In this document: positions 1 to 64,000 of the stretch, piece after piece
Layout: every line of letters starts with the position of its first letter
Numbering within the stretch: the first letter of the stretch is position 1
Assembly: GCA_029261555.1 (NCBI GenBank)
Contig: JAJDBB010000039.1
Coordinates: 1-64,000, forward strand
Direction: 5' to 3'
Length of the DNA stretch: 64,000 nt
Source of the DNA: Nitrospinaceae bacterium
GTDB lineage: Bacteria > Nitrospinota > Nitrospinia > Nitrospinales > JACRGP01
The notes under the pieces: model-generated
Seen by the model: the letters and a program-made list of their open reading frames with translations, nothing else
Told to the model about the DNA's origin: nothing
Database searches by the model: none
Program-made: the position numbers and the translations under genes

Positions 1-5
1 ACTTT

Positions 6-743
6 ATGGGGTTTCTGAAACCGGACTTTGGCGTCCACAGCCGCAACGTGGCCTGGTTGGCTCGCGAGATTGGAAGGGAACTGGAGCATCCCAAACCGTT
101 AATCCTGGACCTTGCGGGACGGTACCACGACGTCGGTAAAATGTGTTTGCCGGCCAAACTGCGAGACGCTCCCTACGATTCCTTGAACGACTCGGAAAAA
201 GAGCTCTATAAAAATTTCCCCGTATACGGACAGGAGATCGTGCGCTCCCATTTGGAAATAGAAGGGCTGGACCAGGCCGTTCGGCAGCAGTGCGAGGAAA
301 TGGACGGCGCGGGCTTTCCCGATGGATTGCGCGCTGGAGAAATTTGCCTGGAGGCCGGAATCCTCGCCGTCGCCAATCATTTTGACGAAGCCATGGCCGA
401 GGCCGGATTCAGAAATATCGAGGTGGACATTGTCGAAGGGCGCAAGGTTTTCCAGTTCAACCGCGATCTGGAAAAACGTTTCGACGTCAAGGTAGTCAAG
501 GCTTTATTCAAAGTCGTCGACAGGCTAAGGTACAAATCCGCCAAGGAAGAAGACATTTCCATCGACGGTTTAAAACCCCAAATGGTTTTATCCCGGGACC
601 TGTTCGCTCAATCAGGTTGTCTGGTATTTAACCGCGAAACCGTTCTTTCCCCCGCCCGGATTCGCAAAATCCTCGATTTTCATCGAATCGATCCATTGCA
701 GGGAAAAGTATTCGTGTATTCCCTGTCTGTCCCCGGAAATTGA
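6..743 (+). CDS. HD-GYP-like domain protein (putative c-di-GMP phosphodiesterase); may be 5'-truncated by the window edge
   Basis: Motifs HDVGK and H...DGAGFPDGL in the translated ORF are typical of HD-GYP proteins; the ORF begins at the window edge. Confidence 0.7.
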   Translation: MGFLKPDFGVHSRNVAWLAREIGRELEHPKPLILDLAGRYHDVGKMCLPAKLRDAPYDSLNDSEKELYKNFPVYGQEIVRSHLEIEGLDQAVRQQCEEMDGAGFPDGLRAGEICLEAGILAVANHFDEAMAEAGFRNIEVDIVEGRKVFQFNRDLEKRFDVKVVKALFKVVDRLRYKSAKEEDISIDGLKPQMVLSRDLFAQSGCLVFNRETVLSPARIRKILDFHRIDPLQGKVFVYSLSVPGN

Positions 744-768
744 ATCGAACCGCCCAAACGGCTAACGT

Positions 769-1650
769 TTAAAGAGTTTTTTCAGGTCGAGAATCCATGT
801 GCAGGTTCCTCAGCCGCTCGAAGGTGGTGAACGCATAACCGTGTTCGGCCAGGTAATCGATTAACCGGTTGAGCTTGTCGCGGACTCCGGCGCGCCCCGT
901 AGCGAATCGCAAGCGCGTCAGCGCCGGCGTTCCTTGGGGATAAACCGGGTTGGCGCGTTCGGACATTTCAAAAGGATGCAGATACAGAATGTAAAGTGAA
1001 TGCTCTGGCAGGTAGCGCCGCAGAAGCGCCTTCGTCAATGCCCAAGGGAATATCCTCAGATATCCTCCTCCGGAAATGGGGATCTGTTTTTTACCCACCG
1101 CCTGAGAGCTGACCTCGAATTCGTAAAAATCGTCGTCTGAATAAACTCCGTCCGAGGCCTGCCGGAACCCGGACAAATCAAGGTCGCCGTACAGCGGATG
1201 CTCGCTGAAACCGATTCGGCTGGAGTCGTATTTAAATCCCGCTTCTCGTACTCGGTCGAGGCGGGTGCGGTCTAGACTGAAGCAGGGCGCGCGAAACCCG
1301 AGGCAGGGCTTACCCATAATCGATTCCAACTCTGCCCGGCACCGGAGTAACTCTTCGGTGAAAACTTCCGGTTCCATCTCCAGGGGACGGCGGTGCCCCC
1401 AGCCATGCGAAGCGACGTCGTGTCCGCCGTCGGCAAGATCGCGCAAACGGGATTTTAATTTTTGCGCCTGGTCTCCCAGAACAAAAAACGAAGAGGGCAG
1501 GTTGCGCCTCGACAACGCGTCCAGATACCTGTCCAGGCCGTCCAACATGGAATATTCGCGGTCGCAGGCCTTGCCGCGAAAGTATTCCAAGTGGTACCAG
1601 TCCTCGACGTCCATCGAAAGCACGGCGTGTTTCATAGCAGAGCTTTGCAT
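769..1650 (-). CDS. Polysaccharide deacetylase (exopolysaccharide-associated, DUF3473-like)
   Basis: MKHAVLSMDVEDWYH, GHDVASHGWGHR, LGFRAPCFS motifs; start may be the internal Met at 1635. Confidence 0.88.
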   Translation of the reverse strand: MQSSAMKHAVLSMDVEDWYHLEYFRGKACDREYSMLDGLDRYLDALSRRNLPSSFFVLGDQAQKLKSRLRDLADGGHDVASHGWGHRRPLEMEPEVFTEELLRCRAELESIMGKPCLGFRAPCFSLDRTRLDRVREAGFKYDSSRIGFSEHPLYGDLDLSGFRQASDGVYSDDDFYEFEVSSQAVGKKQIPISGGGYLRIFPWALTKALLRRYLPEHSLYILYLHPFEMSERANPVYPQGTPALTRLRFATGRAGVRDKLNRLIDYLAEHGYAFTTFERLRNLHMDSRPEKTL

Positions 1651-1713
1651 AAGTCCGTTACTTTTAAGGATAAAACAAAAAATATTCGCAATCTGGCCTC
1701 GGCGCCTCGCCGG

Positions 1714-2274
1714 TTAATGCGCTACGCCTTTGGAACGCAACACGGCAAACAAGGTGAGCCAGAGAATTTTGATATCCATTCCGAATGAACGGCGCTCCAG
1801 GTAATGGCGATCCATCTCGACTTTTTTGGGAATGGGCGCCTCGTCGCGCCCATGTACCTGCGCCCAACCGGTGATCCCCGGCGTCAACCGGTCGACGCCG
1901 CATTCCTTGCGCAAGGCGATCAGGTCGTCCTGATTGTACAGGGCCGGACGGGGCCCGACAAACGCCATGTCGCCTTTCAGTACGCTCCACAACTGAGGCA
2001 ATTCGTCCAGGCTGGTTTTGCGCAAGAAGCCCCCTATCGGCGTCAGGTAGCGATCGGGATCGCTCATCAAATGCGTCGCCACGTCCGGCGTGTCCAGGCG
2101 CATGGTGCGGAACTTTGGCATCATGAAATGCTTGTTGTCGCGTCCCACCCGCTTCGACCAATGGATCGCCAGGCCGTCCGAGGTCAAGCGAACCGACAGG
2201 TAAACGACCAAAAAGGGAATGGCGAACAGGACGCACCCCGTCAACGCCAAAATTACGTTTAAAACTCTGCCCAC
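1714..2274 (-). CDS. Bacterial sugar transferase (undecaprenyl-phosphate glycosyl-1-phosphate transferase family)
   Basis: KFRTMR, LRKTSLDELPQLWSVLKGDMAFVGPRP, PGITGWAQVHGR motifs. Confidence 0.92.
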   Translation of the reverse strand: MGRVLNVILALTGCVLFAIPFLVVYLSVRLTSDGLAIHWSKRVGRDNKHFMMPKFRTMRLDTPDVATHLMSDPDRYLTPIGGFLRKTSLDELPQLWSVLKGDMAFVGPRPALYNQDDLIALRKECGVDRLTPGITGWAQVHGRDEAPIPKKVEMDRHYLERRSFGMDIKILWLTLFAVLRSKGVAH

Positions 2275-2359
2275 CTCGCTGATCCTTATTTTATAGAAGC
2301 CGACGTCATTTTACCGGAGGGACGTCGGCAGTTCACCCCTATTATCCATTACGTTGGGA

Positions 2360-3487
2360 TCAAGACCCTGTCAGTTCGCGGTAAACGTCCAGCGTTTTTT
2401 CAATAACGACGCCGACGGAAAATTCTTTCTCGACCATTTCCCTGCCGCGTCGTCCCATTTTCCGGCGGCGTTCCGGGTCTTCGATCAGGGTCTTCATGGC
2501 GTCTGCCAGGGCCTCTGCGTTTTTAACGGGAACCAGCAGGCCGTTTTGGCCGTGGCGCACAATTTCGCGGCACCCGGTCGCGTCGGCAGTTACAATGGCG
2601 CGTCCGCAAGCCGCCGCCTCCACCAATACCTTGGGCAAGCCTTCCCGGTAGGAAGGCAGGCAAACCAAATGATACTGGGAAAAAAGTTGCGACATGTCGT
2701 CGCAATGTCCCTGCCAGTCCACGACGCCTTCCCGTTTCCAGGCCTCCAACTCGGAGGCGTCGATGGCAACGGGGTTGCCGGCGTCCGTACCGCCCACCAG
2801 GATAAACTGCGCGTTAACTCCTTGCTCTTTGAGAATCCGGGCTGCCTCCACGAACTCGCGCACTCCTTTATCCCACAACATACGCGAAGGCAAAACCACC
2901 CTCACGGGTTCATCCGGTTCCGGCGTCTCGCGAAACTTTTCGGGGTCCACCCCGACGCCCTTAATAAGGACGACGTTTTGCTCCCGAATTAAGCCTGCGG
3001 CAACGAACGAATCCCGGTCGTCTGGATTCTGTACGATCAGACGCGAACGGGGATGCCCGTAGGCTAGCCGATAAACAAAGACGACCATGGGAAGGAGAAT
3101 TTTTGTCTTCAGATTTTTAATCGCGAATACGTACCCGAGTCCGGAAATCGCGTTGACCACGCGGGGAACCCCGGTCAGGCGAGCGGCGATGGAACCGTAG
3201 ATCACCGGTTTGATTGTAATGTGATGCGTCAAGTCGGGTTTCACACTGCGGTAAATCTGGCACAACTTCCAAAACGTTTTTATTTCACTAAAGAGGTTTG
3301 CCCCCCAGCGTTGCAGGGGAATGGGATGAAAAATAAAACCGGCCCTCTTGATGGTCTCCACCGCCGGTCCATCCGCCGAGGCGACGTGAATTTCGTAACC
3401 CTCGCGCTGGGCGGCGAGCGCTATCGGCAGGCGGTGGGAACAAAAAAACCAGGGAACGTTACAGACAAACAACAGTTTCTTTTTCAT
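2360..3487 (-). CDS. Glycosyltransferase family 4
   Basis: VVLPSRMLWDKGVREFVEAARIL and PSYREGLPKVLVEAAACGRAIVTADATGCREIV motifs. Confidence 0.92.
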   Translation of the reverse strand: MKKKLLFVCNVPWFFCSHRLPIALAAQREGYEIHVASADGPAVETIKRAGFIFHPIPLQRWGANLFSEIKTFWKLCQIYRSVKPDLTHHITIKPVIYGSIAARLTGVPRVVNAISGLGYVFAIKNLKTKILLPMVVFVYRLAYGHPRSRLIVQNPDDRDSFVAAGLIREQNVVLIKGVGVDPEKFRETPEPDEPVRVVLPSRMLWDKGVREFVEAARILKEQGVNAQFILVGGTDAGNPVAIDASELEAWKREGVVDWQGHCDDMSQLFSQYHLVCLPSYREGLPKVLVEAAACGRAIVTADATGCREIVRHGQNGLLVPVKNAEALADAMKTLIEDPERRRKMGRRGREMVEKEFSVGVVIEKTLDVYRELTGS

Positions 3488-3599
3488 TTGGACTCGCCTC
3501 TAGTTTCAAAGGCCTGCCTGCGCGAAATGCAACGGCGATGATTCTGGGATCGAGGACTCGTCACAATGATCTGCTTGAGGCGGGAAGAGGCGCCAGCCG

Positions 3600-5495
3600 T
3601 CAGTTAAGGGAGGTTTCCTGGGTTTGCCGGTCTCGGTTTGGGCGGGCGAGTTCCGCTAGGAGATTGAAAATATCTTCGCGAGTGGCCTCCTGCGATCTGT
3701 TGCACAGCTCCTCCGCTTGAAACATGAAATGGCCGTCCACCCGCTCCTGAGATTTGATCAACTTAATTTTTTCATGCGGCGTGGGTTCAATTTCTTCGTT
3801 CCCGGCAACGAGTTTCTCCTGCAATTTTTCGCCGGGACGCAGTCCAGTAAACTTTATCGGGACGTCGTCTTCAGAATCGCATCCTGAAAGCAGAATCATC
3901 TTTTTTGCCAGCGCAACGATGTTGACGGGTTGACCCATCTCCAGCAAAAACTTGTCGCCGCCCCGGCCCAACGCCGCCGACTGCAGGATGAGCTGGACCG
4001 CCTCTGAAATCAGCATAAAGTATCGTTCGACGTCGGGGTGGGTGATCGTGACCGGCCCGCCGTTTGCAATCTGTTTTTGAAACAGCGGAACCACGCTTCC
4101 GTGGCTCCCCAATACGTTGCCGAACCGGACTGTGATGAATTGAGTTTCCCCTTCCTCGTTTAAACACTGGATCAGCTTTTCCGCCAGGCATTTGGTCGCC
4201 CCCATAACGCTTGAAGGCTGGACTACTTTGTCTGTGGAAACCAGAACAAATTTCTCCGCGCCGTAGGCCTTGGCCAACTCAGCCACCACGCGGGTGCCGT
4301 GAATATTGTTGTGAATCGCTTCTCCTGGATGATTTTCCATCAAGGGAACGTGTTTGTGCGCGGCGGCGTGGAATACCAGATCCGGACGAAATTTCTGGTA
4401 CAGCGTTTCCATTTTTTCCCGGTCGGTGATGGAACATAAACGAAAACATTTTTCTACACTGGAAAATTCGGAAGCCAGGGAAACTTCCAGATCGTACAGA
4501 TAATTTTCGCACCGGTCCACCATGATCAGGGAGTCCGGTTTGAATTCCACGATCTGCCGGCACAATTCCGATCCGATGGAACCGCCCGCGCCGGTGACCA
4601 ACACTTTCTTCCCGTCCACCAGGTTTTTGGTCAGGGAAAGATCCAACGACACTCGCTCTCGGCCTAAAAGATCGCTGATTTCCAGGTCGCGAATTTTTGA
4701 GATGTGAACCTGTTGCGTGGACGTGTCCAGCACGGAGGCGATGATTTTGGATTTGACGCAGGCGCGCTTGAAAATCGCCGCCAGCTCTCCCAGGTTTTCA
4801 TCGGTGAGCGTGTGCGCGGCCACCAAAACTTCCTTGATCTCCAGAGCGGAAACCAAAGAAGGGATCTGACCGCGATCGCCCAAAACTTTTATTCCGTTTA
4901 AATTATTGTTTAGCTTTTTGGGGTCGTCGTCGATAAAGCCCTTCACCGAATACTGCCCGGCGAAGCGGTTCAGGTAGCGGAGAAGATGAGCTCCCTCGTC
5001 GCCCGCGCCAAAAATAAGAACCGGGATTTTCTGGTTCTGCGAGCCGGTGTGGAATTTATTCGCCCGCTCCCGGAAAATTCTCCAGAGCAGGCGCGACCCG
5101 CCCACCGCCATGATGAGCAAGACCATGTCCATCACAAAAATGGAGCGCGGCATGGACATGGACCGGTTGTAAATAAAAGTGGCGCACAAAATTAAAAACG
5201 ACCCTACGGCGACGGCCTTGATGATTTGAACCAAGTCGTCCAGCGAAGTGTACTTCCAGAATCGCCCGTAGAATTTGAAATAAAAATAAGCCGCGCCCCG
5301 GCAAACGATCACAAAAGGAATCAGGTCGAATAAAAGTTCAAAATAAATATCAGGAATGGTTCCGTCGAACCGGAGAAGAAAGGCGAGGTAAAGCGAGAGG
5401 ATTCCCAGCAAGGAATCGAAAACAAACAGGACGGCTCGGCGGGCGTTGAATTGAAATAAGACTTTCATGAATCCATATGAGGGAAAGTACGCCAA
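3600..5495 (-). CDS. Membrane nucleoside-diphosphate-sugar epimerase/dehydratase (CapD/PglF/WbpM type)
   Basis: N-terminal TM segments, VLIFGAGDEGAHLLR, then VLVTGAGGSIGSELCRQI, FHAAAHKHVPLMENHP, VSTDKVVQPSSVMGATK. Confidence 0.93.
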   Translation of the reverse strand: MAYFPSYGFMKVLFQFNARRAVLFVFDSLLGILSLYLAFLLRFDGTIPDIYFELLFDLIPFVIVCRGAAYFYFKFYGRFWKYTSLDDLVQIIKAVAVGSFLILCATFIYNRSMSMPRSIFVMDMVLLIMAVGGSRLLWRIFRERANKFHTGSQNQKIPVLIFGAGDEGAHLLRYLNRFAGQYSVKGFIDDDPKKLNNNLNGIKVLGDRGQIPSLVSALEIKEVLVAAHTLTDENLGELAAIFKRACVKSKIIASVLDTSTQQVHISKIRDLEISDLLGRERVSLDLSLTKNLVDGKKVLVTGAGGSIGSELCRQIVEFKPDSLIMVDRCENYLYDLEVSLASEFSSVEKCFRLCSITDREKMETLYQKFRPDLVFHAAAHKHVPLMENHPGEAIHNNIHGTRVVAELAKAYGAEKFVLVSTDKVVQPSSVMGATKCLAEKLIQCLNEEGETQFITVRFGNVLGSHGSVVPLFQKQIANGGPVTITHPDVERYFMLISEAVQLILQSAALGRGGDKFLLEMGQPVNIVALAKKMILLSGCDSEDDVPIKFTGLRPGEKLQEKLVAGNEEIEPTPHEKIKLIKSQERVDGHFMFQAEELCNRSQEATREDIFNLLAELARPNRDRQTQETSLN

Positions 5496-5744
5496 TAAAC
5501 TTTTATTTGCTTATTAAGATAAAATTGTACCTCATAGGAGGCGTCGAGGGCTAGATTTCTTTTTTTCAATGCCTTGCCCTGAGCATTCAACGAATTCTTT
5601 CGGTCCGGAAATTTACCCGCATTAATTTTTCCGAGACTTAAAAAAGAGACATATAAGGTTCTGTCTCATGGTCTATTTGCATTGGACAAATTGGGCGCGA
5701 CGTCGCAAAATATAGTCTCAGCTAAAAATTTTCCGGGGGGCATT

Positions 5745-6326
5745 ATGGGCACATTGGCTATCATCGTATTGGCGTTATTTCTGTTTGCCGCTTTGGGGAT
5801 CGTGATTTACGCCGTCTCCATTTACAACGGTTTGATCTCGCTGAAGGAGAATATCAAAAAATCCTGGGGCAACATCGACGTGATCCTGAAACAGCGCCAT
5901 GACGAATTGCCCAAGCTGATTTCGGTCTGCGAAAGTTACGCCGCGTTTGAAAAAGGCGTTCTGGACAGGGTGATGAAAGCGAGGGAAAATTATTTTCGCG
6001 CCAACACCGTCGCGCAAAAGGCTCAGGCCAGCGGCGATATCAGCGCCGGACTCAAAAGCCTGTTCGCTCTGTCCGAAAATTTTCCGGAACTGAAGGCTAA
6101 CGAAAATTTCATGCAACTGCAAAACCGCATCAGCCACCTGGAAGAATCTCTCGCCGACCGGCGCGAGTTTTATAACGACAGCGTCAACAACTACAACATC
6201 CGCATCCAGCAAATTCCGGACGTGATCGTCGCGAACATTCTTGGCTACCGCCAGGAGGAGATGTTCGAGGTGAGCGAGGAAGAGCGCAAGGACGTGGACG
6301 TCAAAATCAAGCTTCCAAAGTTTTAA
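5745..6326 (+). CDS. LemA family protein
   Basis: N-terminal TM helix followed by YNGLISLKENIKKSWGNIDVILKQRHDELPKLI and NYNIRIQQIPDVIVANILGY, characteristic of LemA; start trimmed from 5682. Confidence 0.9.
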   Translation: MGTLAIIVLALFLFAALGIVIYAVSIYNGLISLKENIKKSWGNIDVILKQRHDELPKLISVCESYAAFEKGVLDRVMKARENYFRANTVAQKAQASGDISAGLKSLFALSENFPELKANENFMQLQNRISHLEESLADRREFYNDSVNNYNIRIQQIPDVIVANILGYRQEEMFEVSEEERKDVDVKIKLPKF

Positions 6327-6347
6327 CGTTTGCCCGTTCCGAAAACT

Positions 6348-7331
6348 ATGGACGCCGCGAACGCCATCAATAATTTTACGATCTATTGCGTGATAGGACT
6401 GGGCGCGGGGATCTACTGGTTCGTCGCCGGTTTCCGCGAGCTGAAACAAAAACGCACGATTCAAGATATCCCCACCAGCAAAATCGCCACCGGCGCGGTT
6501 GGAACGAACGTCGAGATCAAGGGCCAGGTGATCTGCGACGAGGAGAAGGTGATTCCCGCTCCTATCAGCGAAACGCCCAGCGTTTTTTATTCCATCGAAA
6601 TTCAAAAGCTGGTGCGCAACAAAAACTCCAGTTATTGGAAATCCATCGACCGCTTTTATTCCGACAAGGGGTTCTTTGTGGACGACGGTAGCGGGGCCGA
6701 CGCCCTGGTGTACATCGAAGGAGCCACCGTCAAGCGCAAGGGTAAACCGGCGGAGTTCCAACTGGCCTCGAATAATTTCAATACCATGCCGCCCCTGCTT
6801 TCCCAGGCGCTGACCAAAAACGCCGCCAAACTAAAACGCTTCAAATTGAAATCCACCTCTTGGCTGTTTTCCGACAAATACCGGTTTCTCGAATGGTATT
6901 TCAAACCCAGCGATTCGATTTATGTTCTGGGCTTTGCCGAGTCCGGATTAAAAGTTCCCAAACGGCGCAAGCTTAAGTTCAAGACGTTTCTCAAGGCGAA
7001 AAAACTGGTCGCCTCCGATCCGAAATTGAAAAAACGTTTCGACTCAAATAAGGACGGGGTGTTGACTCCCGAGGAACTGGAATGGGGAGCTAAAGTCATC
7101 GGCGAACAACTAGACGCCAAATACGACAAGAAACAAACAAAGGAACTGGTCTCCAAGACCAAAATGATTTTCAAGCACAAGAAACCCCACCCCTTCATTG
7201 TCAGCAATATGCATGAGGAAAATCTGGTCAAATCCATTGCCATGACCTCCACCTTAAAAATGATCGGCGGACCCATCGTCGCCGTTGCCTGCCTCGGTTA
7301 TTTGGTCTTCACGCTCAAAAACTTTTTGTGA
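6348..7331 (+). CDS. Membrane protein with GIDE-like domain plus a single EF-hand-like motif
   Basis: IPTSKIATGAVGTNVEIKGQVICDEEKVIPAPISETPSVFYSIEIQKL...FFVDDGSGADALVYIEGA resembles bacterial GIDE-domain proteins; DSNKDGVLTPEE fits an EF-hand loop; N- and C-terminal TM helices. ORF from 6330, likely ATG at 6348. Confidence 0.6.
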   Translation: MDAANAINNFTIYCVIGLGAGIYWFVAGFRELKQKRTIQDIPTSKIATGAVGTNVEIKGQVICDEEKVIPAPISETPSVFYSIEIQKLVRNKNSSYWKSIDRFYSDKGFFVDDGSGADALVYIEGATVKRKGKPAEFQLASNNFNTMPPLLSQALTKNAAKLKRFKLKSTSWLFSDKYRFLEWYFKPSDSIYVLGFAESGLKVPKRRKLKFKTFLKAKKLVASDPKLKKRFDSNKDGVLTPEELEWGAKVIGEQLDAKYDKKQTKELVSKTKMIFKHKKPHPFIVSNMHEENLVKSIAMTSTLKMIGGPIVAVACLGYLVFTLKNFL

Positions 7332-7494
7332 TACCGCTTTGTTCATAATGCTGGAGCGCCACTCCTTCGTCGTCTAAAAAATGGGAAATGAAATCCTGGT
7401 TATGTTAAATTTAGTGTCCTTGCTTTATCCAACGACCTAGCGTCCCGACGTCGAAGAATAATTCCACTACCTTAATAATCACAAAAAACCACTC

Positions 7495-10002
7495 ATGCAG
7501 GAATACGATTTTAAAAAAATAGAAGCCCGCTGGCAGAAGTACTGGGAGGAGAACAAAACTTTCAAGGTCGAGGAAGAGTCCTCCCGCGAAAAATATTATC
7601 TGCTGGAAATGTTCCCCTACCCATCGGGGAAAATCCACATGGGCCACGTCCGAAATTACTCCATCGGCGACGCCTTGGCGCGCTTCAAAAAAATGAAAGG
7701 CTTCAACGTCCTGCATCCCATCGGCTGGGACGCCTTCGGTATGCCCGCGGAAAACGCCGCCATCCAGAACAAAACGCATCCGGCGGAATGGACCTTCAAC
7801 AACATCCGCGCCATGCGCGAACAGTTTAAAAAACTCGGCTTCAGTTACGACTGGGACCGCGAGATCGCCACCTGCCATCCCGGTTATTATCGCTGGAACC
7901 AATGGTGTTTCCTGAAGTTTTTCGAGAAAGGCCTGGTCTACCAAAAAAACGCGACCGTCAACTGGTGCGACCCCTGCAACACCGTGTTGGCCAACGAGCA
8001 GGTGGTGGACGGCGCCTGCTGGCGGTGCGATTCTCCCGTCGAACAAAAACAACAGCCCGGATGGTTCTTTAAAATCACCGACTACGCCGACCGCCTGCTA
8101 GAGGGTTGCCGGGAGCTTGCCGGCGGCTGGCCGGAGCAGGTGCTCGCCATGCAGACCAACTGGATCGGCAAAAGCCATGGGGCGGAAGTCGATTTCGCCG
8201 TCGAAGGCCGCGACGAAACCATCCGCGTGTTCACCACGCGCCCGGATACGCTCTTCGGCGCCACCTTCATGGTCTTAGCGCCGGAGCATCCGCTGACCCG
8301 TGCGCTCTCGCGCAACGCACCTCAAGAGAGCGCCGTCGACGCGTTCATCGAAAGCGTTCGCGGTCAGGATAAAATCAGCCGTACCAGCGAAGGCGGAGAA
8401 AAACACGGTGTTTTCACCGGCGCTCACGCCGTCAATCCCATGACAGGCAAACCTGTTCCCGTCTGGACCGCCAATTTTGTTTTGATGGATTACGGCACCG
8501 GGGCCATCATGTCCGTTCCCGCGCACGACCAGCGCGACTTGGATTTTGCCCGCAAATACCAACTGCCCGTCAAGGTCGTCATTCAACCGCCCAGCCGCGA
8601 GCTGGACGCGGACAGCATGACCGAAGCCTACAAGGACGACGGCGCGATGACGGGGTCTGGCCAATTCGACGGTTTGTTCGGCGAAGAGGGACGCGAAAAA
8701 GTTTGCGCCTGGCTGGAAGAGAAGGGGATTGGCAAAGCGACGGTGAACTACCGCCTGCGCGACTGGGGCGTTTCCAGGCAACGGTACTGGGGAACCCCGG
8801 TTCCGATCATTTTTTGCGACGCCTGCGGAACCGTTCCCGTTCCCGAAGACCAACTCCCGGTGGAGCTTCCGCTGGACGCGCAATTGGGCGCGAAAGGACA
8901 GTCGCCGTTAAAAACCATGTCCGCATTCGTCGACGTCGATTGTCCGAAATGCGGAAAATCCGCGCGCAGGGAAACCGATACGCTGGACACTTTTGTTTGT
9001 TCGTCGTGGTACTTTCATCGCTACACTTCGCCTCGTTACGAGGACGGACCGTTCAGCAAAGAGAACGCGCGTTACTGGACGCCGGTCGACCAATACATCG
9101 GCGGCGTCGAGCACGCCATCCTTCACCTCCTTTACTCGCGATTTTTCCACAAGGCGTTTCACGACCTGGGAATGATCGACGCCCCGGAACCCTTCGCCAA
9201 CCTGCTCACGCAGGGTATGGTGATTAAAGACGGCGCGAAGATGTCCAAGTCAAAGGGCAACGTTGTGGACCCGGACCGAATTATGGACCGCTACGGAGCG
9301 GATACGGCGCGCCTGTTCATCCTGTTCGCCGCCCCGCCGGTCAAGGATCTGGAGTGGAACGACAGCGGGGTCGAGGGTTGTTTCCGTTTTCTCAAGCGGA
9401 CATGGCGGATCGTGCATGAGCTCATGGGTCCGGCGCGAGGAGCGGCTGAGTCGCTGGACCCCGCCGCCGATCTGCCAAAAGCCTTTCGCGAATTGCGGAG
9501 GCAGACGCAGATCGTCATCAAGCGCGTGACGGAGGACGTTGAAACGCGCATGCAATTCAACACCGCCATCGCCGCCTGCATGGAATTCGTCAACCACCTT
9601 TACGATTTCAAGGAAGCGCAAGGAGAGTCGGGATTGGAAAACGCCGACGCCGCGCAACGCGCCGCCGTGAAGGAAGCGCTCGACTCGCTTGTCCTCTTGC
9701 TTTCCGTGTTCGCCCCGCACATTGCGGAGGAATTATGGGCGGCCTTAGGCGCCGAGAGGACCGTTGCCCAACAGGACTGGCCGCGTTTTCACGAAGAACT
9801 GATCCGTACCGAGGAAATATTGATCGTCGTTCAGGTCAATGGTAAAGTGAGACAGAAGATCGAAGTCGACGCGGAGATTGGCGAGGACGACTTGAAAGCC
9901 CGCGTCCAGGACGATCCAAAAATCCGCGAATGGATCGAGGGGAAAACGATTAGGAAGGTCGTGGTGGTGCCTAAAAAACTGGTCAACATCGTCGCCGTTT
10001 GA
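7495..10002 (+). CDS. leuS: Leucyl-tRNA synthetase
   Basis: FPYPSGKIHMGHVRNYSIGD (HIGH-like) and KMSKSKGNVVDPD (KMSKS); full-length class I aaRS architecture. Confidence 0.98.
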   Translation: MQEYDFKKIEARWQKYWEENKTFKVEEESSREKYYLLEMFPYPSGKIHMGHVRNYSIGDALARFKKMKGFNVLHPIGWDAFGMPAENAAIQNKTHPAEWTFNNIRAMREQFKKLGFSYDWDREIATCHPGYYRWNQWCFLKFFEKGLVYQKNATVNWCDPCNTVLANEQVVDGACWRCDSPVEQKQQPGWFFKITDYADRLLEGCRELAGGWPEQVLAMQTNWIGKSHGAEVDFAVEGRDETIRVFTTRPDTLFGATFMVLAPEHPLTRALSRNAPQESAVDAFIESVRGQDKISRTSEGGEKHGVFTGAHAVNPMTGKPVPVWTANFVLMDYGTGAIMSVPAHDQRDLDFARKYQLPVKVVIQPPSRELDADSMTEAYKDDGAMTGSGQFDGLFGEEGREKVCAWLEEKGIGKATVNYRLRDWGVSRQRYWGTPVPIIFCDACGTVPVPEDQLPVELPLDAQLGAKGQSPLKTMSAFVDVDCPKCGKSARRETDTLDTFVCSSWYFHRYTSPRYEDGPFSKENARYWTPVDQYIGGVEHAILHLLYSRFFHKAFHDLGMIDAPEPFANLLTQGMVIKDGAKMSKSKGNVVDPDRIMDRYGADTARLFILFAAPPVKDLEWNDSGVEGCFRFLKRTWRIVHELMGPARGAAESLDPAADLPKAFRELRRQTQIVIKRVTEDVETRMQFNTAIAACMEFVNHLYDFKEAQGESGLENADAAQRAAVKEALDSLVLLLSVFAPHIAEELWAALGAERTVAQQDWPRFHEELIRTEEILIVVQVNGKVRQKIEVDAEIGEDDLKARVQDDPKIREWIEGKTIRKVVVVPKKLVNIVAV

Positions 10003-10030
10003 TTTTACTCGTCTCTTATACAAACAAATC

Positions 10031-10564
10031 ATGCCACTCATTCACGCAAAACGCGCCTCGCTGTACCTTGGGATATTGATCGCTCTGACAATTACCATTA
10101 CCGGATGCGGATACAGTCTGGTCGGCACAGGCAGCGCCCTCCCGCCGCACGTCAAGTCCATCGCCATCCCGTTGTTTACCAATTCGTCCAGCGAACCTCT
10201 GATCCACAGGGAGCTAACCGACGCGGTGCGTCAGGCTTTCATCAACGACAATCGTTTGAAAGTCGCGTCCAAAAAACGCGGATCCCTTTTGTTGACGGGC
10301 AATTTGAAAAGTTACGAGTTAAAACCCGTCGCCTTCACCGGCCGCGACGTGGCGCAGGAGTATTGGGTTCTGTTGGGCGTGGACGTTAAGGTTTACGATC
10401 AGGCGAAAAAGAAAATTTACCTGGAAGAAAATTATCAGACCAAATGGAACTATATCGCCCCGCAGGACGTGACGAACGCCGAGGAAGCCCGTCAGGAGGC
10501 GTTGCGAGAGGCGTATCGGGATTTCGCCAACCGGGTGTTGAGCCAGATAATCGATAACTTCTAA
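10031..10564 (+). CDS. lptE: LPS-assembly lipoprotein LptE
   Basis: Lipoprotein signal (ITGCGYSLVG), SIAIPLFTN and small beta-rich LptE-like layout, located between leuS and holA as in many bacteria. Confidence 0.8.
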   Translation: MPLIHAKRASLYLGILIALTITITGCGYSLVGTGSALPPHVKSIAIPLFTNSSSEPLIHRELTDAVRQAFINDNRLKVASKKRGSLLLTGNLKSYELKPVAFTGRDVAQEYWVLLGVDVKVYDQAKKKIYLEENYQTKWNYIAPQDVTNAEEARQEALREAYRDFANRVLSQIIDNF

Positions 10565-10576
10565 TCGCGAGGCGGC

Positions 10577-11572
10577 GTGAAGATCGACGACTTTTTTCTC
10601 AAGCTGGATCAAAACCAAACCCTGCCGGTTTATTTTTTATACGGGGAAGAACGTTTTTTTCAAAAAGAAATCATCGATTCCCTGGCCCGCCTGTTCATCA
10701 CTGCGGACAACTGCGAATTCAATCTGGAGAAATTTGACGGTAAAGAAGGGCGCGTCCACGACTGGCTGGGCGCGGCGCTCACTCCTTCTTTCCTGGGCGG
10801 AACCAAGCTGGTCGTCGCCCGCAACCTGCACGAGACCTCGTTCTCCGATTCCGCAATCCAGGCGCTGGGGGATTATATCGCCGACCCGGCGCCGGATACC
10901 TGCCTGATCCTCACCGCCGATGCCGTCGACCGCAAAAGGAAATGGGTTAAAAAGTTAATCGGCTTGCCGGGGGCGGTGGACTGCGCCGCGCCTAAAGAAG
11001 CGGCTCTGGTTGTGTGGATCAAAAAGCGCGCGCAGTCCCAGGGGCAGACGATGGAGGCCAACGCCGCTCGCATGCTGGTCGACCGGGTGGGCGCCCGACC
11101 GGGGCTGTTGGCAAGCGAATTGGAAAAGCTTTCCGTTTATGTGGGAAAATCAAAACAGATCCGCGAGGTCGACGTTCAAAGCGTGGTGGGGGAAACGCGG
11201 CAGGAAAACATTTTCGATTTGGCCGAAGCTCTGAAAAAAAAGAACGCCCAATCCGCCGTTCAGGTTTTGCACAACCAACTGGATTGCGGCGAGGAGCCGC
11301 TAAAGGTGTTGGGAACGATCGCCTGGCAGTTTCGCGTGATCTGGGAGGTGAAATTTTTTCAGGACAGCGCGTGCCCGCCGGGCCAGATTGCCCAGCGCAT
11401 GGGAGCGAATCCATTTGTGGTCGACAAAGCTTTGAAGCACACCGGGAACTTTACGTCCCGGCAACTGCGCCATTGTTTTTCCAGCCTGGGAGAGGCCGAC
11501 CGGGAATTGAAAACTTCGGGGAAGAACCCGAGGACGGTCCTCGAGTCCCTACTGCTTAAATTATGCTCCTGA
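10577..11572 (+). CDS. holA: DNA polymerase III delta subunit
   Basis: YFLYGEERFFQKEIID, VARNLHE, ENIFDLAEALKKKN; GTG start. Confidence 0.92.
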   Translation: MKIDDFFLKLDQNQTLPVYFLYGEERFFQKEIIDSLARLFITADNCEFNLEKFDGKEGRVHDWLGAALTPSFLGGTKLVVARNLHETSFSDSAIQALGDYIADPAPDTCLILTADAVDRKRKWVKKLIGLPGAVDCAAPKEAALVVWIKKRAQSQGQTMEANAARMLVDRVGARPGLLASELEKLSVYVGKSKQIREVDVQSVVGETRQENIFDLAEALKKKNAQSAVQVLHNQLDCGEEPLKVLGTIAWQFRVIWEVKFFQDSACPPGQIAQRMGANPFVVDKALKHTGNFTSRQLRHCFSSLGEADRELKTSGKNPRTVLESLLLKLCS

Positions 11573-11839
11573 GGAAGCGTTTAAACGATTCACTGCGCGG
11601 GCGAGATTGGAAATTTTGCGCGAGGCGGTGCGCTTGTGAACGACTCCTTTACTGCGGGTTTTTGAAATCGTTCGGATCGCCTGCTTCAAACTCGTTTCCG
11701 TGGTTTCCTTATTATTTTCTTCAGCGGCTTCCAACACTTTTTTAGTTTCGTTTTTCATCCGGCTACGCCAGAAGGTGTTTCTTTTAGCGCGCACGATGTT
11801 TTGACGCGCCCGTTTGATCGCCGATTTATGATTTGCCAA
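11561..11839 (-). CDS. rpsT: 30S ribosomal protein S20
   Basis: MANHKSAIKRARQNIVRAKRN...KGVVHKRTASRKISNLARAVN. Confidence 0.97.
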   Translation of the reverse strand: MANHKSAIKRARQNIVRAKRNTFWRSRMKNETKKVLEAAEENNKETTETSLKQAIRTISKTRSKGVVHKRTASRKISNLARAVNRLNASSGA

Positions 11840-11971
11840 GCCAAACCTCCTGTTAAGAAAAATATCCAGACGCTCTTATCAAAACACCGCGTCCGTAAGT
11901 TTACCGATAAGATGAATTAATCTTTATACTAAAAGCTCCGGTATAATGCAAATTTATTGCGACGTCGACGG

Positions 11972-12970
11972 TCAGGAACGATACTTTTTCAATATGTCTT
12001 CAGTGGTGGTGTGCGAATCCACCGGCATCCGGGCTCCGAGATGGGTCACCACCTGCGCCGCGCAATAGGACCCCAGAATACCGCTCTCCTCCAGGTTGTG
12101 ACCGTTGATGATCCCGTGAAGCGCGCCCGCCGCATATAAATCTCCGGCTCCGGTGGCGTCGACCGCCTTGACGGCAAAGGTTTTTACTACCAGTTTTTCC
12201 TCGCCGGCTTTGCCAATCCAGGAACCGTCTTTTCCCCGCGTCATGAATACCGTATCCGCCAAATCCAAAAGTACGGCGAGGGCGTCGTCCAGATTTTCCG
12301 TCTCTGCCATGGCTCGCGCTTCCACCTCGTTGCAGAACAAGACGTCGACTTCGCTGCGAATAAATTCTGTCACGCTTTCTTTGAAGGCGTTGACGATGAA
12401 CGCGTCGCTCAGTGTGAACGAAACAAAAGCGTTTTCTTTTTTTGCGATCCGGCTCAACTGGAACGCCGCCTCACGGGTTTCGTCTCCCGTCCATAGATAA
12501 CCTTCGATGTAAACCGCCTTGGCGTTGCTGACGATGGTGGCGTCCACGTTTTCGGGATGCAGGGTGGAAGAGACGCCGAGATGTGTCAGCATGGTGCGTT
12601 CGGCGTCGGGCGTGATCAGTACCAGGCAGGTTCCCGTGCCGCTCTCTTCGGCGTCCGGACCGGGAAAGCCGACGTCGCATTTCGCCATGTCCTCGGTGTA
12701 CAGCCTGCCGAAGGCGTCGTTGGCGACGCGGCCAAGATAATAAGTTTTGGAGCCGAGCGCTCCGGCGCCGTGAATGGTATTGGCGGCTGATCCGCCGGAA
12801 GAATTTTTTGTGTCGCGATTCTGGAGAAGGTTGAGCAGACGTCCTTGCTCTTCCGGGGTACTCAACTGCATACCGCCCTTGGTCAGCGAATGTTCCTCAA
12901 TAAAGGAATCGTCCACCTGGACTTCGACGTCCACCAGCGCGTTGCCAATGCCTATCAAATCGTAGTTCAT
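11972..12970 (-). CDS. PfkB-family carbohydrate/adenosine kinase
   Basis: MNYDLIGIGNALVDVE start, GGSAANTIHGAGALG, VDATGAGDLYAAGAL; track start 13051 trimmed to Met at 12970. Confidence 0.9.
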   Translation of the reverse strand: MNYDLIGIGNALVDVEVQVDDSFIEEHSLTKGGMQLSTPEEQGRLLNLLQNRDTKNSSGGSAANTIHGAGALGSKTYYLGRVANDAFGRLYTEDMAKCDVGFPGPDAEESGTGTCLVLITPDAERTMLTHLGVSSTLHPENVDATIVSNAKAVYIEGYLWTGDETREAAFQLSRIAKKENAFVSFTLSDAFIVNAFKESVTEFIRSEVDVLFCNEVEARAMAETENLDDALAVLLDLADTVFMTRGKDGSWIGKAGEEKLVVKTFAVKAVDATGAGDLYAAGALHGIINGHNLEESGILGSYCAAQVVTHLGARMPVDSHTTTEDILKKYRS

Positions 12971-13128
12971 AAGTATAAAAGTATGGAAACAGGTTTTTGA
13001 TTTTTCAGTCAGTGAGCCGGAAACATAACATAAATTGGAAACCCTTGCCAACCAGCCAGCGTCAGGACTACGCCGGAGGCTCCGGGAGGCTAAACCCCGA
13101 CCATTAAAATTTTTAGAGGAAGAATCAC

Positions 13129-13250
13129 CCCACCGGCGAAGGCGCCGGGGCCAGATAGATTTAGCCTATATGGAGAGCTACAAGTTGTGGTGAGTTTGCA
13201 AATCCAATCCATTGCCTCCAGGCGCTTGCCTGGCGGTGGTTGTAATCCGC
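13129..13250. repeat. Interspersed composite intergenic repeat (copy A)
   Basis: GGCGCCGGGGCCA, GGTGAGTTTGCAAA (reverse complement of GCAAACTCACC in the tandem array) and hairpin GCCTCCAGGCGCTTGCCTGGCGG. Confidence 0.65.
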
Positions 13251-13275
13251 TTTGGAAATTTGTAAAATTTTAAGC

Positions 13276-14748
13276 ATGAGCATTTCTCTCAGAATAGCCG
13301 GATGGGTTTTTGTTATAGCGATGGTTGCGGGTTCCGTTCCTGGAGCGGCTTCCGCCTTTTCCCAAAACGCCGTCGCTAAAAAATTTGCGGCAAAACTGGA
13401 GCCTCTGCTCAACAATGTTTGTCTCAAGGCGGGCAATTACGGCGTTGAGTTTTTTTCGCTCGACCACAACCGGATCTTGTTTGAAAAAAACTCCGCCCGA
13501 CTTCTGACCCCCGCGTCCAACATGAAACTGGCGACGACGGCCATGGTTCTCAAGGAACTGGGAACCAATTACCGGTTCCAGACCCGGCTGTACTCTTCGG
13601 GGAAACTGGTGGACGGGGTGTTGAAAGGCGATCTTTACATCAAGGGGTTTGGCGATCCCAAACTGGTGTCCGAGCAAATGTGGCTGTTGGCGAACGCCGC
13701 TTCCAATCTTCCTTTGCGCCGGGTGGAGGGCGACGTTGTGGCGGACGATTCGTTTTTTGATTCCGAGTCTAGGATCAAATCGTGGAACCGGGAGTTCGGA
13801 TCCGAGCCTTACAACGCGCCGCTGGGAGCCTTGTCGTTTAACTTCAACACGGTGACCGTCTACGCCTGGCCAGGCGCCCGGGCCGGAGAGAAACCCAAAG
13901 CGCGGATCGATCCGGGCACGGATTACATCCAGGTGACCAACGGCGCCACGACTTCCCGCTCGCGCAGGAAAAGTAAACTGGCGGTCGACCGCGTGGACCG
14001 CGACGGGTTTGACGAGATCACGCTTTCGGGCGTCGTGCCTTTGGACGATACCCGGAGCCGGTATTACCTGAATATCACGGAACCCGCGCGCTACACCGCA
14101 CAGGTCTTCAAGGAATATCTTTCCAAAAGCGGGATCGAAACGACCGGCAAGGTTCGCGCCGACCGCGTCCCGGAAGGCGCGGAGCTTTTGTTGACCCACG
14201 AGTCGGAAACGTTGTCGCAAATCGTTCGGGGGTTGAACAAGTACAGCAATAATTTTATGGCGGAGCAGGTTTTGAAAACGGCGGCGGCGGAAAAATTTGG
14301 ACCGCCGGGGACCACGGCCGGGGGTATTCAATTGATGCAAAACTACATGCGCGGCTTGGGATTTCTTCCCGGCGAATATAATTTTGCCGACGGATCGGGA
14401 CTCTCCAGGAAAAACCGGGCGTCGACGAGGCAGATCGTCGCCATCCTGGCTTCGATGTACAAAGACTGGAGCGTGTTCCCGGAATACGTTTCGGCGTTGG
14501 CCGAGATGGGCGGAGAAGGGAGTCTGAAGGAGCGGATGGCAGATTTGAAAGAGGCGAAAACGGTGCGCGCAAAAACCGGGACGCTCAACGGCGTCAGCGC
14601 GCTGTCGGGATATTTACAAACGAAAGACGGGGAGCGTCTGGCGTTTTCGATTTTGATGAACGATTTGCGATGTTCAAACGCCCGCGCTCAAAAACTCCAA
14701 GACAGAATTTTGCGGGAAGCGTTGTTGTTCCGCGCGGGAACAAAATAG
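13276..14748 (+). CDS. dacB: D-alanyl-D-alanine carboxypeptidase/endopeptidase (PBP4, S13 family)
   Basis: Signal peptide, LTPASNMKLATT (SxxK), NNFMAEQVLK, RAKTGTLNGVSALSGY (KTG). Confidence 0.93.
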   Translation: MSISLRIAGWVFVIAMVAGSVPGAASAFSQNAVAKKFAAKLEPLLNNVCLKAGNYGVEFFSLDHNRILFEKNSARLLTPASNMKLATTAMVLKELGTNYRFQTRLYSSGKLVDGVLKGDLYIKGFGDPKLVSEQMWLLANAASNLPLRRVEGDVVADDSFFDSESRIKSWNREFGSEPYNAPLGALSFNFNTVTVYAWPGARAGEKPKARIDPGTDYIQVTNGATTSRSRRKSKLAVDRVDRDGFDEITLSGVVPLDDTRSRYYLNITEPARYTAQVFKEYLSKSGIETTGKVRADRVPEGAELLLTHESETLSQIVRGLNKYSNNFMAEQVLKTAAAEKFGPPGTTAGGIQLMQNYMRGLGFLPGEYNFADGSGLSRKNRASTRQIVAILASMYKDWSVFPEYVSALAEMGGEGSLKERMADLKEAKTVRAKTGTLNGVSALSGYLQTKDGERLAFSILMNDLRCSNARAQKLQDRILREALLFRAGTK

Positions 14749-14787
14749 CGGCGGTTAAAGATAGAGTTATTTTTTTAACCGGCTCCG

Positions 14788-14807
14788 GCGCCTGGTCGGC
14801 CAGGCGC
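14788..14807. repeat. Perfect hairpin GCGCCTGG-TCGG-CCAGGCGC, related to the interspersed repeat family
   Basis: 8-bp perfect inverted repeat 40 bp after dacB stop, preceded by GGCTCCG as in the tandem array. Confidence 0.75.
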
Positions 14808-14822
14808 TTGACTGGTCAAGTA

Positions 14823-15659
14823 TTACCGGCCAAAGATCTTCATGTTTTCCTTGCGGTCGTCGTCCAGCATTTTCTTCCAATCCCGCTTCAAAACGGGCGC
14901 GTCCAGAAATTCCTGATAGAGCGTTTTCGCCAGCTCGGTGCGGTCCACGCCCTCCGGGGCTACCTGGATATCCAACTGAGCCAGCGCCATATCAAAATCC
15001 TTTTCCAAAAGCGCTCCGGCGTCCATATTCAGTTCCTTCAAAGACTGGCGCAATACCGCCGGGTCGATCCGGAAACGTCTGGCGACCTCGTTGATGTTGG
15101 CGGGCTTGTAATCGTTGTTCTGACCGATCCCCAAATGGTAGGCCGCAAACAATTGAAAAGGGTCGAGGCCAAGGGACGACCCGCTCTTGGTTTGGACGGT
15201 GGTTTGGACGGTGGTTTGGGTAGGGGGTTTGGCGTCGGGACCATTTTGCGGTGACGCTTCGCGCCTGGGTTGGCCGCCTGTCCGGTTGCGAGTGTTATTG
15301 GACGCGCCGTTCCGGTCTTGCCTGTTCCTGTCCTGCTGACTATTGCGCTGATTATTGCGCGACCGTTGCCCGTTTCCAGGACGTCCATTGCCGCTTGACT
15401 CGCCCGTGTTGCGAGTTCCATTCCCGTTCCCATTTCCGTTTCCGTTTCCGTTTCCGTTGCGCGATCGATTGACCGTCAGCGAAATGTGGGACGTCAGGGT
15501 TTGCGAGGAGTTTTCCATCCATAATCTCGACGCCTCGGCGCGGGAGACTCTGGAGTTCGAATTTCTGTTGTTATTGTTGGATGGGTTTTGGTCTCCGCGG
15601 TTATTGCTGGGATTTCGGCGAGCGGGGTTTCCCGATCGGCGTGGATTTGGTTTTTTCAA
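14823..15659 (-). CDS. Hypothetical protein: Asn/Arg/Gly-rich disordered N-terminal half with (GN)n tract, helical C-terminal domain
   Basis: Single continuous ORF; NGNGNGNGNGNGNG encoded by hexanucleotide repeats; TTVQTTVQT tandem; folded-looking tail from LGLDPFQLFAAYHLGIG. Confidence 0.7.
   Translation of the reverse strand: MKKPNPRRSGNPARRNPSNNRGDQNPSNNNNRNSNSRVSRAEASRLWMENSSQTLTSHISLTVNRSRNGNGNGNGNGNGNGTRNTGESSGNGRPGNGQRSRNNQRNSQQDRNRQDRNGASNNTRNRTGGQPRREASPQNGPDAKPPTQTTVQTTVQTKSGSSLGLDPFQLFAAYHLGIGQNNDYKPANINEVARRFRIDPAVLRQSLKELNMDAGALLEKDFDMALAQLDIQVAPEGVDRTELAKTLYQEFLDAPVLKRDWKKMLDDDRKENMKIFGR
15433..15456. repeat. Hexanucleotide tandem repeat (TTTCCG)x4, with degenerate flanking units, inside the 14823-15659 CDS
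   Basis: tttccgtttccgtttccgtttccg read directly. Confidence 0.9.
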
Positions 15660-15749
15660 AACAAATTTCCTTAATTTAATGAGTCGTGACTAAAAATGGC
15701 AATTGAATATATTCGAAATTTGGAACCCGGCGACTGAAGGGAGAGATGT

Positions 15750-17558
15750 TCACGAGGTCAGAGTTTCCAACTGGTCCACCAATTCGGCGAATTTTTTTAG
15801 CGCCGTGCCGACCGGCTCGGGAGAAGTCATATCGATTCCGGCGCCCTTCAACAGGTCGATGGGATATTTCGATCCCCCCGACTTGAGGAAGTTAAGGTAG
15901 TTGCCCAGCGCTTCATCACCGCCGCTCAATACGAGGTCCGCCAGGGCGTAGGCCGCCGAAATTCCGGTGGCGTATTTGTACACGTAAAAGCTGAAATAAA
16001 AATGCGGAATCCGGAAACACTCCAGCGATAGCGCGTCGTCCAAAACAACTTCGGCTCCGAAGTACAGTTCGATCAGCTTGCGGTAATGTGCGCGAAGGGC
16101 GTCGGCGGTCAACGGCTGATTGTCCTGCGACGCCGCGTGGATAATTTTTTCGAACTCTGCGAACATTGTCTGGCGATAGAGCGTGCCGCGAAAGTTGTCG
16201 ATCTCCCGGCACGTCAGGTAAATTTTCATGTCGCGGTCCGGGTTCTGGCTTAACAGATAGCGCGTGATCAGCGCTTCGTTAAAGGTGGAAGCCACTTCCG
16301 CGACGAAGATTGTGTAGTCGGCGTACAAATAGGGTTGGTGGCTTCTCGAAAAATGCGAGTGCATCGAATGCCCTGCTTCGTGCGCCAGGGTGTACAGGCT
16401 GTTGATATCGTCGTCCCGGTAATTCATCAGGATGAACGGTTGGGAGTCGTAACAACCGGATGAGTAGGCCCCGCTTCGTTTTCCCTTGTTTTCGTAACGG
16501 TCCACCCAACGCTTTTCCAGCAGGCCTTCCTTCAACACGGCGGCGTAATCGGATCCCAAAGGTTCCAGCGCGGCGAGTATTTTCGGGACCGCTTCTTCGT
16601 AAGTCAGGTTCCATTTGAAATTCTCGACCAGGGGAACGTTGCAATCGTAGATGCGCAATTCGTCCAGCCCCAGTATCTTTTTCCGGATGCGAAAATATTT
16701 GTGCAAAGGTTCCAGGTTGTCGTGCACGGCGTCGATCAGGTTGTCGTACACCTCGGCGGGAATATTTTCATCGAACAACGCCTGCTCCCGCGTCGAGCCG
16801 TGACGCCGCGCCCGGCTATAGAAAAGATCCTTTTTAACGCTTCCAGACAACAGCGCCGCGTAAGTGTACTGGTGTTTTTTGTACGCGGAGTAAAAGGTCT
16901 CGAACGTTTCCTTGCGCACCCGGCGGTCGTATTTTTGAAACAGGCTCGACAGGTTGCCGTGGGTGATGGCCGTCTCCCGTCCTTCCTCGTCTTTTACGGT
17001 TCCAAATTCCATGTCCGCGTTATCGAGCATCCCGAAGGCGTCCTGCGCGGCGCGGCTCATATCCGAGGCCGAGGCCAGCAGAGCCTCCTCGTTTTGCGAA
17101 AGGGTATGGTTTCGAAACCGAAGCATTTGCTCCAAATGAAGCTTGTAAGGCGTTAAGGTTTCGGTTTCCATAAATTCCTGCATTTTATCTTCGGGAATCT
17201 CCATCGTCTCCGCGGCGATGAAACTTCTCGCCTGCATGATCCTGGAATGCAGGCCGACGACTTTTTCGTGATTTTGCTGGTGAACGTCGTGGGTCTTGTC
17301 TTCGTCGTTGCGCAAATGGGCGAAGGTGTACAGAGTCTCCAACTTGCGCATGACCCCGGCGTCAAATTCCAGGCAGGCACGGAGCGCGTCCGGAGACTTG
17401 CTCAACGAACCCCGCAAGGGTTCGTACTGGGAAACCTGCGCCTCCAGTTCCGCAAAGTCGGCCCGCCAAGGCTCGGCCTCACGGTACAGGCCGCTCAGGT
17501 CCCATTTGGATTCCTCGGGAATCCGGTCTCTATTTAACAGTTCAACCGTAGCGTCCAT
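15750..17558 (-). CDS. pepF: Oligoendopeptidase F (M3 family)
   Basis: LAHEAGHSMHSHFS (HExxH), FNEALITRYLL, RQTMFAEFEKIIH. Confidence 0.95.
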   Translation of the reverse strand: MDATVELLNRDRIPEESKWDLSGLYREAEPWRADFAELEAQVSQYEPLRGSLSKSPDALRACLEFDAGVMRKLETLYTFAHLRNDEDKTHDVHQQNHEKVVGLHSRIMQARSFIAAETMEIPEDKMQEFMETETLTPYKLHLEQMLRFRNHTLSQNEEALLASASDMSRAAQDAFGMLDNADMEFGTVKDEEGRETAITHGNLSSLFQKYDRRVRKETFETFYSAYKKHQYTYAALLSGSVKKDLFYSRARRHGSTREQALFDENIPAEVYDNLIDAVHDNLEPLHKYFRIRKKILGLDELRIYDCNVPLVENFKWNLTYEEAVPKILAALEPLGSDYAAVLKEGLLEKRWVDRYENKGKRSGAYSSGCYDSQPFILMNYRDDDINSLYTLAHEAGHSMHSHFSRSHQPYLYADYTIFVAEVASTFNEALITRYLLSQNPDRDMKIYLTCREIDNFRGTLYRQTMFAEFEKIIHAASQDNQPLTADALRAHYRKLIELYFGAEVVLDDALSLECFRIPHFYFSFYVYKYATGISAAYALADLVLSGGDEALGNYLNFLKSGGSKYPIDLLKGAGIDMTSPEPVGTALKKFAELVDQLETLTS

Positions 17559-17796
17559 TAGTTGCTATCGCTTGTCGTTGCCCAGGGGGCGAGGGGTGAT
17601 TTAAAAGAACTTCATTATGCGATTATTTTACTTTAGGCTCGCGCGCTGTCGGCGTAACGCGGGAGCAAACAGGAGCCGCTCATACGATGAATGCCACAAG
17701 CTACGTTGTGGCTTGCAAACCAAAAACTTTGCCTTCGGGCTCTTGCCTGTAGGGCTGGGCTGGCGGGCGCTCGCCCGGAGCTTTTTAGAGGTTTGC

Positions 17797-20442
17797 TTAG
17801 TCAAGAGCCTCAATTTTCTTGAAATGCAAAAGCAGTTTGGACTGCTTTTCGGAAAGGACCTGTCGTTTTTCCCGGTCTTTCTCGATAACTTGGGGAGGCG
17901 CTTTTTTTACGAAATCCTGATTGGAAAGTTTCTTATCTAAAACTATGAGGTCTTTTTCAATTTTTTTCAACTCTTTTTCGACGCGTTTTTTTTCTTCGCC
18001 AAAATCCATCAAACCTGCAAGCGGAACGAAGACCTCCATTTCCTCCAGAACCGTCGAGGCCGAGGCTTCCGGTTTGGCGGCGTCCGCGTCGATGGTAAGC
18101 TCCTCGACTTTCGCAAGTTCCGTTAGATAAGCCGAGTGTTTTTTGAGCGTCGCGACGATTTCCGGGGTTTCCGGTTTGATCAAAACCGTAAGCTTTGCGC
18201 CGGGGTTGATGTTCATCTCTCCCCGGATGTTGCGCACCCCCGTCACCGCGTCCATCACCCGCGCCATTTCGCGCTCGGCGTCCAGGTCGCGCCGCGATTC
18301 GTCGTATTTCGGAAACGGCGCGCGCATGATCGTTTCGCCGGAACCGGGAAGTTGTTTCCAGATTTCTTCCGTTATGAACGGCATGATGGGATGCAACATC
18401 CGCAAGCTGGATTCCAGCACATGGACCAGAACGTTTTGCGTGCCGCGTTTTTCCGGGCCTTCGGCAAACAGGCGAGATTTGGAAAGTTCGATGTACCAGT
18501 CGCAAAACTCGTTCCAGATGAATTTGTAAATCACGGACGCCGCCTGATCGAATTTAAAATTTTCCAGCGCCTCGTCCAAAGCGCGGCAACATTCGTTGAA
18601 ACGGCTCAATATCCAGCGATCCGCCAGCGTCCGGTCGGTTTTCGCGGCGTCCAATTCGCAGGTTCCGTCGTAGTCTTGCAGGTTCATGAACGCGAAGCGC
18701 GAGGCGTTCCACAACTTGTTGCAAAAATTCCTGTAGCCGGAGATGCGCTCCTCCGACAGTTTGATATCTCGCCCTTGCGCGGCGAAAGCGGCCAGCGTGA
18801 AGCGCAGGGCGTCAGTGCCGTACTCTTTCATCACGGCCAGAGGGTCGATGACGTTGCCCTTGGTCTTGCTCATTTTCTGCCCCTCGGCGTCGCGGATGAG
18901 GGCGTGGATGTAAACCGTTTTGAACGGAACCTCGCCGCGAAACTTGAGACCCATCATCATCATTCGCGCCACCCAGAAAAACAGGATGTCGAATCCGGTG
19001 CACAGAACCGAAGTGGGATAGTAGCGTTTCAACGAAGCCGTTTCCTCCGGCCAGCCCAGCGTGGAAAAGGGCCATAGGGCGGAGCTGAACCAAGTGTCCA
19101 GCACGTCGCTTTCCTGCTCCAGTTTTTCCGATCCGCATTTTGGGCAGGACGACGGCGCCTCGCGGGCCACGGTCATTTCCCCGCATTCGCAGTACCAGGC
19201 GGGGATTTGATGCCCCCACCATATCTGGCGGGAGATGCACCAGTCGCGGATATTTTCCATCCATTCGAAATAGGTGTTCTCCCAGAATTTGGGAACGATT
19301 TTCGTAGCCCCGGAACGAACGGCCTCCATGGCCGGCTCTGCGAGGGGTTTGGCCTTCACGAACCACTGCTTGGAAACGTAAGGCTCGACGACCGTTCTGC
19401 ATCGATAACAAAGTCCTACGGAATGTTCGATCTCTTCCGTCTTGACGAGCGATCCCTGTTCGGTCAGTTCCTCGACGAGCGCTTTGCGACACGCGTTCCT
19501 ATCCATGCCCTTATATGAACCTGCGTTCTCGTTCATCGACCCGTCGGGATTCATCACGTTGATCACTTCCAGGTTGTGCCTGCGCCCGATTTCGAAATCG
19601 TTGGGATCGTGAGCGGGGGTGACCTTCAAGGCGCCGGAGCCGAACTCGACGTCGACATAGGAATCCTCGATGATGGGAATCTCCCGGTTCACCACGGGGA
19701 GGACGACGTGTTGGCCTTTCAGGTTGCGGTAGCGCTCGTCCTCCGGGTTGACCGCCACAGCCGTGTCGCCCAACATCGTCTCGGGCCGCGTAGTCGCGAT
19801 GGTCAAAACCGTGTTGCCGTCCATCAATGGATACTGGATATGGTACAAATGGCCCTTTCGGTCCTCGTGTTCCACCTCCAGGTCGGACAAAGCGGTGCGG
19901 CAACGCGGGCACCAGTTGATGATGTAGTCGCCCTTGTAAATCAGCCCCTCTTCGTACAGCGTCACGAACACCTCGCGCACCGCGCGGGACAGGCCGTCGT
20001 CCATCGTGAAACGGTTCCGCTCCCAATCGAGAGAACACCCGAGTTTTTTTAATTGATGTTCGATGGTCCCGCCGGATTCCTCGCGCCACTTCCAGACTCG
20101 TTCCACGAAAGCCTCGCGGCCCAGCGACTCGCGGTCAGCGCCTTCGGCGCGCAGTTGGCGTTCCACCACGTTTTGCGTGGCGATGCCCGCGTGGTCTGTT
20201 CCCGGTTGCCACAGCGTGTTGTGCCCCTGCATACGTTTCCAGCGCACCAGGATATCCTGCAAGGTGTTGTTGAAAGCGTGACCGATGTGGAGCGATCCCG
20301 TGATATTGGGCGGCGGGATGACGATGGAATACGGTTTGCCGTCGCGCGTTTCATCGGCACGGAAAAATCCGTTATCCAGCCAGAAGCGGTTCCATTTTTC
20401 TTCGACCGCGTGCGGGTCGTATTTTTTATCCAGTTCAATCAT
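17797..20442 (-). CDS. valS: Valyl-tRNA synthetase
   Basis: PPPNITGSLHIGHAFN and KMSKTKGNVIDP; C-terminal coiled coil arm. Confidence 0.98.
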   Translation of the reverse strand: MIELDKKYDPHAVEEKWNRFWLDNGFFRADETRDGKPYSIVIPPPNITGSLHIGHAFNNTLQDILVRWKRMQGHNTLWQPGTDHAGIATQNVVERQLRAEGADRESLGREAFVERVWKWREESGGTIEHQLKKLGCSLDWERNRFTMDDGLSRAVREVFVTLYEEGLIYKGDYIINWCPRCRTALSDLEVEHEDRKGHLYHIQYPLMDGNTVLTIATTRPETMLGDTAVAVNPEDERYRNLKGQHVVLPVVNREIPIIEDSYVDVEFGSGALKVTPAHDPNDFEIGRRHNLEVINVMNPDGSMNENAGSYKGMDRNACRKALVEELTEQGSLVKTEEIEHSVGLCYRCRTVVEPYVSKQWFVKAKPLAEPAMEAVRSGATKIVPKFWENTYFEWMENIRDWCISRQIWWGHQIPAWYCECGEMTVAREAPSSCPKCGSEKLEQESDVLDTWFSSALWPFSTLGWPEETASLKRYYPTSVLCTGFDILFFWVARMMMMGLKFRGEVPFKTVYIHALIRDAEGQKMSKTKGNVIDPLAVMKEYGTDALRFTLAAFAAQGRDIKLSEERISGYRNFCNKLWNASRFAFMNLQDYDGTCELDAAKTDRTLADRWILSRFNECCRALDEALENFKFDQAASVIYKFIWNEFCDWYIELSKSRLFAEGPEKRGTQNVLVHVLESSLRMLHPIMPFITEEIWKQLPGSGETIMRAPFPKYDESRRDLDAEREMARVMDAVTGVRNIRGEMNINPGAKLTVLIKPETPEIVATLKKHSAYLTELAKVEELTIDADAAKPEASASTVLEEMEVFVPLAGLMDFGEEKKRVEKELKKIEKDLIVLDKKLSNQDFVKKAPPQVIEKDREKRQVLSEKQSKLLLHFKKIEALD

Positions 20443-20685
20443 GTGGATTCATTCAATATCAATTATAGGGTTCGGGGTGAACGGGGTTTTGGAGCAGGGA
20501 AACAGGGCCGTTATAATATACGCCAGAGCGCAGGGCAAATAAAAAATACTTAAATTACTCCTCTCCCCACCGGGGGAGCGCTCACGGAGCGACGGATGTA
20601 GGCGAGGGTGAAAAATGACTTTATCTTTATTCCCCGCATTGTCGGCCCATGCAGGGTGGGCTTTTGGAGATTCGGGCGTTCGGGT

Positions 20686-21789
20686 TCAACCGTCGTCGCG
20701 GATCTTTTTAATTTCTTCCCGGATCACTTCCCGCGCCACGCGAGGGGCCGCCTCGCGAATAATTTCAACCGTTGCCCGAAGGATGCTCTCAGACAGCCCG
20801 GCTACCTGCCGGTCCACAACTTTGTAAACGGCGTTTTCCAAAACCTTGCACATCCTGTCGGCAACCTTGTCCGCAAATTCGTCGCGGTTGAGGTCGAAGT
20901 ACACGTCCTGCGGAAGGTAGGACTTCACGGTATTGGACGCCGTTTTTACAGGCTCGTCCCCGGCGTCCGCCTTGGGCGGGGTTTTGGGAGGATCGGTTTC
21001 TTTTGAACTATCGGAATCCATGAAAGCCGAAGGCGCCAGGCGCTCCAGAAGGTTTTCCGACTCCGGCTCGATCTCGCCCAGTTCTGAAATGAAGGAGCCT
21101 CTTTTACCGCGCGCGGATTCGTCTTTTTCCTCGCTCGTTATATCCTGAAAAGCGGTTTCCAGATCCTCAAAACTGTCCGCGGGATTGGACTTCAATTCCG
21201 CCAGCGATTCGTCCATCGGGTCCGCGGGCGTCTCCGTCTGTTCCTCGCCGATCCACTCGTCCGGTTCTTCCTTGAGCGCTTCGTCCAACTCGTTCAGCAT
21301 TTCGTCGATGATGGCGGCGACCTCGTCGGACATGGAATCGACCGGAAGTCCGTCCTCCCGAGTTTCATCCTGGACAATGCTGTCGGCGCTGAGTTGAATG
21401 AGCGAAGGAGCCGGTTCCGTTGCCGCAACGTCTCCGCACACCGCGTTGACTTTTTCAGAGAGTTCCTCTGCGTCCAAGGGTTTGGCGAGAAAGCCGTCCG
21501 CGCCGCAGGATTTTAAATCATCAAACTTTTCCGAGTTGGCGCTCAGCAGTATCACGCCGAGGGATTGGAGCGTTTGGGAGTTTTTGATTTTGCCGCACAA
21601 CTCGGCGCCAGAGAGTCCCGGCAGGTCGGCGTCCACAAGCATTATGTCTGGCCGCGTTTCTTTTATCTTCAACAACGCTTCCCGGGCGTTGCCAGCGCCG
21701 TAAATTCGGTCGTCCTCTCCGCGGAATGCGGCGGCGACCTGTTTGTATGTTGAAGAGTCCTCGTCGGCAACGAGAATTTTTACGCTCAT
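20686..21789 (-). CDS. Response regulator receiver domain protein with long acidic linker and C-terminal amphipathic helix region
   Basis: MSVKILVADEDSS...PDIMLVDADLPGLSGAEL...GFLAKPLDAEEL; track start 21891 trimmed to Met at 21789. Confidence 0.82.
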   Translation of the reverse strand: MSVKILVADEDSSTYKQVAAAFRGEDDRIYGAGNAREALLKIKETRPDIMLVDADLPGLSGAELCGKIKNSQTLQSLGVILLSANSEKFDDLKSCGADGFLAKPLDAEELSEKVNAVCGDVAATEPAPSLIQLSADSIVQDETREDGLPVDSMSDEVAAIIDEMLNELDEALKEEPDEWIGEEQTETPADPMDESLAELKSNPADSFEDLETAFQDITSEEKDESARGKRGSFISELGEIEPESENLLERLAPSAFMDSDSSKETDPPKTPPKADAGDEPVKTASNTVKSYLPQDVYFDLNRDEFADKVADRMCKVLENAVYKVVDRQVAGLSESILRATVEIIREAAPRVAREVIREEIKKIRDDG

Positions 21790-21955
21790 GGAAATCGGCT
21801 CGCGTGGTGAATAAAGGTTTGGGACCCTGGAACGGCCTCCGGGCGGCGGGGCTTTTGATGATTGGTCGCGGAAGGAGGCGCGAAATATCAACCGGAATCA
21901 AGTATAGCAATGGAGACGACTATTTTTAAAGAAAATTCTTCATCCGCCAACCACT

Positions 21956-22362
21956 GGCTCCGGCGCCTCGCCGCCACTCGCCGTGGAGGCAGGAGTTTGA
22001 GACGCAAACTCACCTAAGCTTGAGCCGATTTTCCTTAACGTTACACTGATAGGCTTCGGCGCCTCGCCGCCACTCGCCGTGGAGGCAGGAGTTTGAGACG
22101 CAAACTCACCTAAGCTTGAGCCGATTCTCCTTAACGTTACACTAATTGGTTCCGGCGCCTCGCCGCCACTCGCCGTGGAGGCAGGAGTTTGAGGCGCAAA
22201 CCCACCTAAGCTTGAACCGATTCTCCTTAACGTTACACTAATTGGTTCCGGCGCTTCGCCGCCACTCGCCGTGGAGGCAGGAGTTTGAGACGCAAACTCA
22301 CCTAAGTTTGAACCGATTCTCCTTAACGTTACACAAATTGGTTCCGGCGCCTAGCCGGCTTT
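21956..22362. repeat. Tandem array: four full copies of a 96-bp unit plus a partial fifth
   Basis: GGYTYCGGCGC... unit starts at 21956, 22052, 22148, 22244 and 22340 (exact 96-bp spacing); few substitutions between copies. Confidence 0.96.
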
Positions 22363-22428
22363 TGCCTGCCGCCCGGTCTGTGCTAGGATGTTTGACTTTT
22401 TAAATCATAAATTCGACCTGAAAACCGC

Positions 22429-24378
22429 ATGCATTTTTTCACCCGCAACCCAAAAACTTTTAACCGGCGCGTCTCTCAAAAAATCATTGAAACCTTTTAC
22501 GCCGCTGTTCTAACCGGCCTGTTTCTTCACGCCCTGGCGGGTCCGGCGGCGGCGCAATACCTTGAACTGGACGCCCTGGCGGACGTTAAAACTAAATTCA
22601 GTTCCGGCTGCTCCTCTGTGCAGGAACTGGCCAATGTTGCCCGCCAAAGAGGGTTGGACGCGGTTTTCTTCAGCGATTCCGACCGCCACTCCCTGGAAGA
22701 GGGAATCTGGCCGTTGGAAAATATCCTCAAAGACAAGCAGGAGTACAATTCGGTTTCACACAACGGAGCGGCGGCTTATTGGTCCGCGATAAAATTGGCC
22801 GACGAAAGTTTTAAGGACCTGCTGTTGATTCCGGGAGTGGAATCGGCCCCGTTTTATTTTTGGGGAGAGAACGCGGGAGGAGCGAAACGCACCGCCCATA
22901 ACTGGGACAAGCACCTGTGGATCGTAGGCCTGACCAGCGCTTTGGATTACGACGCCTTGCCCACTCTTCACGGAAACTTTTCCACGCGCTACAGCGCGCA
23001 ATTTTCCAACTTGTTTTTAATTTACCTTGCCGCGTTCCTGGTCGTCGCCTTCGCGGCTTACAAGAAAAAGGAACGCCGCCGCTGGCTCGCCGCCGGCGCC
23101 TTTTTTATTTTACTACTTACGATCAACAACCTTCCTTTTCGCAGTTCGCCGTTTGATCCCTACCACGGCGACCAGGGAGTTCGGCCCTATCAGGAGGTTA
23201 TTGATTATGCGAATTCCAAAGGCGCCATGACGTTTTGGAATCACGTCGACGCCAACAAGACCACGGATCTGAACGGTTGGGGAACGCAAAAGACCTTGCC
23301 GCATCCGGAAGACTTGGCGCTGACGAATGATTACGTCGGTTTCGAAGCGGTGTATCCCGGAAAATCTCTGGCGGCGGAACAGGGAAACGAGTGGGACCGG
23401 GCGTTGATAAGGTTCATTCGCGGCGAACAAAAAAATCCCGTGTGGGCTTATGGAGGCAGTGATTTTGAATGCGAAGGCAAGGATGGGCGAACACTGGGAT
23501 CGTACCGGACTGTTCTCCTGGCCCAAGAGAAAACCCAGTCTGCCGCGATGGACGCTCTGCGCAAGGGAAGAATGTACGCCGTGCGCCAATCCAAAATGGA
23601 CAACCGGCTGGCGCTGGCGAAGTTCGGCGTTCGCGACGCCGCCGGAACCCGCGAGGCCCTGATGGGAGAGGAGTTGTTGACCGAGACGGCGCCGACGGTG
23701 ACCGTTGAATTGCGCGCGAAATTCGGCGGCCAGCCTGCGGTTCCCGCAAAGGCGATCGTCATTCGCAACGGCAAGATAGCGCACGAGGCGAGCGGCGTTC
23801 TTCCTCTCAAAATAAGCTGGAAAGACGACTCGGTTTTGAAGAAGGGCCGCGCCTACTATCGAATCCGGGCGGAAGTGGGCGGCGAGGATTACCTGCTATC
23901 CAACCCGGTATTCGTTCGCTTTGGCAAGGAGAAGACGCAGGTCGCTTCCCTGCCGCAGGCCGGAGCGCCGGTGGCCGCGTCCGCACAGGCGCCGCTCCGT
24001 AGGCCCGAGGGAGCCGGCGAACCGGAAGAGAAAAAGGAAAATCGCAACGTCCCCCGTTTCGACGTCGATTTTTCCAAACCGCAAACGAGCGCCAAACCGC
24101 AAAACCGGGAAACGAAAACTCCGCCGCCGGCGAGCCAACCCGTCGTGCAACCCGCGCCTGGAGAGAAAGAGCTTCAATACGCCGTGGCCAGGATCGACGG
24201 CCTGGCGTTGAAGAAAGGCCCTGGCCTAAGTTTTCCACAGATCGCTTCCGCGCAAAAAGGCGAGCGGCTGGAGTTGATCCGTACGACTTCGGCGATGTAC
24301 AACGACAAGCCCTGGCTGGAGGTGCGTAAGGGGGCGCTAAAACTTTACGTCTGGTCGCCGCTGGTATCCATCGAGTGA
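22429..24378 (+). CDS. Membrane-associated PHP-like metal-dependent hydrolase-like protein with C-terminal SH3-like domain
   Basis: Signal sequence; SVQELANVARQRGLDAVFFSDSD, LLLIPGVES, PYQEVIDYANSKGAMTFWNHVD, AYGGSDFE...LGSYRTVLLAQ resemble PHP-domain segments; central hydrophobic segments; C-term VARIDGLALKKGPGLSFPQIASAQKGERLELI like bacterial SH3. Confidence 0.6.
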   Translation: MHFFTRNPKTFNRRVSQKIIETFYAAVLTGLFLHALAGPAAAQYLELDALADVKTKFSSGCSSVQELANVARQRGLDAVFFSDSDRHSLEEGIWPLENILKDKQEYNSVSHNGAAAYWSAIKLADESFKDLLLIPGVESAPFYFWGENAGGAKRTAHNWDKHLWIVGLTSALDYDALPTLHGNFSTRYSAQFSNLFLIYLAAFLVVAFAAYKKKERRRWLAAGAFFILLLTINNLPFRSSPFDPYHGDQGVRPYQEVIDYANSKGAMTFWNHVDANKTTDLNGWGTQKTLPHPEDLALTNDYVGFEAVYPGKSLAAEQGNEWDRALIRFIRGEQKNPVWAYGGSDFECEGKDGRTLGSYRTVLLAQEKTQSAAMDALRKGRMYAVRQSKMDNRLALAKFGVRDAAGTREALMGEELLTETAPTVTVELRAKFGGQPAVPAKAIVIRNGKIAHEASGVLPLKISWKDDSVLKKGRAYYRIRAEVGGEDYLLSNPVFVRFGKEKTQVASLPQAGAPVAASAQAPLRRPEGAGEPEEKKENRNVPRFDVDFSKPQTSAKPQNRETKTPPPASQPVVQPAPGEKELQYAVARIDGLALKKGPGLSFPQIASAQKGERLELIRTTSAMYNDKPWLEVRKGALKLYVWSPLVSIE

Positions 24379-24393
24379 GTCTCAAGTTGCGGA

Positions 24394-24942
24394 TCAGGAG
24401 TAAGCGTTGAGGCGCGTTCCTTTGTGCAACTGATAAATGAAGATGGTCTTGTCGGCGTTGACCTTTGTCGGCTCCAGCGAGCGCAGGCAAAATCCGTAGC
24501 AGATGATTTTCACTTCGGGCTTGAGCCGCTCGCGCATGGCCGGGAGCAGGCGGTCGAGCGCCTGGTGGGACAAATAGATGAACAGGACGTCGGCGTCGGA
24601 GAAGTCATAATCGAAAAAACTGCGGCGGACGATTTGTATGCGGTCCGCCACGCCAAAAAACTTTACCACATGGCGGGAAATCCAGGCCTTGATCGGGTCG
24701 ATTTCCAGTCCCACGCCGGTCATCCCGTATTGCCTGGCGGCGATAATGAGAACCCTACCGTCGCCGCTCCCCAGGTCGTAAAGTTTTTGACCCGGCGCAA
24801 CTTCGGCGAACTCCAGAATCTGCCGCACCCGGCGAAGGGAAGTGGGATGCCAAGGCGCCCCGAAGAACACCGGCAAAATCACGATGGCGGCAAACGTCAA
24901 CGCGGCGCCCGTCAACCCGATATAAAATAAGGTTTCGATCAT
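24394..24942 (-). CDS. Class I SAM-dependent methyltransferase
   Basis: LYDLGSGDGRVLIIAARQYGMTGVGLEIDP motif I; N-terminal TM helix. Confidence 0.85.
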   Translation of the reverse strand: MIETLFYIGLTGAALTFAAIVILPVFFGAPWHPTSLRRVRQILEFAEVAPGQKLYDLGSGDGRVLIIAARQYGMTGVGLEIDPIKAWISRHVVKFFGVADRIQIVRRSFFDYDFSDADVLFIYLSHQALDRLLPAMRERLKPEVKIICYGFCLRSLEPTKVNADKTIFIYQLHKGTRLNAYS

Positions 24943-25012
24943 ATTTGCAGATTCTCAATTTGGAAAAGGCTATTCGCGGGTTGCTGAGAAAGTATTTTTT
25001 AGCCGCGCCTTC

Positions 25013-25086
25013 TGTCATCCTGAGACTGCCGAAGGGTTAAGGGAGCTTGTAAATAAGGAGCATACTTTGACAAGCTCAGTATGACA
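25013..25086. repeat. Imperfect-palindrome intergenic repeat (REP/MITE-like)
   Basis: TGTCATCCTGAGACTGCCGAAG at one end is an imperfect inverted copy of CTTTGACAAGCTCAGTATGACA at the other. Confidence 0.75.
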
Positions 25087-25115
25087 TTTGTAGCGACCTG
25101 CTAATTAGTTCCGGT

Positions 25116-27071
25116 TCAAGCGGTCGTTAACTTTTCAAGTTCCGTAGAAATTTTCTCCCACTCGCTCGTCAGATCCTTTTCGCGTTTTTCCATTTTGCGT
25201 TTATTCTCCTGAGCCTCCAAAAGGGCGCTTTTTTGTTCGGCTTCGTAAATTGCGGGGTCGGCCAACAATTCGTCCAGGCGGCCTTTTTCTTTCATCACCT
25301 TCTCCAGTTTCTTTTCCACTTCATTCAGGCGCGTCTGCAAAGGCTTTAACCTCTGGCGCCGTTGCGCGCGCGCTTCGGCCTCCTGGCGCTTGCGCTCCTT
25401 GCCTTTTTTTGCGCCGCCTCCGTTTTCCACCGCAGGCTGTTTCCCGCCTTTCGCGGAAGCCGCAAGTTCCGCCTCGCGTTCGCGTGCCTTGGCCCATTCG
25501 TAATCGCTGTAGTTGCCGACGTACTCCTTGATCGCCCCGTTTTCCACTTCCCACACGCGGTTGACGACGCCGTCGAGGAAATACCGGTCGTGAGAGATAG
25601 CGACGATGGAGCCTTCGTAATCCGCCAACGCGGCGGCGAGCACTTCGCAGGAGGGAATGTCCAGATGGTTGGTCGGCTCGTCGAGCAACAGGACGGACGC
25701 GGGATTGACCAGCATGCGCGCCAGCGAGAGCCGCGACCGCTCCCCGCCGGACAACACGCCGGCTTTTTTAAAAACGTCGTCGCCGGAAAATAAAAACGCG
25801 CCCAGGATCCCGCGTAGCTGGCCCATCAACATTTTTCCTCCGGCGCCTTGCAAGGTTTCCAGAACCGTCTGGTTCGGGTCCAGCGATTCGGACTGGTGTT
25901 GGGCGAAATAGGCGCGCGCGACCTTGTGTCCCAATTCAATCGTTCCCTTGTCAGGAGACAACACTCCGCCCATCAACTTTAACAGGGTGGATTTTCCCGC
26001 TCCGTTTTCACCGACCAGAGCGACCTTCCATCCGCGTTCCAGAGTGACTGAAAAATTTTGGTAGACGCGAAGGGGACCGTAACTCTTGTCGACGTTTTTC
26101 AATTCGATCCCGATGCGCCCGGTGCGTTCGGGTTGCGGAAATCGAAAGCTTGCCTTTTTGTTTTGCGTCGCGGTTTCGACGCGCTCAATTTTGTTGAGGA
26201 GCTTGATCCGGCTTTGCACCTGCGTTGCCTTGGTGTTCTTGGCGCGGAAGCGGTCGATAAATTTTTCAATCTCGGCGATTCTTTTTTGCTGATTGGTCGC
26301 GGCGGCTTCCAACTGCGCCGCTCGTTCCGCCTTCAGCCGTTCATAATCGGTGTAGTTCCCGGCATAGAGGGATAACTTGCCTCGGTCCAGCTCCGCTACT
26401 CTTTGCACCAACGCGTCGAGAAAATTCCGGTCGTGGGAGATCAGCAAAATCGCGCCTTCGAAGCTTTTTAAAAACGATTCCAGCCAGACCACCGAGCGCA
26501 GGTCGAGGTGGTTGGTGGGTTCGTCCAACAACAACGCTTCCGGGTTTTGCAACAGCAGTTGCGCAAGCTCAACGCGCATGCGCCAGCCGCCGCTGAAAAC
26601 CGACACCGGACGGTCCATTTGTTCTTCCTTGAAACCAAGTCCGGACAGGATGGCCCGCGCCTTGGGTTCCCGCTCGTATCCGTCCAGATGTTCAAACTGG
26701 TGTTGCAGGTCGCCGAATTTGTGGCTCCAGCCTTCCGGGTCGGCCTTATGAAACGCTTCGTCGTTCTGCAATTGTTCGAGCGATTTTTTGACCTGGAAAA
26801 AATGCGGATCGCCGGCAATCACGCGCTCCAAAATAGAGTCTTCGCCGTCTGGCAGATCCTGGGCCAGCCGTCCCATGCGCGCGCCCTTGCGAATGGAAAC
26901 GGTTCCCGAATCGACGTCTTCTTCTTTCACGATGATTCTCATCAGCGTGGTTTTGCCCATCCCGTTGGCGCCCACCAGCCCGACCCGCTCGCCGGGCCGC
27001 AGGTGAAAGGAATCGCCGCTGAATATTATTTTGGAGCCGTACTGTTTTTTTATGTTTTGCAGGTTGATCAT
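25116..27071 (-). CDS. ABC-F family ATPase (Uup/YheS/EttA type)
   Basis: Two ATP-binding cassettes: GANGMGKTTL / GENGAGKSTL, two signature motifs, LLLDEPTNHLD twice, C-terminal coiled coil. Confidence 0.95.
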   Translation of the reverse strand: MINLQNIKKQYGSKIIFSGDSFHLRPGERVGLVGANGMGKTTLMRIIVKEEDVDSGTVSIRKGARMGRLAQDLPDGEDSILERVIAGDPHFFQVKKSLEQLQNDEAFHKADPEGWSHKFGDLQHQFEHLDGYEREPKARAILSGLGFKEEQMDRPVSVFSGGWRMRVELAQLLLQNPEALLLDEPTNHLDLRSVVWLESFLKSFEGAILLISHDRNFLDALVQRVAELDRGKLSLYAGNYTDYERLKAERAAQLEAAATNQQKRIAEIEKFIDRFRAKNTKATQVQSRIKLLNKIERVETATQNKKASFRFPQPERTGRIGIELKNVDKSYGPLRVYQNFSVTLERGWKVALVGENGAGKSTLLKLMGGVLSPDKGTIELGHKVARAYFAQHQSESLDPNQTVLETLQGAGGKMLMGQLRGILGAFLFSGDDVFKKAGVLSGGERSRLSLARMLVNPASVLLLDEPTNHLDIPSCEVLAAALADYEGSIVAISHDRYFLDGVVNRVWEVENGAIKEYVGNYSDYEWAKAREREAELAASAKGGKQPAVENGGGAKKGKERKRQEAEARAQRRQRLKPLQTRLNEVEKKLEKVMKEKGRLDELLADPAIYEAEQKSALLEAQENKRKMEKREKDLTSEWEKISTELEKLTTA

Positions 27072-27080
27072 TGTTTCCTT

Positions 27081-28061
27081 TTATCTTTGCTTGCGCAGTT
27101 TTGGGTTGAATGCCTCGCGCAGTCCCTCGCCACAAAGATTGAAGGCGAGGACCACGAAAAAAATCGCGAATCCGGGAATAAACGTGAGCCAGGGCGCGTC
27201 GAAAATATAACTCTTGCCGTCGGCCAGAATGTTGCCCCATGTGGCGTTGGGCGGTTGCACGCCGAAGCCGAGAAAGCTCAGCGCCGACTCGGTTAAAATC
27301 GCCGTCGCCACGCCGATGGCAGCGGAGACCAGCACCGGCGCCATGGCGTTGGGGACCATGTGGATGAAAATGATTCGCCATTCCGGGATGGCCTGGGCGC
27401 GCGCGGCGTGGACAAAGTCCTGCTCGCGCAATCGCAAAAACTCGGCGCGCACGAACCGCGCCGTTCCCATCCAACTGGTGAGGCCAATCACGATCATGAT
27501 GTTATAAATGCTCGGAGGCAAAAGCGCAACGACGGTTAGGATTAAAAAAAACACCGGGAAGCAAAGCATGATATCCACAAAGCGCATAATGAGCGTGTCG
27601 ACGGTGATGAATCCGAGCTTGACTCTGCCGTAATATCCCGCCAGGCCGCCCAATAAAATGCCCACGGAGATTGAAATGCCGACGGCGACGAAACCGACGG
27701 TGAGCGAGACGAAGGTTCCCTGAAGCATGCGCGCGAACACGTCGCGCCCCAACTCGTCGGTCCCCAACAAATAAATTCCCATGAACGGCGCGTCCGCTTG
27801 TGGCGTCGCGGCGCCGGAAAAGGTGGACAGCGGCGGCTTGAACTTTTCGGCCAGGCGCACCATCTGCGGGTCGAGCGCCTGCGTCCAATCCGTCAATCCC
27901 TTCCCAAAGACCGCGACGACCAGCAGGAGTCCCAGGAAGTACAGACTGACAATCGCCGATTTGTTTTTCTTGAAAATTTCCCACTGCTCGCGAAAGGGGC
28001 TTGCCGGGGACGGTGGTATATTGCCGGGGTCGAGAGGCGGCGCCAGGGTCGCGGATTTCAT
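27081..28061 (-). CDS. Oligopeptide/dipeptide ABC transporter permease (OppC/DppC family)
   Basis: LLGTDELGRDVFARML, EFLRLREQDFVHAARAQAIPEWRIIFIHMVPN, LGFGVQPPNATWGNIL. Confidence 0.93.
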   Translation of the reverse strand: MKSATLAPPLDPGNIPPSPASPFREQWEIFKKNKSAIVSLYFLGLLLVVAVFGKGLTDWTQALDPQMVRLAEKFKPPLSTFSGAATPQADAPFMGIYLLGTDELGRDVFARMLQGTFVSLTVGFVAVGISISVGILLGGLAGYYGRVKLGFITVDTLIMRFVDIMLCFPVFFLILTVVALLPPSIYNIMIVIGLTSWMGTARFVRAEFLRLREQDFVHAARAQAIPEWRIIFIHMVPNAMAPVLVSAAIGVATAILTESALSFLGFGVQPPNATWGNILADGKSYIFDAPWLTFIPGFAIFFVVLAFNLCGEGLREAFNPKLRKQR

Positions 28062-29020
28062 TGGAATTTTATCCTGGGATCGGCGATGGCGTAAAGCACG
28101 TCCGAGATCAGGGTGCCCGCAAGGACCAGCACGGCGGTGATGAAATTGAGCGTGAGGATGACCGGGAAATCACGCGCCAGTATGGCCTCGTAACCGAGCC
28201 TGCCGATTCCCGGCCAGGCGAAGATGGTTTCAAAGATAACCGAGCCGCCGATCATGTCCGGGAGCATCAAGCCGAACATAGTGATGAAGGGGAGCAGGGC
28301 GTTGCGCAATCCGTGGCGATAGACCGCGACGTCGTCGGACAATCCCTTGGCATAGGCGGTGCGCATGTAATCCTGGCTCAACACCTCGAGCATCTGCGAG
28401 CGGACGTAGCGGGAGAGGACCGCAGTACCCGCCACAGCAGCCATGAGCGCGGGGATGGTCAAATGCCACAGGCGGTCCATGGAACGGAACCAGAATGAAG
28501 CCTCCTCCAACCCAAACGTTTGCAGACCCACCACTGGCACGTTGAAATTTTTCACCACGAATATGATCGCCATGTAGGACAGGAAAAAACCGGGAATGGA
28601 GATCAGCGCGTACGAGACCAGCGTGGTCGCCTTGTCGTACAGCCCGCCGCGATGGAGCGCGGCGCGAACGCCGACGGGGAAGGCGACGCACCAGACGATC
28701 AGCGTGGCGACGAAGAACAGAGTGAGCGAATTGAAAAAGCGGTCGCCGATTTTTTCCATCACGGGCCGTCCGTCCTTGAACGAACGCAACTCGCCGGTGA
28801 ACAGGTCGCGCATCCAGTAATAATATTGAACGTGCGCGGGGTCGTCGAGATGAAAGGCGGCGCGGATACGGGCGATATCTTCGGCCTTCATGCGCGGGTT
28901 TGATGGATCGACCAGGCTGGGTTCCCCCGGCGCCAGGTGCACGATGGCGTGGGAGATGATGGAAACAAAAACCAGGAGGATGATCTTTTGCCAGATATTT
29001 CGGAGGATGTAAGCCGTCAT
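28058..29020 (-). CDS. Oligopeptide/dipeptide ABC transporter permease (OppB/DppB family)
   Basis: RSQMLEVLSQDYMRTAYAKGLSDDVAVYRHGLRNALLPFITMFG, ETIFAWPGIGRLGYEAI; 4-bp overlap with the OppC-like gene. Confidence 0.93.
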   Translation of the reverse strand: MTAYILRNIWQKIILLVFVSIISHAIVHLAPGEPSLVDPSNPRMKAEDIARIRAAFHLDDPAHVQYYYWMRDLFTGELRSFKDGRPVMEKIGDRFFNSLTLFFVATLIVWCVAFPVGVRAALHRGGLYDKATTLVSYALISIPGFFLSYMAIIFVVKNFNVPVVGLQTFGLEEASFWFRSMDRLWHLTIPALMAAVAGTAVLSRYVRSQMLEVLSQDYMRTAYAKGLSDDVAVYRHGLRNALLPFITMFGLMLPDMIGGSVIFETIFAWPGIGRLGYEAILARDFPVILTLNFITAVLVLAGTLISDVLYAIADPRIKFQ

Positions 29021-29250
29021 GTTGCCGTGAATGAGGTCTGCGGGTAGCTGAAATGTTTTTTAACGCTCTATGGTTATGTTAATTTAAAGGCGGAGAAAAA
29101 CAACCCTCAAAAAGGAATTGTTCTTAACCTCCTCCCCCCCCCTCCGCCACGCTCCGGATAATGAAATAGTTGGCGCTTCCCGGTTTTGCGGTTAAAATAT
29201 TTAAAATCCTTTTATTCGGAAGCCCAGTCATTTTAATCAGCGGGGGAGCC

Positions 29251-31041
29251 ATGAAACCAGTTCAGATATTTGCGCGAGCGCTTTTGACGTTTCTACTTAC
29301 ATTTTTGCTGGCCGGCGTTGCGATTGCCCAAACGGCGCCTTCCCTGTTCATGAATCCCTCGGTTCAAACGGACGCTTCGGGCGTCCATGGCCCTGAAGTG
29401 ACGCGTTCGCGGCCCGTGGATATCAATTTTAATCTGTTGACGCAAGCGGACCCGGCGTCCGGCGCCGTGCCTCTGAACCTGAACCTCTTCGACGACGCGT
29501 CGCTCACAACTCAGATCGATGGGATGAAATCCAAGCCGTCCGGCGCCCGCATTTACACCGGCTCTGTTGAGGGCGGGGGTCCGTTCAGCCAGGCGACTAT
29601 CGTGGTGAACGGCGACACCGTGGCGGGAGATATTTTTGACGGTCACAATCTTTATCAAATCCGCAGTCGAGGGAACGGTTTGCACGAGGTTCGCGAAATC
29701 GACTCGTCACAATTTCCACCGGACAGCGATCCCATCCCGGTTTACTCCCCCCCGACGCAAGGAGACGCACCGGTCGCTAACGCGGACGACGGTTCGGTCA
29801 TCGACGTGCTGGTGGTCTACAGCGACGACGCAAGAGTTCAGGCGGGCGGCACGACCGCCATGGAAACCGAGATCGATCTGGCCGAAACATTAACCAATAC
29901 TTCTTATACCAACAGCGGCGTCGACCATACGATCAACATAGTTGGCAAAACGGAAGTGGCTTATAACGAAACGGGATTCTCCTTCACCCAGGCGTTGAAC
30001 GACGTGACGGGAACTAGCGCCACGCAGGATTTAAGCGCGGTGCGAACGCAACGCGATACGCTGGGCGCCGACCTGGTGGTGTTTCTCGTGAAGGGAGACG
30101 GGAGTTTTTGCGGGCTGGCCTGGTTGATGACCACCGTTTCTTCCACCTTCGAGACCAACGGTTTTTCCGTCACGGCGGAAGGGAGTTGCGCTACGACCAA
30201 CTTCACTTTCGGGCACGAAATCGGGCATAACAGCGGAGCGCGGCACGACCGGACCGCCGACCCGACGGACAACTCTCCGTTTACTTTCAATCATGGGCAC
30301 ATCCTTTCCGGCAACAGCTTTCGCACGATCATGGCGTTGTCGACCGGGACGCGCATTCAGTTCTGGTCCAATCCGGCCGTCAGTTCCTCCGGCATTCCAA
30401 CCGGTATCGCCGAGGGCAACGCCCTTGCCGCCGACAATCAAAAAACGCTGGATCAAACCGCGCTTACGATATCCAATTTTCGCGCCTCCGTTTCAAGCGT
30501 TTCCAATACGGCGATACCGAGCAACCTGTTTACCCGATCCAAAAAACATCGGGTGGTTTCCCCATATTGGCAGGCGGATTTAGGCATCTACACTTTCATC
30601 GCCATTTCCCATCCATCGCTTTCCGGGATGAACTCCCAGATCGGCGTTTCCGTCAATCCGGTGTTGGACGACGTTTCCGCCATCTACGGAACCCCGGCGG
30701 AATTCACCATCCTTTCGGGAGAAACCAAGAGGTTATTCATCACGGGAGCGAATAATACCGTCGCCTCTCTTACCGGCATCACGGGAGCCAGCCTCATCAC
30801 CGGCACCGATACTATCGGTAACCAGGGGCAGTTGATTGTCAACCCGGTGGCCAGCAACCCGGAGAAGTTTTTGGGAATCGCAAGTTCCGCCAGTCGGGGG
30901 TTTCCGGATATCACCGCGCTTTCCTTCTGGGGAGCGGTGGTCATCCCCACAAGCTCCACGGGGTTCGCCATGGAATTTATCGGCGATATGCAGGATTCGC
31001 GCGCGTTTCAACAAGCGGGAAATTTTAGCGGCGTGAATTGA
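29251..31041 (+). CDS. Secreted reprolysin-like zinc metalloprotease with C-terminal SPYWQ/FAMEFIGD domain
   Basis: Signal peptide; FGHEIGHNSGARHD (HExxHxxGxxHD) zinc motif; C-terminal ~165 aa matches the proteins at 56406 and 57105. Start trimmed from 29170 to ATG 29251. Confidence 0.88.
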   Translation: MKPVQIFARALLTFLLTFLLAGVAIAQTAPSLFMNPSVQTDASGVHGPEVTRSRPVDINFNLLTQADPASGAVPLNLNLFDDASLTTQIDGMKSKPSGARIYTGSVEGGGPFSQATIVVNGDTVAGDIFDGHNLYQIRSRGNGLHEVREIDSSQFPPDSDPIPVYSPPTQGDAPVANADDGSVIDVLVVYSDDARVQAGGTTAMETEIDLAETLTNTSYTNSGVDHTINIVGKTEVAYNETGFSFTQALNDVTGTSATQDLSAVRTQRDTLGADLVVFLVKGDGSFCGLAWLMTTVSSTFETNGFSVTAEGSCATTNFTFGHEIGHNSGARHDRTADPTDNSPFTFNHGHILSGNSFRTIMALSTGTRIQFWSNPAVSSSGIPTGIAEGNALAADNQKTLDQTALTISNFRASVSSVSNTAIPSNLFTRSKKHRVVSPYWQADLGIYTFIAISHPSLSGMNSQIGVSVNPVLDDVSAIYGTPAEFTILSGETKRLFITGANNTVASLTGITGASLITGTDTIGNQGQLIVNPVASNPEKFLGIASSASRGFPDITALSFWGAVVIPTSSTGFAMEFIGDMQDSRAFQQAGNFSGVN

Positions 31042-31094
31042 CTGGTCAACCCGTCAATGCGGTCGGCATTTCATTAAATAGAAAGTAGGCGGAA

Positions 31095-31889
31095 ATGGCG
31101 GGACCACAATCGGGAGTTTTTGACCTGTCCCATAAACACATTACGCTTTTAGCGCTGGAGGTTCCGGAAGCGGGCCTGAGCGCGGGGAGCGTGAGCAAGG
31201 CGGCGGCGGTGATCCCCGCATTGACCGCCGGATTGGGAAAGGATCGCCCGGAATGGAATCCGGTTTCTTTCGTCGCGTTCCGCCCCTTGTTCTGGAGCTT
31301 TGCCTGGCAGGGCGGACAGCCCAGCGGCTTGCACCCGGCGCGTAAGTTATTCGGCGCCGTCGAAGCGGCGGAGCTGGAAGGCGATATGTTGATCTGCCTG
31401 GCCTCGGAATCCCCGGAATGCAACGACGCTTTGGAACAACTTGTTCTTGAGAAACTAGGCCGGGCGGTAGACATTCTGGAAAATTTTAAATTTCCTCCCT
31501 CCCCGGACGCCCGTTCATTAAGCGAACCCACCCGCAATACCCTGATTGGCAAGGATGACCCGGAATTTGAAAACGGAGCGCTGGCGGTCACGCGACATTT
31601 TTTCCGGCCAGGAGCGGCGTCTTCCACGCCGGTTTTTTCGAACCCCGAACAATTGGGCGAGGGTTATTGTTTCTCCTGCGAAAATGACGAGGATTGTTTC
31701 CAAATCGTAATGAGCAAGGACGCAGTGAGTTTTTCAGGCTTGGCCGATCCGGAGGACGTCGAGGGCGTGGAAATAAAGTCTAAAGGATATTATTTTATTC
31801 CATCGCTTGATGTTTTACTGGGTTTGCGACTGGGCGGCATCCGCATGGGCACCCTGTCCCCCACCCACCCTTATAAAGATCCAGCGTGA
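31095..31889 (+). CDS. DyP-type peroxidase-like protein (degenerate; apparently lacks catalytic motifs)
   Basis: N-term QSGVFDLSHKHITLLAL, central GDMLICLASESPECND...LSEPTRNTLIGKDDPEFENGALAVTRHF and C-term KGYYFIPSLDVLLGL line up with recalled YfeX/DyP segments, but GxxDG is replaced by LSEPTRN. Confidence 0.5.
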   Translation: MAGPQSGVFDLSHKHITLLALEVPEAGLSAGSVSKAAAVIPALTAGLGKDRPEWNPVSFVAFRPLFWSFAWQGGQPSGLHPARKLFGAVEAAELEGDMLICLASESPECNDALEQLVLEKLGRAVDILENFKFPPSPDARSLSEPTRNTLIGKDDPEFENGALAVTRHFFRPGAASSTPVFSNPEQLGEGYCFSCENDEDCFQIVMSKDAVSFSGLADPEDVEGVEIKSKGYYFIPSLDVLLGLRLGGIRMGTLSPTHPYKDPA

Positions 31890-31995
31890 CGCTGCCACTC
31901 GCCGTGGGGGCAGGGTCTGAGATGCAAGCTCACCGCAGTTTGTAGCGTTACCCAAACAAATTACACTTATATGCCTCCGGGGGCTACCCCGGCCA
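31881..31995. repeat. Interspersed composite intergenic repeat (copy B)
   Basis: CCAGCGTGACGCTGCCACTCGCCGTGGGGGCAG...GATGCAAGCTCACC...GCGTTACCCAAACAAATTACAC...GCCTCCGGGGGCTACCCCGGCC; shares modules with 21956, 48058, 49445, 53991. Confidence 0.75.
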
Positions 31996-32635
31996 TCTCC
32001 CAGGAGAAGCGGCCAATCAGGTCGCTTTCAAGAGTGATCTTGTTTCCGGAAACTAATGGGCCAACACCGGCGGGCGTTCCGGTATAGATGAGGTCGCCAG
32101 GCATGAGCCGCCAGCGTAGGCTCAAAAAACGGATCAAGGTTTTAATGGGAAAGATCATATCCTTCGTATTGCCTTCCTGGCGAAGGCGTCCGTTCACAAA
32201 GCATTTAAACGAAATATTTTCCAGGTCGATGGAATCGTCGAAGGGTATGAATTGCCCGATTGGAGCGCTTTGGTCGAAGGCCTTCGCCAACTCCCAGGGA
32301 AGTCCCTTGGCCTTGAGTTGTTTTTGGACGTCGCGCAGGGTGAGGTCCAGCCCCAAGCTGATTCCGGCTATATACGAGGACGCGGCGGCTTCGTCAATGG
32401 CGGCGCCTTCCTTGCCGATCAAGACGACTGCCTCGGCTTCGTGTTGCAAATCTTCCCCGTAAGGCGGACGGCGCAAGGTTTGTCCTTTGCGCGCCAGGCA
32501 GGCAACGGGTTTCATGAACACCACCGGCTCGGCGGGCGTTTCGTTTTCCAGTTCGCGGACGTGCTCGCGATAGTTGCGCCCGATGCAAAATATCCGGCGT
32601 GGCTCGATCACGCGTTTACCCACCTGAAACGGCAA
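31967..32635 (-). CDS. Fumarylacetoacetate hydrolase family protein
   Basis: RIFCIGRNYREHVRELENETPAEPVVFMKP, DLTLRDVQ, GDLIYTGTPAGVGPL. Confidence 0.93.
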   Translation of the reverse strand: MPFQVGKRVIEPRRIFCIGRNYREHVRELENETPAEPVVFMKPVACLARKGQTLRRPPYGEDLQHEAEAVVLIGKEGAAIDEAAASSYIAGISLGLDLTLRDVQKQLKAKGLPWELAKAFDQSAPIGQFIPFDDSIDLENISFKCFVNGRLRQEGNTKDMIFPIKTLIRFLSLRWRLMPGDLIYTGTPAGVGPLVSGNKITLESDLIGRFSWEMAGVAPGGI

Positions 32636-32658
32636 TGTCGTTGAAATGAATATGGGCG

Positions 32659-33168
32659 TCAGCCTTCTTGCGGTTGCAACTCATCGTCCACAGGCGTTTG
32701 CGCGACATGGTTGATGTAGTTGGTGATTGTTTTGAGTCCGATCAACGTGATGATTTCGTAAAGCCTGGCCCGGTCTATCCCCTGACTTTCGAAGGTCTTT
32801 AAGTCGTCTTCGCTCAACCAGCCCTGTTTGTCGAACACTATTCGCGCCGCTTCGACGGCGGGTTGAACGTCCTTGTTGGCAGGGGTCAAACCCTCGCCCA
32901 CCGCCTTGAGATCGCATGCTTCCAGCCCCATCATGGAGCCGCCCGCCGTGTGGGCCGCGGAGCAGTAATGGCAATCGTTTTTGGCGGAAACGGCCAACTG
33001 AACGGCCTGCTGTTCCTGCGAACTGAGAACGCCTTCCGCCAGGTATTCCTGGGCCTTCAGGTACAGACCGGCCACTGCGGGATTTTTGGACATTTCCTTG
33101 ATGACATTGGGCACGAAGCCAAATTTCTTTTGAGCGTCCTGAAAAATATCGTTTGTCGCCGTGTTCAT
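32659..33168 (-). CDS. Carboxymuconolactone decarboxylase/AhpD-like family protein
   Basis: AVQLAVSAKNDCHYCSAAHTAGG (CxxC) motif. Confidence 0.88.
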   Translation of the reverse strand: MNTATNDIFQDAQKKFGFVPNVIKEMSKNPAVAGLYLKAQEYLAEGVLSSQEQQAVQLAVSAKNDCHYCSAAHTAGGSMMGLEACDLKAVGEGLTPANKDVQPAVEAARIVFDKQGWLSEDDLKTFESQGIDRARLYEIITLIGLKTITNYINHVAQTPVDDELQPQEG

Positions 33169-33274
33169 AGAGATCCCCCGGTTATTTGGTAAATGAATAT
33201 CAATATAGGTCGGGTAATCTTGGGAAATCTTACAATACTTTTAATATAGAGAAGTTTTTTAGACCTGTAAAAAT

Positions 33275-34117
33275 TTAGTTTTCCGGATCGGGTTGGTTGG
33301 CCGTCGGCCCATCTTGCGAGGGAGAGGCGTAGGGAACTGTCCAGTCGGCGGGCAAATAACTTATCTGAAAATTCTCGTCGATTTTTTCGTTCCGGTATTT
33401 ATTGAGGAAGGAGATCAGGGCGGCGGGGGATTTGGTAGGGTCGGCAAAATCCTTTGCGTAGGTTTTAAAAATTTCCGCCAGACGCACGAATTTTTGTTCC
33501 GCGTCCACCTGCACGTATTTCTCCGAGTTGATGAACCGGGCGGCGGAGTCCTCTAACTGTTGTTCGAGGGTTTCGCCGCGAAACGGCTCGCGGCCCAGTT
33601 GGGGCGAGGATTTTACCAGGTCGCTCAACGCGAAATGGATCCGGGGATCGCCCAGCGGACGGATAATTTTATCCTTAAGTTGGTACAGGGAAAAGTTTTT
33701 CTGTCCGACGCTAAAGCGGTTGTGCTCATAAAACCGCATGTGCTCGGAGTTTTTGGAAAAACCCGCCGGATACCCGACGCGGATAATTCCGTACAGGGCG
33801 AGGGCGTTGTAGGCGTTGATGTAGTAGGCTAGGCGCCACTCGTGGTCGGGAAAAAACGCGGGGTGATTGATTGGCGAGACTTCGGAAATGTAGGCCACAT
33901 AAGCGTAGAGGTCTTCGGGACTTTCTCCCAGCCCGGTAAAGTCAACGGCGCCCTCATCGGTCGTCGCCGTTTTCAGAGCCCGCTTCCAGGCCGGGTCGGC
34001 AAGCGTCTGCGAGACGATGGTCGATTTTACGCCGTCCACCTTTGGAGACGGGACGGGAATCTGGTGATAGCATCCCGTCTGGAGAAAAATCGCAAGTAGA
34101 ATAGAAAGCCGTTTCAT
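33275..34117 (-). CDS. DUF547 domain lipoprotein
   Basis: MKRLSILLAIFLQTGCYHQ lipobox; VDFTGL...RLAYYINAYNALALYGII...DPRIHFALSDLVKSSPQL; track ORF start 34558 rejected because it runs into cheB. Confidence 0.85.
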   Translation of the reverse strand: MKRLSILLAIFLQTGCYHQIPVPSPKVDGVKSTIVSQTLADPAWKRALKTATTDEGAVDFTGLGESPEDLYAYVAYISEVSPINHPAFFPDHEWRLAYYINAYNALALYGIIRVGYPAGFSKNSEHMRFYEHNRFSVGQKNFSLYQLKDKIIRPLGDPRIHFALSDLVKSSPQLGREPFRGETLEQQLEDSAARFINSEKYVQVDAEQKFVRLAEIFKTYAKDFADPTKSPAALISFLNKYRNEKIDENFQISYLPADWTVPYASPSQDGPTANQPDPEN

Positions 34118-34128
34118 TATTCGCAAAC

Positions 34129-35190
34129 TTACAAACGAGAGGAGGGGTTGGTCAATAATTCGATCACGGTGGGCGGGATATCGTCGATGGCGACGAGTTT
34201 TTCGGCGGCCCCGGTATCGTGGGCGATTTTGGGCATCCCAAACACGACGGACGTCTCCTGGTCCTGGGCGATGGTGCGCGCGCCTGCGTTGCGCATGGCC
34301 AGCATGCCCTTGGCTCCGTCGTTGCCCATACCGGTGAGCATGACCCCGACGGCGGCGGCGCCGAAATTTTCCGCTACGGAATTCATCATGAAATCCACCG
34401 AGGGACAATGGCCGGAAACTTTTTCGCCCTTGAGGCAATACACTTGATAGTCGGTGCGGGTTTTGGAAACGGCCAGTTGGCGGCCTCCGGGAGCGATGAG
34501 CGCGACGCCTCGTTTGATGACGTCGCCGGTCCGGGCTTCGCGGACGTCCAGGGCGCAATATTCGTTCAAGCGCTCGGCGAACATTTGCGTGTAGTCTTCC
34601 GGCATGTGAACGACGACGAGGACGCCGGGCATATTGGCGGGCAATCGGAACAGGACGCGGCGAATCGCTTCGGGTCCGCCGGTGGAGGCGCCGATGGCCA
34701 CCACTTTTCTAGAGGCGACGTCCAGGGCGCGCGACGTCTCCAATCTATCTTCGACGGCTTCCTGCTTGTCCTTCCAATGAGACACGTCGGCCAGGGCGGC
34801 GGCTTTTACCTTGTCCGCTATCTCCTCAATGATGGTTCCCATGCCCGTGTCGGAATTCAAATTTCGTTTCGGCACAAAGTCCACGGCGCCCGCTTCCAGG
34901 GCCTCCATGGTGATACTTTTTCCCTTCTCGGTGTAGGAACTGACCATCACGACGGGCAAAGGATGCTGAGGCATGAACCGTTTGAGAAATTCCAAACCGT
35001 TCATCTTCGGCATCTCAATATCCAGCGTCAGCACGTCGGGCTTTAATTCCTTTATTTTCTCGATCGCGGCGAAAGGGTCGCCTGCGCCGCCTACCACCTC
35101 GATTTCCGGATCCTGGGACAAGCCGTCGGTGAGGATGTCGCGAATCAACGGCGAGTCGTCAACGATCAATACCCGAATTTTATCGCTCAT
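34129..35190 (-). CDS. cheB: Chemotaxis response regulator protein-glutamate methylesterase
   Basis: MSDKIRVLIVDDSPLIRDIL receiver, DIEMPKMNGLEFL, IGASTGGPEAIRRVL, HMPEDYTQMFAERL, MLTGMGNDGAKGM; start trimmed from 35430. Confidence 0.95.
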   Translation of the reverse strand: MSDKIRVLIVDDSPLIRDILTDGLSQDPEIEVVGGAGDPFAAIEKIKELKPDVLTLDIEMPKMNGLEFLKRFMPQHPLPVVMVSSYTEKGKSITMEALEAGAVDFVPKRNLNSDTGMGTIIEEIADKVKAAALADVSHWKDKQEAVEDRLETSRALDVASRKVVAIGASTGGPEAIRRVLFRLPANMPGVLVVVHMPEDYTQMFAERLNEYCALDVREARTGDVIKRGVALIAPGGRQLAVSKTRTDYQVYCLKGEKVSGHCPSVDFMMNSVAENFGAAAVGVMLTGMGNDGAKGMLAMRNAGARTIAQDQETSVVFGMPKIAHDTGAAEKLVAIDDIPPTVIELLTNPSSRL

Positions 35191-35635
35191 TGTTTTCCAG
35201 AGACAAGGGCTTCGCGGAGCCGTCGGCGATGGCCAGGACGGCTTGGGATTGCATTTTTCCTTCGTCGATAATGGAGGGATGAATGCGAAAATCCTGAGTG
35301 GAATATTGAGGCGCTTTTTCAAAAAAACCGGGAAGCGGGGCCAGGTATGGCTGGGCTTGGCAGAGCGCTTTGGCGGCCTGTTCTTCCCTCTCGGTCGAGG
35401 TTTGATCGGCGCGCAACCCGGCTTGCCCAATGCGCAATAGTTGACCGGACTTTAATAGCCCCGCAAAATGTTCCTGACTTTGCGCCATCAAATCTCCAAG
35501 CTCTGCAGAAGGCTCCAGAAAATCTTTTTTCATTTCGTCGCGATGACCGTTGATGGATTGCATGAGCCGACTGAAACAGCCGCGAAGTAAACCAATTTTT
35601 TCGAGTAAATCTTCTATTCTTTCTTCAGGACTCAT
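35180..35635 (-). CDS. Hypothetical small helical protein, paralogous to the upstream gene
   Basis: IEDLLEKIGLLR...DFLEPSAELGDLMAQSQEHFAGLLKSGQLL aligns with the 35632-36060 product; overlaps cheB start by 11 bp. Confidence 0.75.
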   Translation of the reverse strand: MSPEERIEDLLEKIGLLRGCFSRLMQSINGHRDEMKKDFLEPSAELGDLMAQSQEHFAGLLKSGQLLRIGQAGLRADQTSTEREEQAAKALCQAQPYLAPLPGFFEKAPQYSTQDFRIHPSIIDEGKMQSQAVLAIADGSAKPLSLENNER

Positions 35636-36060
35636 GTTAATTCCTGGGCGTTCAGGGCGTCCTCGATCAAAAACAGGCCGTCCTCGTAAACCCGCGGCTC
35701 AAAATGTTCGTTGTCAAACTCGAAGCGGGAGAGACTTTCAAAATAAATCCGAACAGTTTTCAATTTCTCTCCGGTCTGGGCCAAGGCCCAATCTTCGATA
35801 CAGGAGCTGAAGAACTCCTCTTCGTCCCGGCTTGTCCGGATGTTTTCCGAGGCGGTGAACAAAATATCGGAAGCTTTTAAAAGTTCGACGAAATTATTTT
35901 GGGTTTCCGCCATGAGACAGGTCAAGGCGCCGGGGACGGGTTGAAAATCATTCCGGTACCCCGCCTGCCGGTCGCAGGCCCATTTGCGGACCACGCTGAT
36001 TCTGGCCCGCAACAAGCCGACGACGCTCAGAAGCTCGTCAATTTTTTTTAGGGAACGCAT
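35632..36060 (-). CDS. Hypothetical small helical protein, paralogous to the downstream gene
   Basis: MRSLKKIDELLSVVGLLR...DFQPVPGALTCLMAETQNNFVELLKASDIL; start trimmed from 36252; 4-bp overlap with next gene. Confidence 0.75.
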   Translation of the reverse strand: MRSLKKIDELLSVVGLLRARISVVRKWACDRQAGYRNDFQPVPGALTCLMAETQNNFVELLKASDILFTASENIRTSRDEEEFFSSCIEDWALAQTGEKLKTVRIYFESLSRFEFDNEHFEPRVYEDGLFLIEDALNAQELT

Positions 36061-36113
36061 GTGGCTCAACCACGAGTTTGGGTCAGGATTTATTAATGAC
36101 GTCCATCCTGCGC

Positions 36114-36890
36114 CTAAAGCAAACCTACTCCCCGGACCGTCGCCGCCATCCGCTCTTTCATCATGAAATCTCTGGAGGCGTCGTCCGCGGTTTTCTGTGT
36201 GGGATAATCGCCAAGGCGAACGATATGCCATTGACGCTTCATCATATCCCACATGGTAAGAATATAAGGGGAATAGCCCCTCTCTTTCAAGGTCCCGGCC
36301 AAACTTTCAGCGTTTTTCTTATCGAGAAAAGCGCCCACTTGAATCGTAAAAGAGGGACGGTCGGGAATTTTTGGAGAGGAGGCGACAGAGTTTTTTGGCG
36401 CGGGCGCAGGCTCCGTCGCTGGATCTTTTTTGGAATCCTCAGCGCCGGGTTTTTCCTTTTCAGGGGAGTCGGCAGCGGGCGGTTCCGCCTGGGCGGTCTC
36501 GGTTTTTTCAGCGGACTTTTCTTTTTCGGGAGAATCCGCGGGCGTTTGGGCTTCAGCGTTTTCGGCCTGTTCTGGAGCCGGTTTTTCCACAGGTTCTGGC
36601 GGTGTTTCTGCGGCGGAATCGGATTTCGGCGCCGGAGATTTTTCAGGCTCCGCCTGTTCGGAAGTCATTTCCGGAACTTTGAGAAGCAGGTCGGGTTCCT
36701 TGATATTTTCCACCGGGAGTGCCGGGTCGATTGTGTTGCTGGCGCGGGCGATTTGGGCGTCTGGCATGTCCGGCGTGGCGCCGGAGCCGACGACCATTCC
36801 GGAAAGAAACAGGAGCGCTCCCAAAACGAAAAAGGCGATCCCCAGAAAAACGATTCTCTTAGTGTTCAAGGTGAGTTTCATGGCTGTCAT
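36114..36890 (-). CDS. SPOR domain protein with N-terminal TM and long E/P/A-rich linker
   Basis: TM helix near the N-terminus; SFTIQVGAFLDKKNAESLAGTLKERGYSPYIL...WHIVRLGDYPTQKTADDASRDF SPOR repeats. Confidence 0.88.
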   Translation of the reverse strand: MTAMKLTLNTKRIVFLGIAFFVLGALLFLSGMVVGSGATPDMPDAQIARASNTIDPALPVENIKEPDLLLKVPEMTSEQAEPEKSPAPKSDSAAETPPEPVEKPAPEQAENAEAQTPADSPEKEKSAEKTETAQAEPPAADSPEKEKPGAEDSKKDPATEPAPAPKNSVASSPKIPDRPSFTIQVGAFLDKKNAESLAGTLKERGYSPYILTMWDMMKRQWHIVRLGDYPTQKTADDASRDFMMKERMAATVRGVGLL

Positions 36891-37034
36891 CCGATATGAT
36901 TTGCGTGATTGCAGATAAGTATAGCAATTTCAATAGGATAAGACAATCAAAAACAGGGCGGCCAAGTTTTAAGAGGGGAGACCTTTTTTAGTCTTTATGG
37001 CTAAGCAGGGTGGGTCAATACGTAAAAATTTTTA

Positions 37035-37535
37035 CTAGGTCAGGTTGCCGAAATCCTGGGGACGGATTTTATCCAGCCAGTCTTTCCACTGCTTGGAATC
37101 CTTGGGGTCGGCTTTGGAGTTGGGGTCTTGCGAGGGGATGTCGAGGCTCTTGGCGGCTTCGATGACTTTTTCTTCGACGAATATCGGGGCCTTCATCCTG
37201 AGGGCCAGGGCGATGGCGTCGCTGGGGCGCGAGTCGATATTCAAAACGTTGCCGGATGAATTGAGCTGGATGACGGCGTAAAAGGTGTTGTCTTTGAGTT
37301 CGTTGACCAGGATATGTTTGACTTCGGCTTTCATGTCCGAAATCAGGTTGCGCATCAAGTCGTGCGTCATGGGACGGGGCGTGGAAATTTTTTCGATCTC
37401 CAGAGCGATGGCGTTGGCTTCAAAAAATCCCACCCAGATGGGCAGGGCGCGTTGTCCCTCGGCGTCTTTTAAAATAATAATCGGCATGTTGGTGAGGGGG
37501 TCCAGCGTAAGTCCCTCGACTTTCATTTCTACCAC
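37035..37535 (-). CDS. Bifunctional nuclease family (DUF151) protein
   Basis: LPIWVGFFEANAIALEIEK, DSRPSDAIALALRMKAPIFVEEKVIEAA. Confidence 0.93.
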   Translation of the reverse strand: MVEMKVEGLTLDPLTNMPIIILKDAEGQRALPIWVGFFEANAIALEIEKISTPRPMTHDLMRNLISDMKAEVKHILVNELKDNTFYAVIQLNSSGNVLNIDSRPSDAIALALRMKAPIFVEEKVIEAAKSLDIPSQDPNSKADPKDSKQWKDWLDKIRPQDFGNLT

Positions 37536-37656
37536 GTTGTTACCTCGAACGAATTACGGTTGAGTCCCGTTATTGCTCTACTTGGGGCTGATTATTAGTA
37601 AATTCAGAATAGTTAAACGCAGGGGGATTGTCAATGCCCTTTCCCGGCGCGCGGGT

Positions 37657-37893
37657 TCAGGGCTTTTTCAGGTTCTGCACGAAATCCCGCAAGCGTTCCT
37701 GCACTGCTTCGGGGATTTCGTCGGCTTTGATAGATTTACGCGAAATCACGGTGGTGGCTTTGTAGGTTTTCAAAAAGGAAATGCAGGGCGGACAGTCGGA
37801 AAAATGTTCTTCCAGGGAGGCGGCGGTTTCCTTGGGCAAGGTTCCTTCGCTGTAATCGTACAAAAGGTCTAGGCATTCTTTGCAACAAATCAT
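37657..37893 (-). CDS. Anti-sigma factor, zinc-finger (zf-HC2) type
   Basis: EEHFSDCPPCISFL (HxxxCxxC); 4-bp overlap with upstream sigma factor. Confidence 0.85.
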   Translation of the reverse strand: MICCKECLDLLYDYSEGTLPKETAASLEEHFSDCPPCISFLKTYKATTVISRKSIKADEIPEAVQERLRDFVQNLKKP

Positions 37894-38510
37894 TTTTTTT
37901 GTGTTTCCTTGGAATAATATTCTTCAAAGTAGTTGGAAAGCTTCTTCCTCAAAAACAACCGGGCGCGGTGCAGGCGGGATTTAACCGCCGGGATTGAAAG
38001 GTCCAGTATCTCGCCCACCTTCTCAGTAGACAGCCCGTCTACGTCCCGCAAAATGAAAACTACTTTTTCTTTCTCCGGGAGTTGCTCTACGGCATTTCCA
38101 ATGTTTTCCCGCGTCTCGTTTGAAAACGTCAGGGAATCCGCGCTTTCCGACCAGTCCTTGATCTTCTCCTGATGATATCCCGAGTTATTGAACGCGGGAA
38201 ACGTTTCTTCTATGGGAACAAACTTGTCTTTTTTCTTGCTCCTCAGCTTCATGTACGAAGCGTTCAGGGTGATGCGATACACCCAACTGGAAAACGCCGA
38301 CTTGCCTTGAAAGGTATGTATTTTCCGGTACAGCGTCAGAAGCACGTCCTGAGCGACGTCCTCCGCGTCCATCTGGTTGCGCGTCAAATTGAACGCAAGG
38401 GAGTAAATCTGCCGCTGAAAAATACTGGCGATTTCCTCAAAAACTTCCAGGTTACCCGCCTGAAACTCCCGTACCAGCTGTTCCTCATGTTCCTTGTCTT
38501 CACTAGGCAT
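37890..38510 (-). CDS. ECF RNA polymerase sigma factor
   Basis: NLTRNQMDAEDVAQDVLLTLYRKI, FSSWVYRITLNASYMKLR, DVDGLSTEKVGEILDLSIPAVKSRLHRARLFLRKKL; ORF extends to 38534. Confidence 0.94.
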   Translation of the reverse strand: MPSEDKEHEEQLVREFQAGNLEVFEEIASIFQRQIYSLAFNLTRNQMDAEDVAQDVLLTLYRKIHTFQGKSAFSSWVYRITLNASYMKLRSKKKDKFVPIEETFPAFNNSGYHQEKIKDWSESADSLTFSNETRENIGNAVEQLPEKEKVVFILRDVDGLSTEKVGEILDLSIPAVKSRLHRARLFLRKKLSNYFEEYYSKETQKK

Positions 38511-38716
38511 TCGGTAAATCCCGTCGTTTAGCATGAGGGCTAAAGCAAAACCCCAACCGATCCCAAGAGTAGATTGTGGAATCTACTGAACAGCCTTTAT
38601 ATAGGGTTAGGATGCGCATTGCAAAAAATATGATTCGAGAAAATTCCAAAAATGCTCGATTCACGGCCAATATTTCGCCGAAAGCGATCCATCCACACAT
38701 TAAGGAGGTTTCTCAT

Positions 38717-40141
38717 CTATAGTTTGATAACAGCCATCTTGCCCTGAGTCATGTCGTGCATGGTATAGCCGATACCGCCGGTGTTGTAGCCGGACTGGCG
38801 TCGGCCCGCAAAAGGCGCCCAGTCCACGCGGAACGCCGTATGGTCGTTGACCATGACAGCGGAGGCGTCCAGTTCCCGCACGGCTTTCATCGCGACGTCG
38901 AGGTTTTTGGTGAATACCGACGCCTGAAAAGCGAAAGGCAGGGCATTGGCCATTTCTATCGCCCTATCCATGACGTCATAGCCGTAAACGCAGACGGCGG
39001 GGCCGAAGATTTCCAAGGTCGAGACTTTGGCGTCTGGCGGCGGGTTTAAAAGGACTGTGGGCGCATAGGTTGTTTTGCCCAGCATTTTTCCGCCGGTTAA
39101 AACTTGGCCCCCGCCCGACCGGGCCTCCTCAATCCATTCGGCCACTCGATCCACCTCGCGCGGGCGAATTAGCGGCCCACATTCCGTCGCCTCTTCAACG
39201 GCGTTGCCAACCACAAGCTTTGCAGCTCCTTCGGACAATGCCCGCGCAATCTCTTCCGCGTGTTTTTTGGGCACAAAGACGCGCTGGACAGACACACAAA
39301 CCTGCCCGGAATGGTAAAACCCGCCTTTCAAAAGGCTGGGGATCATGGAGTCAATATCAGCGCCGCCGTCCACGATCACTGGGGCCGCGCCGCCATGCTC
39401 CAGCGCACAGCGCGTTCCCGGCGCGAGCCTGGAGCGCAACATCCACCCCACCTTGGCCGAACCGATGAAACTAAAAAACGCCACGCGTGGGTCCGTGACC
39501 AGTTTTTCTGCCGTGGGGATATCGCAGGCGACAAAACGGCACCATTCTTCCGGCAGTCCCGCTTCATAGAGAATATCGACAAACGTCTTGCAGGATAGCG
39601 GCGTATCGTCCGCCGGTTTGACCAGGACCGGGCAGCCCACGGCCACGGCCGGAGCGATTTGATGCACGATCAGGTTGAGCGGGTGATTAAAGGCGGAAAT
39701 AGCCGCCACCGGTCCAATTGGCTCGCGCGTGGTAAAAGCCATGCGTCCGGCCCCGGCCTCTGAAAGGTCCATCGGGATTTCCTTACCTGCCATATGGGGA
39801 AGTTCCTTGACGCACAACCCCACCCCGTCGATCGCGCGCGCGACTTCCACCTGGGCGTCGACCAGCGGTTTGCCGCCTTCATTGGCAATTTGAAAGGCCA
39901 GTTCCTCAGACCGTTCTTCCATTATTTTGGCTGTTTTTTTCAGGACGTCAATGCGGCGGTGCGCCGGGAGCCAATTCCCGCGGTTTCGGAACAAGTCGTG
40001 CGCAATTTCCAGGTATTTATCGATCATGCCCCAGTCAGTTATCGGGACGGAGCCTATGACTTCTTGGTCGTAGGGGTTGACGACTTCAAGCGCGTCGCGC
40101 GCTGTTTTGATTTTTGGCTTTTCTTTGCTCATATCAAACAT
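38717..40141 (-). CDS. NAD(P)-dependent aldehyde dehydrogenase family protein
   Basis: FSFIGSAKVGWMLR, EHGGAAPVIV, GQVCVSVQRVFV, LEIFGPAVCV. Confidence 0.93.
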   Translation of the reverse strand: MFDMSKEKPKIKTARDALEVVNPYDQEVIGSVPITDWGMIDKYLEIAHDLFRNRGNWLPAHRRIDVLKKTAKIMEERSEELAFQIANEGGKPLVDAQVEVARAIDGVGLCVKELPHMAGKEIPMDLSEAGAGRMAFTTREPIGPVAAISAFNHPLNLIVHQIAPAVAVGCPVLVKPADDTPLSCKTFVDILYEAGLPEEWCRFVACDIPTAEKLVTDPRVAFFSFIGSAKVGWMLRSRLAPGTRCALEHGGAAPVIVDGGADIDSMIPSLLKGGFYHSGQVCVSVQRVFVPKKHAEEIARALSEGAAKLVVGNAVEEATECGPLIRPREVDRVAEWIEEARSGGGQVLTGGKMLGKTTYAPTVLLNPPPDAKVSTLEIFGPAVCVYGYDVMDRAIEMANALPFAFQASVFTKNLDVAMKAVRELDASAVMVNDHTAFRVDWAPFAGRRQSGYNTGGIGYTMHDMTQGKMAVIKL

Positions 40142-41811
40142 ACCTTTTCGGCCAGTTCATCAATCAGGACTTTCTGGTTCTCGGAATAATCGACCGGCAG
40201 GTCCACCAGGTGAACCCCGCCTGCCTTGAACGCTTTTTCAAAGGTCGGGACAAGGTCTTCCGCAGACTCAACGCGGACCCCGGTCGCGCCATAGCTGTTC
40301 GCATATTGCACAAAGTCCGGGTTGCCAAATTTTAGCCCCCAGTCCTGGAAACCCGCTCCGGCCTGTTTCCAACGGATCATGCCGTAGGAACTGTCGTTCA
40401 ATACCGTGACAACCAGGTTAAGCCCTAGGCGCACGGCTGTTTCCAACTCCTGGCTGTTCATCATAAAACCGCCGTCGCCGCAAATCGCCATCACGCGCCG
40501 GTCGGGGTGCAACATTGCGGCCATCAACGCCGAGGGTAGACCCGCCCCCATCGTGGCCAGTGCATTATCCAGCAGAACGGTATTGGGGTGATAGGCTTTA
40601 TAGTTGCGCGCATACCAGATTTTATATATCCCGTTATCGAGCGCGATAATATCCTGGTCGCCCATTACCTTTCTGGTATCGGCTACGAAACGTTGTGGGA
40701 TGATAGGGAAACGCGGATCATCCGCGCCTTCGGCGATGTGAGTTTCAATTTCGGCGCGGATTTTTTCAAAATAGGAGGTATCGCATTGCACTTCGCCTCC
40801 AAGTTTTTCAGTCAGGCGCTTAATGGAAGCCGCCAAATCCCCCACCACTTCGACCTGGGGAAAATAGACCTGATCGACCTGCGCGGATTTATAATTGACG
40901 TGAATGACTTTTTTACCGCCTTTTTCCATTAAGAAAGGTGGTTTTTCAACCACGTCATGGCCGACATTGATAATCAGGTCGGCGCGCTCAATCGCGCAGT
41001 GCAGGTAATCGCCATCGGACAAAGCGGCCGTGCCCAGACAAAGCTCCGAGCGCTCGTCCACGACGCCCTTGCCCATCTGGGTATTAAAGAACGGAATGCG
41101 CGTCGCATGGACAAAATCACACAGAGCGCTGCGGGCGTCTTTGCGGTTGGCGCCCGCGCCGATCAGCGTCAACGGCATTTTGGCCTCTTTGATCAATTTC
41201 ACGGCTTCATCCAGCGTCGTATCCCCGGCAACGGCATAATGACGCGGGTGCGGCGACAGGACGCATTCATTCGTGTCTTCCGCGGCAATATCTTCAGGCA
41301 GTTCCAGTAGAACCGCGCCAGGGCGCTCTTCTTCCGCCACGCGGAACGCTTCCCGCACCAGGGCGGGGATCGTATTCCCATGCACAATCTGTTTCGACAT
41401 TTTGCAGATGGGAGCAAACAGGTTGACAACATCGATGATCTGGAACCGGCCCTGTTTTGATTTTTTGATGGGCTTTTGTCCCGTGATCATGATCAACGGC
41501 ATTCCGCCCAGATGCGCGTAAGCCGCCGGCGTTGTAAAATTTGTGGCGCCTGGTCCCAGTGTGGCCATGCAAACGCCTGCCTTACCGGTCAGGCGGCCGT
41601 AGGTGGCGGCCATAAAACCGGCCCCCTGCTCATGGCGCGTGAGGATCAGTTTGATTTTTGAGGTCCGCAAGGATTCCACCATGTCCAGGTTCTCCTCGCC
41701 CGGAACGGCGAAGATATGCTCCACCCCTTCTGCTTCCAACGCTCGCACAAACAAATCCGAGGCTTTTGTTATTTTTAGTGGCCGACTCTGTTTTTTTGCC
41801 GCTGAATCCAT
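40129..41811 (-). CDS. Thiamine-diphosphate enzyme, acetolactate synthase large-subunit-like
   Basis: EGVEHIFAVPGEENLDM, TRHEQGAGFMAATYGRLTGKAGVCMATLGPGATNFTTPAA, ICGDGGFMMNSQELETAVRLGLNLVVTVLNDSSYGMI. Confidence 0.9.
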   Translation of the reverse strand: MDSAAKKQSRPLKITKASDLFVRALEAEGVEHIFAVPGEENLDMVESLRTSKIKLILTRHEQGAGFMAATYGRLTGKAGVCMATLGPGATNFTTPAAYAHLGGMPLIMITGQKPIKKSKQGRFQIIDVVNLFAPICKMSKQIVHGNTIPALVREAFRVAEEERPGAVLLELPEDIAAEDTNECVLSPHPRHYAVAGDTTLDEAVKLIKEAKMPLTLIGAGANRKDARSALCDFVHATRIPFFNTQMGKGVVDERSELCLGTAALSDGDYLHCAIERADLIINVGHDVVEKPPFLMEKGGKKVIHVNYKSAQVDQVYFPQVEVVGDLAASIKRLTEKLGGEVQCDTSYFEKIRAEIETHIAEGADDPRFPIIPQRFVADTRKVMGDQDIIALDNGIYKIWYARNYKAYHPNTVLLDNALATMGAGLPSALMAAMLHPDRRVMAICGDGGFMMNSQELETAVRLGLNLVVTVLNDSSYGMIRWKQAGAGFQDWGLKFGNPDFVQYANSYGATGVRVESAEDLVPTFEKAFKAGGVHLVDLPVDYSENQKVLIDELAEKVCLI

Positions 41812-42289
41812 TTCCCGGTCCTTTCTTCGTTAATTCAAGTAGCCTGGCAACGAAAAGCATTCACAGGTTTAGACCTTTCAATGTGAAAGAGTCTGGGTTT
41901 ACCGGTTAAGTACGACGGAGAGCCTTAACCTTACAGAGGATAGTCATGACGTAGAATAATCTAGTTATCAGAAGAAAGTTGAATATTCTAGAACTCGTTA
42001 AAACACGAGGCAATTTCTCGGACGCCTGATCTGTATTGGGACTAGGCCAGCCTATTCGCGCTGAAAATATCAAATGAACTTTTGTGCGCCCGGTTGCTTC
42101 ACGCCGGTGACGTTTTTTGCTATAATCTGGATTCAAAAATTGGTTAAGCGCAGAAACGTCTTGTCCGCGCTCAGGTTGAAATCAAATAAGCGCAATTAAA
42201 TTAAGTATTTAAAAAGAATTCCGCTTGTGCTAGAATTTCCTCTTCACTGAAAAATTAAATTCCTGATTTACTTCAATAGAGAGCATTTT

Positions 42290-42949
42290 ATGAATCTGTT
42301 TCGCGGATTGATTCTGGTTTTGGGGCTTTGCATTCTGCTCCCCGCACCTGCCGCTTGGGCGGAAGAAAAGGAGTCGTCCAAAACCGAAAAGAAGTTGCGG
42401 CTCAACAAAAAAAACCACTTTAAAAGATTTCAAAAAGGCTACAAGGATTTCGGAATCCAAGGCGGTTGGGGCGCTGCCGTCAACATCCCTCCGGATAATG
42501 ACCGCACGGATTGGGAGTTTTTATATCTGGCTCCCAACTTGAAATGGAACCTCACCGGTCCTATCGGCAAATCCTTTTATCGCGGTAGTCTGTACTGGTA
42601 CCAGGAAGTTGGAGGATGGGTCGCCACCAATCCGGAAGACGCCTTTCTGATTTCCTATTCCCCGGTGATGGCGGAGTACAAATTTTTATGGCCCAAAGTG
42701 GACTGGGCGCCTTATATATTCGGCGGCGGCGGTTTTGCGGGAACCAACATCAACGAAAAGAGCCAAAGAGAAATCGCCACCAACTTTGAGTTCCTCCTGC
42801 ACGCCGGAGTCGGTCTGGAATTTTACAAAACCGAGAAAGGCGCCTTTTCGGTTAATTACCGATTTTTCCATATTTCCAACGCAGGGATCGAAGCGCCCAA
42901 TATTGGAGTCAACGCCAACCTTTTCACCATCGGTTATTCCTTCAAATAA
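42290..42949 (+). CDS. Outer-membrane lipid A deacylase, PagL-like (acyloxyacyl hydrolase)
   Basis: Signal peptide, beta-barrel-like, C-terminal VNYRFFHISNAGIEAPNIGVNAN resembles PagL catalytic HxSNAG segment. Confidence 0.75.
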   Translation: MNLFRGLILVLGLCILLPAPAAWAEEKESSKTEKKLRLNKKNHFKRFQKGYKDFGIQGGWGAAVNIPPDNDRTDWEFLYLAPNLKWNLTGPIGKSFYRGSLYWYQEVGGWVATNPEDAFLISYSPVMAEYKFLWPKVDWAPYIFGGGGFAGTNINEKSQREIATNFEFLLHAGVGLEFYKTEKGAFSVNYRFFHISNAGIEAPNIGVNANLFTIGYSFK

Positions 42950-43081
42950 GCGCTATAATAGCGGACTGGTTGGTTTTGATATCCAGCCGTCAATGGCGTC
43001 GTCGTCCTTTTCCCGGGAGACTGCAGCCCGGGGAGACCCGCTTAAAAATTCCGCTTCAACCGACCTCTAAACCCAAGGCGC

Positions 43082-45844
43082 ATGGCTCAAAAGAGTACGA
43101 CAACGACCCCGCGTAAAAACGGAGGCGCTTCTAATATGCTGGATCGCCTGTTTTCCCAACTGGAGCGTTTCGCCTACAATCATTCCATCGGAGTCGTTGC
43201 GGTCGCCGTCGGTTTGGCCGCGATATGCGTCTGGTTTACGGCGCAACAACTGACTTTCAACACCAGCCGCCGGGACCTCATCTCCAAAAACCTCGATTAC
43301 GAAAAACACTACCAGCGCTATAAAGACGCCTTCGAGAGTTTCAGCGGCGTCACCGTGGTGGTCGAAGGCGTCCAGCCGGAAGCCATGAAAAATTTTACCG
43401 AAAGCCTCGTCTTGAGGCTTCGGCAAGACGCTTCTCTCTACTCCGAAATTCTTTACAAGATTGACGTTGATTATTTCCGCAACAAGGGTCTGTTGTACAT
43501 GGACCTGCCGGAAATCAAACAACTCGTGGAGAAACTGGAATCGCACCGCAATTTCCTCGAAGACCTCAACGCCGCTCCCGGCTTGAATCAATTGTTGCGC
43601 GGGATCAATTCAAAAATCAGCGCCGGGATGGTCGACTCCATGTTATCCGACTTTCTGGGAACCGGTTCCGGCAGTGAGGAGGGCGAGGAAGACGACGACG
43701 CGGCGGACCTGACGCTCCTGATTTCTATCCTGAAACAGATGAACGCTTTTGTCGACGGCGGAACCGATTACCGTTCTCCCTGGCGCTCCTTCCTCGCCAA
43801 TCAGGAGGGAAAACAATTGGAGGAGGAGGGCTACCTCGTTTCCGACGACGGGTCGTTGATGTTCATTGTCATGAACCCAGACGACGACGCGCAGGATTTC
43901 GCCGGCGCCAGAAAGGCCATTGAATCCTTACGGAGCCTTATCAAGGAAGTCAAAAAAGATCATCCCGGCGTTCAGGTAGGAGTGACTGGCGGCGACGTGA
44001 TCGCCTCCGACGAAATGGTCACCACCCAGGCGGACGTCATCGACGCTTCACTGATTGCCCTGGTCGGCGTTACCTTACTCTTTATCTTCGCCTACGGCGG
44101 CGTGGTCAAACCTCTGCTAGCCGTGTTCAGTCTGCTGGTGGCCCTTTGCTGGTCGCTTGGATACACCACCTTCGCCGTCGGTCATCTCAATATCCTGTCC
44201 GTGGTCTTCACCACCATCCTCATCGGGCTGGGAATCGATTTCGGCATCCATGTGTTGGAACGCTTTCGCGAAGAGCGGGCGGCGGGCAAGGAACTGCTCC
44301 CCGCTCTGGAAAGAACCTTGCAGTGCACCGGGCGCGGCAACCTCGCGGGCGCCATCACCACAGCCATCGCCTTCGGCTCCATGATGTTCACCGATTTCAT
44401 CGGCATGGCCGAGTTGGGCCAAATCGCCGCCGGGGGAATTTTATTATGTCTCGTCGCCATGGTCCTCCTGCTCCCAGCCCTCATCACGCTGGAAGAAAAA
44501 TGGCGGGGCGACGGACGCAGACCCTCTCTCGCTTCCGCCGCATCGGGAGACGCGAGACGACTGGAAAAAATCTTCGAGCATTATCCCTGGATCATCGGAA
44601 TCTGCCTGTTTGCCATCGCCGCTTCCGCGCTGGCCTTTATCAACCTGAGCTTCGACTACAATTTGCTGAACCTGCAGGCCCATGGGTCCGAGGCCGTCAA
44701 GTACGAATTGAAAATCCTGGAAAACGACAAGCGCTCCACCTGGTACGCCGCGCTCATCGCCGATTCCCTGGAAGACGCCCGGCGTAAACAAAAAATCGCC
44801 GAGTCGCTTCCCACCGTCGGCAAGGTAGAAAGCATTCTCTCTGTCATCCCAAAAAACCAGGATGAAAAAATAGAAACCATTAAAACTCTGGCGCCGGTTC
44901 TGAACTCCATGGACGTGGAACCGGTCAACGAACCGGTCTCCATCCGTTCCTTAACCGCCACCCTGAAAAAGATCCGTTTCAAACTTCAGGAGCGTAAGGA
45001 GGGTGAAAACGACTCCGTTTCACTCGCGGGAAATCTGGCGCAAGGTCTGGTACAAAAACTGAAAACTACGGACCCCGACCAGGCCAAAGAACGCCTGAAA
45101 ACCTTATCCGGAAAATTATTCGCCGACTATCGAGACAAACTCGCCGACCTGAAAGCGGGCGGGAACCCGACCCCCGTGCTGATCGAGGAATTGCCGGACA
45201 CGCTCCAGCGACGCTTCCTGGGAAAAAACGGAAAATTTCTTATCCAGGCCTATCCCAATATTAATATTTGGGAGCGCGAGGCGATGGAATCCTTCCTGAG
45301 CGACGTCCGCAAAATTGATCCTATGGCGACGGGCAACGCCGTGCACATGTACGAGACCTCGCAGTTGATGAAAATGGGTTACCTGCGCGGCGGACTCTAT
45401 GCTATGGCCGCCATCTTATTCTTTCTCATCGTGTCGTTCAAAAACCTGAGGACCACCTTGTTCATTATGTTGCCGACGGTGGTGGGAGGGGTCTGGACGG
45501 TGGGGATCATGCACGTCCTGAACGTGCAGTTCAACTTGGCCAATCTGGTGATCCTGCCGCTCATCATAGGTATTGGCGTGGTCAACGGCGTTCACATCGT
45601 GCACCGCTACCGCGAGGAAAACGAAAAAGGCGTCTCCATTTTGTCGCGCAGCACCGGACAGGCCGTGGTTCTAAGCTCGCTGACCACGATGATTGGTTTC
45701 GGCAGTTTGATGGTGGCGGACCATCAGGGCATTTACAGTCTAGGTCTGGTGCTTACCCTCGGCGTGGGCAACGCCCTCATCGCTTCCGTCACCCTGCTCC
45801 CCGCGTTGTTAAAAATGTGCGCCGTCAACGGATGGAAGGTGTAG
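43082..45844 (+). CDS. MMPL/RND superfamily exporter (HpnN-like)
   Basis: Two sets of TM clusters; GLGIDFGIHVLERFREE and GIGVVNGVHIVHRYREE motifs. Confidence 0.88.
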   Translation: MAQKSTTTTPRKNGGASNMLDRLFSQLERFAYNHSIGVVAVAVGLAAICVWFTAQQLTFNTSRRDLISKNLDYEKHYQRYKDAFESFSGVTVVVEGVQPEAMKNFTESLVLRLRQDASLYSEILYKIDVDYFRNKGLLYMDLPEIKQLVEKLESHRNFLEDLNAAPGLNQLLRGINSKISAGMVDSMLSDFLGTGSGSEEGEEDDDAADLTLLISILKQMNAFVDGGTDYRSPWRSFLANQEGKQLEEEGYLVSDDGSLMFIVMNPDDDAQDFAGARKAIESLRSLIKEVKKDHPGVQVGVTGGDVIASDEMVTTQADVIDASLIALVGVTLLFIFAYGGVVKPLLAVFSLLVALCWSLGYTTFAVGHLNILSVVFTTILIGLGIDFGIHVLERFREERAAGKELLPALERTLQCTGRGNLAGAITTAIAFGSMMFTDFIGMAELGQIAAGGILLCLVAMVLLLPALITLEEKWRGDGRRPSLASAASGDARRLEKIFEHYPWIIGICLFAIAASALAFINLSFDYNLLNLQAHGSEAVKYELKILENDKRSTWYAALIADSLEDARRKQKIAESLPTVGKVESILSVIPKNQDEKIETIKTLAPVLNSMDVEPVNEPVSIRSLTATLKKIRFKLQERKEGENDSVSLAGNLAQGLVQKLKTTDPDQAKERLKTLSGKLFADYRDKLADLKAGGNPTPVLIEELPDTLQRRFLGKNGKFLIQAYPNINIWEREAMESFLSDVRKIDPMATGNAVHMYETSQLMKMGYLRGGLYAMAAILFFLIVSFKNLRTTLFIMLPTVVGGVWTVGIMHVLNVQFNLANLVILPLIIGIGVVNGVHIVHRYREENEKGVSILSRSTGQAVVLSSLTTMIGFGSLMVADHQGIYSLGLVLTLGVGNALIASVTLLPALLKMCAVNGWKV

Positions 45845-45956
45845 AATATATTTAAAACAGTTGGCAGTCTCCTGTTAGTCGGTTGTCAGTTGACAGTTAA
45901 GGAAAAAATATTCAAACGCAAACCATTGCCTCCGGGCGCCTGCCCGGTAAAATGCC

Positions 45957-46295
45957 ATGCCCATCTATCAATATTATTGCGAAGAAAACGATACCGCGCT
46001 GGAGGTGGCCCACTCCATCAACGATACGATCGAGACTTGGGGCGAGCTGTGCGAACTGGCGGATTACCCCGTCGTAGGCGCGCCCGCAAGCGCTTCCGTC
46101 AAGCGCTTGCTGTACGCAACCAATATCAACACGCCCGACGGCGACTCCAAGTTGAAGGAAAAAGGTTTCACTAAACTCGTCCGCCGCGACAAAGGCGTCT
46201 ATGAAAACGTCACCGCCACCGGTTCCGAAAGCCGGTACATGAAAGCCGACGACCCCTCGACCCTGCCTCACCTCAACAAAAAAATTAGCGATTAA
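45957..46295 (+). CDS. FmdB-like small protein lacking most zinc-ribbon cysteines
   Basis: MPIYQYYCEENDTALEVAHSINDTIETWGELCELA resembles FmdB-family start (MPIYEYxCxxC) but CxxC motifs are absent. Confidence 0.55.
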   Translation: MPIYQYYCEENDTALEVAHSINDTIETWGELCELADYPVVGAPASASVKRLLYATNINTPDGDSKLKEKGFTKLVRRDKGVYENVTATGSESRYMKADDPSTLPHLNKKISD

Positions 46296-46301
46296 TACCG
46301 T

Positions 46302-47324
46302 TCATCCGGTAGCATCCTTGTCCATTTCATTTTGAGCCGCGTGTACCAGTTCTGATGGACTCGCGGAATATTGCCATCCGATGGCAAACCCCAGAACGAG
46401 CCATACAATTTCCCGCGCCCGCCTCATCATCGCGGTAGCCACTCCCAGAGCCGATTGCCCGGTAACGGCTCCGGTTGCCAATAAAAAGGCGGCCTCCTGA
46501 GTCCCCAATGTCGCAGGGATAAAAAACGTTCCCGCCCGCACCAGCTCGACAAATGTTTCCAGAATTATGGACTCCGCAAGCGAGATAGGGTTCCCAAGGA
46601 AATATAAAACAATGTAAACCTCCAAAGCGCCCATGTACCAGTTCAAAAGGTTCAGTCCCATCGCGCCGAAAAAATGGGCGCGTTTCCCCGTGTAAAACTG
46701 AACCAGCCTCTCGTCGAAATCCTCAAGGTGGTGGAGGAACTTTTCCAATCGACGCCCCAGAGGTTGTCGGCTGATCCAGCCGCCCGCAATGGAAGTGATT
46801 TTCAGTCGCAGAATAATATAAAACCCAAAAATTCCAGCGGTGAGCGCGCCCAGGCTTATCATGGCAAAGGTGGAATAACTTTGCGGCAGGTTGGAATCAA
46901 AAAGAATGAGAGCAACGCCCGAGGCCATGAAAAAAATCATGGAAATGAGGTGCGTTGATTCGACAAGAATGATGGACGCGGCGCCTTCTTTATAGCCGAC
47001 GCCATAATGTCTTTTCAGGAGGAAACCTTTGATAGGAGCGCCGCCAAAGGCGCTGAAAGGCAACATCTTGCCAAATGCCGCCCCCACCATGCGCACTTTC
47101 AAGAGGTTGTAAAGCCAGTGGAAATTGAATCTTGTACTGGGTAAAGTGAACTGCCACGCTATCGTATCGACGAGAAAGGCGGCGGCATAAACAACCAATA
47201 CGAAAAAGATACCCCAGCCGGTTTCAATCAGCTTCAACCACAACAATTCCAGATCGGTCTGCGATAAAACAAAAACCAGCAGGCCGACGCCCACCAGCAG
47301 GTATAAAATTTTTATTGCCTTCAC
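46302..47324 (-). CDS. UPF0104/lysylphosphatidylglycerol synthase TM-like membrane protein
   Basis: Multiple TM helices; GGAPIKGFLLKRHYGVGYKEGAASIILVESTHLI and FIPATLGTQEAAFLLA. Confidence 0.8.
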   Translation of the reverse strand: MKAIKILYLLVGVGLLVFVLSQTDLELLWLKLIETGWGIFFVLVVYAAAFLVDTIAWQFTLPSTRFNFHWLYNLLKVRMVGAAFGKMLPFSAFGGAPIKGFLLKRHYGVGYKEGAASIILVESTHLISMIFFMASGVALILFDSNLPQSYSTFAMISLGALTAGIFGFYIILRLKITSIAGGWISRQPLGRRLEKFLHHLEDFDERLVQFYTGKRAHFFGAMGLNLLNWYMGALEVYIVLYFLGNPISLAESIILETFVELVRAGTFFIPATLGTQEAAFLLATGAVTGQSALGVATAMMRRAREIVWLVLGFAIGWQYSASPSELVHAAQNEMDKDATG

Positions 47325-47342
47325 TTTATTATAAGTTCCCGT

Positions 47343-47960
47343 TTAAATATGCCACCGGCGGGCGCTCCGGGTAAACTGCAGACACCAATAAACCTGTGCG
47401 CCAATCGCGGCGGGGGGGAGGAGATACCAGAGCGCCCCTCCCAGGCTGAGGAATAGGACGATAAAACAAAAATCACTGCGAATGACCCGCGCATTCAGAA
47501 CGAACCTGTCCATTTTGGTGTCGTCGTCTTTGGGCAAAGAATCCTCATGCGTCAACTGGCTTGCGTGGGGTTTGGTTTTGTTCTGATAAAGCTCCAGGGC
47601 GTAATTTATGCTGCCGCCAAACCCCGCCGCGACGCCCGTCCAGAACCACCACTGCTGTCCTGTAACAGAGGAAGCCCCCCATCCAAGGCCCATAAAGAAA
47701 CAGGCATGCACCAGCCAGTCTACAAAGGTATCGTAGCGCATTCCGAAAACGCTCCGCATATCCTTGAGCCGGGCTATTTCCCCATCGCAATTGTCGAGGA
47801 CATAACAAATCAGGAATAAAACAGACCCTGTGAGTATGGAAGAATAATCTCCATTCAAACAAAAGGCGCCTGCGGCCAAACCAAAACCCAGCGAAATGCT
47901 TGTTATTTGATTCGGCGTGATCGGAGTCTTCATCAAAAGAAACGTTACGGGGTAAGACAA
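47343..47960 (-). CDS. CDP-alcohol phosphatidyltransferase family protein
   Basis: DNCDGEIARLKDMRSVFGMRYDTFVDWLVH (DGxxAR...GxxxDxxxD). Confidence 0.9.
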   Translation of the reverse strand: MSYPVTFLLMKTPITPNQITSISLGFGLAAGAFCLNGDYSSILTGSVLFLICYVLDNCDGEIARLKDMRSVFGMRYDTFVDWLVHACFFMGLGWGASSVTGQQWWFWTGVAAGFGGSINYALELYQNKTKPHASQLTHEDSLPKDDDTKMDRFVLNARVIRSDFCFIVLFLSLGGALWYLLPPAAIGAQVYWCLQFTRSARRWHI

Positions 47961-48057
47961 ATGCCTGATGAAGGGCTGAAGGTTCCTGGGAGGACTCAGC
48001 TTTTTTCCTGCTTCGGTTTGAAATGTATTTTCTGAAGAAATAATGTTATTCCGAGTT

Positions 48058-48222
48058 GGACCAACGTGGCGCTGGACTCAGCGGTTGGCGATTGGGGAAT
48101 TTATTAAAAGTCCGGATTTCAACCTGTCGAACTTTCGTTATTGTATCCGAGTTGAAAGCACACCCGAGATCGTTACGTTACCCAAACAAGTTACGCTATC
48201 TGCCTCCAGGCGCATGCCTGGT
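48058..48222. repeat. Interspersed composite intergenic repeat (copy C)
   Basis: CGTGGCGCTGGACTCAGCGGTTGGCGATTGG, CGTTACGTTACCCAAACAAGTTACGC and GCCTCCAGGCGCATGCCTGG; shared with copies B and D. Confidence 0.7.
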
Positions 48223-49352
48223 TATTCCGTCAGGGGGGCGCCTGCGCGGCGCATGAAAATGGAAACGCCCGCCGCCTGATACAACGCTACGGCCAGGTCG
48301 GTCAAACCGTCGCGGTTGAAATCGGCGCTCGTCATGGCGCGTGGCTGGTTGCCCACCGGATAGTTCACGTGTGGGAAAAGGAACGTCCCGTCGCCGCGTC
48401 CCTCCAGAATGGAAATCGACCCGTCGCGGCGGTTGCAGATCGCAAGATCGGGGAACTTGTCGTCGGTGAACTCGCCGGGAACAATGTACTCCGGTCCTTT
48501 CTCGCCCGCAAAGTCCGGATGTTTTGTGAAATCTCCCCGTCCGTCTCCGGAAAACAGCGTGAGGCTGTCGAGCATGAAACTGGAAACGATCAGGTCCGTA
48601 TAGCCGTCCATGTCCATGTCGTGCGACGCGATGAAAGAAGACTGATGCCCTCCCTTGAACCGTTTGGGCGGCTTAAAAGTGCCGTCTCCCTTGCCTAAAT
48701 ACACGCGTACATAGTTGGCTTTGACGGCGTTGAAGGCGACTGCGAGGTCGAGGTTCTTATCGCTGTTGAAATCGCCCGCGACCAGCGAGGCCGGCGTGCC
48801 GTTGGCCTTGTAGGCCTCCGCCGGTTTGAAGCGCCCATCGCCGACGCCCAGCAGAATGATCAGTTTGTCGAAACGCAAGGTGACGGCGAGGTCGATTTTC
48901 TCGTCGTTGTTGAAATCGCCGGCGACGATGGCGATGGGCAGTCGGCCCACCTTGACGCGTTCCTTCCTTTTAAAGACGGAGTCTTTTTGGCCGAGGATAA
49001 TGGAGATATCCCCGTCGCCGTAATTGGCCACAGCGACGTCGGGAATATTGTCGCCGTTAAAATCCTGCGTCGCCAGCGCCAGGGGCTCCCTGCCGGTTTC
49101 CAGAGGGATGGCGGACTCAAAGGAGCCGTCTCCCTTGCCCTGCAAGTACATCACATTGTCGTCGCCCGCGTTGGCCACGAGCAGGTCGGGGTACCCGTCC
49201 GCGTTCATGTCCGCCGCTTCGAGGGCCGAGGGTTTTTTGCCGACGGAAAAGGTGACGGGGATGTTGAAAATATCAACCGGCGGCGGCGCGGAGGGTCCGC
49301 AGGCGCACAGCAGGCAGGCAGTCAGGCTCGCGCCCAACCATTTCATTTTCAT
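48222..49352 (-). CDS. FG-GAP/VCBS repeat lipoprotein
   Basis: Lipobox LLCACGPS; repeated ADMNADGYPDLLVAN, QDFNGDNIPDVAVANYGDG, GDFNSDKNLDLAVAF units. Confidence 0.92.
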   Translation of the reverse strand: MKMKWLGASLTACLLCACGPSAPPPVDIFNIPVTFSVGKKPSALEAADMNADGYPDLLVANAGDDNVMYLQGKGDGSFESAIPLETGREPLALATQDFNGDNIPDVAVANYGDGDISIILGQKDSVFKRKERVKVGRLPIAIVAGDFNNDEKIDLAVTLRFDKLIILLGVGDGRFKPAEAYKANGTPASLVAGDFNSDKNLDLAVAFNAVKANYVRVYLGKGDGTFKPPKRFKGGHQSSFIASHDMDMDGYTDLIVSSFMLDSLTLFSGDGRGDFTKHPDFAGEKGPEYIVPGEFTDDKFPDLAICNRRDGSISILEGRGDGTFLFPHVNYPVGNQPRAMTSADFNRDGLTDLAVALYQAAGVSIFMRRAGAPLTE

Positions 49353-49444
49353 TTAAAGAGAACCGGGATTTTCACGGAGAATATGCGTCCTTTGCGAAAA
49401 AAGCGAATTGTAACCCGTTTCACTTTTATAAGGAAGAAACAATT

Positions 49445-49735
49445 CCAGCGTGCCGCTGGACCCAGCGGTTGGCGATTGGAAGGTCTCGTCTGAATCGGCA
49501 ACTACACTATCGCCTTTTATCCACCGTCAAACAGCCACTCTCCGTGGGGGCAGTAGACAATCTTTAACAGCGACGACGACAAGTTTCGATAGATTTGCAT
49601 CTCAAACTTTTCCACCGAGAGGCCCCGGAGGCAGATAGCGCAACTTATTGGGATGCAAACTCACCGAAGCCTGAATCGTTCCTCTTAAACTCTACACTAT
49701 TAGCCTCCAGGCGCTTGCCTGGCGGATATGGCTTG
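49445..49735. repeat. Interspersed composite intergenic repeat (copy D)
   Basis: CCAGCGTGCCGCTGGACCCAGCGGTTGGCGATTGG, GCCACTCTCCGTGGGGGCAG, GATGCAAACTCACCGAAGC and hairpin GCCTCCAGGCGCTTGCCTGGCGG. Confidence 0.75.
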
Positions 49736-49766
49736 ACATCGGGCGATTCAGCGCTAAAATCACTGT

Positions 49767-50525
49767 ATGCCTTTAAATTTCAAAAAGTTACGATCCCTGT
49801 GGTGGGTGGGTTTGTTCTCCGGAATGTTGATTCTCTCCGGTTGTCAGGGCTTGCAAGCCGTGATGGGGGACGGTCCGTTTCTTGGCGTTTATCATACGGT
49901 TCAAGAAGGTCAGACGCTGTTCGCCATCGCTCAGGCTTATGGGGTGGACGTCGACAGGCTCCGCCGCGCCAACCGCGTCGCCGATCCGGAAAAGTTACAG
50001 ATAGGGCGGCGATTGTGGATTCCCGGGGCGATTCGCGTGGCTAGCATTCCCCCAGATACTCGCCCGTCGGCGAAGCGATCGCCCGAACCAAAATCCAAAT
50101 CCAAATCACAAAAGAAAACCGCTCCTGCGAAACCGGGTGCGAAAATCGCGAAGGGTAAATTGGCCTGGCCGGTCAAGGGCGTGCTGACGTCCAAGTACGG
50201 CAAGCGCAAAGGCCGCATGCACGAGGGCATCGACATCGGCGCCAAAACCGGAACAGCCATTCATGCGGCGGACGGCGGCAAGGTCATGTTCAGCGGATGG
50301 GGTCCGACGGGTTACGGACGAATGATGATCATCAAACACTCGGCCCACATGACCACGCTGTACGCGCACACGTCGAAAAACCTGGTGGCGAAAAATTCCC
50401 ACGTCAGTAAAGGCCAGCTCATCGGTCGCGTCGGCGCGACGGGACGGGCCTCGGGACCGCATCTGCATTTTGAAGTGCGCAACGACGCCAGTCCAAAAAA
50501 TCCCCTGCATTATCTTCCCCGTTGA
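49767..50525 (+). CDS. LysM + M23 peptidase family lipoprotein (NlpD/EnvC-like)
   Basis: Lipobox LSGCQG; YHTVQEGQTLFAIAQAYGVDVDRLRRAN LysM; HEGIDIGAKTGTAIHAADGGKVMFSGW and GPHLHFEVR. Confidence 0.93.
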   Translation: MPLNFKKLRSLWWVGLFSGMLILSGCQGLQAVMGDGPFLGVYHTVQEGQTLFAIAQAYGVDVDRLRRANRVADPEKLQIGRRLWIPGAIRVASIPPDTRPSAKRSPEPKSKSKSQKKTAPAKPGAKIAKGKLAWPVKGVLTSKYGKRKGRMHEGIDIGAKTGTAIHAADGGKVMFSGWGPTGYGRMMIIKHSAHMTTLYAHTSKNLVAKNSHVSKGQLIGRVGATGRASGPHLHFEVRNDASPKNPLHYLPR

Positions 50526-50615
50526 TTTAGTCAGGTCTTTCTTTTTATAATCGAAAGACGTCTGCATCGTTATTAATTTTCCAATTCAATTTTCATTGAA
50601 AGGACTGATCCGATA

Positions 50616-51140
50616 ATGGAAGCTTTAAAACAAGCCATTCGCGATATACCCGACTTTCCCAAGGAAGGCATTCTCTTTAAAGACATCACCCCTGCGCTGG
50701 AGGACCGCGTGGTATTTCGGAAAGTGATGGACGCGTTGAGGGAGCGCTATAAGGACAAAAAGATCGACGCGGTGGCGGGAATCGAGGCGCGCGGATTCGT
50801 TATGGCCTCGGCGCTGGCGTATGCGCTGGGCGCGGGACTGGTCCTCATCCGCAAGCCGGGTAAGCTTCCCTACCAGACGCACCGGAAGACCTACGACCTG
50901 GAATACGGAACCGACTCCATGGAGATCCACGTCGACTCGATCAAGACGGGGCAGAACGTGCTGTTGGTCGACGACGTGCTGGCCACCGGCGGCACCATCG
51001 CTGCGGCGGTGGATTTAATTCAATCCAACTTCAAGGCGAATATTGTGGAAGTGGCGTTCATGTTGGAGCTGGATTTTTTAAAGGGCCGCGAAAAACTCAA
51101 CGGCACAAACGTCTCCATCCATTCGATGGTTAATTATTAA
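50616..51140 (+). CDS. apt: Adenine phosphoribosyltransferase
   Basis: [50 protein letters not shown]. Confidence 0.97.
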
Positions 51141-51742
51141 AAATAATTTTCGACTACCAGGTCGCTAAGCGGCGTCTGGCCGGGCTTGGGCCAGGGGGCC
51201 TTCGTTCCCTTGCCGATGGCGACCATCGCGCCCATTACATGGTCGTCGGGCAGGTTGATCAGCTCGGCGACCTTTTCGATATCGAATCCTATCATCGGGC
51301 AGGAGTCGTAACCCATCGACTTCGCGGCAAGCATCAGAGTTTGCATCGCCATGCCAATCGACCGCTGGGCCTCGTCGCGTTGCAACCATTCCCGTCCCTC
51401 GTGGAACGGTCCCATCCAGTTGACTAACAATTCCGCCACTTCCTTCGGCGCGTTTTTCCAATAACGCTCAGGATCCTTCTGCCAGGCTTTAACGTCGGCG
51501 GTCATGATAATCAGCAGAGAAGCGTCGGTCATTTGCGCCTGGTCGTTGCCGAACTCCGTGCGAATTTTTCGCCGCAGTTCGGGATCGCGCACGATAACGA
51601 ATCGCCAGTGCTGAATGTTAAAACTTGTCGGCGCCTGAATCGCCGCCTCTAGCAGTTTGGTTTCCTCCTCGGGCGTGAGTTTGTGTTCGGGGTCGTACTG
51701 TTTGACGGCGCGGCGTTGGTAAATGGCGTCGAAGGTATCCAT
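51137..51742 (-). CDS. Nitroreductase family protein
   Basis: [55 protein letters not shown]. Confidence 0.93.
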
Positions 51743-51780
51743 TCTTTATCTCCATTAAGTTAATTGAGGAGTTTGTAATT

Positions 51781-52014
51781 TTACGATTCCAACACCCGAA
51801 GGTTCATCTCGTCTTTCAAACTGTCCAGCAGGGAGCGGACCTCGTCCAGGTAATCGGGCGAGCACATCAACTCGACCAAGCCGCGCGTCTGGTCCAGCGT
51901 GCGCACCACCGCGAGGTCGTCGTAAGCTTCAATCAGCGCCACCAGCGCCGCGATTTTATTGCGGTCGAGTTCGGCCCGGATTTGTACGGAGTCGTTGTGC
52001 TCAGGTTGCAACAT
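51781..52014 (-). CDS. Small DUF4911-like protein
   Basis: Short ORF overlapping the 3' end of mnmG; IAALVALIEAYDDLAVVRTLDQTRGLVELMCSPDYLDEVRSLLDSL. Confidence 0.65.
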   Translation of the reverse strand: MLQPEHNDSVQIRAELDRNKIAALVALIEAYDDLAVVRTLDQTRGLVELMCSPDYLDEVRSLLDSLKDEMNLRVLES

Positions 52015-53893
52015 GGGCGGGTTCGTCGCGTTGGGTTCCGCCTGAGCGGCGGTCGATGTGTAGCATTAGCAAGCCTACGGCGGCCGGGGTGACGCCGGAG
52101 ATGCGCGAGGCTTGCCCCAGAGTTGCCGGGCGAATCTCGTCCAGTTTTTGCTGAATTTCCCGCGACAAGCCGGACAGGTTCTGGTATTCGAAGTCGGAGG
52201 GAATGATTACGTTCTCCAGCTTTTTTTGCTTTTCGACCATGGCGTTCTGCCGCTGGATGAAGCCTTCGTACTTCACTTGAATCTCTACCTGTTCGCCTAC
52301 CAGTTGTGGCAGGGGAGGGCAGTCGAAAGCGCGGCTCAATCCGTCGTAGCCCACTTCCGGTCGGCGCAGGAGTCCGCCCAGCGTGGTCGGCGAACGGAGT
52401 TCCTCGATTCCCAATTGCGACAAGGCGCTCATGGTCTGAGGGTTGGGCGCCACGGTGATCGCGTTCAGCCGCAAAATTTCTTCTTTCACTTTCCTGTATT
52501 TCTCCCGGCACTGTTCATATTGCTCGGCGGCGACCAGGCCCAGTTCATGGCCTTTGCCCATGAGGCGCTGGTCGGCGTTGTCCTGCCGCAAGAGTAGACG
52601 GTACTCGGCGCGGGAGGTGAACATGCGGTACGGCTCCAACGTGCCCTTGGTGACCAGGTCGTCGATCAACACGCCGATGTAACCGTCCATGCGCGTCAGG
52701 GTGAACGGAGGGCGGCCTTGCGCCATCAGCGCGGCGTTGATCCCCGCGATCAAGCCCTGTCCGGCCGCCTCTTCGTATCCGGACGTGCCGTTGATCTGCC
52801 CGGCGTTGAACAGGCCGCGAACTTTCTTTGTTTCCAGCGTGGCCTTGAGCTGCGTCGGCGGAACAAAATCGTATTCCACCGCGTAGCCGGGTCGCACGAT
52901 CTCGGCTTTCTCCAGTCCGGGAATACTGCGCACGACTTGCCATTGCACCTCCTCTTCCAGACTGGTGCTGATGCCGTTGGGATATACCCAATCTGTGTCC
53001 AGCCCCTCCGGTTCCAGGAATACGTGGTGGGAATGCTTATCCGGAAACTTTACGATCTTGTCTTCGATGGACGGACAGTAACGCGGGCCGACGCCTTCGA
53101 TCACTCCGCTGTACAACGGCGACTTGTCGAGGTTGGCGCGGATCACCGCTTCGGTCTGTTCGTTGGTGTGGGTGATGAAGCAGGGCAACTGCGGCCGCTC
53201 GATTTTGTTCGTGGAAAAGGAAAACGGTTTGGGAACGGGGTCGCCATCCTGCTGGTGGCAAACCGAGTAGTCGATGGAACCGCTTAACAAACGCGGCGGC
53301 GTTCCGGTTTTGAGTCGCGCTACCTGGAAGCCGCATTGCAGGAAAGATTCCGAAAGTTTGTTGGACGGATTTTCCCCCACGCGTCCGGCGGCGAATTGTT
53401 TGAATCCGATATGCACCTTGCCGCGCAGGAAGGTGCCGGTAGTGACAACCAGGGCTCGCGTCAGGTACTCGTTCCCCTCGCGAGTGCGGACGCCTTTGAC
53501 CTCGCCGTTCTCGAACAACATCTCCTCCGCTTCCTCGCGGGCAATATCGAGTCCGGGTTGGTTTTCCAAAACCCGGCGCATTACATTTTTGTAAAGTTCC
53601 TTGTCCGCCTGCGCCCGGTAGCCCTGGACGGCGGGACCCTTGGAGGCGTTGAGGACGCGGAACTGGATACCTGTTTGATCGATGACATTGGCCATCTCGC
53701 CGCCCAGCGCGTCGATCTCGCGCACGATGTGACCCTTGCCCACCCCGCCGATAGCGGGATTGCAGGGCATGAGGGCAATCTTGTCCAGGTCCAGCGTGAG
53801 CAGAAGCGTGGCCGAACCCATGCGCGCGGAAGCCAAGGCTGCCTCGCATCCAGCGTGTCCTCCGCCGATAACGATCACGTCGTAATGTTTCAT
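52001..53893 (-). CDS. mnmG: tRNA uridine-5-carboxymethylaminomethyl modification enzyme MnmG (GidA)
   Basis: VIVIGGGHAGCEAALASARMG, PCNPAIGGVGKGHIVREIDALGGEM, GQINGTSGYEEAAGQGLIAGINAAL. Confidence 0.97.
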   Translation of the reverse strand: MKHYDVIVIGGGHAGCEAALASARMGSATLLLTLDLDKIALMPCNPAIGGVGKGHIVREIDALGGEMANVIDQTGIQFRVLNASKGPAVQGYRAQADKELYKNVMRRVLENQPGLDIAREEAEEMLFENGEVKGVRTREGNEYLTRALVVTTGTFLRGKVHIGFKQFAAGRVGENPSNKLSESFLQCGFQVARLKTGTPPRLLSGSIDYSVCHQQDGDPVPKPFSFSTNKIERPQLPCFITHTNEQTEAVIRANLDKSPLYSGVIEGVGPRYCPSIEDKIVKFPDKHSHHVFLEPEGLDTDWVYPNGISTSLEEEVQWQVVRSIPGLEKAEIVRPGYAVEYDFVPPTQLKATLETKKVRGLFNAGQINGTSGYEEAAGQGLIAGINAALMAQGRPPFTLTRMDGYIGVLIDDLVTKGTLEPYRMFTSRAEYRLLLRQDNADQRLMGKGHELGLVAAEQYEQCREKYRKVKEEILRLNAITVAPNPQTMSALSQLGIEELRSPTTLGGLLRRPEVGYDGLSRAFDCPPLPQLVGEQVEIQVKYEGFIQRQNAMVEKQKKLENVIIPSDFEYQNLSGLSREIQQKLDEIRPATLGQASRISGVTPAAVGLLMLHIDRRSGGTQRDEPAHVAT

Positions 53894-53990
53894 GTTAACT
53901 ACAAGCCAGTTGAAATAATAATTTCATGGACTTGCCATTGTACATAAAATCATCGGAGAGGATAAAGAATAAAACCCCGGAGCAGCCCCC

Positions 53991-54110
53991 GGCCAGCGTG
54001 ACGCTGGACCTAGTTGGCGCCGGGGCCAATAAGGCGCAGCTTACTTGGATAACGTTACACGCTTGGGTGCGCTTGCATTTTGAACCCTGCCCCACGGCGA
54101 GTGGCGGGGA
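53991..54110. repeat. Interspersed composite intergenic repeat (copy E, rearranged)
   Basis: CCAGCGTGACGCTGGACC as in copies B/D, AACGTTACAC as in the tandem array, CCCCACGGCGAGTGGC as the reverse complement of GCCACTCGCCGTGGGG in copy B. Confidence 0.7.
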
Positions 54111-54325
54111 AGAGGGGAGGCCAATAGGCAAAACTTTTTGGCCCATGGATTAATTTAATGCATTGTCGTCGTCGCTAATTTATAATGAGTGGCTGAGCGT
54201 GGGGTTCCAAACCCTGACAGGGTAGTCAAAAAGATTCTTACTTTTTGAATCGGCCCTGGAACGCACGAAATCTCTTATTAATCGCGGCTCCTCTTCCCCA
54301 GAGCGGGCCTCAACGTAATGGACTC

Positions 54326-55333
54326 ATGAGCATTCCCGTTCAACAGGCCGTCTCTGTCGGCTGGTACGTTTTCAAACAAAAACTCAAACGACGCAAGCGC
54401 TATCCGCTTGTGTTGATGCTGGAGCCTTTATTCCGTTGTAACGTCGAGTGCATCGGGTGCGGCAAGATCCAGAAGCCAAACGATATTTTGAAACAGCATC
54501 TAACGGTGGAGCAATGCCTGAACGCGGCGGAGGAATGCGGAGCGCCCGTGGTTTCCGTGGCCGGCGGAGAACCGTTGATCCATCCCGAGATCGTCGAGAT
54601 CGTGCAGGGCCTACTGGATCAAAAACGCTACGTCTACCTGTGCACCAACGCCTTACTGTTGCCGAAATTTTTTGACAAGTTGCCGAAGCATCCGCTCCTC
54701 ACCTTGTCCATTCACCTGGACGGGTTGGAAAAAGAGCACGACCATATCATGCAAAAGGAAGGGTCTTTCAACGCGGTGGTCGAGGCGATCAAGGAAGCGA
54801 AGGAAAAGGGGTTTCGCGTGTCCACCAACACAACTTTCTTCGACGGGACCACGGCGAAGAGCGCGACGGAGTTTCTGGATTTTCTGCGTCCGTTGAAACT
54901 GGATGGGATGACGGTCGCGGCGGGATTTCAATACCACGCGGCGCCGGACCAGGCGCATTTTTTCGGCAGGAAAAAGACCTTCGAATTTTTTAACGACGTT
55001 CTGAAGCAAAACAAAAACGGCCGGTGGGATTTCAGCCATTCGCCGTTCTATATGGATTTTCTAAAGGGCAACCGGGATTACGATTGTTCCCCCTGGGGCA
55101 ACCCTAATTATTCCATCCTCGGCTGGCAAAGGCCTTGCTACCTTCTGGACGAGGGTTACGCGGAAACGTTCGACGATCTGATGGAAAAAACGGATTGGGA
55201 TAACTACGGCCACCGCAACAATCCTAAATGCGCCGACTGCACGGCGCACTGCGGTTACGAGGCCACGGCGGTGGAGGACTCCACGGCCAACCTTAAAAAT
55301 ATGATCGAATCCGCCAAAGGCGTTTTTATGTAG
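54326..55333 (+). CDS. hpnH: Adenosyl-hopene transferase HpnH (radical SAM)
   Basis: MSIPVQQAVSVGWYVFKQKL, RYPLVLMLEPLFRCNVECIGCGKIQ (CxxxCxxC), APVVSVAGGEPLIHPEI, FQYHAAPDQAHFFGR; start trimmed from 54245. Confidence 0.92.
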   Translation: MSIPVQQAVSVGWYVFKQKLKRRKRYPLVLMLEPLFRCNVECIGCGKIQKPNDILKQHLTVEQCLNAAEECGAPVVSVAGGEPLIHPEIVEIVQGLLDQKRYVYLCTNALLLPKFFDKLPKHPLLTLSIHLDGLEKEHDHIMQKEGSFNAVVEAIKEAKEKGFRVSTNTTFFDGTTAKSATEFLDFLRPLKLDGMTVAAGFQYHAAPDQAHFFGRKKTFEFFNDVLKQNKNGRWDFSHSPFYMDFLKGNRDYDCSPWGNPNYSILGWQRPCYLLDEGYAETFDDLMEKTDWDNYGHRNNPKCADCTAHCGYEATAVEDSTANLKNMIESAKGVFM

Positions 55334-55480
55334 CCCCCCCTGCGCGGGGCGAGGGGCCGGGATGAGTCCGATGGACGCCCCGGCTTACCGTATGTTGATT
55401 GAGCCGCGCCCCTTTCAACTTCAAGCCATTATTGGTAAAAGGGTTTTTAGTTTTATCCCGCCTTTTGGAATCGGGGGCGG

Positions 55481-56332
55481 TCAGGAAGCCGTTATTTTTT
55501 CCAGCAGGCTTTTATATTTTTCGTTTTCCGGGGCCAGTTTCAGGGCCTTTTGGATCAACTCTCCCGCCTTTTCATTTTCCCCTTTGCCCGCCATAACATC
55601 CGCCCATTGGTAGTAGGCTTCCAGATAATAAGGATTAATAGCCAGGGAATTCTGAAACGACGCGGCGGCCTGATCGGGTTTATTCTGGTCCTTGTAGGTC
55701 ATGCCCAGGTTGAAGTGAGTCAACATACCTTTGGGATTGGCGTCTAGAGAAGCTTGTAAAATCTTTTCCGCTTCCTCGAGTTTTCCAGTCAGGCGAAATA
55801 CGTCCCCAAGGTTATTGAGGTAGGTGGAGTTGCGTTTTTCCTGCTGAATGGCCTTGTTGTAATATTTGGCGGCCTGGTCGTAATTCTTGGAGTCTTTGAA
55901 CAGGTTACCCAGGTTATTATAGGCCTTGGAGTCGTTATCGTCTTCCTTTGTGGCGATCGCGGTTTCCCAGCTCTTTCCAGCGTCGTCCTTGTTGCCCTCC
56001 ATATAATAAGTCATCCCCACGTTGACAAAGGCTTGAACATAGTCGGGTTTAACTGCGAGAGCCTTATTGAAACTATCGCGCGCCTCTGGGTATTTCTTTA
56101 ATCCAAACAGTACCAGGCCTTTTTTGTCGTAGGCCATAAAGTTATTTGGATTGAACTTGACCGCCAGATCGAACTCGTCAAGAGAGTTTTGATAAAGCGA
56201 ATACTGGGCGAATTCGATTCCAAGTTTGTAATGGGAATCGGACTGTGCCGTATCGACCTTGGGTTTTTCGGGACTTTGGGAGCAGGAGACCAAGGAGGCA
56301 AGAATTAACAGATAAGAAAAGATTTGTTTCAT
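55481..56332 (-). CDS. TPR-repeat lipoprotein
   Basis: Lipobox LASLVSCSQ; multiple TPR units (ARDSFNKALAVKPDYVQAFVNVGMTYY etc.). Confidence 0.9.
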   Translation of the reverse strand: MKQIFSYLLILASLVSCSQSPEKPKVDTAQSDSHYKLGIEFAQYSLYQNSLDEFDLAVKFNPNNFMAYDKKGLVLFGLKKYPEARDSFNKALAVKPDYVQAFVNVGMTYYMEGNKDDAGKSWETAIATKEDDNDSKAYNNLGNLFKDSKNYDQAAKYYNKAIQQEKRNSTYLNNLGDVFRLTGKLEEAEKILQASLDANPKGMLTHFNLGMTYKDQNKPDQAAASFQNSLAINPYYLEAYYQWADVMAGKGENEKAGELIQKALKLAPENEKYKSLLEKITAS

Positions 56333-56352
56333 GATAGGGGGTTTAAAAGGTC

Positions 56353-56385
56353 AAAAAAAAACGGGGCCAACCGAAGTTGGCCCCG
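56353..56385 (-). terminator. Strong intrinsic terminator downstream of the 56406-57050 gene
   Basis: Minus strand reads CGGGGCCAAC-TTCG-GTTGGCCCCG followed by T9: perfect 10-bp stem with a cUUCGg tetraloop and U tract. Confidence 0.95.
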
Positions 56386-56405
56386 CGAAAATATAAAAAC
56401 TAAAC

Positions 56406-57050
56406 TTAGTTGAGACCTCTAGCGGTACCAGAATTAATGCCGTCAGTCGCACCATATTGTGTCGTGTTACTCAGGATTGCGGAATCAGCCGCGTCTCCAA
56501 TGAACTCCATGGCAAACCCGGAAGCGGTAGACAGGATAACAACCGCGCCCCAGAAATTCAACTGGTTGAGGTTGTTACGCAGAGTCGTCGACCCGGGAAA
56601 GTTAGCGCCAAGAGGCACCGAAGGATTTGCTCCGGTCGTAGAAGAAGCCCGGATAAAGCCAAAAGCATTCGTTCCACTGGTGGTAGCAATAAAACGCAAG
56701 GTGCTGCTAGCTGCGCCAGGAACTCCTGGGGAAATGGTGGTGTTGGTTGCGGAGATAAAAACCCGATGGGTTTCGCCGGCGCTAATTGTGAAAGTTACGC
56801 TGGGATTAGCCGAACCTGCGTCACTTGTTGCGCCAACCGCCGCAAGGGTCAAGCCAATTTTGGAAGAAGCGGTATTCAGCGAGGGATGGGAAATACCAAT
56901 AAAGGTATAAATCCCACCGCTGGTATCAGCCTGGTAATAAGGCGAAATTACCGTGCTATCCCGAGAGGTGTCTCGATCAGCATAAGCATTTTGAGCAACG
57001 ACCATAAGCCCAAAAAGACCTATAATCATTAAAGTAGAAAATCTTTTCAT
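56406..57050 (-). CDS. Small secreted protein, SPYWQ/FAMEFIGD domain family
   Basis: Signal peptide MKRFSTLMIIGLFGLMVVAQNAYA; ISPYYQ...GGIYTFIGISHPSL...FWGAVVILSTASGFAMEFIGD...RGLN; AGGAG RBS upstream of Met at 57050. Confidence 0.9.
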   Translation of the reverse strand: MKRFSTLMIIGLFGLMVVAQNAYADRDTSRDSTVISPYYQADTSGGIYTFIGISHPSLNTASSKIGLTLAAVGATSDAGSANPSVTFTISAGETHRVFISATNTTISPGVPGAASSTLRFIATTSGTNAFGFIRASSTTGANPSVPLGANFPGSTTLRNNLNQLNFWGAVVILSTASGFAMEFIGDAADSAILSNTTQYGATDGINSGTARGLN

Positions 57051-57104
57051 CAGTCGTTCTCCTTCAGATATTCGAAAAATTTTTTCCAATTCGATTTGTC
57101 AAAC

Positions 57105-57707
57105 TTAGTTGATGCCCGAAAAATTACCAGTGGGATCAAACGTACGCGAATCTGCCTGGTCGCCAACAAATTCCATGGCAAAACCGGTGGCGGTGTTCAG
57201 AACCACGATGGCGCCCCAATAGCTCAAGGCGGTGATATCGTACAATTCACAATGGAGGGATCTTTGCGTATTAGGCTCGCAATTATTCAACCCAGCATTC
57301 GTGGCAACTGCAGTAAAGCGCAGGTTACCAACCGTAGAATTGGTCGTGTTGGTGATCAGGAACGTGGCTTCAGAGTTCGTCGTCGTGTTTACGGCAAACT
57401 GCGTCCCAAAAGACGTGGACGGAACGATGAACAATTTTTGAGAAGCGTTGTTGCTAACCGTAAACGTGGTGCTGGTGCTTACTGCGCCACTAGAGTCCAA
57501 AGCTTGCATGTTGACGCCAATCCGGGTGGACATGCCGGAGAGCGAAGGATGACTGACAACTACGAAGGTATAAACTCCACCCTCAGACTGCCAATAAGGA
57601 CTAACAACTGATTTACCATTAGATATGGCGGAAGCGTTCCCAGCAAAGAGCAGAGAGGCCGCTATTACGGTAATGGCTAAAAACCGTTTGAAAATATTTT
57701 TTTTCAT
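57105..57707 (-). CDS. Small secreted protein, SPYWQ/FAMEFIGD domain family
   Basis: Signal peptide MKKNIFKRFLAITVIAASLLFAGNASA; VVSPYWQSEGGVYTFVVVSHPSLSGM...YWGAIVVLNTATGFAMEFVGDQADSRTFDPTGNFSGIN; AAAGGAG RBS. Confidence 0.9.
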   Translation of the reverse strand: MKKNIFKRFLAITVIAASLLFAGNASAISNGKSVVSPYWQSEGGVYTFVVVSHPSLSGMSTRIGVNMQALDSSGAVSTSTTFTVSNNASQKLFIVPSTSFGTQFAVNTTTNSEATFLITNTTNSTVGNLRFTAVATNAGLNNCEPNTQRSLHCELYDITALSYWGAIVVLNTATGFAMEFVGDQADSRTFDPTGNFSGIN

Positions 57708-58596
57708 TTACTTTTCTCCTTTGAATTCTTCTTCAAATATATTCCAAGGATCCTATTGAGATCACATTTACTTCGTTTTTAAAGCCACTCTACAAATACC
57801 GGCTACCCACCTCCCCTCAAAGGCCAAAACTTCTTTTTATTGTTTGAGAATAGTTAATTTTACCACTTATGTTAAAAGCCGTGTTTAAGCAAGCTTTACC
57901 ATACATTTTAATCATTTAAGACAATACATTATATTCAATAGTCAAACCATGTCAAGAAAAAAACCTAATAATAACCCCAAAAATAGGGTCATTATATGGT
58001 CGTTTACCAAAGGATTAGGCAGCCAATTGGAAAAATTGATCAAGATTTCGCGGTAAGTTTAAAGGTTATATTTACGAGCACTGTGTGTGTTTTGGCGGAT
58101 CCCTTTGTATTCTTCGGGGTTCTTGGCAAAGATTTCCTAGGGGAATTTCATGGTGAAAAGCATGTTCCGTTATTATAGCGCAAAAAACTAATATATTTGA
58201 TCATTTTTCTTTTAGGCCAATCCACATTCTAATGAGAGAGGCTCGAATCGGCCTTACGATAGGTTAATTGTCTACCTAGCGGAACCGGAAGCGAATTTCT
58301 TTAGTTAATTTGAATAGATAAGCGGGGTGAGTTTTCCGGGTCCTATTCCGTTTCCGGAACAAAATTACCCTGTTGGTTGGCGCATTTGACTCTCTTCCTG
58401 TTTGATTCTGTTTATTCCGTAAATTTTTCTCCTTCGCTCTCGCGGGGAAAGCTGCCAGTTTGTTGCGGAGCGTTCAGACGGTTGAGTATTTTAGCGAAAT
58501 TTGTTATAGTTTTAGTAAATTTTATTCATTTTATCCATAATTAAGAAGTCTGGAATCTCAATCGAACGTTAATTCAATTTTCAAGGACGCCGCCAA

Positions 58597-59394
58597 ATGC
58601 GCTACTCGGTACAAATATTAAAGGTTGTGGTAAAAAGCCTTCTTCCCCGTCTCTTAGCGCCGCTTATTCTGTCGGTCCCCGTGGCATTGTCGGGTTGCGC
58701 CTCCGACGGTGATTCGCTGGAAAATGCTCTCAAAGCCGAGGCCGCGTACAACGAGGCATTGCAATATCAATCCGTAAACAAAACTGCCGCCGTCGAGGAA
58801 AAAATCCAGGAGGCTATCAAACTTGATCCCCTGGAACCCAGGTATCATCTGAATCTCGGTAAGTTCTATTTTTCGGAAAACAAACTGGATCTCGCCGAAG
58901 GGCAGTTTTTACAGACCCTCCAGTTGGATGACGCCTCTCACGAACCTTACCGCCAACTGGGTCGGCTGTACCTGCAAAAAAAGGACTACTCAACCGCCCT
59001 GAATTTTTTGGGGCAAAGCCTGACCAAAAAACAACTCAAAAATCCTCAGCAAATTCACAATTGGATGGCGCTTTGCTATTACAAGACCGACGATTTCTCC
59101 AACGCTGAAAAGTCCTGGCTCAAAGCCCTTAACTTTCGCGAGAACGAATACATTCGCTTGAATCTGGCCCTGGCCTATCGCGATAACGAGCGTTTCGACG
59201 AGGCGGAGAAGACTCTTAAAAAAGCGGTGATCTACAAACCAGGTTTTGCCCCGGCTCATTATCAACTGGGCTTGCTTTACCTTAAAAAGCAGGATTTTCC
59301 CAAAGCCAAAAAACACTTCAACCGCGTCGTCAGTCTCCAACCCAGCAGTCAGGAAGCTCAGGATTCCCGCAAGTTTCTGGAATTGATGCGGTAA
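58597..59394 (+). CDS. TPR lipoprotein, PilF/PilW-like
   Basis: Lipobox ALSGCASDGDS; TPR units; first gene of the type IV pilus operon. Confidence 0.8.
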   Translation: MRYSVQILKVVVKSLLPRLLAPLILSVPVALSGCASDGDSLENALKAEAAYNEALQYQSVNKTAAVEEKIQEAIKLDPLEPRYHLNLGKFYFSENKLDLAEGQFLQTLQLDDASHEPYRQLGRLYLQKKDYSTALNFLGQSLTKKQLKNPQQIHNWMALCYYKTDDFSNAEKSWLKALNFRENEYIRLNLALAYRDNERFDEAEKTLKKAVIYKPGFAPAHYQLGLLYLKKQDFPKAKKHFNRVVSLQPSSQEAQDSRKFLELMR

Positions 59395-59398
59395 TAAA

Positions 59399-60346
59399 AT
59401 GGACCCGGCAGAAAGCTTTGGACCGTACCTAAAAAATGAACGGGAACTGCGCGGAATCACGCTCGAAGAAATTGCCGCCGCCACCAAAATCCATATTAAA
59501 TATTTGCAGGCCCTGGAAGACGAACGTTACGCCGATCTTCCTGGAGAAGTTTTTGTCAAAGGTTTTCTGCGTTCCTTCGCCAAAGCCATTGGAGCCGACG
59601 GCGACGATATCGTCGCCGCATACGACCAGTTGGCGGACAAGAAATTTCCCGAACGCCCGGTTCCGTCCGCTTTCTCCGAAAACGAAAAAAACCAGTCAAG
59701 TCTCTCGGGCGTTATAATTTGGGGTCTTCTGGTCGTCCTGGCTGCAGCCGGTTATTTTTATTTTAAACCCTTCGCTTCAAAAACGCGCCTTCCTGAAATA
59801 CGGGAGAACCCACAAGCCATACCGGAAGAGCCAAAATTTATTCCCCACGCTCCCTATTCGCCCACGACGGATTTTTCTCCCATTACAATACCGATTCTTC
59901 CACCCGTCCCCGATGCGGGCAGAGAAAATGGAGCCCACGACGGGACCGAAAAAAGCATTCCTAAAAATGAAAAACATGGTATAATTCAACCACCTATGCC
60001 AGTTTCATCGGGTGAAACCGCTGGTGAGGAGGGGCTGGTTTCCGAGGCTCAAACCTCCTCATTGAAAGAGCCGGGAAATGGAGAAGCGATCCGGGAAAAT
60101 CTGGTTTTGGTGGTTGGCGCAAAAACCGCCTCCTGGTTTCATTTGCAGGTGGATAGTTCGGCGGAATACGATTTCATACTTCCCATGGGGACGGAAAAAA
60201 CGTTTCATGGGAAGAAAGAATTGAACCTTACAATAGGAAACCGGGAGGGGGTCCGTTTAACGTTAAACGGCAAATCTCTCGTACCGCCCTCTGGGCGGGA
60301 CAATGTCGTCCGTAACTTTATTATCACCCACAAACTGATTGAGTGA
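59399..60346 (+). CDS. RodZ-like protein (N-terminal HTH, TM helix, C-terminal DUF4115-like domain)
   Basis: LKNERELRGITLEEIAAATKIHIKYLQALEDERYADLPGEVFVKGFLRSFAKAIG; TM VIIWGLLVVLAAAGYFYF; C-term SWFHLQVDSSAEYDFILPMGTEKTF. Confidence 0.88.
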   Translation: MDPAESFGPYLKNERELRGITLEEIAAATKIHIKYLQALEDERYADLPGEVFVKGFLRSFAKAIGADGDDIVAAYDQLADKKFPERPVPSAFSENEKNQSSLSGVIIWGLLVVLAAAGYFYFKPFASKTRLPEIRENPQAIPEEPKFIPHAPYSPTTDFSPITIPILPPVPDAGRENGAHDGTEKSIPKNEKHGIIQPPMPVSSGETAGEEGLVSEAQTSSLKEPGNGEAIRENLVLVVGAKTASWFHLQVDSSAEYDFILPMGTEKTFHGKKELNLTIGNREGVRLTLNGKSLVPPSGRDNVVRNFIITHKLIE

Positions 60347-60349
60347 CTC

Positions 60350-61423
60350 ATGGCTAAAATAGACGCATTTTTCAAATTGATGAACGATCAGGGCGCCTCC
60401 GATCTTCACTTGGTTTCCGGCTCGCAACCCATTCTGCGCGTACACGGCGAAATGGAACGCGTAAAATATAAAGAGTTGGGGAACGACGAACTCAAAGCCA
60501 TGCTCTATGAAATTGCCCCGGAGGACAAGATCAAAGTCTTCGAAGAAACGGGCGACATCGACTTTGCCTACGAGATTCCGAACCTGGCGCGTTACCGGTG
60601 CAACTATTTCCAGCAGAAGTGGGGCGTGGGAGCCGTGTTTCGCGAAATTCCCAGCGAAATCCTGACGGCGGAGCAACTCGGCCTTCCCCCAGTGGTGAAA
60701 AAATTCGCCATGTTGCACAAAGGAATGTGTCTGGTAACCGGTCCGACGGGTAGCGGTAAGTCCACCACTCTGGCGGCGATGATGAACTACGCCAACAAAA
60801 ACCGGAAAGACCATATCCTCACCGTGGAAGACCCTGTGGAATTTGTTCATAAAAGCGAGTCCTGCATCGTCAACCATCGCGAAGTGGGAATGCACACAAA
60901 AAGTTTTTCCACCGCTCTCAGAGGAGCGTTGCGGGAAGATCCGGACATCATCCTGGTCGGCGAAATGCGCGATTTGGAGACCATCGCCCTGGCGCTCGAA
61001 GCCGCGTCCACCGGCCATCTGGTTTTCGGCACTCTGCATACCCAGAGCGCGGGCAAAACCGTCGACCGCGTGATCGACGTTTTCCCCTCCAACCAACAGG
61101 CCCAGATTCGCACCACCTTGTCCGAGGCCCTGAAAGGCGTCGTCGCCCAGAACCTGTTCAGGAGAATCGACAAGAAAGGCCGTATGGCAGTGCTGGAGAT
61201 TCTGGTTGTGACCGCCGCCACGTCAAACCTGATTCGCGAAGGCAAAACTTTCCAAATCCCCTCCGTGATTCAGACCGGGAAAAAATATGGCATGCAATCT
61301 TTGGACGACGCCATTCTGGAAGCCCTGCAAGCTAAAAAAATCAGCGCCGAAGACGCCTACGACAAAGCCATCGTCAAGGACCGTTTTCTGGCATTTCTCA
61401 AAACCCCTCCGGACTTCATGTAG
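60350..61423 (+). CDS. pilT: Type IV pilus twitching motility ATPase, PilT family
   Basis: GASDLHLVSGSQPILRVHGEM, GPTGSGKSTTLAAMMNYANKN, VGEMRDLETIALALEAASTGHLVFGTLHT. Confidence 0.94.
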   Translation: MAKIDAFFKLMNDQGASDLHLVSGSQPILRVHGEMERVKYKELGNDELKAMLYEIAPEDKIKVFEETGDIDFAYEIPNLARYRCNYFQQKWGVGAVFREIPSEILTAEQLGLPPVVKKFAMLHKGMCLVTGPTGSGKSTTLAAMMNYANKNRKDHILTVEDPVEFVHKSESCIVNHREVGMHTKSFSTALRGALREDPDIILVGEMRDLETIALALEAASTGHLVFGTLHTQSAGKTVDRVIDVFPSNQQAQIRTTLSEALKGVVAQNLFRRIDKKGRMAVLEILVVTAATSNLIREGKTFQIPSVIQTGKKYGMQSLDDAILEALQAKKISAEDAYDKAIVKDRFLAFLKTPPDFM

Positions 61424-61425
61424 CC

Positions 61426-62610
61426 ATGAGAAGAGCTGAAATTGATCACATTCTGACCACCATGTTGGAGAGCCTCGGGAATATTTCCGATCTCAACATA
61501 ACAGTCGCCAAACCCTTTCAGGTGGAATCCTCCGGACAACTCGCCGAGGTGCCTATAGAGCCCAAGATGGGGAAACTCACTCCCTTTCAAACAGAAGTCT
61601 TCGCCATGAACCTGATCAACTCCGACCGGCGACTGACGGAGACCCTGGTCTCGTCCGGATCCTGCGACTGCTCCTATTTTCTGGTGGGCAAAGCCCGCTT
61701 TCGCGTGAACATCTTTTCCCAACGAGGCAATTACAGCATCGTGCTTCGAAAGCTGGAAACCCGCATTCCGACTATCGACGAGTTGAACCTTCCGTCCCAG
61801 TTCAACCAGGCGGCGGAAGAAAAGAACGGGATGATCCTGGTCACCGGCGCGACCGGCAGCGGTAAAACGACGACCCTCGCCGCCCTGCTCAACAAAATGA
61901 ACGGCGAAAAGTCTATCCACATCATCACACTGGAAGACCCGGTGGAATTTGTGCATCCGCATCGCAAGGCGACCTTCAACCAAAGAGAGTTGGGCAACGA
62001 TTTCGACTCGTTTTCCACGGGACTCCGCGCCGCTCTGCGGCAGGCTCCAAAAGTCATCCTTGTGGGCGAAATGCGCGACCGCGAAACCGTAGAGATCGGC
62101 ATGAGCGCCGCCGAAACCGGACATCTGGTGCTCAGCACCCTGCACACCAACGATTCGGGATCCACCATCAACCGCATCGTCGGCATGTTTTCCCAGGAAG
62201 AAGAACTGCAAGTTCGCATCCGCCTGGCGGACGTCATCCGCTGGATCATCTGCCAGCGCCTGGTTCCCAAGGTAGGCGGCGGACGGGCCGCGCTTTTGGA
62301 AGTGTTGCACACCAACATGCGCGTGACCGACGTGATCATGAACGGAGAATCCGAAGGCAAAACCTTTTATGAAATCCTCACCAATGGCGACGCCTATGGA
62401 ATGTTCACGTTTGACCAATATATATTGAATATGATGAAAGCCGGGCAGATCACCGAAGAAACCGCCATGGCCTACGCTTCGCGCAAAGCGGTTGTCGGAC
62501 GAGGCATCGACACCATCAAGTCCTCGCGCGGCGAAAAGACGTCCGACATTGACGATTTGGACATGGACGACGCTTACTCCAAACCGGCAAAAAAAATGGG
62601 CCGAAAATAA
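61426..62610 (+). CDS. Second PilT/PilU-family ATPase
   Basis: GATGSGKTTTLAALLNKMN, HIITLEDPVEFVHPH, LVGEMRDRETVEIGMSAAETGHLVLSTLHTNDS; starts 3 bp after pilT stop. Confidence 0.93.
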   Translation: MRRAEIDHILTTMLESLGNISDLNITVAKPFQVESSGQLAEVPIEPKMGKLTPFQTEVFAMNLINSDRRLTETLVSSGSCDCSYFLVGKARFRVNIFSQRGNYSIVLRKLETRIPTIDELNLPSQFNQAAEEKNGMILVTGATGSGKTTTLAALLNKMNGEKSIHIITLEDPVEFVHPHRKATFNQRELGNDFDSFSTGLRAALRQAPKVILVGEMRDRETVEIGMSAAETGHLVLSTLHTNDSGSTINRIVGMFSQEEELQVRIRLADVIRWIICQRLVPKVGGGRAALLEVLHTNMRVTDVIMNGESEGKTFYEILTNGDAYGMFTFDQYILNMMKAGQITEETAMAYASRKAVVGRGIDTIKSSRGEKTSDIDDLDMDDAYSKPAKKMGRK

Positions 62611-62628
62611 CCCAGGAAAGACCGACTC

Positions 62629-63297
62629 ATGCAAATCGCTTGTACCCAATGTAAGAAAGCCTTCAACATCCCCGACGACAAAATACCCAAGGACCAGGCC
62701 TTCAACGTTGGATGCCCCGCTTGCAAGGCTAAAATCAAAGTCGACCAGCATTTGAAAAAGGAAGCTCCCGCTCCTCCTACGCCCGCTCCTGCGGCGGATA
62801 CGGTGGACGCGGCGTCCATGGTCGTCCAGGAAGATTTTTCCGAAGACGACGAATTAAAAATTTATGGCGACGACGACAAAGTCGCGCTGTTGCTGGACTC
62901 CCGGCACAAAGACGTCTGGACTAAATTTCTAGGCGAAAAAGAATATCATGTAGAAGAAGCCCGCAGTCCCGAACACGCCGTCCATAAAATAAAAATCACC
63001 GAATACGATCTGGTGATTCTGGACGAAGCGTACGGCAACCAGCCCTTGGAGAAAAATGCGGCCTACCAAAACCTGCTTGAAATGCCGATGACCACCCGGC
63101 GAAAAATATTCCTGATCATGGTCGGCGGCAATTTTAAAACCATGAACAACATGCAGGCCTTTCAATACAGCGCCAATCTCGTGATCAACGAAAACGATTT
63201 GGACAAACTGCCTCAAGTCATTAAAAAAGCCTTAAACGAACACGAAACTTTTTATAAAGTTTTTAAAGAATCCTTACACGCCTTGGGGAAATCATGA
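62629..63297 (+). CDS. Zinc-ribbon (MJ0042-like) plus pseudo-receiver domain protein
   Basis: MQIACTQCKKAFNIPDDKIPKDQAFNVGCPACKAKIKV; receiver-like VALLLDSRHKDVWTKFLGEKEYHVEEA...YDLVILDEAYG. Confidence 0.75.
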   Translation: MQIACTQCKKAFNIPDDKIPKDQAFNVGCPACKAKIKVDQHLKKEAPAPPTPAPAADTVDAASMVVQEDFSEDDELKIYGDDDKVALLLDSRHKDVWTKFLGEKEYHVEEARSPEHAVHKIKITEYDLVILDEAYGNQPLEKNAAYQNLLEMPMTTRRKIFLIMVGGNFKTMNNMQAFQYSANLVINENDLDKLPQVIKKALNEHETFYKVFKESLHALGKS

Positions 63298-63713
63298 GCT
63301 TAAAAGACACAGCCAACATCCAAAGATATTCCAAGGGAGACGTCATCGTTTCTGAAGGAATCATCAGCAACAACGCCTATATCGTCATGGCGGGTACGGT
63401 TCAGGTCACTAAAAAGATCGAGAAAAAGACCGTGGTCGTCAGCAAATTGAAAGTAGGCGACGTTTTTGGCGAAATGGGCCTCATCTCCCAATCAGTCCGG
63501 AGCGCCAACATCACCGCTATGGAAGACGTTACCATCGGCATCATCGACCGGGAGACCTTTGAAAAACAGTTGGAGGAAATTTCCCCGGACTTACGATCCA
63601 TCGTACTCGCCCTGGTGGAACGGTTGCGGTTCACTACCGAACAACTGTCCAACATTGGCATCCAGTTGCAAAAAACCCGCGACGCCATCCAAAGCTATTC
63701 TCTGAAACAATAA
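63294..63713 (+). CDS. Cyclic nucleotide-binding (CRP-like sensor) domain protein, no DNA-binding domain
   Basis: YSKGDVIVSEGIISNNAYIVMAGTVQVTKK...KVGDVFGEMGLISQSVRSANITAMEDVTIGIIDRETFEKQL. Confidence 0.88.
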   Translation: MSLKDTANIQRYSKGDVIVSEGIISNNAYIVMAGTVQVTKKIEKKTVVVSKLKVGDVFGEMGLISQSVRSANITAMEDVTIGIIDRETFEKQLEEISPDLRSIVLALVERLRFTTEQLSNIGIQLQKTRDAIQSYSLKQ

Positions 63714-63728
63714 AGAGGAGAAAACCCC

Positions 63729-64000
63729 TTGGCGACATTTACCTATAAAGCAAAGGTCAAAGGCAAAACCGTTACCGGCGAAGTAGACGCCGAGGACGAA
63801 AAGGGAGCCATTGCGCAATTAAAATCAAAAAACATCAAATCTCCCTCCGTCAAAAAGAAACCCGAAGGAGGAGGTTTTTGGGCCAACGCCAATAAAAAAC
63901 CCGTCACGGGAAAAGACATCGTCATATTCACCCGCCAGTTTTCCACCATGGTCGACGCCGGTCTACCCCTGGTGCAATGCCTGGATATTCTCGGGAAACA
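63729..64000 (+). CDS. pilC: Type IV pilus inner-membrane protein PilC (type II secretion F family), 5' part only, truncated by the window edge
   Basis: Not in the ORF track: TTG start at 63729 preceded by GAGGAG; manual translation (L/M)ATFTYKAKVKGKTVTGEVDAEDEKGAIAQLKSKNIKS...KDIVIFTRQFSTMVDAGLPLVQCLDILGK. Confidence 0.9.
   Translation, partial: MATFTYKAKVKGKTVTGEVDAEDEKGAIAQLKSKNIKSPSVKKKPEGGGFWANANKKPVTGKDIVIFTRQFSTMVDAGLPLVQCLDILGK

Follow-up and report, generated by a model that had tools for sequence, protein, structure and literature searches.

A C-terminal domain of a secreted metalloprotease and of two stand-alone proteins looks like a lineage-specific surface tag of Nitrospinota

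The C-terminal part of a secreted metalloprotease encoded in a 64-kb stretch of DNA from the marine bacterial phylum Nitrospinota (the whole of which is referred to below as the window) is homologous along its entire length to two small proteins of the same window that consist of a signal peptide and this domain alone. The shared region, of approximately 165 residues, represents a new Nitrospinota-specific domain family with a probable role of a known type, C-terminal sorting or anchoring, and it looks like a lineage-specific tag that anchors proteins on the cell surface. The arrangement is also new, combining apparently abundant stand-alone copies and a TPR lipoprotein partner with no known outer-membrane sorting machinery. 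The features concerned are as follows:

29251–31041, forward strand: secreted M12B/reprolysin-like metalloprotease of 596 residues (Pfam PF13583), whose homologues keep HExxH and the third histidine
30538–31038, forward strand: C-terminal domain of the protease (residues 430–596), a predicted beta-sandwich to about 30984 followed by a disordered, conserved tail, MQDSRAFQQAGNFSGVN
55481–56332, reverse strand: TPR-repeat lipoprotein with the lipobox LVSC, third gene of a conserved A-B-TPR cassette
56361–56386, reverse strand: strong intrinsic terminator with an 11-bp stem and 8 T, separating B from the TPR gene
56406–57053, reverse strand: stand-alone copy B, signal peptide plus domain alone, with the tail end ARGLN; member of a separate ancient paralogue clade
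57105–57707, reverse strand: stand-alone copy A, signal peptide plus domain alone, 200 residues, with a good Shine-Dalgarno sequence (AAGGAGAAAAGTAAATG)
57928–57955, reverse strand: sigma-70 promoter that matches the consensus perfectly (TTGACA-16-TATAAT, 12/12), located some 220 nt upstream of A

The protease reading frame starts with an ATG at 29251 and encodes a signal-peptide-like N-terminus, an N-terminal region, a catalytic part at approximately residues 181–410, and then the C-terminal domain; its product contains FGHEIGHNSGARHD. The N-terminal part matches Pfam Reprolysin_4 (PF13583) with an E value of 1.6e-16 and 61 bits against a cut-off of 22, and the zinc motif HExxHxxGxxH reads HEIGHNSGARHD; this combination of an above-threshold match and an intact motif identifies an M12B/reprolysin-like metzincin, in line with the preliminary description, which had reported the domain as fused to such a protease. 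HExxH and the third histidine are invariant among the homologues, and in many from family f2 the glycine of the motif is replaced by alanine or serine while all three histidines are kept. The catalytic part is also homologous to the metzincins Mep72 of Pseudomonas aeruginosa and CpaA, and Mep72, which is linked to biofilms, likewise carries C-terminal modules (PMC4334185). However, the protease scores only 103 and 64 bits against the respective cut-offs of 645 and 750 (the former for the Mep72 equivalog NF052434 of NCBIfam), and the Mep72 modules resemble carbohydrate-binding modules and are not the same as the Nitrospinota domain. Immediately downstream of the protease lies a 264-residue reading frame (31095–31889) without a Pfam match.

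Residues 430–596 of the protease align end to end with A (41% identity, E = 5e-36) and over the whole length with B (39% identity, E = 2e-26), and A aligns with B at 34% identity (E = 2e-28). These values are far above what short chance motifs would give. They uphold the original observation that the last ~165 residues match the two stand-alone secreted proteins, and the start proposed for the domain (30541) was approximately correct, given that the alignment begins at 30538; the ending GNFSG[IV]N is indeed common to the protease and A. In a tree of the domain body, B proteins form one clade (100/99) and every fusion domain falls on the A side, so that a fused enzyme bears the equivalent of A. 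Within family f2, the protease-borne domains are sister to the A proteins.

Searching the whole source assembly, a metagenome-assembled genome of 3.05 Mb and 86% completeness, for further fusions and paralogues brought the number of copies to nine. Six of these lie beyond the window: one is cut at a contig edge, and five are fusions, to two DUF7948/SBBP beta-propeller proteins, another SBBP protein, a Calx-beta protein, and an S8 subtilase. One relative, apparently Nitrospina sp. MSP, has 46–48 copies in reading frames of up to 5370 residues. A species-level scan, with one genome apiece for 85,488 species, returned 74 loci, all of them in Nitrospinota except for three on seemingly mis-binned contigs. 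We considered horizontal spread to Gammaproteobacteria, Alphaproteobacteria, and Marinimicrobia for these three (L047, L048, and L091), and rejected it: the matches of each genome are found on one small contig alone, and these contigs with their Nitrospinota-type copies are probably mis-binned. The domain was detected in 40 of the 78 genomes of the phylum, which belong to families f1–f4 of one order and, in a single case, to another family; the domain does not extend beyond this order and a nearby family.

In the loci from the species-level scan and the window together, the domain is C-terminal in 111 of 112 copies, a few of which are truncated by contig ends. The sole exception (L072, 4827–9350, again from Nitrospina sp. 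MSP) has the domain near the N-terminus, at residues 58–219, with Calx-beta, carboxypeptidase-regulatory, and RHS repeats after it. The partners are diverse and include M12B and S8 proteases, GSDH, SBBP/DUF7948, NHL, and FG-GAP propellers, Calx-beta, BACON, and putative Ig repeats. Two copies are interrupted in frame and are either pseudogenes or assembly errors: a stand-alone copy with a TAG (G018:C10:58915-59403) and a protease fusion with a TGA in the matched frame (G014:C10:42487-42975). The earlier proposal, that occurrence of the domain on its own and at the end of a secreted protease points to a shared device for targeting, anchoring, or co-assembly, receives good support from the near-strict C-terminal position and the many unrelated partners, as well as by conservation of the stand-alone A-B pair across an order, A adjoining B in most domain-bearing genomes. 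Among the 19 domain-bearing genomes with a completeness of at least 90%, nine (G007, G020, G022, G024, G033, G036, G038, G050, and G061) contain stand-alone copies only, which indicates a function for the domain itself, beyond that of an export tag.

Structure prediction of the protease-borne domain with AlphaFold2, based on 99 aligned sequences, was confident (pLDDT 87.5, pTM 0.83) and gave a beta-sandwich of nine strands (residues 9–147), with a tail (residues 154–170) mostly below a pLDDT of 50. B was modeled with the same strand order at lower, moderate confidence (pLDDT 64). Despite its predicted disorder, the tail is conserved: D153, D156, and S157 are each present in 95–98 copies, G168 in 97 of 98, and the final asparagine in 85 of 98, for a consensus end of SG-[VIL]-N-COOH. 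None of the Pfam and NCBIfam families matched by the protease, A, and B covers the domain, no family was meaningfully matched when 99 members were scanned against Pfam one by one, a profile search of PDB sequences gave no credible relative, and no paper in the body of literature searched describes the domain. Its resemblance to the TM1070/ASRT-type beta-sandwich (PDB 1nc7) is weak, with a target-normalised TM-score of 0.57 and a Foldseek probability of 0.90–0.95; at an E value of 0.06–0.13 and with no meaningful Pfam match, homology is not demonstrated. TM1070 is a member of the ASRT family.

These properties invite comparison with the C-terminal domains (CTDs) of type IX secretion cargo (TIGR04183/Por_Secre_tail and type B) in Bacteroidota. 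The domain could be a strict sorting signal of this kind: a dedicated outer-membrane translocon would read it together with the tail, export the protein, and perhaps remove the domain, A and B being cargo or signaling copies. Position at the C-terminus of many unrelated secreted proteins, as in type IX cargo, is what we observed (111/112), and the conserved carboxy-terminal tail fits as well. Type IX CTDs are likewise C-terminal beta-sandwiches (PMC4804311), borne by unrelated Sec-exported proteins, lineage-restricted, and present in dozens per genome in some species. Yet the type IX translocon SprA was absent: SprA_N was found in none of 12 domain-bearing genomes, a meaningful result given that an identical search detects it in 20 of the 21 genomes from a control phylum (that of G080), and type IX secretion was rejected on this count. 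Moreover, searches of Pfam and NCBIfam to E ≤ 1 matched the protease, A, and B to no CTD family (TIGR04183, PF18962, or type B), nor do the 99 members match one in Pfam; the domain is longer, at ~165 residues; and it differs in its disordered conserved tail and in having two stand-alone forms encoded in a conserved operon. No candidate translocon was found beside the domain genes, and 9 of the 19 good genomes lack any fused cargo. We consider a strict sorting signal rather unlikely. Of the markers of type II secretion, PF05134 gave weak matches only, none of them in the source genome, and PF03934 was uninformative because it also matches Gram-positive controls.

The PEP-CTERM, GlyGly-CTERM, and MYXO-CTERM tags have three parts, among them a transmembrane helix and a basic end. 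The Nitrospinota domain shares with them a short conserved C-terminal signature on many unrelated secreted proteins, but it is a folded domain with a hydrophilic tail (e.g., MQDSRAFSSANFSGVN) in which neither a hydrophobic helix nor a basic cluster was found.

A different possibility is that the domain is a carbohydrate-binding module (CBM) by which secreted proteins are held on polysaccharide of the cell itself, with A and B acting as small lectins. The best structural neighbors, weak as they are, are agarase (GH50) structures (best E = 3e-3, TM 0.32), with CBMs further down the list (E > 0.1), and the biofilm-associated metzincin Mep72 bears C-terminal CBMs (PMC4334185). However, no PDB fold matched the domain at E ≤ 1e-3 (TM 0.3–0.4) and no CBM family was matched in Pfam; furthermore, confinement to the very C-terminus, together with a conserved but disordered carboxy tail, is not typical of CBMs. 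A carbohydrate-binding role of this kind seems distinctly improbable to us.

The protease is the most regular enzyme partner of the domain, since the two are fused in 27 of 29 protease loci and the protease lies beside the A-B pair in several f2 (Nitrospina) genomes. One of the two remaining loci is cut at a contig edge and the other (G063) lacks the domain. Of the 78 genomes, 21 contain the protease subfamily, and 20 of these 21 are domain-bearing. This near-constant fusion, the adjacency to A-B, and the near-identity of stand-alone and protease tails within some genomes could mean that the domain serves the protease specifically, as an inhibitor, chaperone, or substrate-recognition element, with its other occurrences secondary. 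As a general explanation this is largely refuted and we hold it to be very improbable, because 20 of the 40 domain-bearing genomes lack the protease subfamily, many other partner types are fused to the domain, and the protease-borne domains do not form a single clade (AU test, p = 0.0003). A related suggestion, that the protease processes a matrix built of the stand-alone copies, is compatible with the same fusion and adjacency; an exclusive role of this type is opposed by the protease being one among many partners and by its absence from half of the domain-bearing genomes.

We also considered, and rejected, co-evolution of the A and protease tails. Tail identity is 0.81 within a genome, compared to 0.65 and 0.60 for orthologues across genomes, but this signal is confounded by phylogeny and the domain body behaves likewise; within f2 alone, the excess is small (0.80 vs. 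0.75; p = 0.04). At one locus (L097), A (4432–5058, forward strand) and the protease (5757–7787, reverse strand) are convergent and their last 20 codons are identical base for base, with only 53% identity between the domain bodies. This points to gene conversion or to selection acting on an inverted repeat.

The stand-alone genes form a conserved cassette with the TPR lipoprotein gene. The promoter upstream of A is the only perfect sigma-70 consensus in the 64-kb window, where 0.02 would be expected, and equivalent matches occur upstream of A elsewhere (perfect in L095 and L115, 11/12 in L110); an Rfam search of the A leader returned no known RNA element. A strong terminator is found at the equivalent place between B and the TPR gene in all 12 loci checked, most of them with a variant of the GGGGCCAAC stem. 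The TPR lipoprotein is approximately 47–55% identical across the order. It is present in 31 of the 40 domain-bearing genomes compared to 3 of the 38 others (Fisher's p = 1.7e-10, a value that ignores shared ancestry) and, among good genomes, in 17 of 19 compared to 1 of 12 (the p value again ignoring phylogeny). Its gene lies beside A or the A-B pair in 24 of these 31 genomes, the one from the other family among them, and is apart from A/B in genus g9. Three genomes contain the TPR gene with no domain detected, two of which are incomplete. Such an arrangement, with two structural-type genes behind a strong promoter and the gene for a membrane-anchored protein beyond a terminator, would be expected of abundant subunits and a scarce anchor or assembly factor.

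Other genes of the neighborhood may be recorded here. A PilF-like TPR lipoprotein gene and a rodZ gene (HTH_25 and RodZ_C) at 58597–60346 are divergent from the A-B operon and neighbor the A-B pair in many relatives. A Radical SAM protein with DUF3463 (54245–55333), similar to HpnH of hopanoid biosynthesis, is encoded near the cassette in several relatives as well. Further away, at 42290–42949, a gene for a PagL-like lipid A deacylase, an outer-membrane modification enzyme, lies upstream of an MMPL transporter gene (43082–45844).

What the analysis establishes is homology, distribution, and gene order; surface location and docking belong to the model that we propose. In it, A and B serve as abundant subunits at the cell surface, with the TPR lipoprotein acting as anchor or assembly receptor for them, and fused enzymes attach by way of their A-like domain; we regard the chances of this model being correct as about even. 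In this model, A and B would be made in quantity from the one strong promoter, exported via Sec, as their signal-peptide-like N-termini suggest, and moved across the outer membrane to assemble at the surface into a coat, fibre, or matrix. The TPR lipoprotein, made at a lower level behind the terminator, would anchor or nucleate A and B at the outer membrane and might do so through contact with the free tail at the C-terminus of the domain. Other Sec-exported proteins, here the M12B metalloprotease, would join the structure through their terminal copy of an A-type domain, and enzymes and beta-propellers would thereby be displayed at the cell surface.

TPR proteins are capable of reading free C-terminal peptides, as Pex5p does with PTS1 (PMC3060121). 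The position of a TPR gene next to genes with a conserved, carboxylate-ended tail suggests that a comparable recognition may operate here. An asparagine ladder in the TPR protein (position 6) was discarded as evidence of peptide binding, being common to TPRs generally. The most specific version of the model, a dedicated Nitrospinota display system in which an outer-membrane TPR lipoprotein reads the SG[VI]N-COOH tail in a PEX5-like manner and gathers A, B, and up to ~50 different enzymes and propellers on the cell surface without any known outer-membrane sorting system, is in our judgement unlikely.

The domain provides a marker for the surface proteome of Nitrospinota, which by this measure would comprise up to 46–48 proteins in one genome, and A, B, and the TPR lipoprotein can be named as a three-gene core for testing. 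It would be an example, from beyond the Bacteroidota, of a domain for C-terminal sorting or docking that operates independently of the type IX machinery, and an unusual one in that the same domain also occurs alone, as an apparently highly expressed pair.

Follow-up and report, generated by a model that had tools for sequence, protein, structure and literature searches.

A predicted beta-sandwich domain of Nitrospinota, found as a standalone A/B pair and at the C-terminus of large secreted proteins

Introduction

It has been reported that T9SS substrates combine a Sec signal with a C-terminal beta-sandwich that is carried by diverse cargo and has conserved last residues (PMC10202324). These CTDs (types A, B and C) belong to Bacteroidota. 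PEP-CTERM, GlyGly-CTERM and LPXTG proteins likewise show homology at the extreme C-terminus of otherwise unrelated proteins. Nitrospinota have been described as the ocean's most abundant known nitrite oxidisers (PMC8026999), and a text search of two Nitrospinota genome papers found essentially no mention of secretion, cell surface or adhesion.

Here we analysed a stretch of 64,000 nucleotides from a Nitrospinaceae bacterium (assembly GCA_029261555.1, contig JAJDBB010000039.1, positions 1 to 64,000 of the forward strand), below called the window. It carried a domain with the T9SS-type layout, namely an N-terminal Sec signal (called by a crude rule) and a C-terminal beta-sandwich on diverse cargo, with conserved last residues. 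In contrast to the T9SS CTDs, the Nitrospinota domain was about 165 aa long, also occurred as a standalone pair, and matched no T9SS CTD model of Pfam or NCBIfam in any of 87 members. It also differed from PEP-CTERM, GlyGly-CTERM and LPXTG in having a folded domain and a free peptide instead; by inspection, the tails ended in SG[VIL]N and contained neither a C-terminal transmembrane helix nor a basic cluster.

Proteins A and B

The domain was first seen in two adjacent genes on the minus strand:

56406..57050, minus strand: protein B, a standalone B-type domain of 214 aa with a Sec signal peptide, ending RGLN
57105..57707, minus strand: protein A, a standalone A-type domain of 200 aa with a Sec signal peptide (aa 1-27), ending FSGIN

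Both genes had a good ribosome-binding site. The ATG of A was preceded by AAGGAGA, and the likely start of B was the ATG at 57050, preceded by AGGAGA, while the mechanical ORF began at a TTG at 57089. By eye, the signal peptides ended between GNASA and ISNG in A and between QNAYA and DRDT in B. The first-pass annotation had described the pair as secreted proteins with shared motifs, no lipobox and G-[IL]-N ends, and the ORFs, signal peptides, motifs and C-termini were all present. The common motifs were [IV]SPY[WY]Q, GG[IV]YTF, SHPSL, [FY]WGA[VI]V and TA[ST]GFAMEF[IV]GD.ADS, followed by the ends SGIN in A and RGLN in B, and no lipobox was found in either protein. A search of the own genome with A matched B at 2.1e-24 and seven other places, the best at 9.5e-43. 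Since orthologues with conserved synteny were also present in many genomes, the similarity between A and B was not due to chance.

The codon adaptation of A (0.64) and B (0.56) was below the window mean (0.72), so very high expression was not supported. We also considered codon usage as a sign of high expression and rejected it: the ribosomal genes were not distinct, which made the measure uninformative or contrary.

Fold and lack of a known family

Neither A nor B matched Pfam, and the sole NCBIfam match was sub-threshold and covered the first 25 residues of A. There was no PDB sequence match to A, and a profile of 87 sequences gave nothing significant in the PDB. Pfam and NCBIfam scans of the 87 relatives also gave nothing significant, no family being matched by more than three members; a named family covering the domain, which had been listed beforehand as grounds for abandoning the idea, was thus not found. 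AlphaFold modelled the copy of the domain from a window metalloprotease (M12B, see below) as a compact nine-strand beta-sandwich (pLDDT 85.9, pTM 0.82) in which nearly all tail residues from 154 to 168 fell below pLDDT 50. The model of A gave the same picture at lower confidence (pLDDT 77). The earlier proposal of a beta-rich, undescribed domain with a conserved exact C-terminus therefore agreed with both the models and the lack of Pfam, NCBIfam and PDB coverage.

Foldseek found no PDB match at E < 1e-3 for either model. The beta-sandwich TM1070 (1nc7) recurred as a weak match (TM-score 0.58-0.65 on the target, E about 0.1), at 6-7% identity and with no match at the sequence level. TM1070 is related to the Anabaena sensory rhodopsin transducer. 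Other weak matches were to agarase and CBM domains. In BFVD, one match at E < 1e-3, to a phage capsid, had a TM-score of 0.39 on the query and was judged uninformative. A phage or plasmid origin was rejected, as tblastn gave no match in phages (with A) or in plasmids (with the M12B domain). No description of the domain was found in the literature. On these comparisons, the family appears to be undescribed, with A and B as its founding pair.

The domain as a C-terminal module

A third copy in the window was the C-terminal module of a metalloprotease, whose ORF spanned 29170-31041 with a likely ATG at 29251:

29251..31041, plus strand: M12B reprolysin-like metalloprotease with a signal peptide, the motif HEIGHNSGARH and the C-terminal domain (Pfam PF13583, 1.8e-16)
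30523..31041, plus strand: A-type domain at the C-terminus of the metalloprotease, ending FSGVN (the AlphaFold model given above)

The catalytic domain was a clear member of the M12B reprolysin-like metalloproteases in Pfam, and the new C-terminal domain set the protein apart from them. The search with A located the domain at nine places in the own genome, A included. At six of them the domain closed a large protein C-terminally (the M12B metalloprotease, two DUF7948/SBBP propeller proteins, a Calx-beta protein, an S8 subtilase, and an SBBP protein truncated by the end of its contig), and one was a contig-end fragment. Related genomes added FG-GAP, NHL and glucose/sorbosone dehydrogenase proteins according to Pfam. 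A genome of the same family (G003, whose loci were from Nitrospina sp. MSP) had the domain at 48 places, and the open frames that contained it reached 5370 aa. Two copies in this genome (L081:5014-6465 and G003:C33:31858-32075) were apparently frame-broken or truncated.

Counting non-identical proteins whose 3' end was complete, 133 of 134 had the domain at the C-terminus. The sole exception (L041, 5836-10359) had it N-terminally, ahead of Calx-beta, carboxypeptidase-regulatory and RHS repeats. By a crude hydrophobicity rule, signal-peptide-like N-termini were present in 34 of 35 A proteins, 28 of 29 B proteins and 43 of 54 fusions, versus 91 of 300 control ORFs; a lipobox cysteine was seen in none of the 105 members with such an N-terminus. 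Judged from sequence comparison, the domain is chiefly a module at the C-terminus of diverse secreted cargo. The first-pass interpretation of an undescribed, secreted, beta-rich domain was upheld, but it had missed both this modular use and the operon described below. A recurrent transporter beside the cargo genes was sought in the 48-copy genome and dismissed, as no non-domain family was present in more than a few loci.

The conserved C-terminal tail

In 42 of 69 fusions, the stop lay 16 residues from the invariant GD. Over 44 A-type and fusion tails with this spacing, position -1 was N in 44, -3 was G in 43, -4 was S in 43, and -5 was F or V in 41, while positions -10 to -6 were variable. 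Together, the AlphaFold models and the alignment placed the conserved end, [FV]SG[VIL]N-COOH, on a disordered tail. A conserved peptide on a predicted flexible tail is the look expected of a recognition peptide.

In four genomes, we compared A with the neighbouring M12B domain. The sandwich bodies were 56-59% identical, and the tails were identical at 18/20, 18/20, 17/20 and 13/20 residues. Over the last 14 codons, 6-10 of the 14 third positions matched. Such tail identity with few matching third positions pointed to selection acting on the peptide and against a recent conversion.

Some A-type tails had (S)GPxAP in place of SGVN. M12B copies away from the A locus ended in GPxAP, as did the operon-locus copies of A in some of the same genomes, a matching that was suggestive only. 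In G000, the pattern FSG[VIL]N-stop recovered seven domain proteins, and the reversed control gave 0 there. The idea that the tail also served as a tag without the domain was rejected, since the extra in-frame matches examined in G000 and G003 were short chance frames.

The A-B operon and its TPR lipoprotein

The surroundings of A and B in the window contained the following elements:

55481..56332, minus strand: TPR lipoprotein with lipobox LVSC, downstream of B, a conserved operon partner
56361..56386, minus strand: strong intrinsic terminator that separates B from the TPR gene, with an 11-bp stem, a UUCG loop and T8
57928..57955, minus strand: perfect sigma70-type promoter upstream of A (TTGACA-16-TATAAT)
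58597..63713, plus strand: divergent conserved neighbours (a PilF-like TPR lipoprotein, RodZ, two PilT-type ATPases, and zinc-ribbon and cNMP-binding proteins)

The order A, B and TPR lipoprotein, divergent from the pilF-like TPR, rodZ and pilT genes, was found in families f1, f2 and f3. Family f4 had the same operon in other surroundings, and family f5 as well as genera g7 and g15 had A and the TPR gene without B. The TPR proteins were 33-54% identical to the window copy, and their lipobox cysteine was invariant. At E < 1e-50, a TPR profile matched 35 of 78 genomes, with a single protein in each. Both TPR and domain were present in 32 genomes, the domain without TPR in 8, TPR without the domain in 3, and neither in 35 (Fisher 3.8e-11, or 5.0e-8 within the order only, uncorrected for phylogeny). 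Since two of the eight domain-positive genomes that missed TPR were more than 90% complete (G026 and G032), the lipoprotein was not obligatory. The exceptions were partly explained by another kind of A-B locus that lacked TPR in four genomes (G026, G032, G040 and G064), and by a TPR gene at a contig edge in G046.

The promoter of A was perfect (12/12) in the window and in loci L015 and L137 and matched at 11/12 in four more loci; in the remaining loci the best match did not exceed chance. All of the 15 operon loci had a terminator hairpin (-21 to -27.5 kcal/mol) after B (or A) and before the TPR gene. This layout would give more A and B than TPR lipoprotein. Upstream of A, positions 57708-58596 formed an AT-rich intergenic region of about 890 bp. 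It contained another hairpin with a T-run at 57995-57968, immediately before the promoter, and no Rfam element was found in it.

Distribution and evolution

The domain was present in 40 of 78 Nitrospinota genomes from five families; the concern that no homologue existed beyond this genome could accordingly be set aside. A pattern scan of GTDB r220 that covered one genome per species and would miss very distant relatives gave 72 loci, nearly all of them titled Nitrospinota. Thus, as far as such scans reach, the family appears almost restricted to this phylum. By the pattern scan, it was found in none of the eight genomes of genus g8 and in neither of the nearly complete genomes G005 and G008. 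Three loci (L017, L020 and L066) carried the domain on contigs titled Gammaproteobacteria, Alphaproteobacteria and Marinimicrobia, which were probably misbinned Nitrospinota.

In a tree of 132 domains, the B type was set apart from the rest at 95/88, and the window B (row L001_A_802) grouped with its orthologues on that side. All cargo fusions were on the A side and none on the B side, where L084, a 5'-open fragment of 211 residues, was a truncated B. L047, a standalone A from family f4, joined the base of the B side, and its place was unsure because its branch was long and adjoined the midpoint root. A and B are the products of an ancient duplication, with the cargo fusions derived from the A side only.

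The window A grouped with fusions of its own genus, and the A of MSP with an MSP fusion. This grouping by lineage suggested that fusion to cargo was probably a repeated event. Moreover, four genomes of 92-96% completeness (G007, G020, G022 and G033) had only two domain proteins, the A/B pair alone, which suggested that the pair had a role without cargo. Therefore, the ancestral role was likely that of the pair, and cargo display would be a derived use.

Possible functions

The fixed C-terminal position on large secreted proteases and adhesin-like proteins suggested that the domain was probably a surface-docking or sorting module. We favour, with moderate confidence, a Nitrospinota module of an undescribed kind, in which A and B would form a small surface structure and the A type would have been co-opted repeatedly. 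In the proposed mechanism, Sec would export A and B, the co-encoded TPR lipoprotein would help them to reach the outer membrane or the cell surface, and they would assemble their structure there. The A-type domain on proteases, propellers, Calx-beta/FG-GAP proteins and sugar dehydrogenases would then target the cargo to a receptor or lattice shared with the pair. The recognised part would be the [FV]SG[VIL]N peptide at the C-terminus, and B, never seen fused, would be the fixed partner. Speaking against this scheme are the eight domain-positive genomes that miss TPR, the N-terminal domain of L041, the A-type tails in (S)GPxAP and the low codon adaptation of A and B. A surface or matrix role of the domain, as proposed in the first pass, would fit this scheme, and A and B are possible appendage subunits.

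A somewhat doubtful alternative was that an undescribed outer-membrane secretion system recognises its substrates by this domain as their CTD, which a translocon would read much as the T9SS CTD is read; A and B would then be accessory or carrier substrates and not a lattice. The Sec signal, soluble beta CTD and conserved last residues on diverse cargo correspond to the T9SS layout (PMC10202324), and the large expansion to 48 copies also agrees with a secretion signal. However, no translocon gene was located beside the A/B pair, several genomes carried A and B alone, without cargo, and SprA of T9SS had no match in 41 genomes, the control genomes likewise being without a match. As for other systems, GspL of T2SS was found in none of three Nitrospinota genomes (G000, G001 and G003) with E. 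coli and Caulobacter as matching controls, a search that a diverged GspL could escape. The T1SS arrangement, a C-terminal signal without an N-terminal signal peptide, was not seen, as most members had signal-peptide-like N-termini.

The domain might instead bind carbohydrates or envelope glycans and retain enzymes at the cell or on particles. C-terminal binding modules are common on secreted hydrolases, and the beta-sandwich fold and the weak Foldseek matches to agarase and CBM domains point the same way. Nevertheless, a conserved disordered C-terminal peptide and a strict terminal position would be unexpected of a CBM, the PDB gave no match at E < 1e-3, and the cargo was not restricted to glycan-active enzymes, which made this explanation unlikely. 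Finally, a strand-exchange fibre in which A and B would be the pilin-like subunits, the cargo tip or lattice adhesins and the C-tail the donor strand is very improbable. Tandem standalone subunits sharing a domain with multidomain proteins, and the conserved disordered tail, would suit such a fibre, but the loci examined showed no recognisable chaperone or usher gene next to the pair and Foldseek gave no convincing fimbrial match.

Extending the docking and sorting module that we favour, we tentatively suggest that Nitrospinota might have an undescribed pathway, parallel to T9SS, that is dedicated to export and attachment at the outer membrane. It would read the domain and its C-terminal SG[VIL]N, with the TPR lipoprotein serving as docking factor, and would equip the cell surface with proteases and adhesin-like proteins of very large size, up to dozens in all. 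A phylum-specific C-terminal module at up to 48 places per genome offers a handle for predicting the Nitrospinota exoproteome, and A, B, the TPR lipoprotein and the M12B protease form a defined test case for finding the machine that reads the domain.

The M12B protease

The domain-bearing M12B protease adjoined the A-B pair in seven of the loci read. A profile of its subfamily gave catalytic-domain matches in 20 genomes of the order, all of them domain-positive, and additionally in G043, a domain-negative genome of another family where the protease ran into other sequence and was cut by the contig end. In T9SS, the protease PorU itself keeps a CTD (PMC10202324). By analogy, one may speculate that the M12B protease could process other cargo.

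An M12B homologue in a domain-less genome (L154:3261-5699) was followed, by eye, by a region like the N-terminal part of C25 (gingipain-like) proteases and was cut by the contig end. Additionally, small standalone secreted proteins homologous to the M12B propeptide region were present at L155:1942-2439, L130:7474-7962 and L154:2460-3191, in the latter two loci directly upstream of the protease. They are possibly inhibitors or chaperones.
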